Assembly: GCA_025449635.1 (NCBI GenBank)
Contig: JANWIZ010000036.1
Location: forward strand, 1-45,862
Source of the DNA: Patescibacteria group bacterium
Lineage (GTDB): Bacteria > Patescibacteriota > Microgenomatia > Woykebacterales > RBG-16-39-9b
DNA: 45,862 bases
Direction of reading: 5' to 3'
Shown here: in pieces, positions 1-45,862 of the stretch
Layout of the letters: the number at the start of each line of letters is the position of its first letter
How positions within the stretch are numbered: the first letter of the stretch is position 1
Program-made: the position numbers and the translations under genes
Notes under the pieces: generated by a model
The model's input: only the letters and a program-made list of their open reading frames with translations
Database searches by the model: none
What the model was told of the DNA's origin: nothing

Positions 1-228
1 TTGATTATTATCTTCAAAATAAGTAAGTACTGCTTGTTCAAGTCTCTTTAGATCAGAGATTCTAATTTCATCTCTTTTTGCTTTTAAATAATTAAGCGGG
101 CTGTACTTTGAAAGTGAAAAATCTGGATTGTAGTAAGCGTAAACATTGAGTAGAGCAAAAATAACTGCACTAATGACAATTATGGAGATGAAGCCAATTC
201 CTTTTTGTTGTTGAGATGATTTAGTCAT
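1..228 (-). CDS. Pilin-like protein, partial (3' end outside window)
   Basis: The reading frame is open from an ATG at 228 to the window edge, giving 76 residues, so the C-terminus is missing. The ATG overlaps the stop codon of the preceding pilin gene by 8 bases, which suggests translational coupling. The N-terminus has a short polar stretch (MTKSSQQQKG), then a hydrophobic helix at about residues 11-32. It then has a segment with the order R-D, D-L-K-R-L, A-V-L-T-Y-F, which matches the start of the globular domain of type IV pilins and GspG-like pseudopilins. The canonical GFTLIE cleavage motif is degenerate here (GIGFISI), so cleavage by the prepilin peptidase is uncertain. It is probably a minor pilin or pseudopilin of the adjacent pilus system. 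Confidence 0.7.
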   Translation of the reverse strand, partial: MTKSSQQQKGIGFISIIVISAVIFALLNVYAYYNPDFSLSKYSPLNYLKAKRDEIRISDLKRLEQAVLTYFEDNNQ

Positions 229-733
229 TACAAACTACAAAGTCAGCGTTTGCACCATCAGCATAGGCGCCAGAAATAGTTGTAGCGCATTTACTAAGTG
301 CGTTTGTGTCATCAGTAGTTCTTGTATTTAACCGCGCTGTAATTTCATAATTCGCACTAGTACCATCAACAGTATAAGTATAGCTACCTGCAGTATCATT
401 AGGAACCTGCTTCATATAAGTACTATTATCATCACAGGTTGAAGCAGTAGAAGGATTATTATTTCCTAATGTAGCACCTAAAGGTAGGGAAGGAGGGTAT
501 ACTTTACAATCATTGTAATAAAGCTGCATTCCCGCTTTCATTTGGTTCAAATCAGATCTCATTTTACTATCTCTAGAATCTCCAATTATTCGAATCGGGT
601 TTATTGCAACTACTACAATAGTTACCAAAACTCCAATTATTGCTATAACGATTAGAAGTTCCACTAAGGTAAAGCCTCTTTGATGAATTAATTTTTCTTT
701 TGTTACAATTTCAGTTTTTTTAATGTTTTCCAT
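221..733 (-). CDS. Type IV pilin
   Basis: A class III signal sequence is clear: a charged leader of about 18 residues ending in QRG, then FTLVELLIVIAIIGVL with the conserved Glu at +5 of the mature protein. This is the site cut and N-methylated by prepilin peptidase. After the hydrophobic helix come R-D and D-L-N-Q-M, then a Y-Y-N-D-C-K-V-Y-P block typical of the pilin alpha-beta loop. Cysteines near residues 76, 100, 149 and 168 could form disulfides. The C-terminal half is rich in Thr, Ala, Asp and Asn, as in extracellular pilins. At 170 residues it has ordinary pilin length. It lies downstream of a second pilin and upstream of a partial third, and is probably a major or abundant pilus subunit. 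No clear Shine-Dalgarno site precedes it. Confidence 0.9.
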   Translation of the reverse strand: MENIKKTEIVTKEKLIHQRGFTLVELLIVIAIIGVLVTIVVVAINPIRIIGDSRDSKMRSDLNQMKAGMQLYYNDCKVYPPSLPLGATLGNNNPSTASTCDDNSTYMKQVPNDTAGSYTYTVDGTSANYEITARLNTRTTDDTNALSKCATTISGAYADGANADFVVCND

Positions 734-799
734 CTAGGTAAATTAATAAATACTAAATATTAATAATATTTATTAATCTGGGTGTTACCAAGACTCAAA

Positions 800-1255
800 C
801 TACGGACAATAAACAGTAGAGGCGGGTAAAGTACCAGCAGTTTCTGTAGTTGCTCCAGTCGAGTGTCTAAAGACATAATAGTTGGTCGCACTACCTTGTT
901 GTGCAGCACAAACATCTGTTGTCGGTGTGCTAGTATCAGCTACAACTGTAACGCCGGCAGGTACGTTTCCTTGTCCATTATTTGCTACATCAGTGTTATC
1001 GTCACACCAGCTAAGGTCAGTTGGGTTACCCAAAGCTCCAGAAAGAGCTCTAGTACCACAAGTACCAATCAACGTTCCAGTTGACCTTACATTAGCACGA
1101 GCTGCTCGATCTTGTCCGTCTCGAATACGTTGAAGTGGGTTAATTGCTACGACAACGATGACGACTAAAACAGCAATAATGGCGATTACAACCAAAAGTT
1201 CGATAAGTGTAAATCCTTTTTCACTTTTTAAGTGAGAGCGAAGTTTTTCGATCAT
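800..1255 (-). CDS. Type IV pilin
   Basis: The protein starts with a 13-residue charged leader ending in EKG, followed by FTLIELLVVIAIIAVL, a textbook prepilin peptidase site with Glu5. The N-terminal helix runs into N-P-L-Q-R-I-R-D-G-Q-D-R-A, and the rest is a small Ala/Thr/Gly-rich globular domain with four cysteines, two of them near residues 66 and 84. It has 151 residues. A purine-rich Shine-Dalgarno (GAGAGGGGGTG) lies just before the ATG. It follows the terminator of the pilD operon, so it probably has its own promoter. The next pilin starts about 65 bases downstream across an AT-only inverted repeat. The two pilins share only the N-terminal helix, so they are likely distinct subunits and not a recent duplication. 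Confidence 0.9.
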   Translation of the reverse strand: MIEKLRSHLKSEKGFTLIELLVVIAIIAVLVVIVVVAINPLQRIRDGQDRAARANVRSTGTLIGTCGTRALSGALGNPTDLSWCDDNTDVANNGQGNVPAGVTVVADTSTPTTDVCAAQQGSATNYYVFRHSTGATTETAGTLPASTVYCP

Positions 1256-1321
1256 CCGTTCTCACCCCCTCTCAAGTTGGATTTAGTTTCTAAACTAACT
1301 TTAAGAAATTGACTCTCTGAA

Positions 1322-1365
1322 AATGAAAAAAACACCAAATCTGAATTAACTGACGTTTGATGTTT
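1322..1365 (-). terminator. Intrinsic terminator after prepilin peptidase gene
   Basis: On the minus strand a 10-bp stem (AAACATCAAA with TTTGGTGTTT, one G-T pair) is followed by a T-rich run. It lies 38 bases past the pilD stop and separates the pilB-to-pilD operon from the pilin genes. Confidence 0.65.
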
Positions 1366-1402
1366 AAAATTTATTTTTACTCGGGCAGAGTAGTTCATTA
1401 TA

Positions 1403-2251
1403 TTACAAACCTAGAGTTTTAAGATACAGCCCCAAGATCTTGTCTCCGCAAACTGCAGAGATAAAGGATCCGAAGGCTAGAGCGGGTCCGAACGGAATAG
1501 TCTGTCCGAAGCCTTTCTTACCTAGTAATATAAGCATAACAGCACTGATAGCGCCTGTCAAGAAACCTAGAACAACCGCAACAAGAGCTAGTGGCCAACC
1601 TAAAGAAAGTCCTATAAAAATGCTGAGTTTGAAGTCCCCACCGCCCATACCTCGACCTTTAGTGACAATAATTAAAACCAAGAAAAAAGCGGCAATACAA
1701 AAAGTAGCGAAAAGGTCAATAGTAAGAATGCGCATGACAGTAAACGCATTGTTGCTAGCAAAAATCGATACTAATACAAGATACAGAGAGGCGATTAAAA
1801 TTGACGGAAAAAGAATTTTGTCCGGAATTATACCTTTTTTGAAATCAAAAACAGTCAGAACTATCAGAACTGAAAAAAAGAAAAGCATATAAACAAAACG
1901 GAACCAAAACGCCAAACTACTTCCCACAAATGTCTGATAAAAATCACAAGAAAAAGAGATGAATGCTAAGGTAAAGGCGAGAGCTGTGATCAACTCAACA
2001 GTTGGGTATTGAAGAGAGATCTTGGAATGGCAATAGCGGCATTTTCCAGATAAAAAGAGATAACTGGCGATTGGGATCAGATCTAAAACACCAAGTTGAT
2101 GCTTACAATGAGGACAAAAAGATCGTCCCGACAAATTTTTACCAGATTCGAAACGATAAATAACTACATTAAGAAAAGAACCGACTGCAGCGCCAAAGGC
2201 GAAAAAAATTATTATTCCAAAAACCAAATAAACAACTGTTTCTGCAATCAT
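1403..2251 (-). CDS. pilD: Prepilin peptidase (A24 family, PilD)
   Basis: This integral-membrane aspartyl protease removes the leader of type IV prepilins and methylates the new N-terminus. The first 100 residues contain the DiS_P_DiS-type domain: GSFLNVVIYR, then CPHC and CRYC zinc-binding pairs linked to the methyltransferase part, then PTVELITAL. The peptidase core follows with several membrane helices. The two catalytic aspartates are in the FDFKKGIIPD stretch (about residue 135) and in the GxGD-type motif GRGMGGGDFKLS (about residue 205). The length of 282 residues is normal. It is the last gene of the pilB-pilT-pilC-pseudopilin-pilD run, starting 6 bases after the pseudopilin stop. The two pilins just downstream are its obvious substrates. 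Confidence 0.95.
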   Translation of the reverse strand: MIAETVVYLVFGIIIFFAFGAAVGSFLNVVIYRFESGKNLSGRSFCPHCKHQLGVLDLIPIASYLFLSGKCRYCHSKISLQYPTVELITALAFTLAFISFSCDFYQTFVGSSLAFWFRFVYMLFFFSVLIVLTVFDFKKGIIPDKILFPSILIASLYLVLVSIFASNNAFTVMRILTIDLFATFCIAAFFLVLIIVTKGRGMGGGDFKLSIFIGLSLGWPLALVAVVLGFLTGAISAVMLILLGKKGFGQTIPFGPALAFGSFISAVCGDKILGLYLKTLGL

Positions 2252-2257
2252 AGTTTT

Positions 2258-2848
2258 TTAGGGAACCAAACTTAGTTCTCCGATCTCATATCGATCAGCT
2301 AAACTACCCCCGTCACTTTTTGCTTCTTCAAGTCCAGTTTCACTTTCCATTTTGGCAGTTAGTTTGTACTTGCCATTTTCTCCTGGAGTGAATGTATAGA
2401 CAAAATCCTCTTTTTCGCTAGGAAAAAATCCATTAATTATTGGCAGTTTTTGCCTTATAGGAAAGGTTTCCTCGAGCGGATCTATCGGTAAAAGGTTTAG
2501 TGGAGTCCCAAAAAGCTTGGCGTTGATTGAGAGGTCAAGCGGCACCCAACCATGAGAATTGACAAAGCGCTTGTTTATCACCTTTACAGTTGCGTTTGTT
2601 AGTTTAATTTCGCGAAATGCAAAAACATCACTACCGATAGCACAATTTTGGCAAAGAGGGGGGAGTGCTTTGGCATTTTTGGTAATGTAAAAATCAATGG
2701 CCTTCTTTAATTGTCGAAGGTCTGCTACCCTTCGCTGATCCCGATGTTGTCGGTTTTTTTCAAGTGGATTATAGAGAAAAATGAAAGTAAGAATTACAAC
2801 TATAACTACTGCAATACCTGCTAAAACTTTAATTACCATTTTAGTCAC
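2258..2848 (-). CDS. Pseudopilin-like membrane-anchored protein
   Basis: The GTG start overlaps the TAG stop of pilC by one base, indicating coupled translation; an ATG three codons in is an alternative. A single hydrophobic helix (about residues 5-27) is followed by YNPLEKNRQHRDQRRVADLR and a QLKKAIDFYI segment. This is the same R-D / D-L-x-Q-L / A-x-x-Y pattern seen after the helix in the pilins of this locus. The prepilin cleavage motif (G-F-T-x-x-E) is absent, so the protein probably keeps its N-terminus in the membrane. The rest (about 150 residues) has a CQNC pair and a late Y-T-F-T-P-G-x-x-G-K-Y-K-L-T segment like the beta-strands of GspG. It is likely a minor assembly component. The family is recognised only by pattern. 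Confidence 0.65.
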   Translation of the reverse strand: MTKMVIKVLAGIAVVIVVILTFIFLYNPLEKNRQHRDQRRVADLRQLKKAIDFYITKNAKALPPLCQNCAIGSDVFAFREIKLTNATVKVINKRFVNSHGWVPLDLSINAKLFGTPLNLLPIDPLEETFPIRQKLPIINGFFPSEKEDFVYTFTPGENGKYKLTAKMESETGLEEAKSDGGSLADRYEIGELSLVP

Positions 2849-4047
2849 TAATTACCAAAGGCCGAAGTAATATTGTAAATTGGCAAGATGATCGAAATGA
2901 CAAGCAGCGCAACCATCACACCGAGCACAATCATAATAATTGGCTCTAGTGCTGAGGTCAGATTTTTCACCTGATGCTCGACTTCTAGCTCGAAATAATT
3001 TGAAACCTTATTCAGAACATCGTCGATCTTTCCAGTCTCTTCACCAACTGCAATCATTTGCGGGACAAGCACTGGAAAAGTATCGTCCTGTCCAATGGCT
3101 TTGGAAAGTTGCGCCCCTTTCTCAACCAAGGATATCGCCTTTTTTACGGCTAATCGGTGAGTCGCATTTGAGGCAACTTCCCCAGAAATTTTTAAACCCT
3201 CAAGTATCGGCACTCCAGCCGCAATCAGAGCAGCTAAAGTACGAGTAAACTCAGTGATCGAACTATCACGATTGAGTTTGCCAAAGATCGGCACCTTTAA
3301 CATCAAACGATCAACCACCAGCGCTCCGCTTTCGGTCTTACGATAACGACGTAGCAGTATGGAGGCGCCAATAAAAGCCAATATAATTAACCACCAAAAA
3401 CTACTAACAAATTTGCTAAGTGCAATCATAATCACCGTTGGTAAAGGTAAATCAATATTCATTTGAACATAAAGCTCGGACAATTTTGGTACGACAAAAA
3501 CCATGATCACACCAATAACTAAAGTCATAGCTATAAGAATAATTGCCGGATAGACAAAAGCTCCTTTGACTTTTGCCTGAAACTCACGATCTTTTTCAAG
3601 AGTATCAGCAAGCTTTGCCAGTACTTTATCAAGAGTTCCAGAAGATTCTCCCGCTTTGATAATGTTGATATAAGCAATCGAAAATTCATTAGGGTGTTTA
3701 GCTAGACAAGCCGCAAAAGTCTGTCCTCCTTGAATGTCATCAGCCAACTGTTTAAGGATCACTTTCAAACGATCATTCTCAGTTTGTTTTTCAAGTACAA
3801 CTAGAGACTCTGTTAACGGCAACCCTGAGGAGATCATAGTTGCTAACTGTCTAGTAAAATTAGCGATTGGCCCCAACCCAATGCCACCAAAATGAAAGGC
3901 AAATTCTTTCTTTTTATCTTCAATCTTGATAACTACATAACCACGATCATGTAGAATCGACGAGGCCTGACGGCTGTCAACCGCCTCAATAACACCCTTT
4001 TTGGTTTGCCCTTGGGCATCTTTGATAATGTAGTTAAACTGTTGCAT
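2848..4047 (-). CDS. pilC: Type IV pilus inner-membrane platform protein PilC
   Basis: PilC/GspF forms the membrane platform on which the PilB and PilT motors act. The protein begins with the usual small N-terminal domain (YIIKDAQGQTKKGVIEA, about residues 6-22). Two repeated T2SSF domains follow: the first from about 65 to 190 (FTRQLATMISSGLPLTESL), the second from about 265 to 390 (FTRTLAALIAAGVPILEGL). Each ends in hydrophobic helices, and the last one contains E-P-I-I-M-I-V-L-G. The length of 399 residues is standard. It sits 8 bases after pilT and overlaps the downstream pseudopilin gene, so it belongs to the same transcript. Confidence 0.95.
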   Translation of the reverse strand: MQQFNYIIKDAQGQTKKGVIEAVDSRQASSILHDRGYVVIKIEDKKKEFAFHFGGIGLGPIANFTRQLATMISSGLPLTESLVVLEKQTENDRLKVILKQLADDIQGGQTFAACLAKHPNEFSIAYINIIKAGESSGTLDKVLAKLADTLEKDREFQAKVKGAFVYPAIILIAMTLVIGVIMVFVVPKLSELYVQMNIDLPLPTVIMIALSKFVSSFWWLIILAFIGASILLRRYRKTESGALVVDRLMLKVPIFGKLNRDSSITEFTRTLAALIAAGVPILEGLKISGEVASNATHRLAVKKAISLVEKGAQLSKAIGQDDTFPVLVPQMIAVGEETGKIDDVLNKVSNYFELEVEHQVKNLTSALEPIIMIVLGVMVALLVISIILPIYNITSAFGN

Positions 4048-4055
4048 TTATATTT

Positions 4056-5138
4056 TTAGCTTTTGGGCGCTCCTGAAGCTCCAATTCTTTTGACTTCACG
4101 CAATAAATCTTCTGATTTCATACTGTAGCTCAAAGCCGTGTCTAAACTAACCAAACCCTCTTTGACAAACTGCGCCAAACTAGACTCCAGAGTTTGCATA
4201 CCAACACCCGAAGAGGTCTGTATGATGTTGTCTAAAAGGTGGGTTTTTCCTTCACGAATTACATTACGAACCGCACCGTTGGCAAGCAGTACCTCAGTGG
4301 CGGGATAACGACCGCCTTTAATACCAGGTAAAAGTCGCTGGGAAACCACTGCCTCGAGCACATTTGACAACTGCATTTGAATCTGGGATTGTTGATTATC
4401 TGGGAACACACCGACAATACGATCAACTGATTGAGAAGCTGAATTGGTATGCAAAGTGGCAAAAACTAAATGTCCAGTTTCGGCAATTGTTAACACTGCT
4501 TCAATAGTTTCGTAGTCTCGCATTTCTCCAATCAAAACAACATCTGGATCTTCCCGCAAAACACTTCGCAAGGATATCTCCCATGAATGAGTATCCAAAT
4601 GCATTTCGCGCTGGGCGATTAGGGACTTACGAGAAGGGTAGACATATTCGATTGGATCCTCAACTGTAATAATATGAGCTGATTGATTCTCGTTTATTTC
4701 ATTAATGATCGAAGCAATAGTAGTCGATTTACCGTGACCAGTCGGTCCAGTAACCAAAATAAGACCTTGCTTAAGTTTAGAAAAATTAGCTAAAGCTTTT
4801 GGTAAATGTAGTTCTTCTATATGAGGAATTTTTGATGGTATCAACCGTAGTGCAGCTGAAACATAACCTTTTTGATAAAAAGCATTAACACGAAAACGGG
4901 CAATTTCTCCAAGCGCAAACGAAAAATCAATTTCTTTGTTCGTTACCAATAGTTCCTTTTGCTCTGGGGTAGTTAAAGAAAAAATTAATTTTTCAATAAA
5001 TTCCGGACTCGGATCTGGAGATTTTGTAATTGGTATCAACGAACCATTGATACGAAGAGTCGGATAAGTACCTACCATCAGATGTATATCGCTAGCACCC
5101 CGACGAAGTGCATCTTCCAAAATTTCTTGAATTTCCAT
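4056..5138 (-). CDS. pilT: Type IV pilus retraction ATPase PilT
   Basis: This is a hexameric cytoplasmic AAA+-like motor that drives pilus disassembly and twitching. Visible motifs are a PAS-like N-terminal domain with G-A-S-D-I-H (about 14-19), Walker A GPTGHGKST (131-139), the Asp box around ED 160-161, Walker B near 200-208 (VVLIGEMRD) and the His box TGHLVFATLHT (221-231). A late AVRNVIREGK is a variant of the AIRNLIRE retraction signature of PilT. That signature and the lack of a tetracysteine motif separate it from PilB. The length of 360 residues is usual. It lies between pilB and pilC. A 147-base spacer with duplicated hairpins precedes it, and AAGGAA lies 7-12 bases before its ATG. 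Confidence 0.95.
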   Translation of the reverse strand: MEIQEILEDALRRGASDIHLMVGTYPTLRINGSLIPITKSPDPSPEFIEKLIFSLTTPEQKELLVTNKEIDFSFALGEIARFRVNAFYQKGYVSAALRLIPSKIPHIEELHLPKALANFSKLKQGLILVTGPTGHGKSTTIASIINEINENQSAHIITVEDPIEYVYPSRKSLIAQREMHLDTHSWEISLRSVLREDPDVVLIGEMRDYETIEAVLTIAETGHLVFATLHTNSASQSVDRIVGVFPDNQQSQIQMQLSNVLEAVVSQRLLPGIKGGRYPATEVLLANGAVRNVIREGKTHLLDNIIQTSSGVGMQTLESSLAQFVKEGLVSLDTALSYSMKSEDLLREVKRIGASGAPKS

Positions 5139-5150
5139 GTTAGTAAACTT

Positions 5151-5280
5151 CCTTAAAAATTATAATAATGTTTTTGTTTAGTAAAATATGACGCTTTAGC
5201 GGCATATATTGTTAAAATTTCCTTAAAACTAATAATAATTTTCTCTATTAAAATATCTCGCTTTAGCGGGATATAATTTC
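5151..5280. repeat. Imperfect tandem repeat with two hairpins in pilB-pilT spacer
   Basis: Two units of about 60-70 bases (5151-5220 and 5221-5280) both start CCTTAAAA and continue through similar AT-rich sequence to a near-identical core CGCTTTAGCG. Each core is flanked by complementary arms: ATATG/CATAT at 5186-5207, and ATATCTCGC/GCGGGATAT at 5253-5274. On the transcribed minus strand each unit presents a hairpin, an AT-rich linker and an AAGGAA site, the second of which serves as the pilT ribosome-binding site. It may be an mRNA-processing or attenuation element that sets pilT level relative to pilB. That function is inference. Confidence 0.6.
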
Positions 5281-5285
5281 CAGTT

Positions 5286-7052
5286 TTATGCATCCTGAGC
5301 AACCCGAATCACCTCTTCAATCGTAGTTAAACCCTCAAGAGCCTTTAAATATCCGTCTTGCTTCATCGAAATCATGCCATCGGAAATCGCTGTTTTTTCA
5401 ATTTCACTGCTCGGTGCTCTCTCAAGAATAGATTTTCCAACTTTTTCAGTAATATTTAGAACTTCAAAAACTCCAATTCTGCCCTTATAACCACTGTCGT
5501 TGCACTTATCACACCCCTTACCTTTGTAAAGCTTGAATTTCTTTGTTCCAGTAACTTCTTCCATATCTTTAGCTTCTTCGGCTGAAAGCCGCTTTTGAGT
5601 CGCCTCATTGGCCAAACTTCCAAGTACAGCTTTGATATTCTGGACAATCAAATCTGTCGGTTCAACCGCTTCTTTACAGTCAGAACAGATCTTTCTCACA
5701 ACTCTCTGGGCTACAATTGCGTTCATTGACGAGGCAAGTAAAAAGGTTTCTGCTCCCATATCCATCAGACGAGGCAGAGCCCCAGCAGAAGAGTTTGTAT
5801 GCAAAGTAGAAAAAACCAAATGTCCGGTCAAAGCTGCCTGAATCGCCAAACCAGCAGTTTCAGAGTCTCGAATTTCACCAACCATGATGATGTTTGGATC
5901 TTGTCGCAAAAAACTACGAAGTCCAGAGGCAAAAGTAAGCCCGGCAACTGGATTGATTTGAACCTGATTGACACCGGGAATTTGATATTCAACTGGATCC
6001 TCAAGGGTAACAATATTAACCTTGGATGAATTTATTTTCGAAAGTGCTCCAAAAAGCGTGGTTGTCTTACCAGAACCTGTTGGACCGGTAATCAAAACAA
6101 TTCCATTAGGGCGGGTAATATTTTCTTCAAAAATCTTTAACCCCATACCTCTCAATCCTAAGTCACCTAAAGTGGGGGCACTACCGGCTTTGGGAAGAAG
6201 ACGCATTACCACCTTTTCACCGTGTACTGTCGGTAGAGTCGAAATACGCAAATCAACTGCCTGATCACCAACTTTAAAACTAAAACGCCCGTCTTGAGGA
6301 ATTCGTTTTTCGTCAATTTTTAGATTTGAAAGAATTTTTATTCTGGAAATCAAGGCTTCATGAACTTTGGTTGGCAAAACCACGCGCTCTTGCAAGATAC
6401 CGTCAATTCGATAACGAACTCTAGTTTTTTCCTCTAATGGTTCGATGTGTATATCAGAGGCACGACCTTTAATCGCGTATTCGACTAGGGTTGCAACTAT
6501 CTTGGCGACCGGTGCTTCCTTGATAACTTCTTCGACTTTATCCAGATCTTTGAGTACTTCTTTAGCCTCAACTGGTTCAGTTTCCTGGACAGCGGCAGTC
6601 ACTGTTGTTGTCAAACTCTGTGAGTATTGATCGACAATTGCTTGATTGATCAAAGCCGGAGTTGAAATAAAGGTCCGAATTCGCTTTTCACTTTTTCTTT
6701 CAATAAATTCGACGACTTGCAAATCAAGAGGGTCGGACATGGCCACTGAAAGAACATCGTCTTTTCCGAGTTCAAAAGGAATCAGTACATACCGTCTCGC
6801 AACTGGTTCTGGGATCAGCGATAACACATCACTAGGGATTGGCTTTAAGTTGGGGTTATAAAAGTGAACCCCAATCATTTCACCTTTTGCAGCTACCAAG
6901 TCATCATTAGAAACAAAATTGTGTTCACGAATAATATCTTCAGGGGTTTTACCAGTATTTACAGACTCAAGTTTAACCAGGGAACGGTTTTCTGTAGTTA
7001 TTTTTTTCTGTTCGAAGAGAATGTCTTCGATACTTTTGTTGGTTACTTCCAT
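5286..7052 (-). CDS. pilB: Type IV pilus extension ATPase PilB
   Basis: PilB/GspE powers pilus polymerisation at the cytoplasmic face. An MshEN-type N-terminal domain (about residues 1-145, with I-G-V-H-F-Y and P-E-P-V-A-R-R-Y) precedes the GspE core. The core contains R-A-S-D-I-H-I-E-P (about 197-205), Walker A GPTGSGKTT (about 323-331), LEDPVEYQIPGVNQ, Walker B IIMVGEIRDSETA and GHLVFSTLHTNS. The tetracysteine zinc site is CSDC and CDKC near the C-terminus. The length of 588 residues is typical. I chose the ATG at 7052 by similarity of length; a TTG two codons upstream (7058) is in frame. No Shine-Dalgarno is present. It is the first gene of the minus-strand pilus operon and is divergent from holB. 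Confidence 0.95.
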   Translation of the reverse strand: MEVTNKSIEDILFEQKKITTENRSLVKLESVNTGKTPEDIIREHNFVSNDDLVAAKGEMIGVHFYNPNLKPIPSDVLSLIPEPVARRYVLIPFELGKDDVLSVAMSDPLDLQVVEFIERKSEKRIRTFISTPALINQAIVDQYSQSLTTTVTAAVQETEPVEAKEVLKDLDKVEEVIKEAPVAKIVATLVEYAIKGRASDIHIEPLEEKTRVRYRIDGILQERVVLPTKVHEALISRIKILSNLKIDEKRIPQDGRFSFKVGDQAVDLRISTLPTVHGEKVVMRLLPKAGSAPTLGDLGLRGMGLKIFEENITRPNGIVLITGPTGSGKTTTLFGALSKINSSKVNIVTLEDPVEYQIPGVNQVQINPVAGLTFASGLRSFLRQDPNIIMVGEIRDSETAGLAIQAALTGHLVFSTLHTNSSAGALPRLMDMGAETFLLASSMNAIVAQRVVRKICSDCKEAVEPTDLIVQNIKAVLGSLANEATQKRLSAEEAKDMEEVTGTKKFKLYKGKGCDKCNDSGYKGRIGVFEVLNITEKVGKSILERAPSSEIEKTAISDGMISMKQDGYLKALEGLTTIEEVIRVAQDA

Positions 7053-7078
7053 GGGCAAGTTTTATTTCGTACTATTCA

Positions 7079-7137
7079 ATATTAAATGAAATTCCCGCAT
7101 GCTGTCAATTGACTCACTGGGCTTTTTTGGTTTTAAT
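7079..7137. promoter_or_regulatory. Divergent promoters for pilB (-) and holB (+)
   Basis: On the minus strand TTGACA (7103-7108) is 18 bases from TAATAT (7079-7084), giving pilB a leader of about 20 bases. On the plus strand TTGACT (7109-7114) is 17 bases from TTTAAT (7132-7137), placing the holB start only about 12 bases after its -10 box. The two -35 boxes abut as the palindrome GTCAATTGAC, so the two transcripts start back to back. Confidence 0.65.
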
Positions 7138-7149
7138 GAAAGGAATAAA

Positions 7150-7776
7150 ATGGCACAAACTCTCTTACTTGTTGGCAAGAATAAAAAAGAATTAAAAATT
7201 AGTGCTGAAAAACTCTCTCTTGAGCAGTCCAGCACTTTCGATACACTTTTTTTTGACGCTTCTGAAAATAAGGGAATCGAAAGCACCAGAGAAATAATTA
7301 CTACTAGTTTTCGCAAACCCTTTAACTCTCGCATTCTAACACTAATAGTATTGGAAGCCGATAAGCTAACCGTCGAAGCACAAAATTCACTTCTAAAGCT
7401 GCTTGAGGAACCCCCAAACGAAACTCAAATTATTCTTACCACGAACAACCGAAACAGTTTAATACCAACTGTAGTTTCCCGCTGTTTGGAAATCGATTTA
7501 TTAAAATCCGAGGAACTATCAAGCCCGACAGCGTTTGAAGGTTTTCTGGAAAAGCCTTTTGGTGAACGTCTTGAAATTCTCGAGAAAAATCAGGTTGAAC
7601 AATACTTACTTTTCTTACAAAAGCTGCTTCATCAAAAAATATCTTTAAACGAATCAAGTCTTGAAAATAAAGCGAGCCAAATCACAAAACGGCTAAGAAT
7701 TGCCTTAAAACTTCATAAAGCCTCAAAAAGCTTTGCGAATAAAAAACTTATAGCGTTGCTTTTAGCACAAAGTTAG
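7150..7776 (+). CDS. holB: DNA polymerase III delta-prime subunit (short form)
   Basis: This is a clamp-loader subunit, recognised from the AAA+ core: LIVLEADKLTVEAQNSLLKL, then LEEPPNETQIILTTN and a PTVVSRC motif. SRC is the arginine-finger sensor motif of delta-prime and gamma subunits. The P-loop position reads VGKNKKEL, so ATP binding is not expected, as is normal for delta-prime. No zinc-finger cysteines are present. At 208 residues it is much shorter than the roughly 330 of E. coli and seems to have a reduced collar domain. The ATG at 7150 has AAAGGA about 8 bases upstream; an earlier in-frame ATG at 7099 overlaps the promoter and is rejected. It lies 69 bases upstream of gyrB. Confidence 0.8.
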   Translation: MAQTLLLVGKNKKELKISAEKLSLEQSSTFDTLFFDASENKGIESTREIITTSFRKPFNSRILTLIVLEADKLTVEAQNSLLKLLEEPPNETQIILTTNNRNSLIPTVVSRCLEIDLLKSEELSSPTAFEGFLEKPFGERLEILEKNQVEQYLLFLQKLLHQKISLNESSLENKASQITKRLRIALKLHKASKSFANKKLIALLLAQS

Positions 7777-7784
7777 ATTTCAGC

Positions 7785-9882
<2,098 letters not shown>

Positions 9883-9894
9883 TTTTTAAATTTT

Positions 9895-12405
9895 ATGGAA
9901 GAACAAGAACAACAAGACGAACAAGTCGCAAACCAGGAAATAAATAATAATTCGATCGGAAAACTCAAAAACGTGCAAATAGTTGAGGAGATGAAAACTA
10001 GTTACCTCAACTATGCGATGAGTGTTATCGTTTCACGAGCACTTCCTGACGTTAGAGATGGTTTGAAACCAGTTCACCGCCGAATTCTTTACGCGATGAA
10101 CGAAATTGGCTTAACTCACAGTGCAAAGTATCGTAAGAGTGCAACTGTAGTCGGGGAGGTACTGGGTAAATACCACCCTCATGGTGATGGTCCAGTTTAT
10201 GACGCGATGGTACGCTTGGCCCAAGATTTTGCCATGCGTTATCCATTGGTTGACGGTCAAGGCAACTTTGGTAGTGTTGATGGGGACCCACCAGCTGCCA
10301 TGCGTTATACCGAAGCTCGTTTGGCTCAAATTTCCAATGAATTACTTGATGACATTGATAAAAATACCGTCCCCTGGGCTGACAATTTTGACGCAACCAG
10401 AAAAGAACCAATCGTCTTACCAGGAAAACTTCCCAATCTATTACTTTCTGGTGGTAGTGGAATTGCCGTTGGGATGGCAACAAACATCCCTCCTCACAAC
10501 CTCACTGAGATTTGTGATGGGATCATTCACCTAATTAATCAACCAGAAGCACCTCTTGAGGAGCTGATGGGTTTTATCAAGGGTCCAGATTTTCCAACTG
10601 GAGGAGCGATTTTTGATATTAGTGAAATAACTAATGCTTATGCGACTGGGAAGGGTAGGGTGGTGATGAGGGCAAAAGCTGAGATCGAAGAGGACAAAGC
10701 CAGCCGTTTTAAAATAATTGTTACGGAAATTCCATATCAGGTTAATAAATCTCAATTAATCTCTAGAATTGCCAATTTAGTCAAAGAAAAGAAACTCGAC
10801 GGTATTTCAGATCTTCGAGATGAATCAGATCGAACTGGTATGCGAATAATGATCGAGCTCAAGCGTGACGCCCGCCCACAAAACTTACTTAATCAACTTT
10901 TCAAACACACTAGTATGCAAATGGCTTTTAATGTCAATATGGTTGCCTTGGTTGACGGCACACCACAAATTTTAAACCTTAAACAAATTTTAACTGAATA
11001 TATTCGTCATCGCCAAGATGTCGTAACCAAACGAACCCAATTCGAACTTGATCAAGCCAAGGCACGAGCACATATTCTTGAGGGGCTCAAAATTGCACTT
11101 GATCATCTCGATGAGGTAATAAAAACGATCAGAGAGTCTGCTGATGCCGATACTGCCAAAACTAACCTGATGACCAGGTTCAAACTTAGTGATATTCAGT
11201 CTCAAGCTATTCTTGACATGCAGTTGCGCCGATTAGCAGCGCTAGAGCGAAAAAAGATTGAAGATGAGTACATTGAAGTTATGAAAACAATTGCTTATCT
11301 GGAAGATTTATTGGCTTCACCAAAGAAAATTTTGGCAGTTATCGAAACAGAGCTGAAAGAGCTTAAAAGCAAATACGGGGATGAGAGAAGAACCAGAGTC
11401 TATAAACAAGCGATTGGAGATTTTTCAGAGGAGGATTTGATTCCAGCAGAAAATGTCATCGTCACGGTTACAGAAACTGGTTATATAAAAAGAAGTCCAA
11501 CAGATACTTTCCGAACTCAACTGCGCGGGGGAAAGGGTGTAACTGGAGCAACTCTCAAAGAAGAAGATAGCATTTCTCAGTTATATTTAGCTAATACTCA
11601 TGACAACATGATGTTTTTCACAAACAAAGGTCGAGTATTTCAGATTAAGGTCTATGAACTACCAGAAGGATCCCGCCAAGCAAAGGGTCAAGCAATTATT
11701 AACTTAATAAATATCGAGCAGGGTGAGCTGGTTACCTCAATGTTTAATGTTCCTAAAAGCACTAAGTCAGGCTTTATCTTTATGGCAACGAAAAAAGGGA
11801 TCGTCAAAAAAACTGCCCTCGAAGGTTTTGCTAATATTCGTCGGTCTGGTATTATCGCGATCAATTTAAATAGTGGTGATAGCTTGCAGTTTGTTACCCT
11901 AACATCCGGAGACGAACATATAATTATGGCAACGAAAAAAGGTCAATCGATCCGCTTTCATGAGAAAAATGTTCGAGCTATGGGAAGAGCGACAGCCGGG
12001 GTGATGGGTATAAGACTCGGAAAAGATGATGAAATAATTTGCGCTTCAAAAGCACCGGAAAAAGGAGAGTTTTTGATAGTTACTGAGAAAGGCTTTGGCA
12101 AAAAAAGTAAGATCACAGACTGGCCGCTGCAGGGTCGTGCTGGTAGCGGAGTCAAAGCTGCTGAAGTCACAGCGAGAAACGGCAAAGTAATGGCTGCAAA
12201 AGTGATTGAACAAGACGATCAGGATATTTTAATAACCTCGAAAGGTGGTCAGGTCATAAAGCTCCCGATTAAGGATGTTCCATTACTCACACGTCAAACC
12301 CAAGGAGTTATTCTAATTCGACTGGCTAATAGTTCTGATGTTGTTTCTGCTGTAACAACATTTAAAAAAGAGATAAAGGCCGACGAAAAGAAAGCAAAAG
12401 AGTAA
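9895..12405 (+). CDS. gyrA: DNA gyrase subunit A
   Basis: This is the breakage-reunion and DNA-wrapping subunit. An Asn/Gln/Glu-rich N-terminal extension of about 20 residues precedes the catalytic domain. It contains [59 protein letters not shown] with the catalytic Tyr, and [20 protein letters not shown]. The C-terminal beta-pinwheel repeats start near residue 515 and include the GyrA box ([10 protein letters not shown]), which separates it from ParC. The residue equivalent to E. coli Ser83 is Gly (codon 10189-10191), a change at a quinolone-contact position. It ends 6 bases before the convergent histidine kinase gene. Confidence 0.98.
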
Positions 12406-12411
12406 AAAAAG

Positions 12412-14691
12412 TTATTTTTTAGGTGACTTACGGAAGAACATTTTTCTACTTGAAGGTACACCAGGAGCAATTTCAGGTAATTTCTGTTCGAGTGAAACTG
12501 GAACAGAAAAACTAAACCTACTTCCTTTTCCAAGTTCAGATTCTACCCAAATTCTCCCTTTATGCATATCAACAATTGCTTTAGAAATGTAAAGTCCCAA
12601 TCCAGTACCTTTTGAGCCTTGTTCGAGTACTCCAGAAACTCGAAAGAACTTGGTAAACAATTTTGGTAAGGCTACACTTGGTATTCCCGGACCGGTATCG
12701 GCAACATGGGTAATAACTTCTTCTTTGTTAGATTCAAGACTGATTTCGACTGACCCGCCGGCAGGTGTGTAATTCAATGCATTGCTAACTAAGTTGGAAA
12801 CAACTTCGCTGATTCTAAATTTATCAACCAGAACAAAAGGTAGGGCAGATTTTGGCTTAACGTAAGTCAAAGTCACTTTACGCTCCTTTGCTTGCGGTAA
12901 AAAGTTACTAAAAGCTTCCTCTACAAGCGGCTCCCAAGGGGTGATTTGAGACTGAATTTGCAGAGAACCTCGCTCAATTCGAGAAACAGATAAAAGGTTC
13001 TCAACTAAAGCGGCTAATTGTGTACTTGAAATAAATGCTTTATCTAAGAACGAAACTAATTCTGGACTTAGTTGATCTTTGGTTTCTTCTTGTAAAACCG
13101 AAAGATAGCCTCGAATTGAAGTCAATGGGGTTCGAAGTTCATGAGCTGCCATCGAAACAAAATCCAACTTCATTTCCTCTAAGTCTTTTTCCTTAGAAAC
13201 ATCGTGCATTGTCACTATCGCCCCCAAATTTACACCCTCACTCTCGACTATATTGGCCGCAATAAGATTCACGTAAACAAGTTGCCCGTCGGATCTTTCT
13301 ATCTTGACCCCATTTCGGCTAAAAGTAACCATATCTTTTGACAATTGTTCTTTCGGAAAAAAGTATTCCATCAGAATTTTACCGTCATCATCATTTATGT
13401 TAAAGATTTCATCAGCCCTCTTTCCTAATACGTCACTTTCTCTAACATTGAAAATTTTCTCTGCTGCCTGATTAATAAAGGTAACAATCCCTTCTTTATC
13501 GACAACAAAAACACCCTCACTTACTCCAGAAAGTGTAATGCTTAATTTATTCCTTTCAGCGACGAGATTGTAAACCAATTTCTTCATTTCCCTCATATCA
13601 GCTGCCAGTAGGACAAAACCAACCAAAGAGCCAGATTCATCTTTGATTGGGGTTCCGGAAAGATTTACCGGGATTGTTTCTCCGGACTTTGAGGTAAATT
13701 CAAGTTCTAAACCATTAACGGCTTGCCCCGAACGAAGTTTTTCAACCAAATTCTTCTGAAAAGAAAGGGTAGTACTTTCACCCCTTAGTAAGGTTTCAAC
13801 GTTTCGATTGTAAAGTTCGTCATTTTTGAAACCAAACAAACGCTCTACAGTATCGTTAGTAAACTCAATTGTATTTCCTAAATTAAAAACAATTAAAGCT
13901 TCGTTCATTGTTCTGACTATATTTTCAAAGTGTGTTGCTGGATTAATGACGAACAATTTATACCGAAGAATTGAATAAGTTGCGAGTGCTCCCAAAACGC
14001 TAGTCAAAACAATTGCAAATCCGGGGATTCTAATATCATTAGTTAGACCTAGATTTATTATCGGTACAATAGCATCGGTTAGAGTCCCTCCTAATAAGGG
14101 GATCAAAAGTCCTACGATCAAAAACAACGTCTGCTTTTTGCGAATTTGGTCAGCCGTATGAAAATAAAACCTCACGAGAAAAACCAATGAGCTAATAAAA
14201 TAAAATTCTAGCCAAAGTATAAAAACTGGAAAAAATGATCCTAGATTTGAACTCCAACCCCAGGGAACTTTGTAGAAAGTGTCAATAGTATGAATTGAAA
14301 TAATATTTGTATTCCAAACGATGTAAAGGAAAATTATTGTCGGAGCATAGATTAAAAACTTTTTAATCAGACTGTCGACTAAGTACTCCTTACCCACAAA
14401 GGCCAAAGTAAAATTAAAAAAAGCAATCGACATAAAAACCCAACCAGGAGCTCCCACTGAAGACCAAAAATTGGCTCCCTCAGGATAAACGCTCAATCTA
14501 TTGAGAAATTCTCCAGTCCCCCATAAAACCAAGCAAAAAAGAAAAAAAGAAAACCAACGGTTAGCAGAATTTTGAATACCACGAGATAAAATCAAATAGA
14601 TCAAAAGTAAATTGCCAACTATACCAATCAATGAAAGAAGAGAATAAGGGTTAAATTGAAAACTAAGTACCTGAGCAGAAATAGGTATCAT
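12412..14691 (-). CDS. Membrane sensor histidine kinase with 7TM and two PAS domains
   Basis: The 759-residue protein begins with about seven hydrophobic helices (residues 15-245), resembling the N-terminal 7TM sensor module of histidine kinases. Two PAS domains follow (about 255-370 and 380-500; each has an F-N or V-D start and an F-I-N / F-T-N core). A HisKA domain has the phospho-acceptor His517 in MAAHELRTPLTSIRGYL. The HATPase domain shows VVSNLVSNALNYTP, DTGPGIP, KFFRV and KGTGLGLYISKAIVDMHKG. It therefore has all catalytic boxes. No response regulator is adjacent; the only receiver in the window is the orphan at 34950. The ligand is unknown. It converges on gyrA with a 6-base gap. Confidence 0.92.
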   Translation of the reverse strand: MIPISAQVLSFQFNPYSLLSLIGIVGNLLLIYLILSRGIQNSANRWFSFFLFCLVLWGTGEFLNRLSVYPEGANFWSSVGAPGWVFMSIAFFNFTLAFVGKEYLVDSLIKKFLIYAPTIIFLYIVWNTNIISIHTIDTFYKVPWGWSSNLGSFFPVFILWLEFYFISSLVFLVRFYFHTADQIRKKQTLFLIVGLLIPLLGGTLTDAIVPIINLGLTNDIRIPGFAIVLTSVLGALATYSILRYKLFVINPATHFENIVRTMNEALIVFNLGNTIEFTNDTVERLFGFKNDELYNRNVETLLRGESTTLSFQKNLVEKLRSGQAVNGLELEFTSKSGETIPVNLSGTPIKDESGSLVGFVLLAADMREMKKLVYNLVAERNKLSITLSGVSEGVFVVDKEGIVTFINQAAEKIFNVRESDVLGKRADEIFNINDDDGKILMEYFFPKEQLSKDMVTFSRNGVKIERSDGQLVYVNLIAANIVESEGVNLGAIVTMHDVSKEKDLEEMKLDFVSMAAHELRTPLTSIRGYLSVLQEETKDQLSPELVSFLDKAFISSTQLAALVENLLSVSRIERGSLQIQSQITPWEPLVEEAFSNFLPQAKERKVTLTYVKPKSALPFVLVDKFRISEVVSNLVSNALNYTPAGGSVEISLESNKEEVITHVADTGPGIPSVALPKLFTKFFRVSGVLEQGSKGTGLGLYISKAIVDMHKGRIWVESELGKGSRFSFSVPVSLEQKLPEIAPGVPSSRKMFFRKSPKK

Positions 14692-14730
14692 TTAAGAAAA
14701 CAAAATTAACAGTAAAAACTGTTTTTAATT

Positions 14731-14759
14731 AATCTAAGCATATTGGTTTTTTGGGTCAA
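14731..14759 (-). promoter_or_regulatory. Promoter of the histidine kinase gene
   Basis: On the minus strand TTGACC is separated by 17 bases from TAGATT. It gives a leader of about 35 bases that contains a small AACAG/CTGTT hairpin, which may also help to end glyA transcription. Confidence 0.45.
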
Positions 14760-14771
14760 GGTCAAGAATTA

Positions 14772-16004
14772 TTAGTCAGAGAAGGGCAATTTTTTGGCCA
14801 AACTTAAGGCTGAATTTTTGGCTTCACTTTGCACCTTTTCATCGGCGGGGTTTTTTAGAACTGCTGAAATCAATTTTGCGACTAATTTCGTTTCCTCGGT
14901 ACTAAAACCTCTAGTTGTCAAAGTAGGTGTGCCCAAACGAACTCCAGAAGAAATATAAGGTTTACGTTTATCCCTAGGGACAACCTCACGATTGACAATA
15001 ATATTAACGCTCTCAAGTAGTTTTTCCGCCTCTTTTCCAGTCAATCCTGCCTCACCAAAATCAATGTTAAGTAAATGATTATCAGTCCCCCCTGAAACCA
15101 ACCTAAAACCCTCATTTTCCAATTCTTTAGCTAGTGTTTTGGCATTGTCCAAGACACTCAGAGAGTAAGTCTTGAACTCTGGTTTACTAGCCTCAAGAAA
15201 GGCAACTGCTTTGGCAGCAATTATATTTTCAAGCGGACCACCCTGAATTCCCGGAAAAAGCATTTTATCGATGGTTTCACCAAATTCCTCTTTGCAAATA
15301 ATCAATCCGCCTCGAGGACCCCTGAGTGTTTTGTGAGTAGAGCTAGTAACGAAATGGGCGTAGGGGATGGGTGAAGGGATCACTCCGGCTGCTACAAGTC
15401 CAGCGATGTGAGCCATATCAACCAAAAGCAAAGCACCAACATTATCTGCAATTTCTCGAAAGACTTTATAATCGATTAATCGACTGTAGGCTGAAGCACC
15501 CGCAACGATTAGTTTTGGTTTCTCTCTTTTTGCTATTTTTTCAAGCTCATCATAGTCGAGTAGTTCGGTTTCAAGATTCACTCCGTACTGAGCGAAACGA
15601 AAGACTTTTCCAGAAATACTCATTGGAGATCCGTGGGAAAGATGTCCTCCCGCTTGTAAATTCATAGCAAGAGCAGTTTCCCCGGGCTCCATTACAGAAA
15701 AATATACTGCTAAGTTTGGATTGGTACCAGAGTAGGGCTGTACATTAACATGTTCAGCAGAGAAGAGTTTCTTGGCCCGATCAATTGCCAATTGCTCAAC
15801 CTCATCAACTAAACCAGTACCACCATAGTAACGTTTACGTGGGTAACCTTCAGCATACTTATTGGTTAAAGAGGAAGCAGTTGCTTCTCGAACTGCTCTA
15901 GAAACATGATTTTCTGAAGCAACAAGGTTTAGCGTTTCATTCTGTCTTAGCTCTTCGCGATCAATAATTTTGGAAAGTTCTTTATCTTGATCAGCTAAAT
16001 TCAT
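14772..16004 (-). CDS. glyA: Serine hydroxymethyltransferase
   Basis: This is a PLP enzyme interconverting serine and glycine with transfer of the one-carbon unit to tetrahydrofolate. Family motifs run through the whole length: NLVASENHVS, TNKYAEGYPRKRYYGG, VNVQPYSGTNPNLAVY, the PLP-contacting Asp196 in LLLVDMAHIAGL, and the Schiff-base Lys225 in TSSTHKTLRGPRGG. The length of 410 residues is normal. A GGGGA ribosome-binding site lies 4-5 bases before the ATG. It is on the minus strand between xer and the histidine kinase with its own upstream gap of 75 bases. In a reduced genome it is often one of the few retained one-carbon enzymes. No folate genes are in the window. Confidence 0.97.
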   Translation of the reverse strand: MNLADQDKELSKIIDREELRQNETLNLVASENHVSRAVREATASSLTNKYAEGYPRKRYYGGTGLVDEVEQLAIDRAKKLFSAEHVNVQPYSGTNPNLAVYFSVMEPGETALAMNLQAGGHLSHGSPMSISGKVFRFAQYGVNLETELLDYDELEKIAKREKPKLIVAGASAYSRLIDYKVFREIADNVGALLLVDMAHIAGLVAAGVIPSPIPYAHFVTSSTHKTLRGPRGGLIICKEEFGETIDKMLFPGIQGGPLENIIAAKAVAFLEASKPEFKTYSLSVLDNAKTLAKELENEGFRLVSGGTDNHLLNIDFGEAGLTGKEAEKLLESVNIIVNREVVPRDKRKPYISSGVRLGTPTLTTRGFSTEETKLVAKLISAVLKNPADEKVQSEAKNSALSLAKKLPFSD

Positions 16005-16079
16005 AGTTTCCCCATGTTAATAGAAAGATAGGCTAATTTCAACTAATTAAGATCCTTATACCAGAGTGAGCGCAAAGCT

Positions 16080-17003
16080 TTATAAATCTTTATTTCCGCT
16101 GTGAAAAGCTTTATGAACATCTTTTAGATGCTTATTGGTTATATGGGTGTAAATCTGAGTTGTCGAAATATTGGCATGACCTAACATTTCCTGAACGCTA
16201 CGAATATCAGCTCCGTTAATTAACAAATCAGTTGCAAAAGAATGCCTTAAAGTGTGTGGGGAGGCCTTGATTGGGATCTGAGCTTTGCGAACATATTTGT
16301 CTAAAACCCTTTCGACCGATCGCACTGATAAACGCATTTTTTCTCCGTTTTTACTGGGATCCTCTTTACCTGAATACCGAATGAAAAGTGGGTTATAGCG
16401 ATCTTTTCGCTGCGAAAAGTAACGATCAATCCACTCTGCTGCTGTATCAGAGATAAAAACAACTCGTTCCTTTCCTCCTTTACCGACGATTCCAAACTCA
16501 CGCCTTTCAAGATTGATTTTGTCGCGGTTTATTTTCGTCAATTCACTCACTCGCAAACCAGTTGAAAATAAGGTTTCCAGTATTGCTTTATCTCGCAAAC
16601 CGTCAATCTTAGATATATCTGGAGCAGAAAGTAGGCGGGAAAGTTGATCGTTGTCCAAAACTTTAATCGGTCTGGGATCTTGATCTCCAAGTTCGATTTT
16701 CTCAGGAGCGAGGGTTTCGATGTCATTTTTAGCCAGATAACGCAAAAAAGCTCGCAATGCAATCACAAAGTAGTTTTGGGTAACTTTTTTCAAAGACAGG
16801 CCAGTTTTTTCATCAACATAACGCGCTAGGTAAACACGGTACTTTCTAACCAGATCTTGTTTTATTTCCTTGGGATCTATGTCACCAGCAAAACCCAAAA
16901 ATCGCTGTAGATAATGATGGTAGTTACGAATTGTCAGCTGCGAAGCGTTTTTCTCAACTTCGAGATGTTCGAGAAAATCAGTGATGAGTTTGGACAGAGT
17001 CAT
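16080..17003 (-). CDS. Tyrosine recombinase of the XerC/XerD family
   Basis: This is a site-specific recombinase, most likely for chromosome dimer resolution at dif. The N-terminal SAM-like core-binding domain covers about residues 1-90. The catalytic set is complete: Arg151 in FSTGLRVSEL, Lys175 in GKGGKER, His250 and Arg253 in SPHTLRHSFATDLL, His276 in MLGHANISTTQIYTH and nucleophile Tyr285. The length of 307 residues matches XerC/D. No second xer gene and no mobile-element hallmarks lie nearby, so a housekeeping role is favoured over a phage integrase. Its promoter places the ATG 6 bases after the -10 box, so the mRNA is probably leaderless. Confidence 0.9.
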   Translation of the reverse strand: MTLSKLITDFLEHLEVEKNASQLTIRNYHHYLQRFLGFAGDIDPKEIKQDLVRKYRVYLARYVDEKTGLSLKKVTQNYFVIALRAFLRYLAKNDIETLAPEKIELGDQDPRPIKVLDNDQLSRLLSAPDISKIDGLRDKAILETLFSTGLRVSELTKINRDKINLERREFGIVGKGGKERVVFISDTAAEWIDRYFSQRKDRYNPLFIRYSGKEDPSKNGEKMRLSVRSVERVLDKYVRKAQIPIKASPHTLRHSFATDLLINGADIRSVQEMLGHANISTTQIYTHITNKHLKDVHKAFHSGNKDL

Positions 17004-17009
17004 AGATAA

Positions 17010-17038
17010 ATCTTAATTGAAACAAAGCTAAAAAGCAA
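17010..17038 (-). promoter_or_regulatory. Leaderless-type promoter of the xer gene
   Basis: On the minus strand TTGCTT, a 17-base spacer and TAAGAT are followed after 6 bases by the ATG. The expected start of transcription coincides with the start codon. Confidence 0.55.
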
Positions 17039-17064
17039 ATATTGTACGACGTGACATTATTTAC

Positions 17065-17108
17065 AAAAGGGAAGATCGCGATGGTCACTGTTAGGTGGTC
17101 GCGATCTT
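17065..17108 (-). terminator. Terminator of the zinc-finger protein gene
   Basis: A perfect 10-bp stem, AAGATCGCGA (17099-17108) with TCGCGATCTT (17072-17081), overlaps the last codons and is followed on the minus strand by CCCTTTTG. Confidence 0.7.
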
Positions 17109-17363
17109 TTGGGTTTTGCCGCAAACTGGACAAGTGTTGTAACCTTCTCCCTCTGGAAATGGTCCGCCACAGTCTGGGCAACGCTTTTCGGATGGGGGAG
17201 TCCAGGGCAACCGCTGGGTTTTAACCTTTGGTCTTACTGTCGACTCCACCTCACTGCAGTCGTGATCTTCGATGTGTTCCTTACAGAACCGTCGATCACA
17301 CTTGCTACAGTATTGATCAGAGCGGTAAGGAAGATCCTTATCGCACTTAGCACATTCGTACAA
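17091..17363 (-). CDS. Small AN1-like zinc-finger plus zinc-ribbon protein
   Basis: The 90-residue protein carries two putative metal sites. The first, residues 4-36, has the spacing C-x2-C-x11-C-x2-C-x4-C-x2-H-x3-H-x-C with R-x-F-C-x-x-H. This closely follows the AN1-type zinc finger known from eukaryotic stress proteins and archaea, although the last His-His spacing is 3 and not 5. A basic linker (RPKVKTQRLPW) is followed by a zinc ribbon (CPDC and CPVC, residues about 62-82). The start is TTG, supported by AAGGAG 7 bases upstream. It has an extended -10 (TGCTATACT) and a strong terminator, so it is a single-gene transcript. No enzymatic residues are seen; a nucleic-acid or protein adaptor role is inference. 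Confidence 0.75.
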   Translation of the reverse strand: MYECAKCDKDLPYRSDQYCSKCDRRFCKEHIEDHDCSEVESTVRPKVKTQRLPWTPPSEKRCPDCGGPFPEGEGYNTCPVCGKTQKIATT

Positions 17364-17506
17364 TGGATAACTCCTTAACTACGCTCTATTTTTTATAGTA
17401 TAGCATATTTTAGCTTCAATTGCAACCCTATAGTCAATTAATTACTAATTTACTTGTACCTTACCTATATAATTAATCAGTACTTTAAAAAGGAGGCTAA
17501 TAGTCA

Positions 17507-18598
17507 ATGGCGAGAAAGTTGCGACTTTCTGTTTCTGGTATGAAGACTTATTTGACTTGTGCCCGTCGATACTTCTACTACCGACATCCAGATATTCCCA
17601 ATCATACAGATTACCCAAGACTTCTAGGCATTGCTGTTCACAAGCACATAGCTCAGCTTTATCGACCAACTAAAGATCCAAGACCGTTTTACTATCGCAG
17701 TGAGCAGTCTTACAGGGGAGCGTGGTTCAATCGCTGGAAAAGAGAATTGGACGAAGCAGTTGAAAGTGAGCGTCTGCTGGCTCGAACTACTGAGTTAGAT
17801 GATGAGTTTGGACGAATAGGGGCAATCTGCATCGATAAGTATTGGGAAACAAATATTACTCTGTCACGACCCTTGCAAGTCGAGCAAAGATTTGAACATT
17901 CTTTCAACCCAACTCTTAGCTTGATTGGTGTAATGGATCAAGTCCGTACAGTTCCAATAAAGTATATCGAAAAGCACCGACCGGAACTAATAACTAACGG
18001 CCAACTTCACCCTGACTATGACCCAGTTGCGATTGTTGATCTCAAAACCAATCAGTATGATTTTGATACAGAACGGCTAAAGGATCCAACCGAATCTGAA
18101 AAGATGCGGTCGCAATACAATCTTCACGAAGATTTGCAGGCAACGGCTTACACCTTTCTTTATCAACAAGCGACAGGGAAAAAACCGATCGGGTTTATCT
18201 GGTATCACCTACGAAGCGGTTCAACTTTTTTCACTTTTCGTGATGAAAGTGACTTTTTGAACTTGTTCTTGGTAATTGATCACGTGGTGGACAACCTGCA
18301 AGCTCAGTCTTTTCCAAAGAATTCGACTGACAACAACTGTTTCCACTGTGACTTTGTTCGTGAATGCTGGGAAAAGAATATTTTTCCAATCTCAGCGGCA
18401 GAAAAATTGTCAGGAGAACTTGTTGGCGCAGATTTTATTCCAAATCTTATCGAGGTTGATCCAGTTATACAGAAACGAATGAAACTCAAAATCCCCCGAA
18501 TAGTCCGCCCAGAACCTGAAACACCTAGCAGTAAAGTTTCAGTCTTACGTAACCTTCCCTGGAGAGAGGAAAGCAGTACTTTAGTAACAGCCGAGTAA
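17507..18598 (+). CDS. PD-(D/E)XK nuclease, RecB/Cas4-like, with Fe-S cysteines
   Basis: The 363-residue protein has the layout of stand-alone RecB-family nucleases. It begins with LRLSVSGMKTYLTCARRYFY, the S-x-S-x-x-x-x-Y-x-x-C-x-x-x-F entry motif, then GIAVHKHIAQLY with the conserved His. IGVMDQV supplies the first acidic residue, and AIVDLKTNQYDF the D-x-K pair. A Gln/Tyr helix (LHEDLQATAYTFLY) fits the QxxxY motif. Cys18 plus C-x2-C-x6-C near residue 285 (CFHCDFVREC) would bind a 4Fe-4S cluster as in Cas4 and AddB. No Cas or AddA gene is near. AAAGGAGG precedes the ATG by 10 bases, and a terminator overlaps the stop. A role in DNA end processing is inference. Confidence 0.85.
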   Translation: MARKLRLSVSGMKTYLTCARRYFYYRHPDIPNHTDYPRLLGIAVHKHIAQLYRPTKDPRPFYYRSEQSYRGAWFNRWKRELDEAVESERLLARTTELDDEFGRIGAICIDKYWETNITLSRPLQVEQRFEHSFNPTLSLIGVMDQVRTVPIKYIEKHRPELITNGQLHPDYDPVAIVDLKTNQYDFDTERLKDPTESEKMRSQYNLHEDLQATAYTFLYQQATGKKPIGFIWYHLRSGSTFFTFRDESDFLNLFLVIDHVVDNLQAQSFPKNSTDNNCFHCDFVRECWEKNIFPISAAEKLSGELVGADFIPNLIEVDPVIQKRMKLKIPRIVRPEPETPSSKVSVLRNLPWREESSTLVTAE

Positions 18599-18618
18599 AT
18601 AACATCCTCGGCTTTTTC
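18589..18618 (+). terminator. Terminator of the RecB-like nuclease gene
   Basis: AGCCGAG (18589-18595) pairs with CTCGGCT (18607-18613), followed by TTTTTC. The stop codon is inside the loop side of the hairpin. Confidence 0.8.
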
Positions 18619-18619
18619 T

Positions 18620-18648
18620 TTGCAAAAAAAGTACTCCGTTTGTATAAT
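18620..18648 (+). promoter_or_regulatory. Near-consensus promoter of the YfbR-like gene (leaderless)
   Basis: TTGCAA (18620-18625), 17 bases, TATAAT (18643-18648) with an upstream TG. The predicted start at about 18655 leaves only about 4 bases before the ATG at 18659. It follows directly on the terminator of the upstream gene. Confidence 0.75.
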
Positions 18649-18658
18649 CGCTGCACCA

Positions 18659-19228
18659 ATGTCAATTTTTAATTATTTGCTCAACCGCAACCTTGCTCAT
18701 GTTCGCCGCTTTAACAATCGCCCGATGACATTCGGTGAGTCAGTTGCCGAACACTCCTACTACGTAGCTCACTTTGTCCAATTGATCTGCTTCCTTCTGG
18801 AAAAAAAGAAAATAAAAATAGATTCAAAAAAAACGATTGCTATGGCTTTGATTCACGACAGCGAGGAAGGTTTTTCTGGTGATATCCTCAACCCTTTTAA
18901 ACATTTTAATAAAAAAATCGCCGACGCTATTCACGAGGTTAACAAAGAAACAATTCATTTGATGTTTGAGGATTTACCAAAAGACATTTCCGGTAACTTT
19001 ATTGGCTTGTGGCAGGAAGAGCAAAAACGAGAATCGATTGAAAGCCAAGTAGTCAAAGTGGCTGATAGTTTGTCTTTGATTTCAAAATGTTATGAAGAAA
19101 TTGAAGTGGGCAACCATTTTTTTCATGAAATTTACAAAAGAGAGCTTAAAAATCTCAAGAATCTCGATTATTCGTGGTGGAAAAAAATAAAATCCCAAAT
19201 CCTTAACAAAGCAGAGACCGTAATTTAA
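18659..19228 (+). CDS. HD-domain 5'-deoxynucleotidase, YfbR-like
   Basis: This HD-superfamily hydrolase resembles YfbR, which dephosphorylates deoxynucleoside 5'-monophosphates. Metal ligands are visible as GESVAEHSYYVA (His), ALIHDSEEGFSGDI (the HD pair with the following Glu and Gly-Asp) and VVKVADSLS (final Asp). Starting at the ATG at 18659 gives 189 residues, close to the family's length. The longer frame from a TTG at 18620 overlaps the promoter and is rejected. The position between a nuclease and a translesion polymerase fits nucleotide salvage or pool control, which matters in an organism that probably imports nucleotides; that link is inference. Confidence 0.85.
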   Translation: MSIFNYLLNRNLAHVRRFNNRPMTFGESVAEHSYYVAHFVQLICFLLEKKKIKIDSKKTIAMALIHDSEEGFSGDILNPFKHFNKKIADAIHEVNKETIHLMFEDLPKDISGNFIGLWQEEQKRESIESQVVKVADSLSLISKCYEEIEVGNHFFHEIYKRELKNLKNLDYSWWKKIKSQILNKAETVI

Positions 19229-19284
19229 CCGAATAATTATTCACTATAACTAGATAATTTTTCTTTTTTTGAACCGCTTATAGG

Positions 19285-19313
19285 TTGACAAAATCCTCTT
19301 CTCGGAGTAATAT
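19285..19313 (+). promoter_or_regulatory. Consensus promoter of ncRNA-1
   Basis: TTGACA (19285-19290), exactly 17 bases, TAATAT (19308-19313). It is among the strongest sigma70-type promoters in the window, and no open reading frame with a ribosome-binding site follows. Confidence 0.75.
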
Positions 19314-19319
19314 GCTCGA

Positions 19320-19652
19320 GCACGTTTGATCTCGCAGGCAAATGATCAACACTAACAACTGGACGGGGAAGTCCTGCACAGGGAGAGATCGACATGACGT
19401 GTGACGCTGGCGGTGGAAGTGGCTGACCAACGCGGGTGAAGGGAAGTGAAAGCTTTCACCGCCAGCACCTTATGCCGGACTGCGAGGAAGCGCGCGAAGA
19501 GCGACTGAGACATTATCCCCCTCATGTTCTCGCAGCCCGGCACCAACTTGATAATTTCAATTGGGGAGGGGTGTTAGCGGTAGAAGACCAAAGTCATGGA
19601 AAACTGGGAAAGCTCATGACGATGGAGTACTCTTCTACCGCTTTATTTTTTT
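19320..19652 (+). ncRNA. Putative structured RNA 1, about 330 nt
   Basis: The 414 bases between the yfbR-like gene and dinB hold a transcription unit with a consensus promoter and a strong terminator but no credible protein. The sequence is clearly GC-richer than its flanks and full of long perfect pairings. GGAC/GTCC lies near 19361. A 10-bp helix GCTGGCGGTG (19406-19415) pairs with CACCGCCAGC (19457-19466). TGCCGG plus TGCGAG (19473-19486) pair with CTCGCA and CCGGCA (19529-19542). A 3' domain 19576-19642 contains a nested GTCATG/CATGAC hairpin. I see no tmRNA T-arm, no SRP GGAAGCAGC loop and no RNase P core. The family is unknown. A diverged housekeeping RNA (RNase P, tmRNA, 6S) is the main alternative. 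Confidence 0.65.
19576..19652 (+). terminator. Terminator of ncRNA-1
   Basis: A 12-bp perfect stem, AGCGGTAGAAGA (19576-19587) with TCTTCTACCGCT (19631-19642), is followed by a run of T. The T-run overlaps the end of the convergent dinB gene. Confidence 0.8.
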
Positions 19653-20821
19653 TCAAGCAGCATAAGAGACGCTGGAATTACAGCGCTTTTGCCAAAACGT
19701 GCTTTCAGTTGATCGATTCGTTTTTCCAAACCCAATCTTTTTTCCCGAACTTCGTCAAATAGTGACGGTTGCACTGTTTCTCCAAACTGAGTCAGGCCGA
19801 TGCCTACCAAACGCAGTGGGGTAGAGCTATCCCACAACTCTTTTAACAAGATTTCCCCAAGATCATAAATTTCCTTAGTGATGTTTGTCGGTGTTTCCAA
19901 AACCCGCTGTCGACTGACAAACCGAAAATCTTTATACCGAATTGTCACATGAACTGTCCGACCAAAATACCCATGTTCTCGAGCTTCTTGCCCAACACTT
20001 TCGGTAAGTTTTCGTAGCATCGCTAGGATGAAAGCCTCGTCCGGATTGTCTTTATAAAAAGTTTCACTACGAGAAATAGATTTCACCTCAACTCGAGGAC
20101 TAAACCAAACATTGTCCACACCATTGGCAGCTTCCCAAAGATTGATGGCAAACTTGCCCCAAGCTTTGATTTTTTCATAATCAACTCTTGCCAACTCTCC
20201 CAATGTTCTGACTCCAAGACGCTGAAAATACTCTTCCATCTTCCGTCCAATACCAGGTAAATCACGCAGCGGTAGGGGAGCGAGAAAAGCTTTTTCTGTT
20301 CCCACAGGCACGTAAGTAAAACCATCCGGCTTGCGGAAGTCACTAGCAACTTTGGCAGCCACTTTGGTCGCAGCCAAACCGATCGAAGCGGTAATACCAA
20401 TTTCATTTTTAATGTCAGAGCGAATTTTCTCAGCTACGATTTTTAAGTCTGGGTAAAGAATTTCAGTGTTAGAAAAATCCAAGAAGGCTTCGTCAATGCC
20501 AACTTGCTCAACTCTAGGTGCGTAACGAGCAGCAATCTCCATCACTGCCTCTGAAGCTTCGATATACTCCGCAAAGTGCCCTCCAACAACGACTGCAGAG
20601 GGACAAAGTCTCAAGGCTTGATAAACTGGCATTCCGCTTTTACAACCAAAAGCTCTGGCTTCATAAGAAGCAGTTGCGATCACACCTCGGGGAACATTTT
20701 TCCCTTGAGGATTGACTCCACCAACCAAAACTGGTTTACCTTTCAACGTTGGGTCAAGCTTGATTTCAACAGCTGCAAAAAAACAGTCCATATCCAAATG
20801 CATCCAAGAAGAACGTAACAT
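19643..20821 (-). CDS. dinB: DNA polymerase IV (Y-family, DinB)
   Basis: This is an error-prone translesion polymerase. The protein starts WMHLDMDCFFAAVE with the first catalytic Asp. It continues with G-K-P-V-L-V-G-G, YEARAFGCKSGMPVYQAL, EQVGIDEAFLDFS with the catalytic D-E pair, ASIGLAATKVAAKVASDFRK, and the helix-hairpin-helix LRDLPGIGRKMEEYFQRLG. A little-finger domain follows (S-R-S-E-T-F to L-R-L-V-G-I-G). Starting from the ATG at 20821 gives 392 residues. The frame upstream of that ATG is open but overlaps the promoter. The C-terminus ends in a Lys-rich tail without a recognisable clamp-binding motif beyond QPSLFDE (about 355-361), which fits the Q-x-x-L-F clamp motif. Confidence 0.96.
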   Translation of the reverse strand: MLRSSWMHLDMDCFFAAVEIKLDPTLKGKPVLVGGVNPQGKNVPRGVIATASYEARAFGCKSGMPVYQALRLCPSAVVVGGHFAEYIEASEAVMEIAARYAPRVEQVGIDEAFLDFSNTEILYPDLKIVAEKIRSDIKNEIGITASIGLAATKVAAKVASDFRKPDGFTYVPVGTEKAFLAPLPLRDLPGIGRKMEEYFQRLGVRTLGELARVDYEKIKAWGKFAINLWEAANGVDNVWFSPRVEVKSISRSETFYKDNPDEAFILAMLRKLTESVGQEAREHGYFGRTVHVTIRYKDFRFVSRQRVLETPTNITKEIYDLGEILLKELWDSSTPLRLVGIGLTQFGETVQPSLFDEVREKRLGLEKRIDQLKARFGKSAVIPASLMLLEKK

Positions 20822-20826
20822 ACTAT

Positions 20827-20857
20827 ATAATAGCCGAAAGTTAACCGAAGATGTCAA
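20827..20857 (-). promoter_or_regulatory. Promoter of dinB (leaderless)
   Basis: On the minus strand TTGACA (20852-20857) is 19 bases from TATTAT (20827-20832), or 18 bases from CTATTA. The ATG is 5 bases past the -10 box, so translation should start at or near the first nucleotide. No LexA-like palindrome was recognised. Confidence 0.55.
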
Positions 20858-20879
20858 TTGGGACAAACTGTATCAGAAA

Positions 20880-20917
20880 AGAAAAAACCCGAGGAACTTA
20901 CTAAGTCCATAACGGGT
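20880..20917 (-). terminator. Terminator of acyl-ACP desaturase gene 1
   Basis: On the minus strand an ACCCG/CGGGT stem with an inner GGA-CTT/AAG-TCC extension is followed by TTTTTTC. The other strand has CTTTTG, so weak bidirectional action is possible. Confidence 0.7.
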
Positions 20918-20935
20918 CTTTTGACAATCTCTCAA

Positions 20936-21985
20936 CTAACTATAAACTCCAGCGACATTCACATGCCTGACGATCTGGTGTCGAAGCAAAGACTTGATCC
21001 GATTAACCAATCCATTGCTTTGTGGAATTCGCTGATCAAAACCAAAACTCTCCAGTACTATTTCACCGACAAATCCGTTCTGACGCAAGAAGGTCAGTAC
21101 TGACCGCAGAATCTTTGGATTCATACCAGCCAAAGAATCACCACGAGCAGCAGCAAGATCAAGCATCAACCGACCGGTTTTGTTGACATCATTGGTCAGT
21201 TCATGCATGTAGCGCACTAGATCCCGAACCCAAGCTCGGTAATCAGCTCCCATCATCTGCCCAAGTTCACCACCGCGATGAGCCAAATCCGGAGCGACTT
21301 GGTGCTCAGGCATCTCAAACTTTGCAGTTGCGATCGCTACCTGCTCCAAAAGTTCAGGATTGTACTGGACCTGAATGGCTGTAAAACGGTTATACCAAAC
21401 GGTGTGTAAAGTTTCTCGCTTTCTGACTCGTACGATTCGATCAGCTGCCACTGGCGAGCTCGCTCGTACAGTCTTTGCAACCACTCCATGATAACCGTCA
21501 GTGACTCGTTCTTGAATCGTACCAAACCAAGTAACCCCAATCGGCGTCAAAACTCCACGATGTTCAAACTCTCTAGCCAGATCTTCGCGGGCAATTCTGA
21601 TCAAATCAGAAGGGTAGTAACCTAGATCCACCAAACTATCGAAATAGGGAAGGTTGTGGGTTTTTTCGTCCGGACTCCACACCTCAGCATTAAATCGTCC
21701 AAGCCAACCAACCCCAAATAGATCCGCGACCATCTGAAACTGATGATCGTAAGTTTCAGTTGCTGCTTCGGTACGGTAACCTAGCATGAGAGCATCGCGA
21801 AAGTCCTCGATACCCATCCCTTCAGGGAGACTACGACCTACTGCCGAAACATCCAAACCTTCACCAATCTCTCTGGTCAAATCAGGATGAACAAATTCCC
21901 CAGGATCCTTCAGAATCGACAAACTGTAGTCCTCAAGAGCCTTAATACCAGCTTCAGGAACAAAATAGTCCATTTTGAGAACCAA
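20936..21985 (-). CDS. Ferritin-like diiron acyl-ACP desaturase family protein 1
   Basis: The 349-residue protein keeps the soluble acyl-ACP desaturase diiron pattern E...ExxH...E...ExxH. Candidate ligands are E73 (RTEAATE), E107 and H110 (WSPDEKTHNLPYF), E159 (IQERVT) and E191 with H194 (RETLHTVWY). The gaps of 34, 52 and 32 residues closely match the castor stearoyl-ACP desaturase (38, 53, 33), and QERxT is also shared. The substrate could be an acyl-ACP, but oxidation of another carrier-bound chain is possible. The TTG start is supported by AAAAAAGGAGG 6 bases upstream; an ATG four codons in is less well spaced. It is divergent from fabF with overlapping -10 boxes. Overall identity to known desaturases looks low, so the exact activity is uncertain. 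Confidence 0.75.
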   Translation of the reverse strand: MVLKMDYFVPEAGIKALEDYSLSILKDPGEFVHPDLTREIGEGLDVSAVGRSLPEGMGIEDFRDALMLGYRTEAATETYDHQFQMVADLFGVGWLGRFNAEVWSPDEKTHNLPYFDSLVDLGYYPSDLIRIAREDLAREFEHRGVLTPIGVTWFGTIQERVTDGYHGVVAKTVRASSPVAADRIVRVRKRETLHTVWYNRFTAIQVQYNPELLEQVAIATAKFEMPEHQVAPDLAHRGGELGQMMGADYRAWVRDLVRYMHELTNDVNKTGRLMLDLAAARGDSLAGMNPKILRSVLTFLRQNGFVGEIVLESFGFDQRIPQSNGLVNRIKSLLRHQIVRHVNVAGVYS

Positions 21986-22000
21986 TTCTCACCTCCTTTT

Positions 22001-22030
22001 TTGATCTCTACAGTAATTTTAGTATAACAT
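22001..22030. promoter_or_regulatory. Divergent promoters of desaturase 1 and fabF sharing a -10
   Basis: AGTATAACAT at 22021-22030 reads TATAAC for fabF, with TTGATC (22001-22006) 16 bases upstream. On the other strand it reads the extended -10 TGTTATACT for the desaturase gene. Expression of the two genes is therefore physically linked. Confidence 0.55.
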
Positions 22031-22070
22031 CTGAGAAGTAACCGCACCTTAAAATCCAAATGGAGGAAAA

Positions 22071-23327
22071 ATGAGAGTCGTCATCACTGGAATGGGAGCG
22101 ATCACTCCTGTCGGCAAAACGCCAAAAGAGATCTTTTCCGCAGTTGTGAACAAAAAATCTGGGATTCGTGAGGTAAAATCGTTTCCGCTTGATGAAAATC
22201 ACCTTTGCCGTGTTGCTGGTGAGGTAGATTTTAATCCAAGCTGGTTGGATCGCTTGATTCATCGAAAGGATCAGCGAAAAATCGCTCGAGCCTCGCAATT
22301 TCAAATGTATGCGATCGATCAAGCACTTATTGACGCCAAACTTCTTTACAAACATTTGACTCCAAAGCTGGCTCAGCGTATTGGCATTTGCGTTGGTGCC
22401 AGTATGATCGGGATGTCAGATGTTATTTATGAGGTTGGTCGTTACCGAGATTCTGGTGCAAGATTTATTTCTGCGGCTTTGATCCAAAAAATCATGCCGA
22501 ATGCCGCTGCTGCTCGACCTTCACTACACAGTCAGATTCATGGTCCGGTCTATACGACATCAGCTGCTTGTGCAACAAGTGCAATGAGTATGATCGATGC
22601 TTATAAAATGATTACAGATTTGGAATGTGACGTTGTAGTAACTGGTGGTTGTGAAGATGCGCTTGATCCAATTTCTTTGGCTTCTTTTGGCAATTTGACA
22701 GCGCTTTCAACCAGCTGGAACGATCAACCGCATAAAGCACTTCGTCCGTTTGACTCAAAACGAAATGGTTTTGTACCAGGCGAGGGGGGAGTTGCTTTTG
22801 TTTTTGAAGGTTTGGATCACGCTCTAGCCAGAAAGGCAAATATTTACGCAGAAGTCGTTGGCTACTGTCGCAATTCCGATGCTCACAACATCGTTCACCC
22901 GCACCCTGAAGGGACTTGGCAAGCACTATGCATGTCAACCGCTCTGGAAAGGGCAGGGGTAACACCGTCAAATCTGAGCTATATCAATGCTCACGGAACA
23001 GGTACTCCGGAAGGAGACCCGTCTGAGTGCCGGGCAATCGCTACTTGTCTTGGTAAAGATGTGAAAAAAGTTCCAGTTTCTTCCAGCAAAGGTGTTCTCA
23101 GCCATTTGATGAGTGCCTCAGCTGCAGCTGAACTGTTAATTTGTGTCGAAGCGATAATGCAAAATATTATCCCTCCAACTACCAATCTAGAAGTTATTGA
23201 CGCTGAATGCACTGATCTTCACCATGTCACCAAAGCTTTCAGATCTGAAGTGACTGCAGTGATGAATAATTCGTTTGGATTTGGTGGGGAAAATACTGCC
23301 ATGGTTGTGAAAAAATTTACAGAATAA
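22071..23327 (+). CDS. Beta-ketoacyl-ACP synthase II (FabF-type ketosynthase)
   Basis: This thiolase-fold condensing enzyme extends an acyl-ACP with malonyl-ACP. It starts RVVITGMGAITPVG like FabF. The catalytic Cys167 lies in TTSAACATSAMS, His308 in NAHGTGTPEGDPSE, Lys340 in SSSKGVLSH and His345 in the same block. Their spacing is the same as in E. coli FabF (163, 303, 335, 340). The C-terminal NNSFGFGGENTAMVV glycine loop is present. The length of 418 residues is normal. GGAGG lies 4 bases before the ATG. No acyl carrier protein, FabD, FabG, FabZ or FabI is in the window. Together with the flanking desaturase-like genes it suggests modification of carrier-bound acyl chains, or a polyketide-like product. 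Confidence 0.93.
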   Translation: MRVVITGMGAITPVGKTPKEIFSAVVNKKSGIREVKSFPLDENHLCRVAGEVDFNPSWLDRLIHRKDQRKIARASQFQMYAIDQALIDAKLLYKHLTPKLAQRIGICVGASMIGMSDVIYEVGRYRDSGARFISAALIQKIMPNAAAARPSLHSQIHGPVYTTSAACATSAMSMIDAYKMITDLECDVVVTGGCEDALDPISLASFGNLTALSTSWNDQPHKALRPFDSKRNGFVPGEGGVAFVFEGLDHALARKANIYAEVVGYCRNSDAHNIVHPHPEGTWQALCMSTALERAGVTPSNLSYINAHGTGTPEGDPSECRAIATCLGKDVKKVPVSSSKGVLSHLMSASAAAELLICVEAIMQNIIPPTTNLEVIDAECTDLHHVTKAFRSEVTAVMNNSFGFGGENTAMVVKKFTE

Positions 23328-23334
23328 ATCTGTT

Positions 23335-23378
23335 AAAAGCCCGTTGGGATATCAATCCAATCAATGGGCTTTTTTTAT
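23335..23378 (+). terminator. Terminator of the fabF-like gene
   Basis: AAAAGCCC pairs with GGGCTTTT, and an inner TTGG/CCAA extends the stem. A run of seven T follows. Confidence 0.85.
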
Positions 23379-23442
23379 TACTTTTATAACTATTATGAGT
23401 CAACCTATTGCTTTTTTAATTCCTTTAGTAAATAATTTTTAT

Positions 23443-23728
23443 GTAATCCTGTGTGAAAGAGCGTGAAGAAAGGAGACCGCGCACTTTTCCGATATATAAA
23501 GGCGGCCAGACTCCATCATGACCCCCTCTAGTATCGTGATTCGCACAAAACAGAGCAGAGCTGGACAACACGGGCGCACATTCCCAACCGGATTTTGCCG
23601 CCCACACAGGATTGCACGACAACCAGAGCCCGGAGATAGACTGTCGATCCGCCGACAGGTGAAAACGCCGCACCCCCCGCAGATTTTTCACGAGAGTAAC
23701 GAGAGGAGCACTCTTTACTCTTTTTCTA
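23443..23728 (+). ncRNA. Putative structured RNA 2, about 285 nt
   Basis: The 485-base gap between fabF and desaturase 2 contains a compact, GC-rich structured block. ATCCTGTGTG (23446-23455) pairs perfectly with CACACAGGAT (23603-23612). Stacked directly inside, GGCGGC (23501-23506) pairs with GCCGCC (23597-23602). Further hairpins are AAAG-GCGTG/CGCGC-CTTT (from 23456), ATCATGA/TCGTGAT (23515-23540), CTGTCG/CGACAG (23641-23658) and GTGAAAA/TTTTCAC. A plus-strand terminator ends it at 23693-23728. The promoter is only weakly visible (TTGCTT at 23408, 17 bases, AATAAT). Open frames across it lack ribosome-binding sites. The family is not recognised; an alternative is a long structured leader or trailer, but no gene follows in the same direction. 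Confidence 0.55.
23693..23728 (+). terminator. Terminator of ncRNA-2
   Basis: AGAGTAA (23693-23699) pairs with TTACTCT (23715-23721), with a nested GAG/CTC, followed by TTTTTCTATTTT. Confidence 0.65.
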
Positions 23729-23744
23729 TTTTCGGGCAACTTTT

Positions 23745-23786
23745 TTGAATAAAAAAACCGCCCTAGTAGAGAAAACTAACGCGGTT
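23745..23786 (-). terminator. Terminator of acyl-ACP desaturase gene 2
   Basis: On the minus strand a 12-position stem, AACCGCGTTAGT with ACTAGGGCGGTT (one mismatch and one G-T pair), is followed by TTTTTTATTC, 26 bases past the stop codon. Confidence 0.8.
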
Positions 23787-23812
23787 AAAACTTACCTCTC
23801 TAAAAACTTCAA

Positions 23813-24805
23813 TTAAGCAGCAACCAACTGGAAACTACCATCCGAAACCAACTGATAAACCTCAGCTCCTTCAGGTATTCCCTCCAAAGGCTTATTGGGT
23901 AGAACAACAACGGCATTCTCGGGAAGCTCTTGAACTGCAACTTCAGCTGCTCTGACCGCATTGCGATCTTTCAAACCCATACTCTGGATTGCTGGGCTAA
24001 GAACACTTCTACCCCAATCCATCAACGAGAAAACACCCGCCGAATAAACCGTTGCCTCGAATTGCTCCTTGTTGGGAAACCTAACTTCTGGCATACGATA
24101 CGTGGCGAAAGCCTGATTCATCGCTTCAATTGCAAGATCAGGTCGGTATCGTAGGTAAATGCGAAGAATTTCTCGAAAATTACTTTCGTGAGCACCTTCG
24201 TCACGTTCCACATACCAAACCATCATACTCAACACCAAAAGCAGAGGGTTTTTGGTTCTTTCATACTCTGCTTTGAGGAATTGGCGAAAGCGGTGATAGT
24301 TATGCTTGGTCTGACGCTCTTGGACAATACCATAAGCCGAAGCGTTATAAGGTGTCGCTGCGTGTCCGGTTTGGCGCTCAAACACCCACGTATCCTCAGA
24401 AGCCTCTTCCAAGAATTTGTCTACCTCTGCCTGTGTTGCCAATCCAGAGTCAACCAAACTATAACGAAAGGTCTGACCGTGCTTACGCTCTTCGACACCC
24501 CAACCAATTGTCGCTTCACGAATCGTAATACTGTCACCAGCACCTTGAATACCAGCGAAAACATAATCGTCAACAAACGACTCAACCCCAAGAAACCCAA
24601 AAAGCATTTCCCGAATTTCTGAAATAAGCTGAGCCGCTACTTCACGATACCGACGAAGTTCATCTCGCTCTTTAAGACGCTTCGGAAACCATGCACGAGC
24701 CACTACCGCTTTAGCAAAATAGGTATCGTATTGAGTACGAATAGCCTTCTGAATCGCGGTCTCTTTACCAACCAAAGTAATCGGATCGGTATTGAGATAA
24801 ACCAA
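23813..24805 (-). CDS. Ferritin-like diiron acyl-ACP desaturase family protein 2
   Basis: The 330-residue protein matches the FA_desaturase_2 layout more closely than its neighbour. It has GWGVEERKHGQTFRY (E106 and H109), YGIVQERQTKHNYHRF (E163, QERxT motif) and YVERDEGAHESNFREIL (E203 and H206). The first ligand is probably E75. These correspond to the EENRHG and DEKRHE boxes of plant stearoyl-ACP desaturases. A C-terminal tail of about 45 residues (P-E-N-A-V-V-V-L-P-N onward) is extra. The TTG start has AAAAGGAGGG 7 bases upstream. The gene follows a thermonuclease gene by 81 bases but has its own extended -10. It probably acts with the ketosynthase and desaturase 1 on acyl-ACP. Regiochemistry cannot be inferred. 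Confidence 0.82.
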   Translation of the reverse strand: MVYLNTDPITLVGKETAIQKAIRTQYDTYFAKAVVARAWFPKRLKERDELRRYREVAAQLISEIREMLFGFLGVESFVDDYVFAGIQGAGDSITIREATIGWGVEERKHGQTFRYSLVDSGLATQAEVDKFLEEASEDTWVFERQTGHAATPYNASAYGIVQERQTKHNYHRFRQFLKAEYERTKNPLLLVLSMMVWYVERDEGAHESNFREILRIYLRYRPDLAIEAMNQAFATYRMPEVRFPNKEQFEATVYSAGVFSLMDWGRSVLSPAIQSMGLKDRNAVRAAEVAVQELPENAVVVLPNKPLEGIPEGAEVYQLVSDGSFQLVAA

Positions 24806-24813
24806 TAATCTTC

Positions 24814-24854
24814 CCTCCTTTTCTGTGATCTCAACTCTTGAGGGGAGTATAACA
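24814..24854 (-). promoter_or_regulatory. Promoter and leader of desaturase gene 2
   Basis: The extended -10 TGTTATACT (24846-24854, minus strand) is identical to that of desaturase gene 1. It leads into AGATCACAGAAAAGGAGG (24814-24831), nearly the same as the leader of gene 1 (AGATCAAAAAAGGAGG, 21992-22007). Confidence 0.55.
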
Positions 24855-24886
24855 TTTTTTGCTTCAGTTTTTTTGTTTTTCGGATA

Positions 24887-25672
24887 TTAAAGTTTCGAGG
24901 CACGCCAACCAGCAGTTTGGGCTTCTTGCTCAGTACAAAACCAACGTTCACCTTTACTTTCATCAATACTAGTTTTGTCGTAATAACTACCATTAGGAAT
25001 ATGGTAGATCTTTTCACCAGAACTGGAGATGTTTCCTTTGATTTTACAATCAGAATTTGAGTTTAGGGTGGTTAGAGAATAATTTGTACTTGACTGCACC
25101 TGACCAGAACCAAGACTACAACTGCCCCAAAGCCCTTTTTTACTGTTTCGGGCAGAGGTTTCAGCTGCTTTAAATTTGTCTTGATACTTTACATCTGGAG
25201 GGTAAGAAGCTGCTTTGCCAAAGCCCTCACTAACCAAGTATTCATTTACAAAAGTTTCGTCAACATAGACGTACCGAAGCAATCGTCCATATCGGTCAGT
25301 CTCAGAAACATCCTTCTCCAAACGGACTTTTTTACCTTCGACCAAGTCCTTGTTTTTATTTGAAGCTTCTTTTCCGTAACAGCCGACTGTCTGTCTGGGA
25401 TCTACAGTCTCTGGGGTATCAATACCGATATAGCGAACTTTTTGTCCACCCTCGATCTCGATGGTGTCGCCGTCAACAATTTTTGTAACTAAGATACCTT
25501 CTTGGGAATTACTTCCTGAATTAGAGGTGGTATTTTCTGATTGTTCTGTTTCTGTAGAATTATTGCCAGATTTATTAACAGTAATATTTTGAGAGGATAA
25601 CCCTTGTGAAAAAAGTACCAAAACAAGAAATACGGCAAACCCAAGTAGAGGATAGAAAAGTTTTTCTTTCAT
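24887..25672 (-). CDS. Membrane-anchored thermonuclease (SNase-like)
   Basis: A hydrophobic N-terminal helix (about 7-24) acts as signal or anchor, followed by a Ser/Thr/Asn-rich linker to about residue 58. The staphylococcal-nuclease domain (about 59-185) has KIVDGDTIEI, RYIGIDTPETVDP, LEKDVSETDRYGRLLRYVYV and VNEYLVSEGFGKA, with the catalytic Arg, Asp and Glu positions present. The C-terminal 55 residues (CKIKGNISSSGEKIYH, then WFCTEQEAQTAGWRASK) form the small Cys-containing domain often found behind secreted SNases. The enzyme would cut extracellular DNA and RNA, which suits an organism that scavenges nucleotides and bears type IV pili. That ecological link is inference. Confidence 0.92.
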   Translation of the reverse strand: MKEKLFYPLLGFAVFLVLVLFSQGLSSQNITVNKSGNNSTETEQSENTTSNSGSNSQEGILVTKIVDGDTIEIEGGQKVRYIGIDTPETVDPRQTVGCYGKEASNKNKDLVEGKKVRLEKDVSETDRYGRLLRYVYVDETFVNEYLVSEGFGKAASYPPDVKYQDKFKAAETSARNSKKGLWGSCSLGSGQVQSSTNYSLTTLNSNSDCKIKGNISSSGEKIYHIPNGSYYDKTSIDESKGERWFCTEQEAQTAGWRASKL

Positions 25673-25749
25673 CTCTTCTAGATTAACTTAAATAAAAACT
25701 GAATACAAAAAAGAAAAGGGAAGCTGTCAAAAAGTGACAAATTCCCTTA

Positions 25750-26673
25750 TTAGTCATAAACGATAATCATCGCAACATACTTGGGACCAGTAATCGAAAG
25801 AAGAGCAATCGGCAGTACTTCTCTTTCAATTATCTCAGCCTGTGTGTGACCAAGCAACGATCCCACAATTGTACCGGTTTCAAACGAAGATTCTCGCTGA
25901 TATAGGTAAATCTTTTTAATACCTTTACCCATTTCGACCCTTTTCTCAACTTCCTTGCAAATCGCAGCTACCATTGGTTGAAAGGTACGAGAAATACCGA
26001 CAATTTTCTCTTTCCCCTCCATGAGCGTCAAAGCCAATTTGGGAGAGTGGTGCGTCCGACGAGCAAACCAGGCAGCCAAATTTCGAGCGTAGTGCTTCAG
26101 TGTTTCTCTCAGTTTGTGGGAGGCCAACTCTTCGATCCGACCGCTAGCTGTGATGTAGTCGATCTTATCAAGCGCCAGGAACAGTTCAACTTTACCTGCC
26201 AATCTCTCCATTCGATGAACGATGTGGTCAAAGATCTCACCTTGTTCAGCAAGTGCTGTTGCTTCCTGCGCCAAGTACTCGACACCAGCAGCGGTTGTAC
26301 CTGTATCGATTACTTCAACAACCACATCCGATTTTTCTTCTCTAAAAAGATTGACTGCTAGCATAGCAGAATTGTAAGTACCGCTTTTACTAGCTGGAAC
26401 AGTCAAAACCAAGAAACGATTGTAACCCTCATCTGTCATTTCCTGATAAACAGTCAAAAAATCAATCGGGGACGGTTGAGCAGTTCCCGGTGGCTTCTTG
26501 CAAGCACGTTGAATTTCGAGAAAATCTTCCGTTGAAATCTCATCCTGCTTAATCGAGATTGGATCAGGTTGATCAGTCTGATAAGTTACATAAAAAGGAA
26601 TGACTCGGTGGGCAAAAGGTGAATCCCGCAACAAACTGCCATCAGTGATTACGGCAATCCTTTCTTCGGTCAC
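25750..26673 (-). CDS. DegV-family fatty-acid-binding protein
   Basis: DegV/FakB proteins bind a fatty acid and present it to the FakA kinase. Family features seen are RIAVITDGSLL at the N-terminus, PPGTAQPSPIDFLTVY (equivalent to TSQPSP), VPASKSGTYNSAMLA, VIDTGTTAAGVEYLAQEA and DYITASGRIEELA. In the last, the usual Leu-Lys-Gly-Gly-Arg-Ile is changed to Thr-Ala-Ser-Gly-Arg-Ile. The domain ends with I-T-G-P. The length of 307 residues is slightly long. The start is GTG with GAGGAG 6 bases upstream. Located near two desaturase-like genes and a ketosynthase, it may deliver exogenous fatty acids. No FakA-like kinase (Dak2 domain) is in the window. Confidence 0.85.
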   Translation of the reverse strand: MTEERIAVITDGSLLRDSPFAHRVIPFYVTYQTDQPDPISIKQDEISTEDFLEIQRACKKPPGTAQPSPIDFLTVYQEMTDEGYNRFLVLTVPASKSGTYNSAMLAVNLFREEKSDVVVEVIDTGTTAAGVEYLAQEATALAEQGEIFDHIVHRMERLAGKVELFLALDKIDYITASGRIEELASHKLRETLKHYARNLAAWFARRTHHSPKLALTLMEGKEKIVGISRTFQPMVAAICKEVEKRVEMGKGIKKIYLYQRESSFETGTIVGSLLGHTQAEIIEREVLPIALLSITGPKYVAMIIVYD

Positions 26674-26699
26674 TTCTTTCTCCTCTCTAAGTTTGAAAC

Positions 26700-26712
26700 C
26701 TGGCTATAATAG
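26700..26712. promoter_or_regulatory. Palindromic -10 region between degV-like and DUF192 genes
   Basis: GGCTATAATAGC reads TATAAT on the plus strand (26705-26710) and TATTAT with an upstream TGC on the minus strand. It is a candidate shared -10 for divergent transcription. No good -35 box was seen on either side. Confidence 0.45.
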
Positions 26713-26718
26713 CAAACT

Positions 26719-27240
26719 TTGCAACAGAAAGGCAAATTGTGGTTTAGTAAAAGAGTGAACAATGATTATTTAAAAGGTAGCTTTCTAGCATTTCTGGTTT
26801 TAAGCGCGACAGTTGGATTAGTCTATTTGTCTCAAAACTTTTCTGAAACGAAATCATTTTCAAAAGTAAATACAAACTCAGAAAGGAAACTTCAGATCGG
26901 GTATACGACTATAACTGTGGAGACAGCCGATTCGCCAGTCGAGCAAGCTAAGGGTTTGTCTGGTCGAGAAAGTTTAGGAGAAAACCGTGGAATGTACTTC
27001 GTTCTAGAAAAAAGAGGGTTAATCAGTTTTTGGATGAAAGAGATGAAATTTTCGATTGACATCATTTGGGTCGACAGAGATACGATAATCGGTTTTGTCG
27101 AAAACGCCCCGCTACCATCAGAAGAGGGTATCCCAACTTTCAAATCTCCTTCTCCAGTAACCCACGTACTTGAAGTCAACGCTGGTTTTGTACAACAACA
27201 CGATTTGGAAGTTGGTCAGGAAATTGTTGAGCTAAAATAA
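26719..27240 (+). CDS. DUF192 family protein, membrane-anchored
   Basis: After a short basic N-terminus there is one hydrophobic helix (about 19-38), then a DUF192 domain of about 115 residues. It contains I-T-V-E-T-A-D-S-P-x-E-Q-A-K-G-L-S-G-R, RGMYFVLEK, ISFWMKEMKFSIDIIWVD and VTHVLEVNAGFV. The fold is a small beta-barrel; its function is not established. The start is uncertain. TTG at 26719 would be leaderless behind the -10 at 26705, while TTG at 26737 has AAAGG 4 bases upstream and GTG at 26755 is also possible. All keep the anchor. The HD gene starts 6 bases downstream, so the two probably form an operon. Confidence 0.85.
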   Translation: MQQKGKLWFSKRVNNDYLKGSFLAFLVLSATVGLVYLSQNFSETKSFSKVNTNSERKLQIGYTTITVETADSPVEQAKGLSGRESLGENRGMYFVLEKRGLISFWMKEMKFSIDIIWVDRDTIIGFVENAPLPSEEGIPTFKSPSPVTHVLEVNAGFVQQHDLEVGQEIVELK

Positions 27241-27246
27241 TTAAGT

Positions 27247-28221
27247 ATGAAAATTTTTGATAGTGTTTACGGTGAATTTGAAGTTAAGGAACCAGTTCTT
27301 GTTGAACTAATAAATTCTAAACCACTCCAGCGAATCAAGGGCGTTAACCAAGCTGGTACCCAACTAGTTCAAATTGAAAAAACTACAACCCGATACGATC
27401 ACTGTACTGGAGTAATGATCTTACTTGCCAAATTTGGGGCAAGTTTGGAAGAACAAATTGCAGGATTGTTACACGACGTACCACACACTGCCTTTTCCCA
27501 CGCAGCAGATTTTGTTTTTAAAGAAAATGAAAGTCAAACCTATCACGAAAGGTTTTTAAAGCAAATTGTTTTTGATTCAGAGATTCCAGCAATTCTAGAA
27601 AAATACGGTTTTGACCCTGAAAGAGTAACTGATGAACACAATTTTACCCTTCTAGAACAAGATATTCCCCAGCTGTGTGCTGATCGTATTGATTACTCAC
27701 TCCGGGATATAGCTACGGATAAGATTTTTTCCGAAAATGATATTAAACATATTCTTGATTCAATTACTGTCTTCGAAGGTAAATTTGCGATGAACGATAA
27801 AAAAATAGGCTATTTTTATGCCAAAGCTTTTATGAATCAGTGTCTTAACTCCTGGAACGCGCCAGTCACTCTGACAGCCTTTGAGCTTTTCGGACAACTT
27901 GTCCGTCAAGCAATAAAAATTAAAGTTTTGACTGAGCAAGACTTGTTCCAGACTGATGATGAGGTTCTGGAAAAATTGAAAACTTCAGAAAATAAAGAGG
28001 TTAAGAATTTACTCTCTAAACTGAATCCAAATCTTTCTGTGGTTCACGATGAAATAAATTTTGACTTTGACACTAGAGGGAAGGTGCGCTACATCGATCC
28101 CCCAATACTAAAAAACAAAATTGTCACACCTCTTTCCAAACTAAATCCCGCCTTTGAGCGGGATATAGTTACCTTTATTCAGTTAGCCAAGGCTGGCCAT
28201 AAAATTCGAGTTATTTCCTAG
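27247..28221 (+). CDS. HD-domain phosphohydrolase (dGTPase/SAMHD1-like)
   Basis: The metal site is complete: TRYDHCTGVM (His), GLLHDVPHTAFSHAAD (His-Asp pair and following His), and CADRIDYSLRDI (Asp). The N-terminal IFDSVYGEFEVKEPVLVELI and LQRIKGVNQAG resemble the start of dGTPase/SAMHD1-like HD proteins (here 324 residues). It probably hydrolyses a nucleotide; dNTP triphosphohydrolase activity is one possibility. It is co-transcribed with the DUF192 gene and overlaps the end of the convergent LPXTG gene by 11 bases. A CCCGC/GCGGG inverted repeat near 28146-28163 lies inside its last codons. Confidence 0.85.
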   Translation: MKIFDSVYGEFEVKEPVLVELINSKPLQRIKGVNQAGTQLVQIEKTTTRYDHCTGVMILLAKFGASLEEQIAGLLHDVPHTAFSHAADFVFKENESQTYHERFLKQIVFDSEIPAILEKYGFDPERVTDEHNFTLLEQDIPQLCADRIDYSLRDIATDKIFSENDIKHILDSITVFEGKFAMNDKKIGYFYAKAFMNQCLNSWNAPVTLTAFELFGQLVRQAIKIKVLTEQDLFQTDDEVLEKLKTSENKEVKNLLSKLNPNLSVVHDEINFDFDTRGKVRYIDPPILKNKIVTPLSKLNPAFERDIVTFIQLAKAGHKIRVIS

Positions 28222-28879
28222 ATACTGCTTGAAAGGCATATTTATTAACTGTATTCACTACTATCCCAATCAAAACCAACGCCAAAGCTAGAGCTAGATT
28301 CCCGATCAAACCAAGATAAGAATCGTTCCCGGTTTGTGGAAGCTTAGTTACCGAAGATAACACAGTTGGAGTTACTACAGTTGTAGTAGCTGCAACAACA
28401 GTGGGGGTACCACTTGGTTGATTTCTGGTAGGCTCGACTATTGGCTTATTTACATTTGGTTTACAATCGTTTTCCACTGGTTTATTTACAACTTTCTTTG
28501 GTTTGTGACCGCACCAACCTTCGTTGTCATCTTCAAAGTCATCGTCATTGCCACAACCATTGTTACCATCTTGATCGGCTTTATCGACACCACCAGTACT
28601 TCCCGGTTTGTCAGATTTACCGTAGTTTCGCTCTGGTCCTTTAGAGTTGTTATCTGGATCAGATTTAGATTTACCTTGAGTGAAAGAGAGTCCTTTTTCA
28701 ATACTGCGATCTTTTCCAGATGGGTGAGAGTTGTCACCTTCATCAGGCTTGTCGTAAACTATTGAGGACTTTATTGGTTTGGAATGCGAATAGTTACCGT
28801 AAGAGGCAAAAGCCACCTTTGGCAATAAAGCTAAATTAAAAAGAAGTATTAACCCTATAATAACAGTTTTCTTAATCAT
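28211..28879 (-). CDS. LPXTG-type cell-wall-anchored surface protein
   Basis: From the ATG at 28879 the protein has a signal peptide (IKKTVIIGLILLFNLALLPK, cleavage near AFASYG). A low-complexity, Asp/Asn/Gly/Lys-rich region of about 110 residues follows, including a CGNDDDFEDDNEGWCG loop. Next comes a Pro/Thr/Val-rich stalk, then the sorting signal LPQTG with a following hydrophobic helix and a basic tail (AVSRK). Sortase would link it to peptidoglycan; no sortase gene is in the window. The acidic loop could bind calcium or another cation (inference). The upstream TTG extension overlaps the promoter and is rejected. Its presence indicates a monoderm-type cell surface. Confidence 0.88.
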   Translation of the reverse strand: MIKKTVIIGLILLFNLALLPKVAFASYGNYSHSKPIKSSIVYDKPDEGDNSHPSGKDRSIEKGLSFTQGKSKSDPDNNSKGPERNYGKSDKPGSTGGVDKADQDGNNGCGNDDDFEDDNEGWCGHKPKKVVNKPVENDCKPNVNKPIVEPTRNQPSGTPTVVAATTTVVTPTVLSSVTKLPQTGNDSYLGLIGNLALALALVLIGIVVNTVNKYAFQAVSRK

Positions 28880-28886
28880 GGTAGTT

Positions 28887-28915
28887 ATTCTATCATATCT
28901 TATAGTATATGTCAA
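28887..28915 (-). promoter_or_regulatory. Consensus promoter of the LPXTG gene (leaderless)
   Basis: On the minus strand TTGACA (28910-28915), 17 bases and TAGAAT (28887-28892), then 7 bases to the ATG. Confidence 0.75.
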
Positions 28916-28921
28916 TGTGAC

Positions 28922-28950
28922 TTGACTCTTGCATAATCTTAGGGTAAAAT
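28922..28950 (+). promoter_or_regulatory. Promoter of ncRNA-3
   Basis: TTGACT (28922-28927), 17 bases, TAAAAT (28945-28950). It lies back to back with the LPXTG gene promoter. Confidence 0.7.
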
Positions 28951-28956
28951 GCTTTT

Positions 28957-29265
28957 CAGCTCAATTACCTTCGGGAGATTTTGAGATAGGCTCTTGGGCC
29001 TGCGAGAAAGGAAGATAATTGAGTTAGGGAAGACTCTGGTGTGGATGCCACAGAGAATAAAACTAGGAGTGAGACCTAGTCGGGGTTTGCCTTGATCCCC
29101 GTTAGAGCTTTCGTTCTCCAAGGACAGTGACTCATCTTTTGTGAAATAATGAGGAGATGAGTGGAGTATGTAAATCACACATACTTTGAGTCTGTTCTGC
29201 CAAAAACTTGCACGAAAAAGGGCTATCCCAACTCTGCAAGTCGTGTGTCTTCCCGAATTTTTTTT
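28957..29265 (+). ncRNA. Putative structured RNA 3, about 310 nt
   Basis: The 481-base gap before the membrane protein gene holds a promoter-driven block of successive hairpins. CTCAATTA plus CTTC (28960-28972) pair with GAAG plus TAATTGAG (29011-29023). CTCTG/CAGAG lies near 29034. ACTAGG (29062) pairs with CCTAGT (29075), and CGGGG (29081) with CCCCG (29097). ACTCATCT (29130) pairs with AGATGAGT (29155) inside GGACAG/CTGTTC. AGTATGT (29165) pairs with ACATACT (29179), and ACTTGCA (29206) with TGCAAGT (29235). TTCGGGA near the 5' end can pair with TCCCGAA just before eight T, which would close and end the RNA. A GCCACAGAGAATAAA stretch recalls part of RNase P RNA, but the P4 core is not evident. 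The remaining 95 bases to the next gene carry only its promoter and ribosome-binding site. Confidence 0.62.
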
Positions 29266-29360
29266 AAATCGTAGCAACCTCAAATTTTCGTATTTAAATA
29301 TAAGCTCCCTAGGTATATACTCAAACTACTATATAGAGAGATCAGGAAAGGAGGTTTTCC

Positions 29361-29954
29361 GTGTTCCCAGAAAGCGGGCTGGGTTTTGACTTTCTGGTAA
29401 ATCAACCGATTTACTTGCGGGGTAGAAGAATTGTTGGTCCTTTAGTCAACAGTTACTGGCCCGCAACTTTCGTGCACATGGAGTCAAGATTTTCGAAGTA
29501 TTTTCTTTTGCTTCCTTTGGCAGCTTTTTTGGGAATCGAATGGGCGATTGGGATCATGCTTGTTTATGGTATGGGCTACACTTTGTTTTATGAGTGGCTT
29601 AGCTCTCGTGGCAGAATCCCAGAACCAATGGAGACAAACAATCCCGCCAAAGGGTTTATGGTTGGTCTCCAGCAGTGGGGTTACTCAAAAGTAGTGAAGC
29701 GGTTGGGTCCAGGAAGTTCGAACCTCGTCAAAATACCGACAATTGCTTTTGGAGCCTTAACTTGTGGTGGTGTGGTCGCTGTGCACTACTATATAAAAGC
29801 TGCGGGTTATTCAGGAATTGGGGCGGTAGTTGGTAATATGGCTTGCAGACTTGCTGCCATTCCGGAAAAGTTTCTGTATCTTAGTGGTCTGTCAATTGCA
29901 ATCGGTCTGGTCAAACCACAAGCTTTGCAAATACTGAGCGAGATCTTCAGATGA
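29361..29954 (+). CDS. Unknown multi-pass membrane protein
   Basis: I do not recognise this 197-residue protein. The GTG start follows AAAGGAGG by 6 bases. The first 45 residues are soluble with aromatic and Gly residues. Hydrophobic segments lie at about 46-72, 126-146, 150-165 and 173-187, with a basic loop (SKVVKRLGPGSSN) between, so three to five membrane helices are likely. No catalytic motif is visible. The leader carries AGATCAGGAAAGGAGG (29339-29354), nearly identical to the leaders of both desaturase-like genes. This suggests a shared regulator or origin and perhaps a membrane-lipid-related role (inference). It ends in a strong terminator and so is a single-gene unit. Confidence 0.65.
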   Translation: MFPESGLGFDFLVNQPIYLRGRRIVGPLVNSYWPATFVHMESRFSKYFLLLPLAAFLGIEWAIGIMLVYGMGYTLFYEWLSSRGRIPEPMETNNPAKGFMVGLQQWGYSKVVKRLGPGSSNLVKIPTIAFGALTCGGVVAVHYYIKAAGYSGIGAVVGNMACRLAAIPEKFLYLSGLSIAIGLVKPQALQILSEIFR

Positions 29955-30008
29955 CAAGGTGTCTTTTTGCTGCAAAGGCAACGAAGACCCCTTGTCTTAT
30001 TTTTTTTC
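29953..30008 (+). terminator. Terminator of the 29361 membrane protein gene
   Basis: GACAAGG (29953-29959) pairs with CCTTGTC (29990-29996), extended by GTCTT/AAGAC and TTGC/GCAA. TTATTTTTTTT follows. Confidence 0.85.
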
Positions 30009-30023
30009 AATAACTCCAAACTA

Positions 30024-30052
30024 TTTACCCTATAGAAATTATTTGTTATAAT
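30024..30052 (+). promoter_or_regulatory. Promoter of the 30126-31246 operon
   Basis: TTTACC (30024-30029), 17 bases, TATAAT (30047-30052). The leader of about 65 bases has two ribosome-binding-like sites: AAAGGAGG at 30070, with no standard start codon after it, and AAGGAG at 30113 for the GTG at 30126. Confidence 0.6.
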
Positions 30053-30125
30053 CTCACCCTAAAAGTAGCAAAGGAGGATTTTACAACTTAATAAAAACGG
30101 ACTAGTTCAAACAAGGAGAAGATCA

Positions 30126-30413
30126 GTGGAAATTTCAACTCTAAACACCCAAGAGGGAGACCGAAAGGTCACTCTCGACACCCGGAGCGTGAACGGTCGC
30201 AACACCGCCAAAGAAATGATCGAGAGTAAGCTCAAAGAGGGTGCAGCGCTCTTCATCAAGATCAACGGCGATGACTTTCGAGTCAAAGGCTACGACCCGA
30301 AGAAAGACGAGCTGATTGTGCGTCGCAACACAATAGTTGCTCGACAGCAAACGTTCCGTTACCCGGGTCACGAAGCGAAACTCACGATCGTTCCTCCCCG
30401 CGCCGGCGGCTAG
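30126..30413 (+). CDS. Unknown small protein, GC-rich gene
   Basis: This 95-residue protein is not recognised. It starts with GTG, supported by AAGGAG about 7 bases upstream. The sequence is mixed charged, with an alternating beta-like middle (ALFIKINGDDFRVKGYDPKK, then ELIVRRNTIVARQQTFRYPG) and a C-terminus IVPPRAGG. No signal peptide, membrane helix or metal motif is seen. Codons are visibly richer in G and C than in neighbouring genes (many CGC, CTC, ATC, GAC). This suggests either recent transfer or selection for strong expression. The following gene starts 2 bases after its stop, so the two are co-translated and probably work together. A mirror open frame on the other strand is attributed to this GC bias. 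Confidence 0.65.
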   Translation: MEISTLNTQEGDRKVTLDTRSVNGRNTAKEMIESKLKEGAALFIKINGDDFRVKGYDPKKDELIVRRNTIVARQQTFRYPGHEAKLTIVPPRAGG

Positions 30414-30415
30414 CA

Positions 30416-31246
30416 ATGCCTCCAAAAACACTCAATCTGGAAGCTCCTGGGACAGAGTTGCTTAAAGAAGCTCTCCAAGGTCCCAACGGGTATGGAGTAC
30501 CAAAGTATTTGAGAGGCTATCCTTTAGTTGGTCGGTCAGCTGGTGTTTTAAACGAGGTGTTTGAAATTAACGATCACCCCAAATCAGACTCAGTTTTCCC
30601 AGCACTTTCTGAACTTGAGTTTCGGGACAAGTTTCTTGGTCTAGCAATCTGGTCGATGAGCTGGGAATTTTGGGATAGGTTTTTCCCAAGATTTTTTGCA
30701 GCTCTAAGAAATGAAGAGTTGGGTTGGAGATACGTTAATACTTGGCATCCGAAAAAGGGGGTTAAAATCACTGTCTACCAGACAAGTGAGGGTGAGTACT
30801 TTCACATCCCTCTTCGAACATATGATGATCCTTACTCGCTGCTAATACGTACAAATAAGGTTTTGGTCCGAACTGGCAATGTAACTGCGGAGAAGAAGGC
30901 TAGGAAAAATCTGCTGTCTCATCTCAACAGACGACAAAGAAAAGAGCTGATTCTTACTGGTTGCTTTGTTGAGGTTGGCAAGAACCGAACCAACTACAGA
31001 ATTAGGTTTAACCGACCGACCATTGCCTTCCGCGAAACAAAAGGTAAGGAGGGTTTGCGGTACGAAGAGTTCGTAGGTAGCTATTGCCTCCACTCTCTTG
31101 GTTATTATTACGGTACTTTCGCTGGAGTTATGGCACCATCCGATGAAATGCTAGCTCATCTACTAATGATCCGTGCGGACGAGATTGACTTCTTGAAGGA
31201 AGCGAATAAGCATGGGCTGGAGGATCCCTTGGGAGGAGTGTCTTAA
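30416..31246 (+). CDS. Unknown protein with a conserved-looking C-terminal domain
   Basis: The 276-residue protein starts 2 bases after the preceding stop. The first 175 residues are soluble, aromatic-rich and unassigned (AIWSMSWEFWDRFFPRFF near 77-94). The last 100 residues contain LLSHLNRRQRKELILTGCFV, E-V-G-x-N-R-T-N-Y-R-I-R-F, Y-C-L-H-S and then APSDEMLAHLLMIRADE with F-L-K-E-A-N. This order of blocks resembles a domain I have seen at the C-terminus of uncharacterised bacterial proteins, but I cannot name it. No enzyme motif is certain. It is the last gene of a two-gene operon and has a strong terminator. Confidence 0.6.
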   Translation: MPPKTLNLEAPGTELLKEALQGPNGYGVPKYLRGYPLVGRSAGVLNEVFEINDHPKSDSVFPALSELEFRDKFLGLAIWSMSWEFWDRFFPRFFAALRNEELGWRYVNTWHPKKGVKITVYQTSEGEYFHIPLRTYDDPYSLLIRTNKVLVRTGNVTAEKKARKNLLSHLNRRQRKELILTGCFVEVGKNRTNYRIRFNRPTIAFRETKGKEGLRYEEFVGSYCLHSLGYYYGTFAGVMAPSDEMLAHLLMIRADEIDFLKEANKHGLEDPLGGVS

Positions 31247-31247
31247 A

Positions 31248-31275
31248 AGCAGAACACAAATGTTCTGCTTTTTTC
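31248..31275 (+). terminator. Terminator of the 30126-31246 operon
   Basis: AGCAGAACA (31248-31256) pairs perfectly with TGTTCTGCT (31261-31269), followed by TTTTTTC. Confidence 0.9.
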
Positions 31276-31303
31276 TTTTCTCTAAAACTTTACTACGCTT
31301 TGC

Positions 31304-31332
31304 TTGTAATTTTTTTATTGAATCTTTAGAAT
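31304..31332 (+). promoter_or_regulatory. Promoter of the MacB-type ABC operon
   Basis: TTGTAA (31304-31309), 17 bases, TAGAAT (31327-31332). The ATG at 31343 is 10 bases past the -10 box, giving a leader of about 4 bases. Confidence 0.6.
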
Positions 31333-31342
31333 TAACTTTCTC

Positions 31343-32002
31343 ATGATAAAAGTTGAGAGTGTTTCTAAGATTTACAAAACAGGGGATAGCGAATTCAAGG
31401 CTTTGGATAATGTTTCGGTCGAGATCAAAAAAGGTGAATTCGTGGCTATTCTTGGACCTTCAGGTAGTGGTAAATCCACTTTGATGCATCTCATTGGCGG
31501 TCTCGATAAACCAACAAAAGGTACAATTGAGGTTGACGGTCAAATTTTAAACAATCTAAATGACAAGCAATTGGCTACTTACCGCAATCAAAAAATTGGT
31601 TTTGTCTTCCAATTTTTTAACCTTCTACAAGGAACTAATACCCTTACCAATGTGACATTGCCGTTAGTTTATTCAAAAAAGAAATTCAACCGCAAAACTA
31701 AAGCTGTTGAGATCTTAAAAGAAGTTGGCCTTGAGCACAAACTAAAAAATCGACCCAATCAACTTTCCGGTGGCGAGCAACAAAGAGTCTCGATTGCCAG
31801 AGCTTTGGTAAACGATCCAGATATCATTTTAGCTGATGAACCAACTGGAAATCTTGATTCTAAAACTGGTCTACAGATTTTTGAACTACTTAACCAACTA
31901 AATGCAAACGGTAAAACTATTATACTTGTCACTCATGACAATTCACTTGCCGAAAAGGCTAAAAGAATTATTCGTGTAAAAGATGGTGGTATTGAGGTTT
32001 AG
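31343..32002 (+). CDS. ABC transporter ATP-binding protein (LolD/MacB type)
   Basis: This is a nucleotide-binding subunit of the MacB/LolCDE/FtsE group. Motifs are Walker A GPSGSGKST (about 39-47), the Q-loop FVFQFFNLL, the ABC signature LSGGEQQRVSIARAL, Walker B IILADEPTGNLD and the switch His in VTHD. The A-loop is a Tyr in SKIYKTGDSEF. The length of 219 residues is standard. The FtsX-type permease follows 2 bases later, so the two make one mechanotransmission-type transporter. It probably exports a peptide, lipid or surface product. No periplasmic adaptor gene follows. Confidence 0.95.
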   Translation: MIKVESVSKIYKTGDSEFKALDNVSVEIKKGEFVAILGPSGSGKSTLMHLIGGLDKPTKGTIEVDGQILNNLNDKQLATYRNQKIGFVFQFFNLLQGTNTLTNVTLPLVYSKKKFNRKTKAVEILKEVGLEHKLKNRPNQLSGGEQQRVSIARALVNDPDIILADEPTGNLDSKTGLQIFELLNQLNANGKTIILVTHDNSLAEKAKRIIRVKDGGIEV

Positions 32003-32004
32003 AT

Positions 32005-33228
32005 ATGGGAATTTTACTAGATAGCATCAAGATGGCTTTTTCTTCCCTACTTGCTAAAAAGGCGAGGAGTTTTCTCTCGATGCTAGGAATAGTCATTGGA
32101 ATTCTGACAATCTCCAGTTTACTTTCACTGGCATTTGGAGTGCGGTCTGAAGTAGAAAAGACCATCACAGATCTAGGTACTAATCTTGTAGCAGTGACGC
32201 CAGGAAAACAACTTAGCGAAGAAGGTGGTGCTAACTTAGCAGCTCAATTTGGTCAAAGTACTCTAACTGAAGAGGATTTTCTGGCAATCAAGGCAGAGGT
32301 TATTGATGCAAAAAAGATTTCTGTGGCTCTGCTTTTAACAGGCACGACTAGAGTAGGCGGTACAGTTTCAAACTCCGCGTCTATTTTGGCTGGTTCCCCA
32401 GGGTTCGAGGAAATCTTCAACCTGAGTCTCGATCGGGGTCGACAATTGAACCAAGACGATGAGGACACCAACGCTAGGGTCGTTGTCATTGGTCCAAAAA
32501 CTGCACAAAAATTGTTTCCCGATCAAAACCCTCTTGGTAAAATTTTGGAAATAAGATCGACTGAATTCACTGTAGTTGGACTTTTTAAGAAAATAGAAAC
32601 CGCTTCAAATATTGGAGGTCCTGACTTCAATGATGTCGTTATGATGCCCATCCACACTGGCTGGGAAATTACCAATACCAAATCAGTTTTTCGAATTGCA
32701 ATGCAAGCTCCAGATGCGGAGTCAGTTGAGAGAATAAAAAAAGAGGTCAAAGATGTCTTACTTAGAACCCACAAGGGAGAGGAAGATTTTTCAGTTCTAA
32801 CACAGAAAGATCTGCTCAAGGTCACTGGGGGAGTCTTGGATATTATGACCGCTTTATTAGGAGCACTTGCAGCGATTTCACTTTTGGTAGGTGGGATTGG
32901 GATCATGAATATTATGTTAGTTTCGGTAAGTGAAAGGACTAGAGAAATTGGTATCAGAAAAGCAGTTGGAGCAACACAAGGAGCGATATTACTGCAATTT
33001 TTGATTGAAAGTATGATCTTAACTTTGCTTGGTGGTTTAGTCGCGATTAGTTTTTTTACCTTTGCTATTAGTTTAATTCCAGCCGATTCGCCAATACCTA
33101 TCAAACTTAATTGGGGAGTACTGACGCTATCACTAATCTTTTCAGCGTTAGTTGGAATAATCTTTGGTCTGATCCCTGCAATTGGAGCAGCTCGTAAACA
33201 TCCAATCGATGCTCTTCGTTACGAATAA
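32005..33228 (+). CDS. MacB-like ABC transporter permease (FtsX family)
   Basis: The 407-residue protein has one N-terminal membrane helix (about 20-45, preceded by SLLAKKARSFLSMLGIVIGI), a large extracellular MacB_PCD domain (about 50-275) and three C-terminal helices of the FtsX domain. The C-terminal domain includes GGIGIMNIMLVSVSERTREI, then IGIRKAVGATQ and LIPAIGAARKHPIDALRYE, the standard end of this family. It pairs with the ATPase directly upstream. In monoderm bacteria such pairs often export antimicrobial peptides or act as sensors. Substrate unknown. Confidence 0.95.
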   Translation: MGILLDSIKMAFSSLLAKKARSFLSMLGIVIGILTISSLLSLAFGVRSEVEKTITDLGTNLVAVTPGKQLSEEGGANLAAQFGQSTLTEEDFLAIKAEVIDAKKISVALLLTGTTRVGGTVSNSASILAGSPGFEEIFNLSLDRGRQLNQDDEDTNARVVVIGPKTAQKLFPDQNPLGKILEIRSTEFTVVGLFKKIETASNIGGPDFNDVVMMPIHTGWEITNTKSVFRIAMQAPDAESVERIKKEVKDVLLRTHKGEEDFSVLTQKDLLKVTGGVLDIMTALLGALAAISLLVGGIGIMNIMLVSVSERTREIGIRKAVGATQGAILLQFLIESMILTLLGGLVAISFFTFAISLIPADSPIPIKLNWGVLTLSLIFSALVGIIFGLIPAIGAARKHPIDALRYE

Positions 33229-33250
33229 ACACGTTTTTTAACAACACTAC

Positions 33251-33280
33251 TTGACAGCAGTTCAAAAAAAGCTTCACAAT
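33251..33280 (+). promoter_or_regulatory. Promoter of the 33319 membrane protein gene
   Basis: TTGACA (33251-33256), 18 bases, CACAAT (33275-33280). It is followed by AAAGGAGAG about 8 bases before the ATG. Confidence 0.5.
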
Positions 33281-33318
33281 AACAACATTATTAAATCTCC
33301 TGAAAGGAGAGCTGCCAA

Positions 33319-34017
33319 ATGAACACTTTTTCCCCAGTAGAAGCAATTAAATACGGTTGGACCACTTTTAAAACCAATCCAAGTTTTTTAATTAAATTAT
33401 TTCTGATAGTTTTTGCTCTGGAAATCGGTTTGAGTATGTTATCTCCAAAAAGCACCGCTTCAAATTGGCCTTTGGTAATGCTTATATCTATTCCGACAAC
33501 CATTGTTTCGATGATTATTTCGCTTGGAATGATTAATACGCTATTAAAGTTTGTAGCTACTGGAAAAGCAAGTTTCTCGGATTTATTTTCTGAGTTTACA
33601 AATTTTAAACTAGTTATTAACTATATTATTGGGTCAATTATAGTTGGACTGATTGTGATTGGGGGATTAATATTATTGATAATTCCAGGTCTTTATTTCG
33701 CAATTAGGCTCAATCTATTTGTTTACTATATTGTAGATAAGAACTTAGGTTATATGGAAGCTGTAAAAGCTAGCTGGAGTGCTACTAAGGGAAATGTCTT
33801 GAACCTAATGATTTTTGGAACCTTAAGCTTGGGGGTAATATTGCTAGGTCTTTTAGCACTTATAGTTGGCTTGCTTGTAGCCATTCCAGTAATTTCCCTT
33901 GCCGGAATTTATGTTTACAAGAAAATTTCTCAACAAGGAACTCAAGCGGCTGCTCCTGCAGAATCAACACCAATTCCTCAACCAACAGTTGAGCAACCTG
34001 TAACACCAGCTGTATAA
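33319..34017 (+). CDS. Multi-pass membrane protein, DUF975/YciC-like
   Basis: The 232-residue protein has about six hydrophobic segments (24-40, 51-78, 98-125, 130-140, 160-195). The central block LIIPGLYFAIRLNLFVYYIV, with D-K-N-L-G-Y-M-E-A-V-K-A-S-W-S-A-T-K-G-N after it, is typical of the DUF975/glycerophosphoryl-diester-linked membrane family in Firmicutes and CPR. The C-terminus is a Pro/Gln/Thr/Val-rich tail of about 25 residues, presumably outside or flexible. Function unknown. It has its own promoter and a Shine-Dalgarno. A role in envelope homeostasis is only inference. Confidence 0.75.
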   Translation: MNTFSPVEAIKYGWTTFKTNPSFLIKLFLIVFALEIGLSMLSPKSTASNWPLVMLISIPTTIVSMIISLGMINTLLKFVATGKASFSDLFSEFTNFKLVINYIIGSIIVGLIVIGGLILLIIPGLYFAIRLNLFVYYIVDKNLGYMEAVKASWSATKGNVLNLMIFGTLSLGVILLGLLALIVGLLVAIPVISLAGIYVYKKISQQGTQAAAPAESTPIPQPTVEQPVTPAV

Positions 34018-34038
34018 GTCTATGACATAAATGCTCTA

Positions 34039-34066
34039 TTTACTTTAATAAAAAACTTTCTATAAT
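34039..34066 (+). promoter_or_regulatory. Promoter of the SPFH gene (leaderless)
   Basis: TTTACT (34039-34044), 16 bases, TATAAT (34061-34066), then 8 bases to the ATG. Confidence 0.55.
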
Positions 34067-34074
34067 CATTTCAA

Positions 34075-34944
34075 ATGGCAATATTTCTTTCGATAATAGT
34101 TCTGATTTTTGGCGGACTTTTGGGGTTATTTTTTGCTGAATCCTCCCCATACCTGGCTTTTACAATTTGGGGGATAACTGTTTTTATTTCGATTTATGTC
34201 GCTTACGCTGTCAGGATTGCTAATCAGTGGGAAAAGCACGTGGTACTGCGAATGGGTCGTTACAGTGGTTTGAGAGGACCCGGACTTTTCTTTATTATTC
34301 CAATTTTAGACAGAGTTACTTACGTTCTTGATCTTCGTACTCAAGTCTCTACTTTTGATGCTAAGCAGACTCTTACCAAAGATAATGTACCAGTTGATGT
34401 TGATGCAATTTTGTTTTGGAGAGTCATTGACGCTGAGAAAGCTGCTCTTGAAGTAACCGATTACTGGCTAGCGGTTACTCAAGCGGCACAAACTGGCCTG
34501 CGGGATATCATTGGTCAAACCGAACTTTCCCAAATGTTGGCCGGCCGAGATGCAATTGGTACTAGTTTAAAAAGTTTGATAGATGGGCGAACAGATGGCT
34601 GGGGAGTCGATGTATCAAGTGTTGAGATCAAAGATGTGATTATCCCAGCAAACTTGCAAGACGCGATGTCCCGTCAGGCTCAAGCAGAAAGAGAACGTCA
34701 AGCTCGAGTGATTCTAGGAGATTCGGAAAATCAAATCGCTGACAAATTTGCCCAAGCAGCAAAAAAGTACGAGGGCAATCCAGCGGCAATGCACCTTCGC
34801 GGTATGAATATGCTCTATGAAGGGATGAAGGATAAGGGTTCTTTGATAATTGTGCCTTCTAGTGCAGTTGAATCAATGAATCTTGGCACTATTGCCGGAT
34901 TAGCAGCGATAAATAAAGAAAATAATCGGGACGAGAAAAAATAA
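34075..34944 (+). CDS. SPFH/Band 7 (stomatin/slipin-like) membrane protein
   Basis: Two short hydrophobic segments (3-22 and 27-46) are followed by the SPFH domain. This shows VVLRMGRYSGLRGPGLFFII, then PILDRVTYVLDLRTQV, TKDNVPVDVDAILFWRV, LRDIIGQTELSQMLAGRD and WGVDVSSVEIKDVIIPANLQ. An Ala/Gln/Glu-rich coiled coil follows (AMSRQAQAERERQARVILG to about 250). The length of 289 residues is normal for slipins. Such proteins oligomerise and organise membrane microdomains. Often an NfeD protein is adjacent; none is here. Its stop is 5 bases from the convergent response regulator gene. Confidence 0.93.
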   Translation: MAIFLSIIVLIFGGLLGLFFAESSPYLAFTIWGITVFISIYVAYAVRIANQWEKHVVLRMGRYSGLRGPGLFFIIPILDRVTYVLDLRTQVSTFDAKQTLTKDNVPVDVDAILFWRVIDAEKAALEVTDYWLAVTQAAQTGLRDIIGQTELSQMLAGRDAIGTSLKSLIDGRTDGWGVDVSSVEIKDVIIPANLQDAMSRQAQAERERQARVILGDSENQIADKFAQAAKKYEGNPAAMHLRGMNMLYEGMKDKGSLIIVPSSAVESMNLGTIAGLAAINKENNRDEKK

Positions 34945-34949
34945 CTAAT

Positions 34950-35360
34950 CTACTCCAAACCAAATTCTTTGAGATCGATTTTCATTGGGCCATCAGTAAA
35001 GAATTTTCCAATTGACTCAAGTACCTGAGAGGGGAGGAAACGAGCTTTGAGAAGATATCCTTGGGCGCCAATCTCAACTGCCTGTTTGATGATAGAACCT
35101 TGTCCTAGATTGGTAAGTAAATACACTGGGGTATTTTTATAAGGCTCCGGGCTAGCTCTTAACTCTCGTAAAACATCAATACCAGTTTTTTTGGGAAGCA
35201 TGATATCGAGTAAAATCAAATCAAATTGCTCTGAAGTTGCTTTGTCGATCCCAATTTGACCGTCTTCAGCCAAAACAATCTCATAATCACCTTTCCTGAG
35301 TTCTCGAGAATAAATATCTCGAACAAAAACATCATCTTCAACCAAAAGTATTTTTTTCAT
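34950..35360 (-). CDS. Single-domain response regulator (CheY-like receiver)
   Basis: The 136-residue protein is a lone receiver domain. KILLVEDDVFVRDIY gives the acidic pocket (Glu-Asp-Asp at 8-10), LILLDIMLPKKTGIDVL gives the phosphorylated Asp52, PVYLLTNLG the switch Thr, and GYLLKARF the Lys. A short C-terminal extension (FFTDGPMKIDLKEFGLE) has no DNA-binding motif. It may receive phosphate from the hybrid-free kinase at 12412 or from another kinase outside the window, possibly to control the pilus motors as in other twitching bacteria. That link is inference. It is transcribed alone. Confidence 0.93.
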   Translation of the reverse strand: MKKILLVEDDVFVRDIYSRELRKGDYEIVLAEDGQIGIDKATSEQFDLILLDIMLPKKTGIDVLRELRASPEPYKNTPVYLLTNLGQGSIIKQAVEIGAQGYLLKARFLPSQVLESIGKFFTDGPMKIDLKEFGLE

Positions 35361-35419
35361 AGATTAAGTTTGTAATACCTTTTTCATTATGACAATGACT
35401 ATCAATCTTGTCTAGGTGT

Positions 35420-35959
35420 TCACTTTTTCTTTTTTGAAGTTGCTTTTTTATCCTTCTGACCAAAGCGAGAAAAATTCGATACTGTTGTTATTGATCCGGC
35501 AGGAATGATATGGATAGTCCCGTCTTCTTCTTTTAACCAAATTGTTCTCAAAGTCAACTTAGTAACAATTCCTTTCTTTCCAGAAATTTCAATCTCATCA
35601 CCCTCGTCAAACTGATCCTCAACCAAAAGAAAAAAACCAGTAATTATATCTTTTACTAGTGTTTGCGCTCCAAAACCGATTGCCAAACCAACAACTCCTG
35701 CGGAAGCAATGATAGGAGTAATATTGACACCAACTGTTGCCAAAGACTCAAAAATCGCAAACCCTACAATCAAAGTCGAACCAAGCGTACGCACAATTGA
35801 ACTTAGAGTTCGGAGCCGCCTTCCACTGGGGCTACCTGAAGAAATTCCCCTTACAATCGAGCTCGCCAAAAGTTGAAATACTACCCAAATTGCAACTGCC
35901 AAAACAAAAATATAAATCAAACGCAAAGTATTGTGATCCAAAAGAGCTGAGTAAATCAT
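35420..35959 (-). CDS. MscS-family mechanosensitive channel, short form
   Basis: Membrane helices lie at about 10-35, 52-72 and 78-95. The pore helix and beta-domain are diagnostic: NITPIIASAGVVGLAIGFGA, QTLVKDIITGFFLLVEDQFD, EGDEIEISGKKGIVTKLTLR and VSNFSR. The protein stops after the beta domain at 179 residues with a Lys-rich tail, so the C-terminal alpha/beta vestibule of E. coli MscS (286 residues) is missing. It should gate under osmotic stress and release solutes. It is divergent from the gene at 36027. Confidence 0.92.
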   Translation of the reverse strand: MIYSALLDHNTLRLIYIFVLAVAIWVVFQLLASSIVRGISSGSPSGRRLRTLSSIVRTLGSTLIVGFAIFESLATVGVNITPIIASAGVVGLAIGFGAQTLVKDIITGFFLLVEDQFDEGDEIEISGKKGIVTKLTLRTIWLKEEDGTIHIIPAGSITTVSNFSRFGQKDKKATSKKKK

Positions 35960-35988
35960 ATTAAAATGATAACAAGATTTTTAATAAT

Positions 35989-36018
35989 TTGCACACAAGT
36001 AAGCAGTGTTGCTATAGT
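35989..36018 (+). promoter_or_regulatory. Promoter of the 36027 gene (leaderless)
   Basis: TTGCAC (35989-35994), 18 bases, TATAGT (36013-36018), then 8 bases to the ATG. Confidence 0.55.
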
Positions 36019-36026
36019 TTCAAATA

Positions 36027-36635
36027 ATGGATACTGCTCAAACGATTGATCTAGGTGATATAAAACCACAAACGAAGCAGAATGGTAAAAAAACTAATAA
36101 ATTTGTAATTAGTTTTGTACTTTTATTGTTACTAATTTTCTTTTCTGGTTTTGCTTTTGGAACTGGATATTTGTGGGGGAAATTTCAATCATTCTCTGGC
36201 ACTAAAAACGTGAAATTAGAATCAACGACCCCTGCTAAAAACATGTTGCAAAATGTTTACGAGGATAAGTCAAATAAATTTAAACTTTCTTATCCATATG
36301 GATGGAACGCGACTAAACGAAGTTCAGGAATACCTGGTGTTGTGTTTTTTAAGAATAAGTCTTCGGTTGAGGTTTGGTTATCGGTTGATCAGCCAGTTAC
36401 CTTTAGTTCCGAACAAAAATCTGCAATTGTAGTAACTAACAGTTTAAGCTTGAAAATCGAGGAGCAAACTGCGAAAATGACTGAGTATATATACACAGCC
36501 GGAAACTACTTTTCAATCATTAAATTTTCTGATAAGGATACTAGTCGACCGTTAGTTACCATATGGCTAAAAGCGGAGGACCAGAAGACTTACTTTCAAA
36601 CAAAGGAGATTGCCCAATCTTTTATTTTTAACTAG
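36027..36635 (+). CDS. Membrane-anchored PsbP-like protein
   Basis: A 25-residue polar N-terminus precedes one membrane helix (about 27-50). The outer domain begins with YEDKSNKFKLSYPYGWNATK. This is the F-x-L-S-Y-P-x-x-W pattern common to PsbP-like or similar small extracytoplasmic domains. The rest of the domain (to residue 202) has alternating beta segments and ends AQSFIFN. No catalytic residues are recognised. The gene following, a beta-lactamase-fold hydrolase, starts 2 bases later, so both act in the same envelope process. The same domain type recurs in the protein at 40159. Confidence 0.65.
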   Translation: MDTAQTIDLGDIKPQTKQNGKKTNKFVISFVLLLLLIFFSGFAFGTGYLWGKFQSFSGTKNVKLESTTPAKNMLQNVYEDKSNKFKLSYPYGWNATKRSSGIPGVVFFKNKSSVEVWLSVDQPVTFSSEQKSAIVVTNSLSLKIEEQTAKMTEYIYTAGNYFSIIKFSDKDTSRPLVTIWLKAEDQKTYFQTKEIAQSFIFN

Positions 36636-36637
36636 CG

Positions 36638-37501
36638 ATGAAAAATCGATATAAGGTAGCTGCCTTATTTTTTTCAATTGTTTTTTTAGTTTTCCTACCT
36701 CACAGTAACTTATTAAATGAAGTCGAGGAGGCTCTTTCCGAACAGACAATTCTTCAGAAAAAAACCGAATCTAAAAAACTTGAATTGCCGAAAAAGAAAG
36801 ACCATAGCCAAGAAAAAGCCGCCTTGTTGGTAGAATTAGACTCCAATCTGAAAATACACCAAAATTTTGCTGTATCTATTTACGATATAAACAATCAGGA
36901 ATCGTTTGGTTTAAATGAAACTAATTCGTTTCACTCAGCATCAGTAATGAAAATTCTGGTAGCGACTGCTGCTTTGGAGGAAGTCGAGAAGGGTAAGATA
37001 AATCTAAATTCAAAACTAGGTAACGGAACTTTTCAGTATCAATTACAACAAATGATCAATCAAAGTAACAATAATTCTTGGGATTATTTTAACAATCTTC
37101 TTGGGTTTAAAAGAGAACAAGAAACTGCCGATCGACTTAACCTGACTGGAGCAAATGTTTTTCAAAACCACATGACCACAAAAGGAGTAACTGAACTATT
37201 ATTTAAGCTATATAATGGTGATGTCCTATCTAGAAAGCACCGGGATTTACTTTTTTCTTATATGCAAAAAACGGAAACTGAGAATCGTATTTCACCGGCA
37301 ATTCCTGCAGATGTTACTTTTTACCACAAAACCGGGAGCTATGGTGGAGGCTTTCATGATGCAGCAATAATAATTCACCCAAAAAACCCCTTTATTCTAG
37401 TTATTTTCACCAACGATATTACTGGGGTACCTGAATCTCAAAGATTTGCAGCCATGCAAAAAGCCGCCAGTGCTGCTTACAATTACTTTAGTTCCATTTA
37501 A
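36638..37501 (+). CDS. Beta-lactamase-fold serine hydrolase, membrane-anchored
   Basis: An N-terminal helix (about 8-24) and a charged linker precede a class A beta-lactamase-like domain (about 62-287). The active-site motifs are S102-V-M-K105 (SxxK), S143-N-N (SDN-type) and K231-T-G. The segment after SNN that should carry the general-base Glu (E-x-x-L-N omega loop) is not present, so efficient deacylation of beta-lactams is doubtful. A DD-peptidase-like or other cell-wall hydrolase role is at least as likely. It is coupled to the PsbP-like gene upstream, and the cobalamin adenosyltransferase gene follows after 31 bases. Confidence 0.82.
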   Translation: MKNRYKVAALFFSIVFLVFLPHSNLLNEVEEALSEQTILQKKTESKKLELPKKKDHSQEKAALLVELDSNLKIHQNFAVSIYDINNQESFGLNETNSFHSASVMKILVATAALEEVEKGKINLNSKLGNGTFQYQLQQMINQSNNNSWDYFNNLLGFKREQETADRLNLTGANVFQNHMTTKGVTELLFKLYNGDVLSRKHRDLLFSYMQKTETENRISPAIPADVTFYHKTGSYGGGFHDAAIIIHPKNPFILVIFTNDITGVPESQRFAAMQKAASAAYNYFSSI

Positions 37502-37532
37502 CAATAAATTGTGCTAATCTAGCAAAAAAATC

Positions 37533-38108
37533 ATGTCTGATAAATCAAAAATTTACACTCGTACTGGCGATAAGGGCGAAACCTCACTTTTTGGAGGCGA
37601 ACGAGTAGCGAAAACTCATCAACGAATCATTGCCATAGGTTCGGTTGATGAGTTAAATGCTGCCCTTGGAACTGTTGCTGCTTTAACAAAATCAAAAAAA
37701 ATCAGAGTAGAACTTGAAAAAATACAGAGTGACTTGTTTTCGCTTGGCTCCGAACTTGCAAATACTGGCGGTAAAACCTCAATCGATTTAATAAAAACAC
37801 AGTCTCTGGAACGAAGTATTGATTATATGGACAAACAACTTAAACCGCTGGTGAATTTTATACTACCCGGCGGAAGTCCAGACGCAAGCCAAGCTCAACT
37901 AGCCAGAAGTATATCTCGACGAGCTGAAAGAGAGGTTCTTAAACTTAATGAAAGAGAAAAGGTTAACGCGGAAACCACCAAATATCTAAATCGTCTTTCC
38001 GACTTCTTATTTGTTTTAGCTAGATATCTAAATAAAAAATCTAAATTTCAAGAAGTCGTCTGGAAAGGAAGTATCTCAAAAGTTTTGACAGACAAAAAGA
38101 AAGTGTGA
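37533..38108 (+). CDS. PduO-type cob(I)alamin adenosyltransferase
   Basis: This enzyme transfers the adenosyl group of ATP to cob(I)alamin. Family motifs are KIYTRTGDKGETSLFGGERV at the N-terminus (ATP-binding loop), SVDELNAALG, a middle ILPGGSPDASQAQLARSISR block with RRAER, and KYLNRLSDFLFVLAR. The length of 191 residues is typical. No B12-dependent enzyme or transporter is in the window, so the user of adenosylcobalamin (for example a class II ribonucleotide reductase) must lie elsewhere. That is inference. The last bases of the gene contain the TTGACA that may serve the next gene. Confidence 0.95.
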   Translation: MSDKSKIYTRTGDKGETSLFGGERVAKTHQRIIAIGSVDELNAALGTVAALTKSKKIRVELEKIQSDLFSLGSELANTGGKTSIDLIKTQSLERSIDYMDKQLKPLVNFILPGGSPDASQAQLARSISRRAEREVLKLNEREKVNAETTKYLNRLSDFLFVLARYLNKKSKFQEVVWKGSISKVLTDKKKV

Positions 38109-38129
38109 GAAAATTAGACTGATATTCAA

Positions 38130-39347
38130 ATGGATAATCAAAACTCCCTGCCTAAACAAAATAATGCTCCAATCGAAAATTCCCTAAAACAATCTTCGAT
38201 ACAACCTCAACCACCTAGACCAAACCCTACGATTTCAAACGATACCCAAATTTTTATCCATCCTGATCATGAATCCGGAACTCTGACCGTCCCTCAACAA
38301 ACGAATTCAAAAACACCGAAGAAAAAAGTTGATCTGATGTTAGTGCTTTTATCAATCGTTAGTGGTTCCTTAATCATTATTGGAAGTGCGATTTTTTTTA
38401 TTTTGATCCCAAGATCGCAAAATGTCACTTTCGCGACTTCAATCAAAGACACAGTTAGTTCTTCTAGTGACAAAACCGATAAAGTAAATTCATCACTGGA
38501 GGTTCTTTACAAAGCAATTACAAAACAGGAAGAAGATATAACTTTATCACAGTACCAAGATTTAAATGTGTTACCAACGGCTGAAAATAGTTTGACTAGT
38601 ATTTTTAATGCCGCCTCAAATTTAGCCAAACGTACAAAAGATAATCTCGATCAAAAAGAAAATGTAAAAAGCTTTGCAGTTCCAGCTGGAGATCCAAATG
38701 AAGAGGCCAGACAACATCGAGAGCTCGCCCAAAGTATCTCAGACAAATCTTCAGATGCCAACGAAATAAACCAAGAATTATCTGATTTAGTCAGCAAACC
38801 AGTTCAAATTGGCGTAAAGGAATTAAAATTTGAAACTACCGAATTGATAAAAACAACCACTAAGTATATTGAACAAGCGACCTACACCGCAGACTATTAC
38901 ATTGCCTTAAACGAAGCATCGATCGAGCTAGTTACACTTGCATCTTCACTTAACTCCGCCAAAGATATTGATAATGCAATTTCCAAATTGGCGAGTTTGA
39001 AAACTAGATTTGCTGAATACGAAAAAGCAAAGCTTCCCGAAAAAATTGAAGATTACAACAACGATATCGTAGAGATTTTGGATCTACTTTTGGTCTTTTA
39101 TCAAGATGTAAAAGCTGGAAAACTGGATACGGAAGAAAAAATAGTTAAATCTTACACAGTTTTTATGACTGATTTACAAGGTGTTGCTGCTAGATCAACC
39201 CACGACCAAATTAGCTTTTGGCAAAATAATGATGCGTTAAAATCATTTAGCAAACTTTCGAGCAAGCAAACTGAGGTTCAAAAGCAAGCGGAGAAAGTTA
39301 AAGATGCAAACAATTTCTTCTTATTAGAATGGGCTGGTGTGTCATAA
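38130..39347 (+). CDS. Unknown single-pass membrane protein with coiled-coil domain
   Basis: The 405-residue protein is not recognised. The first 65 residues are Pro/Gln/Asn/Ser-rich and cytoplasmic (NNAPIENSLKQSS onward). A basic stop (KKKVDLM) and one helix (about 70-95) follow. The remaining 310 residues are an acidic and Lys-rich, largely alpha-helical domain with long heptad-like stretches around 115-200, 205-260 and 350-395. No cysteines or catalytic motifs stand out. TTGACA at 38085 with GAAAAT 18 bases later may be its promoter. An envelope scaffold role is only inference. Confidence 0.6.
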   Translation: MDNQNSLPKQNNAPIENSLKQSSIQPQPPRPNPTISNDTQIFIHPDHESGTLTVPQQTNSKTPKKKVDLMLVLLSIVSGSLIIIGSAIFFILIPRSQNVTFATSIKDTVSSSSDKTDKVNSSLEVLYKAITKQEEDITLSQYQDLNVLPTAENSLTSIFNAASNLAKRTKDNLDQKENVKSFAVPAGDPNEEARQHRELAQSISDKSSDANEINQELSDLVSKPVQIGVKELKFETTELIKTTTKYIEQATYTADYYIALNEASIELVTLASSLNSAKDIDNAISKLASLKTRFAEYEKAKLPEKIEDYNNDIVEILDLLLVFYQDVKAGKLDTEEKIVKSYTVFMTDLQGVAARSTHDQISFWQNNDALKSFSKLSSKQTEVQKQAEKVKDANNFFLLEWAGVS

Positions 39348-39370
39348 CTCACTAGCAATACTCAAAGCAT

Positions 39371-39961
39371 ATGTCAAATTTTAAAATTTGCGTCAGTGGT
39401 GCTGCGGTCGGTGACTGTATAAACGAAGAAACTATCGAAAAATCCGAGCAGGTGGGTAAGGCCATTGCCAAAAGCGGTTCTATACTCGTCACTGGAGCAA
39501 CTACAGGTATACCATTTTATGCTGCGCGAGGTGTGAAAAAGCTTGATGGTATGAGTATTGGCTTTTCTCCTGCAGCAACGTATCAAGATCATGTTAAACG
39601 GTATCAACTCCCAACTCGGTATATGGATCTAATTGTTTATACTGGTTTTGGTTATGCTGGAAGAAATTTGATATTAACTCGCAGTGCTGATGCAGTCATC
39701 GTGATCTGCGGTAGAATCGGAACCTTAAATGAGTTTACTGTTGCGTTCGAGGACAAAAAGCCCTTAGGAGTTCTTGTGGGCAGCGGTGGAATTGCCGACG
39801 AAATAAAAGAGATAACTGAAATTGCCCATAAACACGAATGCTCTGTATTGTACGAGGAAGATCCTGAAAAACTCGTCAAAGAGTTACTTCGAGATTTGGA
39901 AAAAATGCGAACTAGTGATAATGCAAGCTCTGCCGTGACAAAACTTTCAAAAACAGACTAA
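39371..39961 (+). CDS. SLOG/LOG-like nucleotide-binding protein
   Basis: The 196-residue protein has the Rossmann-like SLOG fold of the lysine-decarboxylase-like/DprA group. It shows KICVSGAAVG at the first strand, SILVTGATTGIPFYAARGVK, and the signature ICGRIGTLNEFTVAFEDKKP (variant of P-G-G-x-G-T-x-x-E). The usual second Gly of PGGxGT is replaced by Arg. Family members include cytokinin-activating phosphoribohydrolases and nucleotide sensors; the substrate is unknown here. The C-terminal 25 residues are a charged tail. Confidence 0.78.
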   Translation: MSNFKICVSGAAVGDCINEETIEKSEQVGKAIAKSGSILVTGATTGIPFYAARGVKKLDGMSIGFSPAATYQDHVKRYQLPTRYMDLIVYTGFGYAGRNLILTRSADAVIVICGRIGTLNEFTVAFEDKKPLGVLVGSGGIADEIKEITEIAHKHECSVLYEEDPEKLVKELLRDLEKMRTSDNASSAVTKLSKTD

Positions 39962-39993
39962 ACCTTTGCTAAATTAGTATGGAAATTAATTAA

Positions 39994-40063
39994 GCAGCCC
40001 ACCTTGCTTGTCCAGATGTTTCTAGAAACGAACCTGTGAGGTTCGCTGCATTGAGTGAGCTGC
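39994..40063. other. Compact three-helix inverted-repeat element
   Basis: The 197-base gap contains one outer stem, GCAGCCCAC (39994-40002) with GTGAGCTGC (40055-40063, one G-T pair). It encloses two hairpins: GTTTCTAGAAAC, and CGAACCT-GTG-AGGTTCG. It looks like a small three-way-junction RNA or a DNA site. It lacks a T-loop and so is not a tRNA. No T-run follows and no strong promoter precedes. Confidence 0.45.
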
Positions 40064-40122
40064 GTATCTTATATATAAATCGTTTTAGTTTTTGTAGTCA
40101 ACAACCAAGCAAGTTAGTTTTA

Positions 40123-40151
40123 TTGACAAGCTCAAATCTTTAGCTTAGAGT
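40123..40151 (+). promoter_or_regulatory. Consensus promoter of the Gmad2 protein gene (leaderless)
   Basis: TTGACA (40123-40128), 17 bases, TAGAGT (40146-40151), then 7 bases to the ATG at 40159. Confidence 0.7.
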
Positions 40152-40158
40152 GAAATTG

Positions 40159-41151
40159 ATGGAAGTAGAAACGAATCAAGAAACTAGTGTAGAACCAAGC
40201 TCTCAAACACTAGATAGTAAAAAATCTCGACCCCTTTGGGCTAAAATTTCTTTTTTTGCTATAGTTTTTTTAATCCTGACAACAATTGGATTCCTTGGTT
40301 ACATGCTTTTGGGTAAAGAAACTACTAAGACTCCTACTAATAATTCTACCGAAAAAACTGCTTCATCTTCAGCAACACTCTCAAAAAGATGCGGGGAGGA
40401 ACAAGAATTTACCAGTAATGCTCAAGGATATAGTGTTTGTTTCACTAGTAGCTGGCTAAAAAAACAACTTAAGATTTCTGATATTGCCGTTGGTTTTGAT
40501 AAAACGAAAGTCGATGAAAGTTTCCCTGGAACAATCTCAATAAGAATTTCAGATAAATCTGAGAACCTCAGCATTCAAGACATCATCAGCAACTCTTTGA
40601 AATACGAATATTCAAAAACAACTCTTGACTCCACCAGAGGTACAAGAATAGTGTGGGAAAGAACAAGTGAGGATTCCTTAAGCTCATTTCCAAAATCTGT
40701 AGATGTGGTAATTCCAAAATACGAACGAACTTATACTATTAGTCTAATCTCCAACGAAACTGATTACTCAGCAAACTTGGAGTTGTTTGAAAATTTCCTT
40801 AATAATTTTAAATTCCAAGAAAAAGAGCCGGAACTACCCTGGTCAGAATCACGAAATATCTTAGTTTATTATCCTTGGCCCAACGATACAATTAAGAATC
40901 CAATCGACTTGGAAGGGGTAGCGATAGCTTTTGAAGGTACAGTAAGTATCAGAATCAAGGATAGTAAAGGAAAGTCTCTAATAGAAACTACAGTTCAAGC
41001 AGAATCTGGTACTGAACGGTCCGTCTTTAAAGGACAGGTAAGTTTTGATAAATCAGAGAGTAATAAAGGCTTTGTTGAAATTTTTACGCTGTCCCCAAAA
41101 GACGGGCAGGAACAGGACAAAGTCACAATTCCTGTTAATTTCCAAAAGTAA
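40159..41151 (+). CDS. Membrane-anchored protein with PsbP-like and Gmad2 domains
   Basis: I start it at the ATG at 40159, because the upstream in-frame GTG overlaps the -10 box. This gives 330 residues. A polar N-terminus of about 28 residues is followed by one membrane helix (about 29-50) and a Thr/Ser-rich linker. A first domain (about 75-225) has two cysteines and F-T-S-N-A-Q-G-Y-S-V-C-F-T at its start, similar to the protein at 36027. The C-terminal domain (about 232-330) shows ILVYYPWPNDTIKNPIDLEG, AIAFEGTVSIRIKD and a late DGQEQDKVTIPVNF. That is the Gmad2 immunoglobulin-like fold found in spore-germination and envelope proteins. It may bind wall or surface components (inference). Confidence 0.75.
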   Translation: MEVETNQETSVEPSSQTLDSKKSRPLWAKISFFAIVFLILTTIGFLGYMLLGKETTKTPTNNSTEKTASSSATLSKRCGEEQEFTSNAQGYSVCFTSSWLKKQLKISDIAVGFDKTKVDESFPGTISIRISDKSENLSIQDIISNSLKYEYSKTTLDSTRGTRIVWERTSEDSLSSFPKSVDVVIPKYERTYTISLISNETDYSANLELFENFLNNFKFQEKEPELPWSESRNILVYYPWPNDTIKNPIDLEGVAIAFEGTVSIRIKDSKGKSLIETTVQAESGTERSVFKGQVSFDKSESNKGFVEIFTLSPKDGQEQDKVTIPVNFQK

Positions 41152-41229
41152 ATCGGCCACAAGGCAGTGTAACTAAGCGCCCTTATTGTTGTTATATAGC
41201 TTCAGTACTGCTTCTCTGTGAGTTTTGGT

Positions 41230-41925
41230 TCAACGACTAGAATATTTTTTAATGGTCCTTACGAATTTATCCTTCAAACTATCTCTACGTTGAAAAGCGA
41301 AAATTAAGGCAGGAATCCCTACCAAAACACCGACCGGAACAACGATCAATGCGGGATTTATTTCGCGTAAAAAACTTGAGGAATAAAAATAAAAGATATT
41401 AATAGCAGTCCAAGGAATCATGCTTACTATCAAAAACCTCCAAAACTTTAAACCCGCCAACCCCGAAGCATAGCTAACCGCATCGATTCCAACCGCAGTC
41501 AGGGGTAGTAAAAAACGTAAACCAAAAATCCAATTCAAGTTGATCCTCCTACTTAAATCCTCAATTCTCTCAACCTCTTTCTTAGCGAGAATCTTTTGTA
41601 AAAATCGATCAAGAAACTTCCGCCCAATCAGGTAATTTGCAGTTAGCGCTACTAGGTGGGCTACAAAGGTTGCGCTCACCGACACTACTGGCGGAAAGAG
41701 TAAAGCGGCCAAACTCACAACCAATAAATCAGATATTGGGTTGAACGGAACTGTTAACCCAAAAAAAAGTAAAAAAGAATAGGCGATTGGAGCAGCAGGT
41801 CCAAAATAATCAACCAAATTTCTAATGGTTTCAAAATCAATGTTAAATATTTGTTGAAGCAAAATACTTCCAAAGAAAGATATCAGAAAAACCAAAGAAA
41901 TCTTAATCACAGTTTTTTGATCCAT
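41230..41925 (-). CDS. TVP38/DedA-like (VTT domain) membrane protein
   Basis: The 231-residue protein has about five hydrophobic segments. The VTT/SNARE-associated domain shows FGPAAPIAYSFLLFFGLTVP, FNPISDLLVVSLAALLFPP, a GRKFLDRFLQK loop and FGLRFLLPLTAVGIDAVSYA with G-L near 150-160. The Arg in GLRFLLP is characteristic. DedA-superfamily proteins are implicated in lipid flipping and membrane homeostasis. It is convergent with the Gmad2 gene. The 78-base gap there has no clear terminator. Its own start is 73 bases from the divergent GH15 gene. Confidence 0.85.
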   Translation of the reverse strand: MDQKTVIKISLVFLISFFGSILLQQIFNIDFETIRNLVDYFGPAAPIAYSFLLFFGLTVPFNPISDLLVVSLAALLFPPVVSVSATFVAHLVALTANYLIGRKFLDRFLQKILAKKEVERIEDLSRRINLNWIFGLRFLLPLTAVGIDAVSYASGLAGLKFWRFLIVSMIPWTAINIFYFYSSSFLREINPALIVVPVGVLVGIPALIFAFQRRDSLKDKFVRTIKKYSSR

Positions 41926-41998
41926 ATGCCGTTAATAGTAGCATAATAATTTGCTGGGGCTTCTAAATAAACTTTTTTACATTTAAAATATATAGTGT

Positions 41999-43987
41999 AT
42001 GTATTCAAAGCTCTCTGATTATGGATTGATTGGAAATTGTCGCAGCAGTGCCCTTGTTTCAAAATGGGGGAGTATTGACTGGGCTTGTTTACCTGACTTA
42101 GATTCTGATGCGTATTTTTGCAAACTTTTAGATGATAAAAAAGGAGGTTTTTTTGACATACACCCTCTTGGTTTTTACCAAAGTTCACAAAAATATAAAG
42201 AAAGAACGAACATTCTCAAAACCGATTTTTTTAACCACACAGGCAGGTTAATTCTGACAGACTACATGCCAATTTCACGTTCAATTGAAGCATTTGGTGA
42301 TATACCAGAATTCGGTCCGAAATTTTGTCGGCGAATCAAAGCAAAAAGTGGGAGCCATAGAGTTAGACTCGAAATCAAAATTACCCCAGCGTTCGCAGAG
42401 GAAGAGATTAGAATCGAAAAACAAGAGGATAATGTAAAGTTTGTATCTTCAAAAACTGTATTTACCCTGATAGGCAATACTTCTGACCTTATTATAGACA
42501 AAAATTTGTTGAGTTGTGAATTTGTTTTGAACGAAGGAGAGGAAAAGTATTTTTTCTTAACATTTGATAACACTCATGACATTCAGAACGACTATTCACT
42601 CGAGGAACTTAAAAAAACCTATGCAGAAACATTGTCTTTTTGGCTGTGGTGGTCTGGTCTATCAAAATATAACGGTGTATTCCAAGAAGAAGTTATACGA
42701 TCAGCATTAGTTCTCAAACTACTTACTTTCGCACCAACTGGAGCTGTTGTAGCCGCACCAACCACTAGTTTACCAGAAAAAATTGGTGGGGAATTAAACT
42801 GGGACTATCGTTATGTTTGGTTAAGAGATGCTTCTTTTACTATGTATGCTTTTCTTGGATTGGGTTACCTTAAAGAAGCTGTTGATTTTATGAATTGGCT
42901 TACTTCAGTTTGCCTAAAAAACAAAGATAAAATTCAAATTATGTATGGAATTCGTGGGGAAAGTACGCTTGAAGAAAAGGAAATAAATCATTTATCTGGT
43001 TATGAAAATTCCAAACCAATCAGAAAAGGAAACGAGGCTTATAAACAAACTCAGCTTGATATTTTTGGGGAAGTACTTGATTGTATTCTTTTGTTTGTTA
43101 ATTCTGGAGGAGAGGCGAGCAAGGAGTTAAAGGAATTGATTGTTATTTTGGTGGAGGTTTGCCTAAGGAATTGGCAAGATAAGGATGCTGGAATCTGGGA
43201 GCCAAGGCATGGTTATCAACACCATATATATTCTAAAGTTATGTGCTGGGTGGCTCTTGATCGTGGCTTACGGTTGGCAAAAAAACTTAATCTACCTTTA
43301 GATCAGATTGGTTTAGAAAATGAAATGGAAAAAATTAAAACAGATGTTTTGGCCAAAGGTTACAACGAAAAATTAGGCGCTTTTGTCGAATATTACGGAA
43401 GCCAAACTGTAGACAGTAGCAACCTTAACATACCTCTAGTTGGTTTTTTACCTGCCAGTGATCCAAAGGTTCTTTCAACTCTAAACATAACTCTTTCACA
43501 ACTCACAAAGGACTGGTTTGTTTATCGCACAAATGATCAAACAGATAAATTGAAAGAAGGTGAAGGCGCTTTTTTCCTGTCTATTTTTTGGCTGATAGAT
43601 ACTTTGTCAATACTTGGCCGTACAAAAGAAGCCAAGATTTGGCTTGAAAAGTTAATTTATTTTTCTACACCGTTGGGATTGTACGCTGAAGAATTCAACC
43701 CCAAAACCAAAGAACATCTAGGGAATTTTCCTCAAGCATTTACACATTTGGGTCTGATAAACAGCGCGCTAAATTTGAATAAATCAATCAAAAACGGTCC
43801 TGAAAGAATTTTTACCAACTCATCAGAAAGACTTTTTCAAGCCAGAGAAGCTCTTGGGAATAGTGTAAAACACACTTTCGAACTATTAATCCCTTTAGTG
43901 ATTAGAAAATTCTTCAGTAATCGAGCTTTGCGACAAACCCAAAAGCATTCTATTTTGGGAAAGGTTTTTCAAAGAGACAAGCTTTAA
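41999..43987 (+). CDS. GH15 family glycoside hydrolase (glucoamylase/trehalase-like)
   Basis: The 662-residue protein begins SDYGLIGNCRSSALVSKWGS-I-D-W, the standard N-terminal beta-domain start of bacterial GH15 enzymes. The (alpha/alpha)6 catalytic domain starts near residue 215. It shows LNWDYRYVWLRDASFTMYAF (substrate-binding Trp, Arg, Asp), GYENSKPIRKGNEAYKQTQL-D, GIWEPRHGYQHHIYSKVMCW (general-acid Glu) and YAEEFNPKTKEHLGNFPQAF (second Glu). It should hydrolyse alpha-glucosides such as trehalose or maltodextrin. No signal peptide is seen, so it acts in the cytoplasm. No storage-sugar genes flank it. Confidence 0.94.
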   Translation: MYSKLSDYGLIGNCRSSALVSKWGSIDWACLPDLDSDAYFCKLLDDKKGGFFDIHPLGFYQSSQKYKERTNILKTDFFNHTGRLILTDYMPISRSIEAFGDIPEFGPKFCRRIKAKSGSHRVRLEIKITPAFAEEEIRIEKQEDNVKFVSSKTVFTLIGNTSDLIIDKNLLSCEFVLNEGEEKYFFLTFDNTHDIQNDYSLEELKKTYAETLSFWLWWSGLSKYNGVFQEEVIRSALVLKLLTFAPTGAVVAAPTTSLPEKIGGELNWDYRYVWLRDASFTMYAFLGLGYLKEAVDFMNWLTSVCLKNKDKIQIMYGIRGESTLEEKEINHLSGYENSKPIRKGNEAYKQTQLDIFGEVLDCILLFVNSGGEASKELKELIVILVEVCLRNWQDKDAGIWEPRHGYQHHIYSKVMCWVALDRGLRLAKKLNLPLDQIGLENEMEKIKTDVLAKGYNEKLGAFVEYYGSQTVDSSNLNIPLVGFLPASDPKVLSTLNITLSQLTKDWFVYRTNDQTDKLKEGEGAFFLSIFWLIDTLSILGRTKEAKIWLEKLIYFSTPLGLYAEEFNPKTKEHLGNFPQAFTHLGLINSALNLNKSIKNGPERIFTNSSERLFQAREALGNSVKHTFELLIPLVIRKFFSNRALRQTQKHSILGKVFQRDKL

Positions 43988-44054
43988 ATTACCTGATTGT
44001 TTTTTTCCTTATTTTGTTCTAAATTTAAACAGCTGTTTCAGGAGGCAGTAGTTT

Positions 44055-44447
44055 ATGATCAAATCATTAGAATCCGTTTTACTTTCTAGCGAGAATGCCA
44101 AAGCTCTGGCTGAATTTTACCAAGACAAAGTCGGAATAAAAATAAAAGAGGAATATGAAATGGGGGAAGACTCAAGTGCATTTGAAATGGATGCAGGCGA
44201 CGGTAGTAGCTTTATGATCAACGATCATTCCGAGGTCAAAGGTAAATCAAGTCAACCACAAAGATACATGTTAAATTTTGAAGTTAAAAATATCGATGAA
44301 GCGGTAAAAACAGTTGAAGGTAACGGTGTTTCAAAAATTACTGATAAATATCATGTGGAGGGGTATGGTTACATTGCAACATTTGAGGACTTAGACGGTA
44401 ACTACTTTCAATTGGTTCAAGTTAAAGATGATGAAGACGATGATTAA
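44055..44447 (+). CDS. VOC-superfamily (glyoxalase-like) protein
   Basis: The 130-residue protein has the two beta-alpha-beta-beta-beta halves of the VOC fold: LSSENAKALAEFYQDKVGIK at the start and YIATFEDLDGNYFQLVQV at the end. The final Glu of the metal triad is replaced by Gln in the N-Y-F-Q-L position, and the N-terminal His is not obvious, so metal binding is uncertain. The C-terminus is acidic (DDEDDD). AGGAGG lies 9 bases upstream of the ATG. It heads a small run with the holin-4-like and ferric-reductase-like genes (gaps of 12 and 1 bases). Substrate unknown. Confidence 0.82.
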   Translation: MIKSLESVLLSSENAKALAEFYQDKVGIKIKEEYEMGEDSSAFEMDAGDGSSFMINDHSEVKGKSSQPQRYMLNFEVKNIDEAVKTVEGNGVSKITDKYHVEGYGYIATFEDLDGNYFQLVQVKDDEDDD

Positions 44448-44459
44448 ATTTTTAGTCCA

Positions 44460-44819
44460 ATGAAATTACTAGCAAGTTGGTTAATCAACGCACTAGCTCT
44501 TTATGTAACTGATTTTATTATTAGTGGCATTTCCTTTGAGAATTGGCAAACATTATTTGTCGCTGCTTTAGTTATTGGAATAATTAATACCTTAATCAAA
44601 CCAGTTGCACTATTGATCACTTTACCGATAACAATACTGACTCTCGGAATCTTTGCTCTGATTGTAAACACAGCAATGCTGGCTCTGGCTGCACAAATAG
44701 TTCCTGGATTTAACATAGCTGGTTTTTGGTCAGCCTTTTTTGGAGCAATTGTTTTAGCAATTGTAAGTACCTTTCTACAGTCAATGATTAAGGAACACCC
44801 TAGTCAAACAAGTCTTTGA
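44460..44819 (+). CDS. Phage holin family 4-like membrane protein (PF04020 type)
   Basis: The 119-residue protein has four hydrophobic helices (about 4-22, 30-48, 50-72, 85-110) and the family pattern LLASWLINALALYVTDFIIS, N-T-L-I-K-P-V, then ITLPITILTLGIFALIVN. Despite the holin name, these proteins are chromosomal, widespread and of unknown function. It lies 12 bases after the VOC gene and 1 base before the next gene, so it is part of an operon and not a lysis cassette; no endolysin is near. Confidence 0.85.
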   Translation: MKLLASWLINALALYVTDFIISGISFENWQTLFVAALVIGIINTLIKPVALLITLPITILTLGIFALIVNTAMLALAAQIVPGFNIAGFWSAFFGAIVLAIVSTFLQSMIKEHPSQTSL

Positions 44820-44820
44820 C

Positions 44821-45474
44821 GTGAACCAATTTTTAGAAAACAACAAAACCCTTTTTCGCTATATTTCTTTAATTTTTTTTATTTTGATTATATTACTTCC
44901 AGGTTTGGTGTTCTTTCAAACTCGTGGAGGAGTCAGTTTTCTGGAAAAAACTAGTCTTAAGTCTGCAATTGCATTAATTTTCCCACTTTTTGGTCTTTAT
45001 GGCTTCACCCTTATTTGGTTTCAAATCATGATTGGATCGAATATCAGATATTTAACTAAAATTTGGCCCAAAATATTTCTTTTTCACCGAACTGAGGGTA
45101 TTATTGCTTTTTTGTTTGTTTTGGTTCATATCAGCTTTATCCTTATCACTTATAGCTTTGAAAAGTTTTTGGAAGCAAGATTCTTACCTGAAAATTTAAG
45201 AATTTTTGGAATCTTGGGAAACTTTGCCTTTTATCTTCTCGTTCTATCAACCACAGCAGCTCTTTTCCGACAAAAGAAACTGTTAAGAAAGTATTGGCGT
45301 TTTATTCATTATTTTAATTATGTTGTTTTTTTCTTGGTTTTGATTCACTCATTAAATTTGGGATCTGACACGCAGTCTGGAGCATTAAAATACTTATGGT
45401 ATTTCTTTGCCACCACAGTTGTGATCTCTTTAATAAATAAATTTTCTAAACGATTTAGTCTGTCTTCAAACTAA
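44821..45474 (+). CDS. Ferric-reductase-like transmembrane heme protein
   Basis: The 217-residue protein has about six membrane helices. Heme-ligand His pairs fit the ferric-reductase/MsrQ-type domain. FLFHRTEGIIAFLFVLVHIS carries His residues about 13 apart on one helix region, and WRFIHYFNYVVFFLVLIHSL gives the second pair. There is no flavin or NAD domain, so it must receive electrons from another protein. It starts with GTG one base after the preceding stop. It converges with and overlaps by 4 bases the CcdA-like gene, a second redox membrane protein. Confidence 0.82.
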   Translation: MNQFLENNKTLFRYISLIFFILIILLPGLVFFQTRGGVSFLEKTSLKSAIALIFPLFGLYGFTLIWFQIMIGSNIRYLTKIWPKIFLFHRTEGIIAFLFVLVHISFILITYSFEKFLEARFLPENLRIFGILGNFAFYLLVLSTTAALFRQKKLLRKYWRFIHYFNYVVFFLVLIHSLNLGSDTQSGALKYLWYFFATTVVISLINKFSKRFSLSSN

Positions 45475-45862
45475 AGACTTGGTGATTTTAAAAAGTATAA
45501 ATAAGAAGCTAATTGCCCAAGACGATCAGTAATTAAAAGTACTCCCAAACAAATCAGAAAAACCCCAGCAATATAGTTAAAATATTTCAAATAGATACTT
45601 ACTTTTCGTAGCCAACTTGATATTTTGGAAATAAAAAGCGCGAAAAAAAGAAAAGGAACTGCCAAACCGAAACCATAAGCCATCAGATAAATACCGCCAG
45701 TAAAAGCAGTAGCACTAGACCCAGCTAACAAAAGTATAGCCGCTAAAATTGGTCCAACGCAGGGTGTCCAGCCAGCCGCAAAGGCGGCCCCGACTAAAAA
45801 TGATTTAGTTAAATTGAAACCAGACCCACTAGAAATATTCAATTTGAAAGTCCTTTGTAAAA
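45471..45862 (-). CDS. ccdA: Cytochrome c biogenesis protein CcdA/DsbD-like, partial
   Basis: Only the C-terminal part is in the window; the frame is open through the right edge, so the start is outside. The visible part has FAAGWTPCVGPILAAILLLA, the second Cys-Pro motif of CcdA, then helices at GGIYLMAYGFGLAVPFLFFA and FNYIAGVFLICLGVLLI. CcdA moves reducing power from cytoplasmic thioredoxin to thiol-disulfide proteins outside the membrane. The matching N-terminal Cys-Pro motif must lie beyond position 45862. The TTG at 45842 is not taken as the start because the family needs about 90 more residues upstream. Confidence 0.88.
   Translation of the reverse strand, partial: LQRTFKLNISSGSGFNLTKSFLVGAAFAAGWTPCVGPILAAILLLAGSSATAFTGGIYLMAYGFGLAVPFLFFALFISKISSWLRKVSIYLKYFNYIAGVFLICLGVLLITDRLGQLASYLYFLKSPSL

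Follow-up and report, generated by a model that had tools for sequence, protein, structure and literature searches.

Long intergenic regions rich in G+C are a signature by which structured RNAs are found in bacteria (PMC8723152). The large structured noncoding RNA classes known from bacteria rest on covariation among many homologues (PMC2864571, PMC6429828, PMC8723152), whereas the RNA described here is represented by one sequence. It lies on contig C36 of a draft genome of 760 kb that is 83% complete; the whole stretch of this contig that was analysed, 45,862 nucleotides, is referred to as the window. A 445-nt intergenic gap separates a leftward gene for an LPQTG protein from a rightward gene for a membrane protein of 197 aa, and its G+C content is 0.41 vs 0.24-0.36 in the short gaps. 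We consider positions 28957-29265 of this gap to be, with a probability of roughly 0.6, a free-standing, lineage-restricted gene for a noncoding RNA, as judged from the DNA sequence. The features of the locus are:

28211-28879, minus strand: gene in divergent orientation for a secreted protein that bears an LPQTG sorting signal; the ATG start is near 28879 (from translation and coding score)
28922-28950, plus strand: sigma-70-like promoter of the RNA, TTGACT-17-TAAAAT, 10 of 12 consensus matches
28957-29265, plus strand: predicted transcribed structured RNA of about 305 nt, present once in the genome (from fold, noncoding character and copy number)
28958-29025, plus strand: 5' hairpin domain, AGCUCAAUUA/UAAUUGAGUU (10 bp) with CUUC/GAAG and an inner stem (pair probabilities 0.97-0.98)
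28970-28976, plus strand: UUCGGGA, 5' half of an alternative long-range pairing with 29251-29257 (forced structure 8.1 kcal/mol less stable)
29027-29254, plus strand: multibranched 3' domain with closing helix GGGAAGAC/GUCUUCCC (probability of this helix 0.99)
29247-29265, plus strand: terminator-like 3' end, GUCUUCCC, GAA and then U8 (from sequence; upstream half of the stem about 220 nt away)
29293-29321, plus strand: possible separate promoter of the membrane-protein gene, TTTAAA-17-TATACT (9 of 12, weak)
29361-29954, plus strand: downstream membrane-protein gene, 197 aa, function unassigned, own T8 at 30000

The promoter proposed in the initial annotation was confirmed, with TTGACT at 28922-28927 and TAAAAT at 28945-28950 separated by a 17-nt spacer. 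It stands back to back with a minus-strand promoter, TTGACA-17-TAGAAT (11 of 12), which serves the divergent surface-protein gene. About 300 nt downstream of the plus-strand promoter lies a T8 run (29258-29265), one of only six on the plus strand in 46 kb. This U8 follows a long-range 8-bp stem and has no canonical local hairpin, and the 29247-29265 end was not listed by a terminator scan for local hairpins. An exact 8-bp partner at most 280 nt upstream is expected for only about 0.4% of GC-containing 8-mers. According to the proposed model, transcription would start near 28957, proceed for about 305 nt and stop at the T8 run.

The minimum-energy fold of the plus strand of 28957-29265 has an energy of -100.4 kcal/mol, corresponding to z values of -2.8 to -3.4, with one or two of 100-300 shuffled sequences folding equally well; the background, calculated for 309-nt windows across the 46-kb contig, has a mean z of -0.3 and an sd of 1.3-1.4. 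The z of the minus strand is lower still (-4.1 to -4.5), hence the fold does not decide the strand, and the orientation rests on the promoter and the T8 run. At least eight consecutive hairpins had been claimed previously; the minimum-energy fold shows seven or more. The RNA is predicted to fold into the 5' hairpin domain and the 3' multibranched domain, whose 8-bp closing helix (GGGAAGAC at 29027-29034, GUCUUCCC at 29247-29254) would end three nucleotides before the T8 run. The inner helices of the 3' domain comprise 29040-29052, 29081-29101, 29121-29198 (two arms) and 29206-29241, with probabilities of 0.90-0.97. The complementarity between UUCGGGA near the 5' end and UCCCGAA before the T8 run, noticed earlier, is real (28970-28976 with 29251-29257, 7 bp), but it is not the favoured closure. 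The two pairings compete for a common CCC, and forcing UUCGGGA/UCCCGAA yields -92.3 vs -100.4 kcal/mol. Since most bases are paired in the predicted fold, a compact structural or protein-binding role would be more likely than that of a long antisense sRNA.

To search for relatives, we built a covariance model from the single 309-nt sequence. Among the genome itself, 126 genomes of relatives, 374 of the class and 380 of the phylum (overlapping sets), the model found only the sequence from which it was made. Weak matches, of 16.4 bits in L051 and of 17.6 bits in G599, covered less than 100 nt of the 309-nt model and were not significant over the number of genomes searched. A blastn search against 137 genomes returned only scattered, short matches (50 nt or less); the strongest, of 34 nt with an E of 7.5e-4 per genome, is unremarkable for this number of genomes. 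As a control, the RNase P RNA of the same genome was found by blastn in six out of six other genomes of the family and three out of three of the sister family. An RNA with the conservation of RNase P would thus have been detected, whereas a fast-evolving one could have escaped. A mobile element was rejected, as the RNA is single copy and no similar DNA was present in phage or plasmid collections. In the viral contigs, a 19-base pattern taken from the RNA was absent, and so were relatives of the neighbouring protein. Among loci encoding relatives of the HD-domain protein (27247-28221) in Bacilli and DPANN archaea, 49 were without a match to the model. The nearest relatives of this protein, 38-48% identical, occur in Patescibacteria, nanohaloarchaea, other DPANN archaea and Bacilli, and such a scattered distribution suggests frequent transfer.

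As a prediction from one sequence, the structured-RNA call stands. We infer transcription from the plus strand, independence from the downstream gene and action in trans. Against a free-standing gene speak the lack of a homologue in these searches, the moderate z, the equal or better fold of the opposite strand and the long-range nature of the terminal stem.

The best surviving alternative, which we nevertheless regard as unlikely, is that the RNA is a long 5' leader (a riboswitch or attenuator) of the membrane-protein gene 29361-29954. The helix adjacent to U8 would then stop transcription, and a signal would shift the pairings that compete with it (UUCGGGA/UCCCGAA or those of the 5' hairpin). 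The arrangement is compatible with such a leader, as the start codon lies on the same strand, 95 nt beyond the end of the RNA, and the two pairings are mutually exclusive owing to the common CCC of the 3' strand. However, a stem precedes the U tract in either case, and the two pairings therefore do not constitute clean terminator and antiterminator alternatives. The possible TTTAAA-17-TATACT promoter, moreover, lies after the T8 run, and the membrane gene appears to carry a terminator of its own and perhaps also a promoter. The location of the RNA upstream of an unknown membrane protein, as described in the initial annotation, was correct: the 197-aa product has no Pfam match, and a gene-based search retrieved a sole homologue, 31% identical, in G003, with no further relatives among genome contigs or viral contigs. 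No similar leader precedes this homologue; the alignment of its upstream region was no better than that of shuffled sequences (108/500), and the covariance model did not match there. Conservation of a leader position was thus not observed at this single homologue, which is one comparison and therefore weak. Finally, the locus has no Rfam riboswitch match.

Less probable still is that the gap has no function, its hairpins having arisen by chance in a decayed gene or in intergenic filler, or that the relevant product is made from the opposite strand. The lack of detectable conservation fits this explanation, and so do the lower z of the minus strand and an open antisense frame of 114 codons. That frame, the only long one in the gap, nevertheless scores as non-coding (-0.25 bits per codon vs +0.05 to +0.30 for genes), with no ribosome-binding site visible in its sequence. 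Coding signal was absent from either strand of the 445-nt gap, where every frame scores negative. Furthermore, the promoter and T8 bracket the fold on the plus strand, and reduced genomes usually keep short spacers.

We also considered whether the locus belongs to a known class. The earlier hint at RNase P originates from GCCACAGAGAATAAA, which resembles the conserved P10/P11-P12 stretch of RNase P (the ACAGA region). This hint was refuted, while the accompanying remark that the P4 core is not visible proved right: the best matches to the P4 strands GAGGAAAGTCC and ACAGAAYCYGGCTTA in the RNA have four and six mismatches, respectively, as in shuffled sequences. Class A RNase P RNA was rejected, as the P4 core GAGGAAAGUC...ACAGAAYCYGGCUUA is absent from the locus. 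The RNase P RNA of the genome, for which it had been proposed to look elsewhere, does exist on another contig (G000:C39:9266-9642, equivalent to L032 1501-1877), with 84.7 bits, E of about 1e-26 and intact P4 motifs GAGGAAAGTCC and ACAGAATCTGGCTTA. Its score is below the Rfam gathering score of 100, which agrees with the description of diverged RNase P RNAs from other CPR (PMC8172020); annotation at the default threshold would miss the gene. The Rfam 15 covariance models had no match in the window at gathering thresholds. On the locus itself, searched with permissive filters, they had none up to E = 5, RNase P and riboswitches included. Cobalamin-type and other Rfam classes were rejected on this basis. 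The tmRNA class was likewise rejected, because ARAGORN reported nothing, RF00023 was unmatched, there is no tRNA-like end and the gap has no GTTCRANYC T-arm. Although GCCACAGAGAATAAA is a short motif likeness and the 83%-complete genome has no tmRNA above the cut-off elsewhere, the idea that the locus is an RNase P RNA, a tmRNA, or a cobalamin or other riboswitch too diverged for Rfam is very improbable.

Three RNAs of this kind within 10 kb had also been noted earlier. The gaps 19229-19642 and 23328-23812 are indeed strongly structured and Rfam-negative, and they contain the following candidates:

19285-19655, plus strand: second RNA candidate, about 335 nt, promoter TTGACA-17-TAATAT (10 of 12), T8 at 19646
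23443-23748, plus strand: third RNA candidate, two multibranched domains with long closing helices (z -6.4), the second directly before T6

The former ends in a stem, AGCGGUAGAAGA/UCUUCUACCGCU, followed by UUAU8; it is Rfam-negative and has no homologue in 233 relatives. The latter has no clear plus-strand promoter, is also Rfam-negative and has no significant homologue in the 233 relatives. Paralogy of the three RNAs was rejected, as blastn and an unfiltered covariance search were negative. When about one third of the genome was sampled, other long gaps with z < -4 were found, some of them bearing tRNAs or repeats; therefore, the cluster is notable but not unique. It is possible, albeit doubtful, that three unrelated, unclassified structured RNAs of about 300-345 nt form a local group in this lineage and that each of them represents a new class found only in the genus; as part of the same tentative reading, a genome this small would not be expected to keep RNA genes at 19.3-19.65, 23.44-23.75 and 28.96-29.27 kb. 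A beta-ketoacyl synthase gene (22071-23327) is flanked by fatty-acid-desaturase-like genes (20936-21985 and 23813-24805), content that is unusual for a Patescibacteria genome of reduced size. Contigs of low coding density in the draft genome contain near-palindromic elements of about 200 nt (L132 5676-5987 and 6342-6686; L142 6014-6330; two similar copies), and these contigs may be foreign to the organism.

If the free-standing RNA gene at 28957-29265 is transcribed, a reduced Patescibacteria genome would keep a large structured RNA that has no relative in its own family. This would suggest that fast-evolving or newly born structured RNAs exist in a group in which noncoding RNAs have received little study.

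Compared with known systems, the RNA is similar to class A RNase P RNA (RF00010) in length and in the GCCACAGAGAATAAA stretch, and differs in that the P4 strands are absent. It is like tmRNA (RF00023) in its length and in being a single-copy, probably stand-alone gene, but has no tRNA-like acceptor or T-arm. With intrinsic-attenuator leaders and riboswitches it shares the order of promoter, folded RNA, U tract and gene on one strand; unlike in these systems, the gene here appears to have its own terminator and has a possible promoter of its own, and the G003 homologue has no matching leader. The large structured bacterial noncoding RNAs are alike in having no coding frame, in occupying a long intergenic region and in their multibranched fold (PMC2864571, PMC6429828, PMC8723152).
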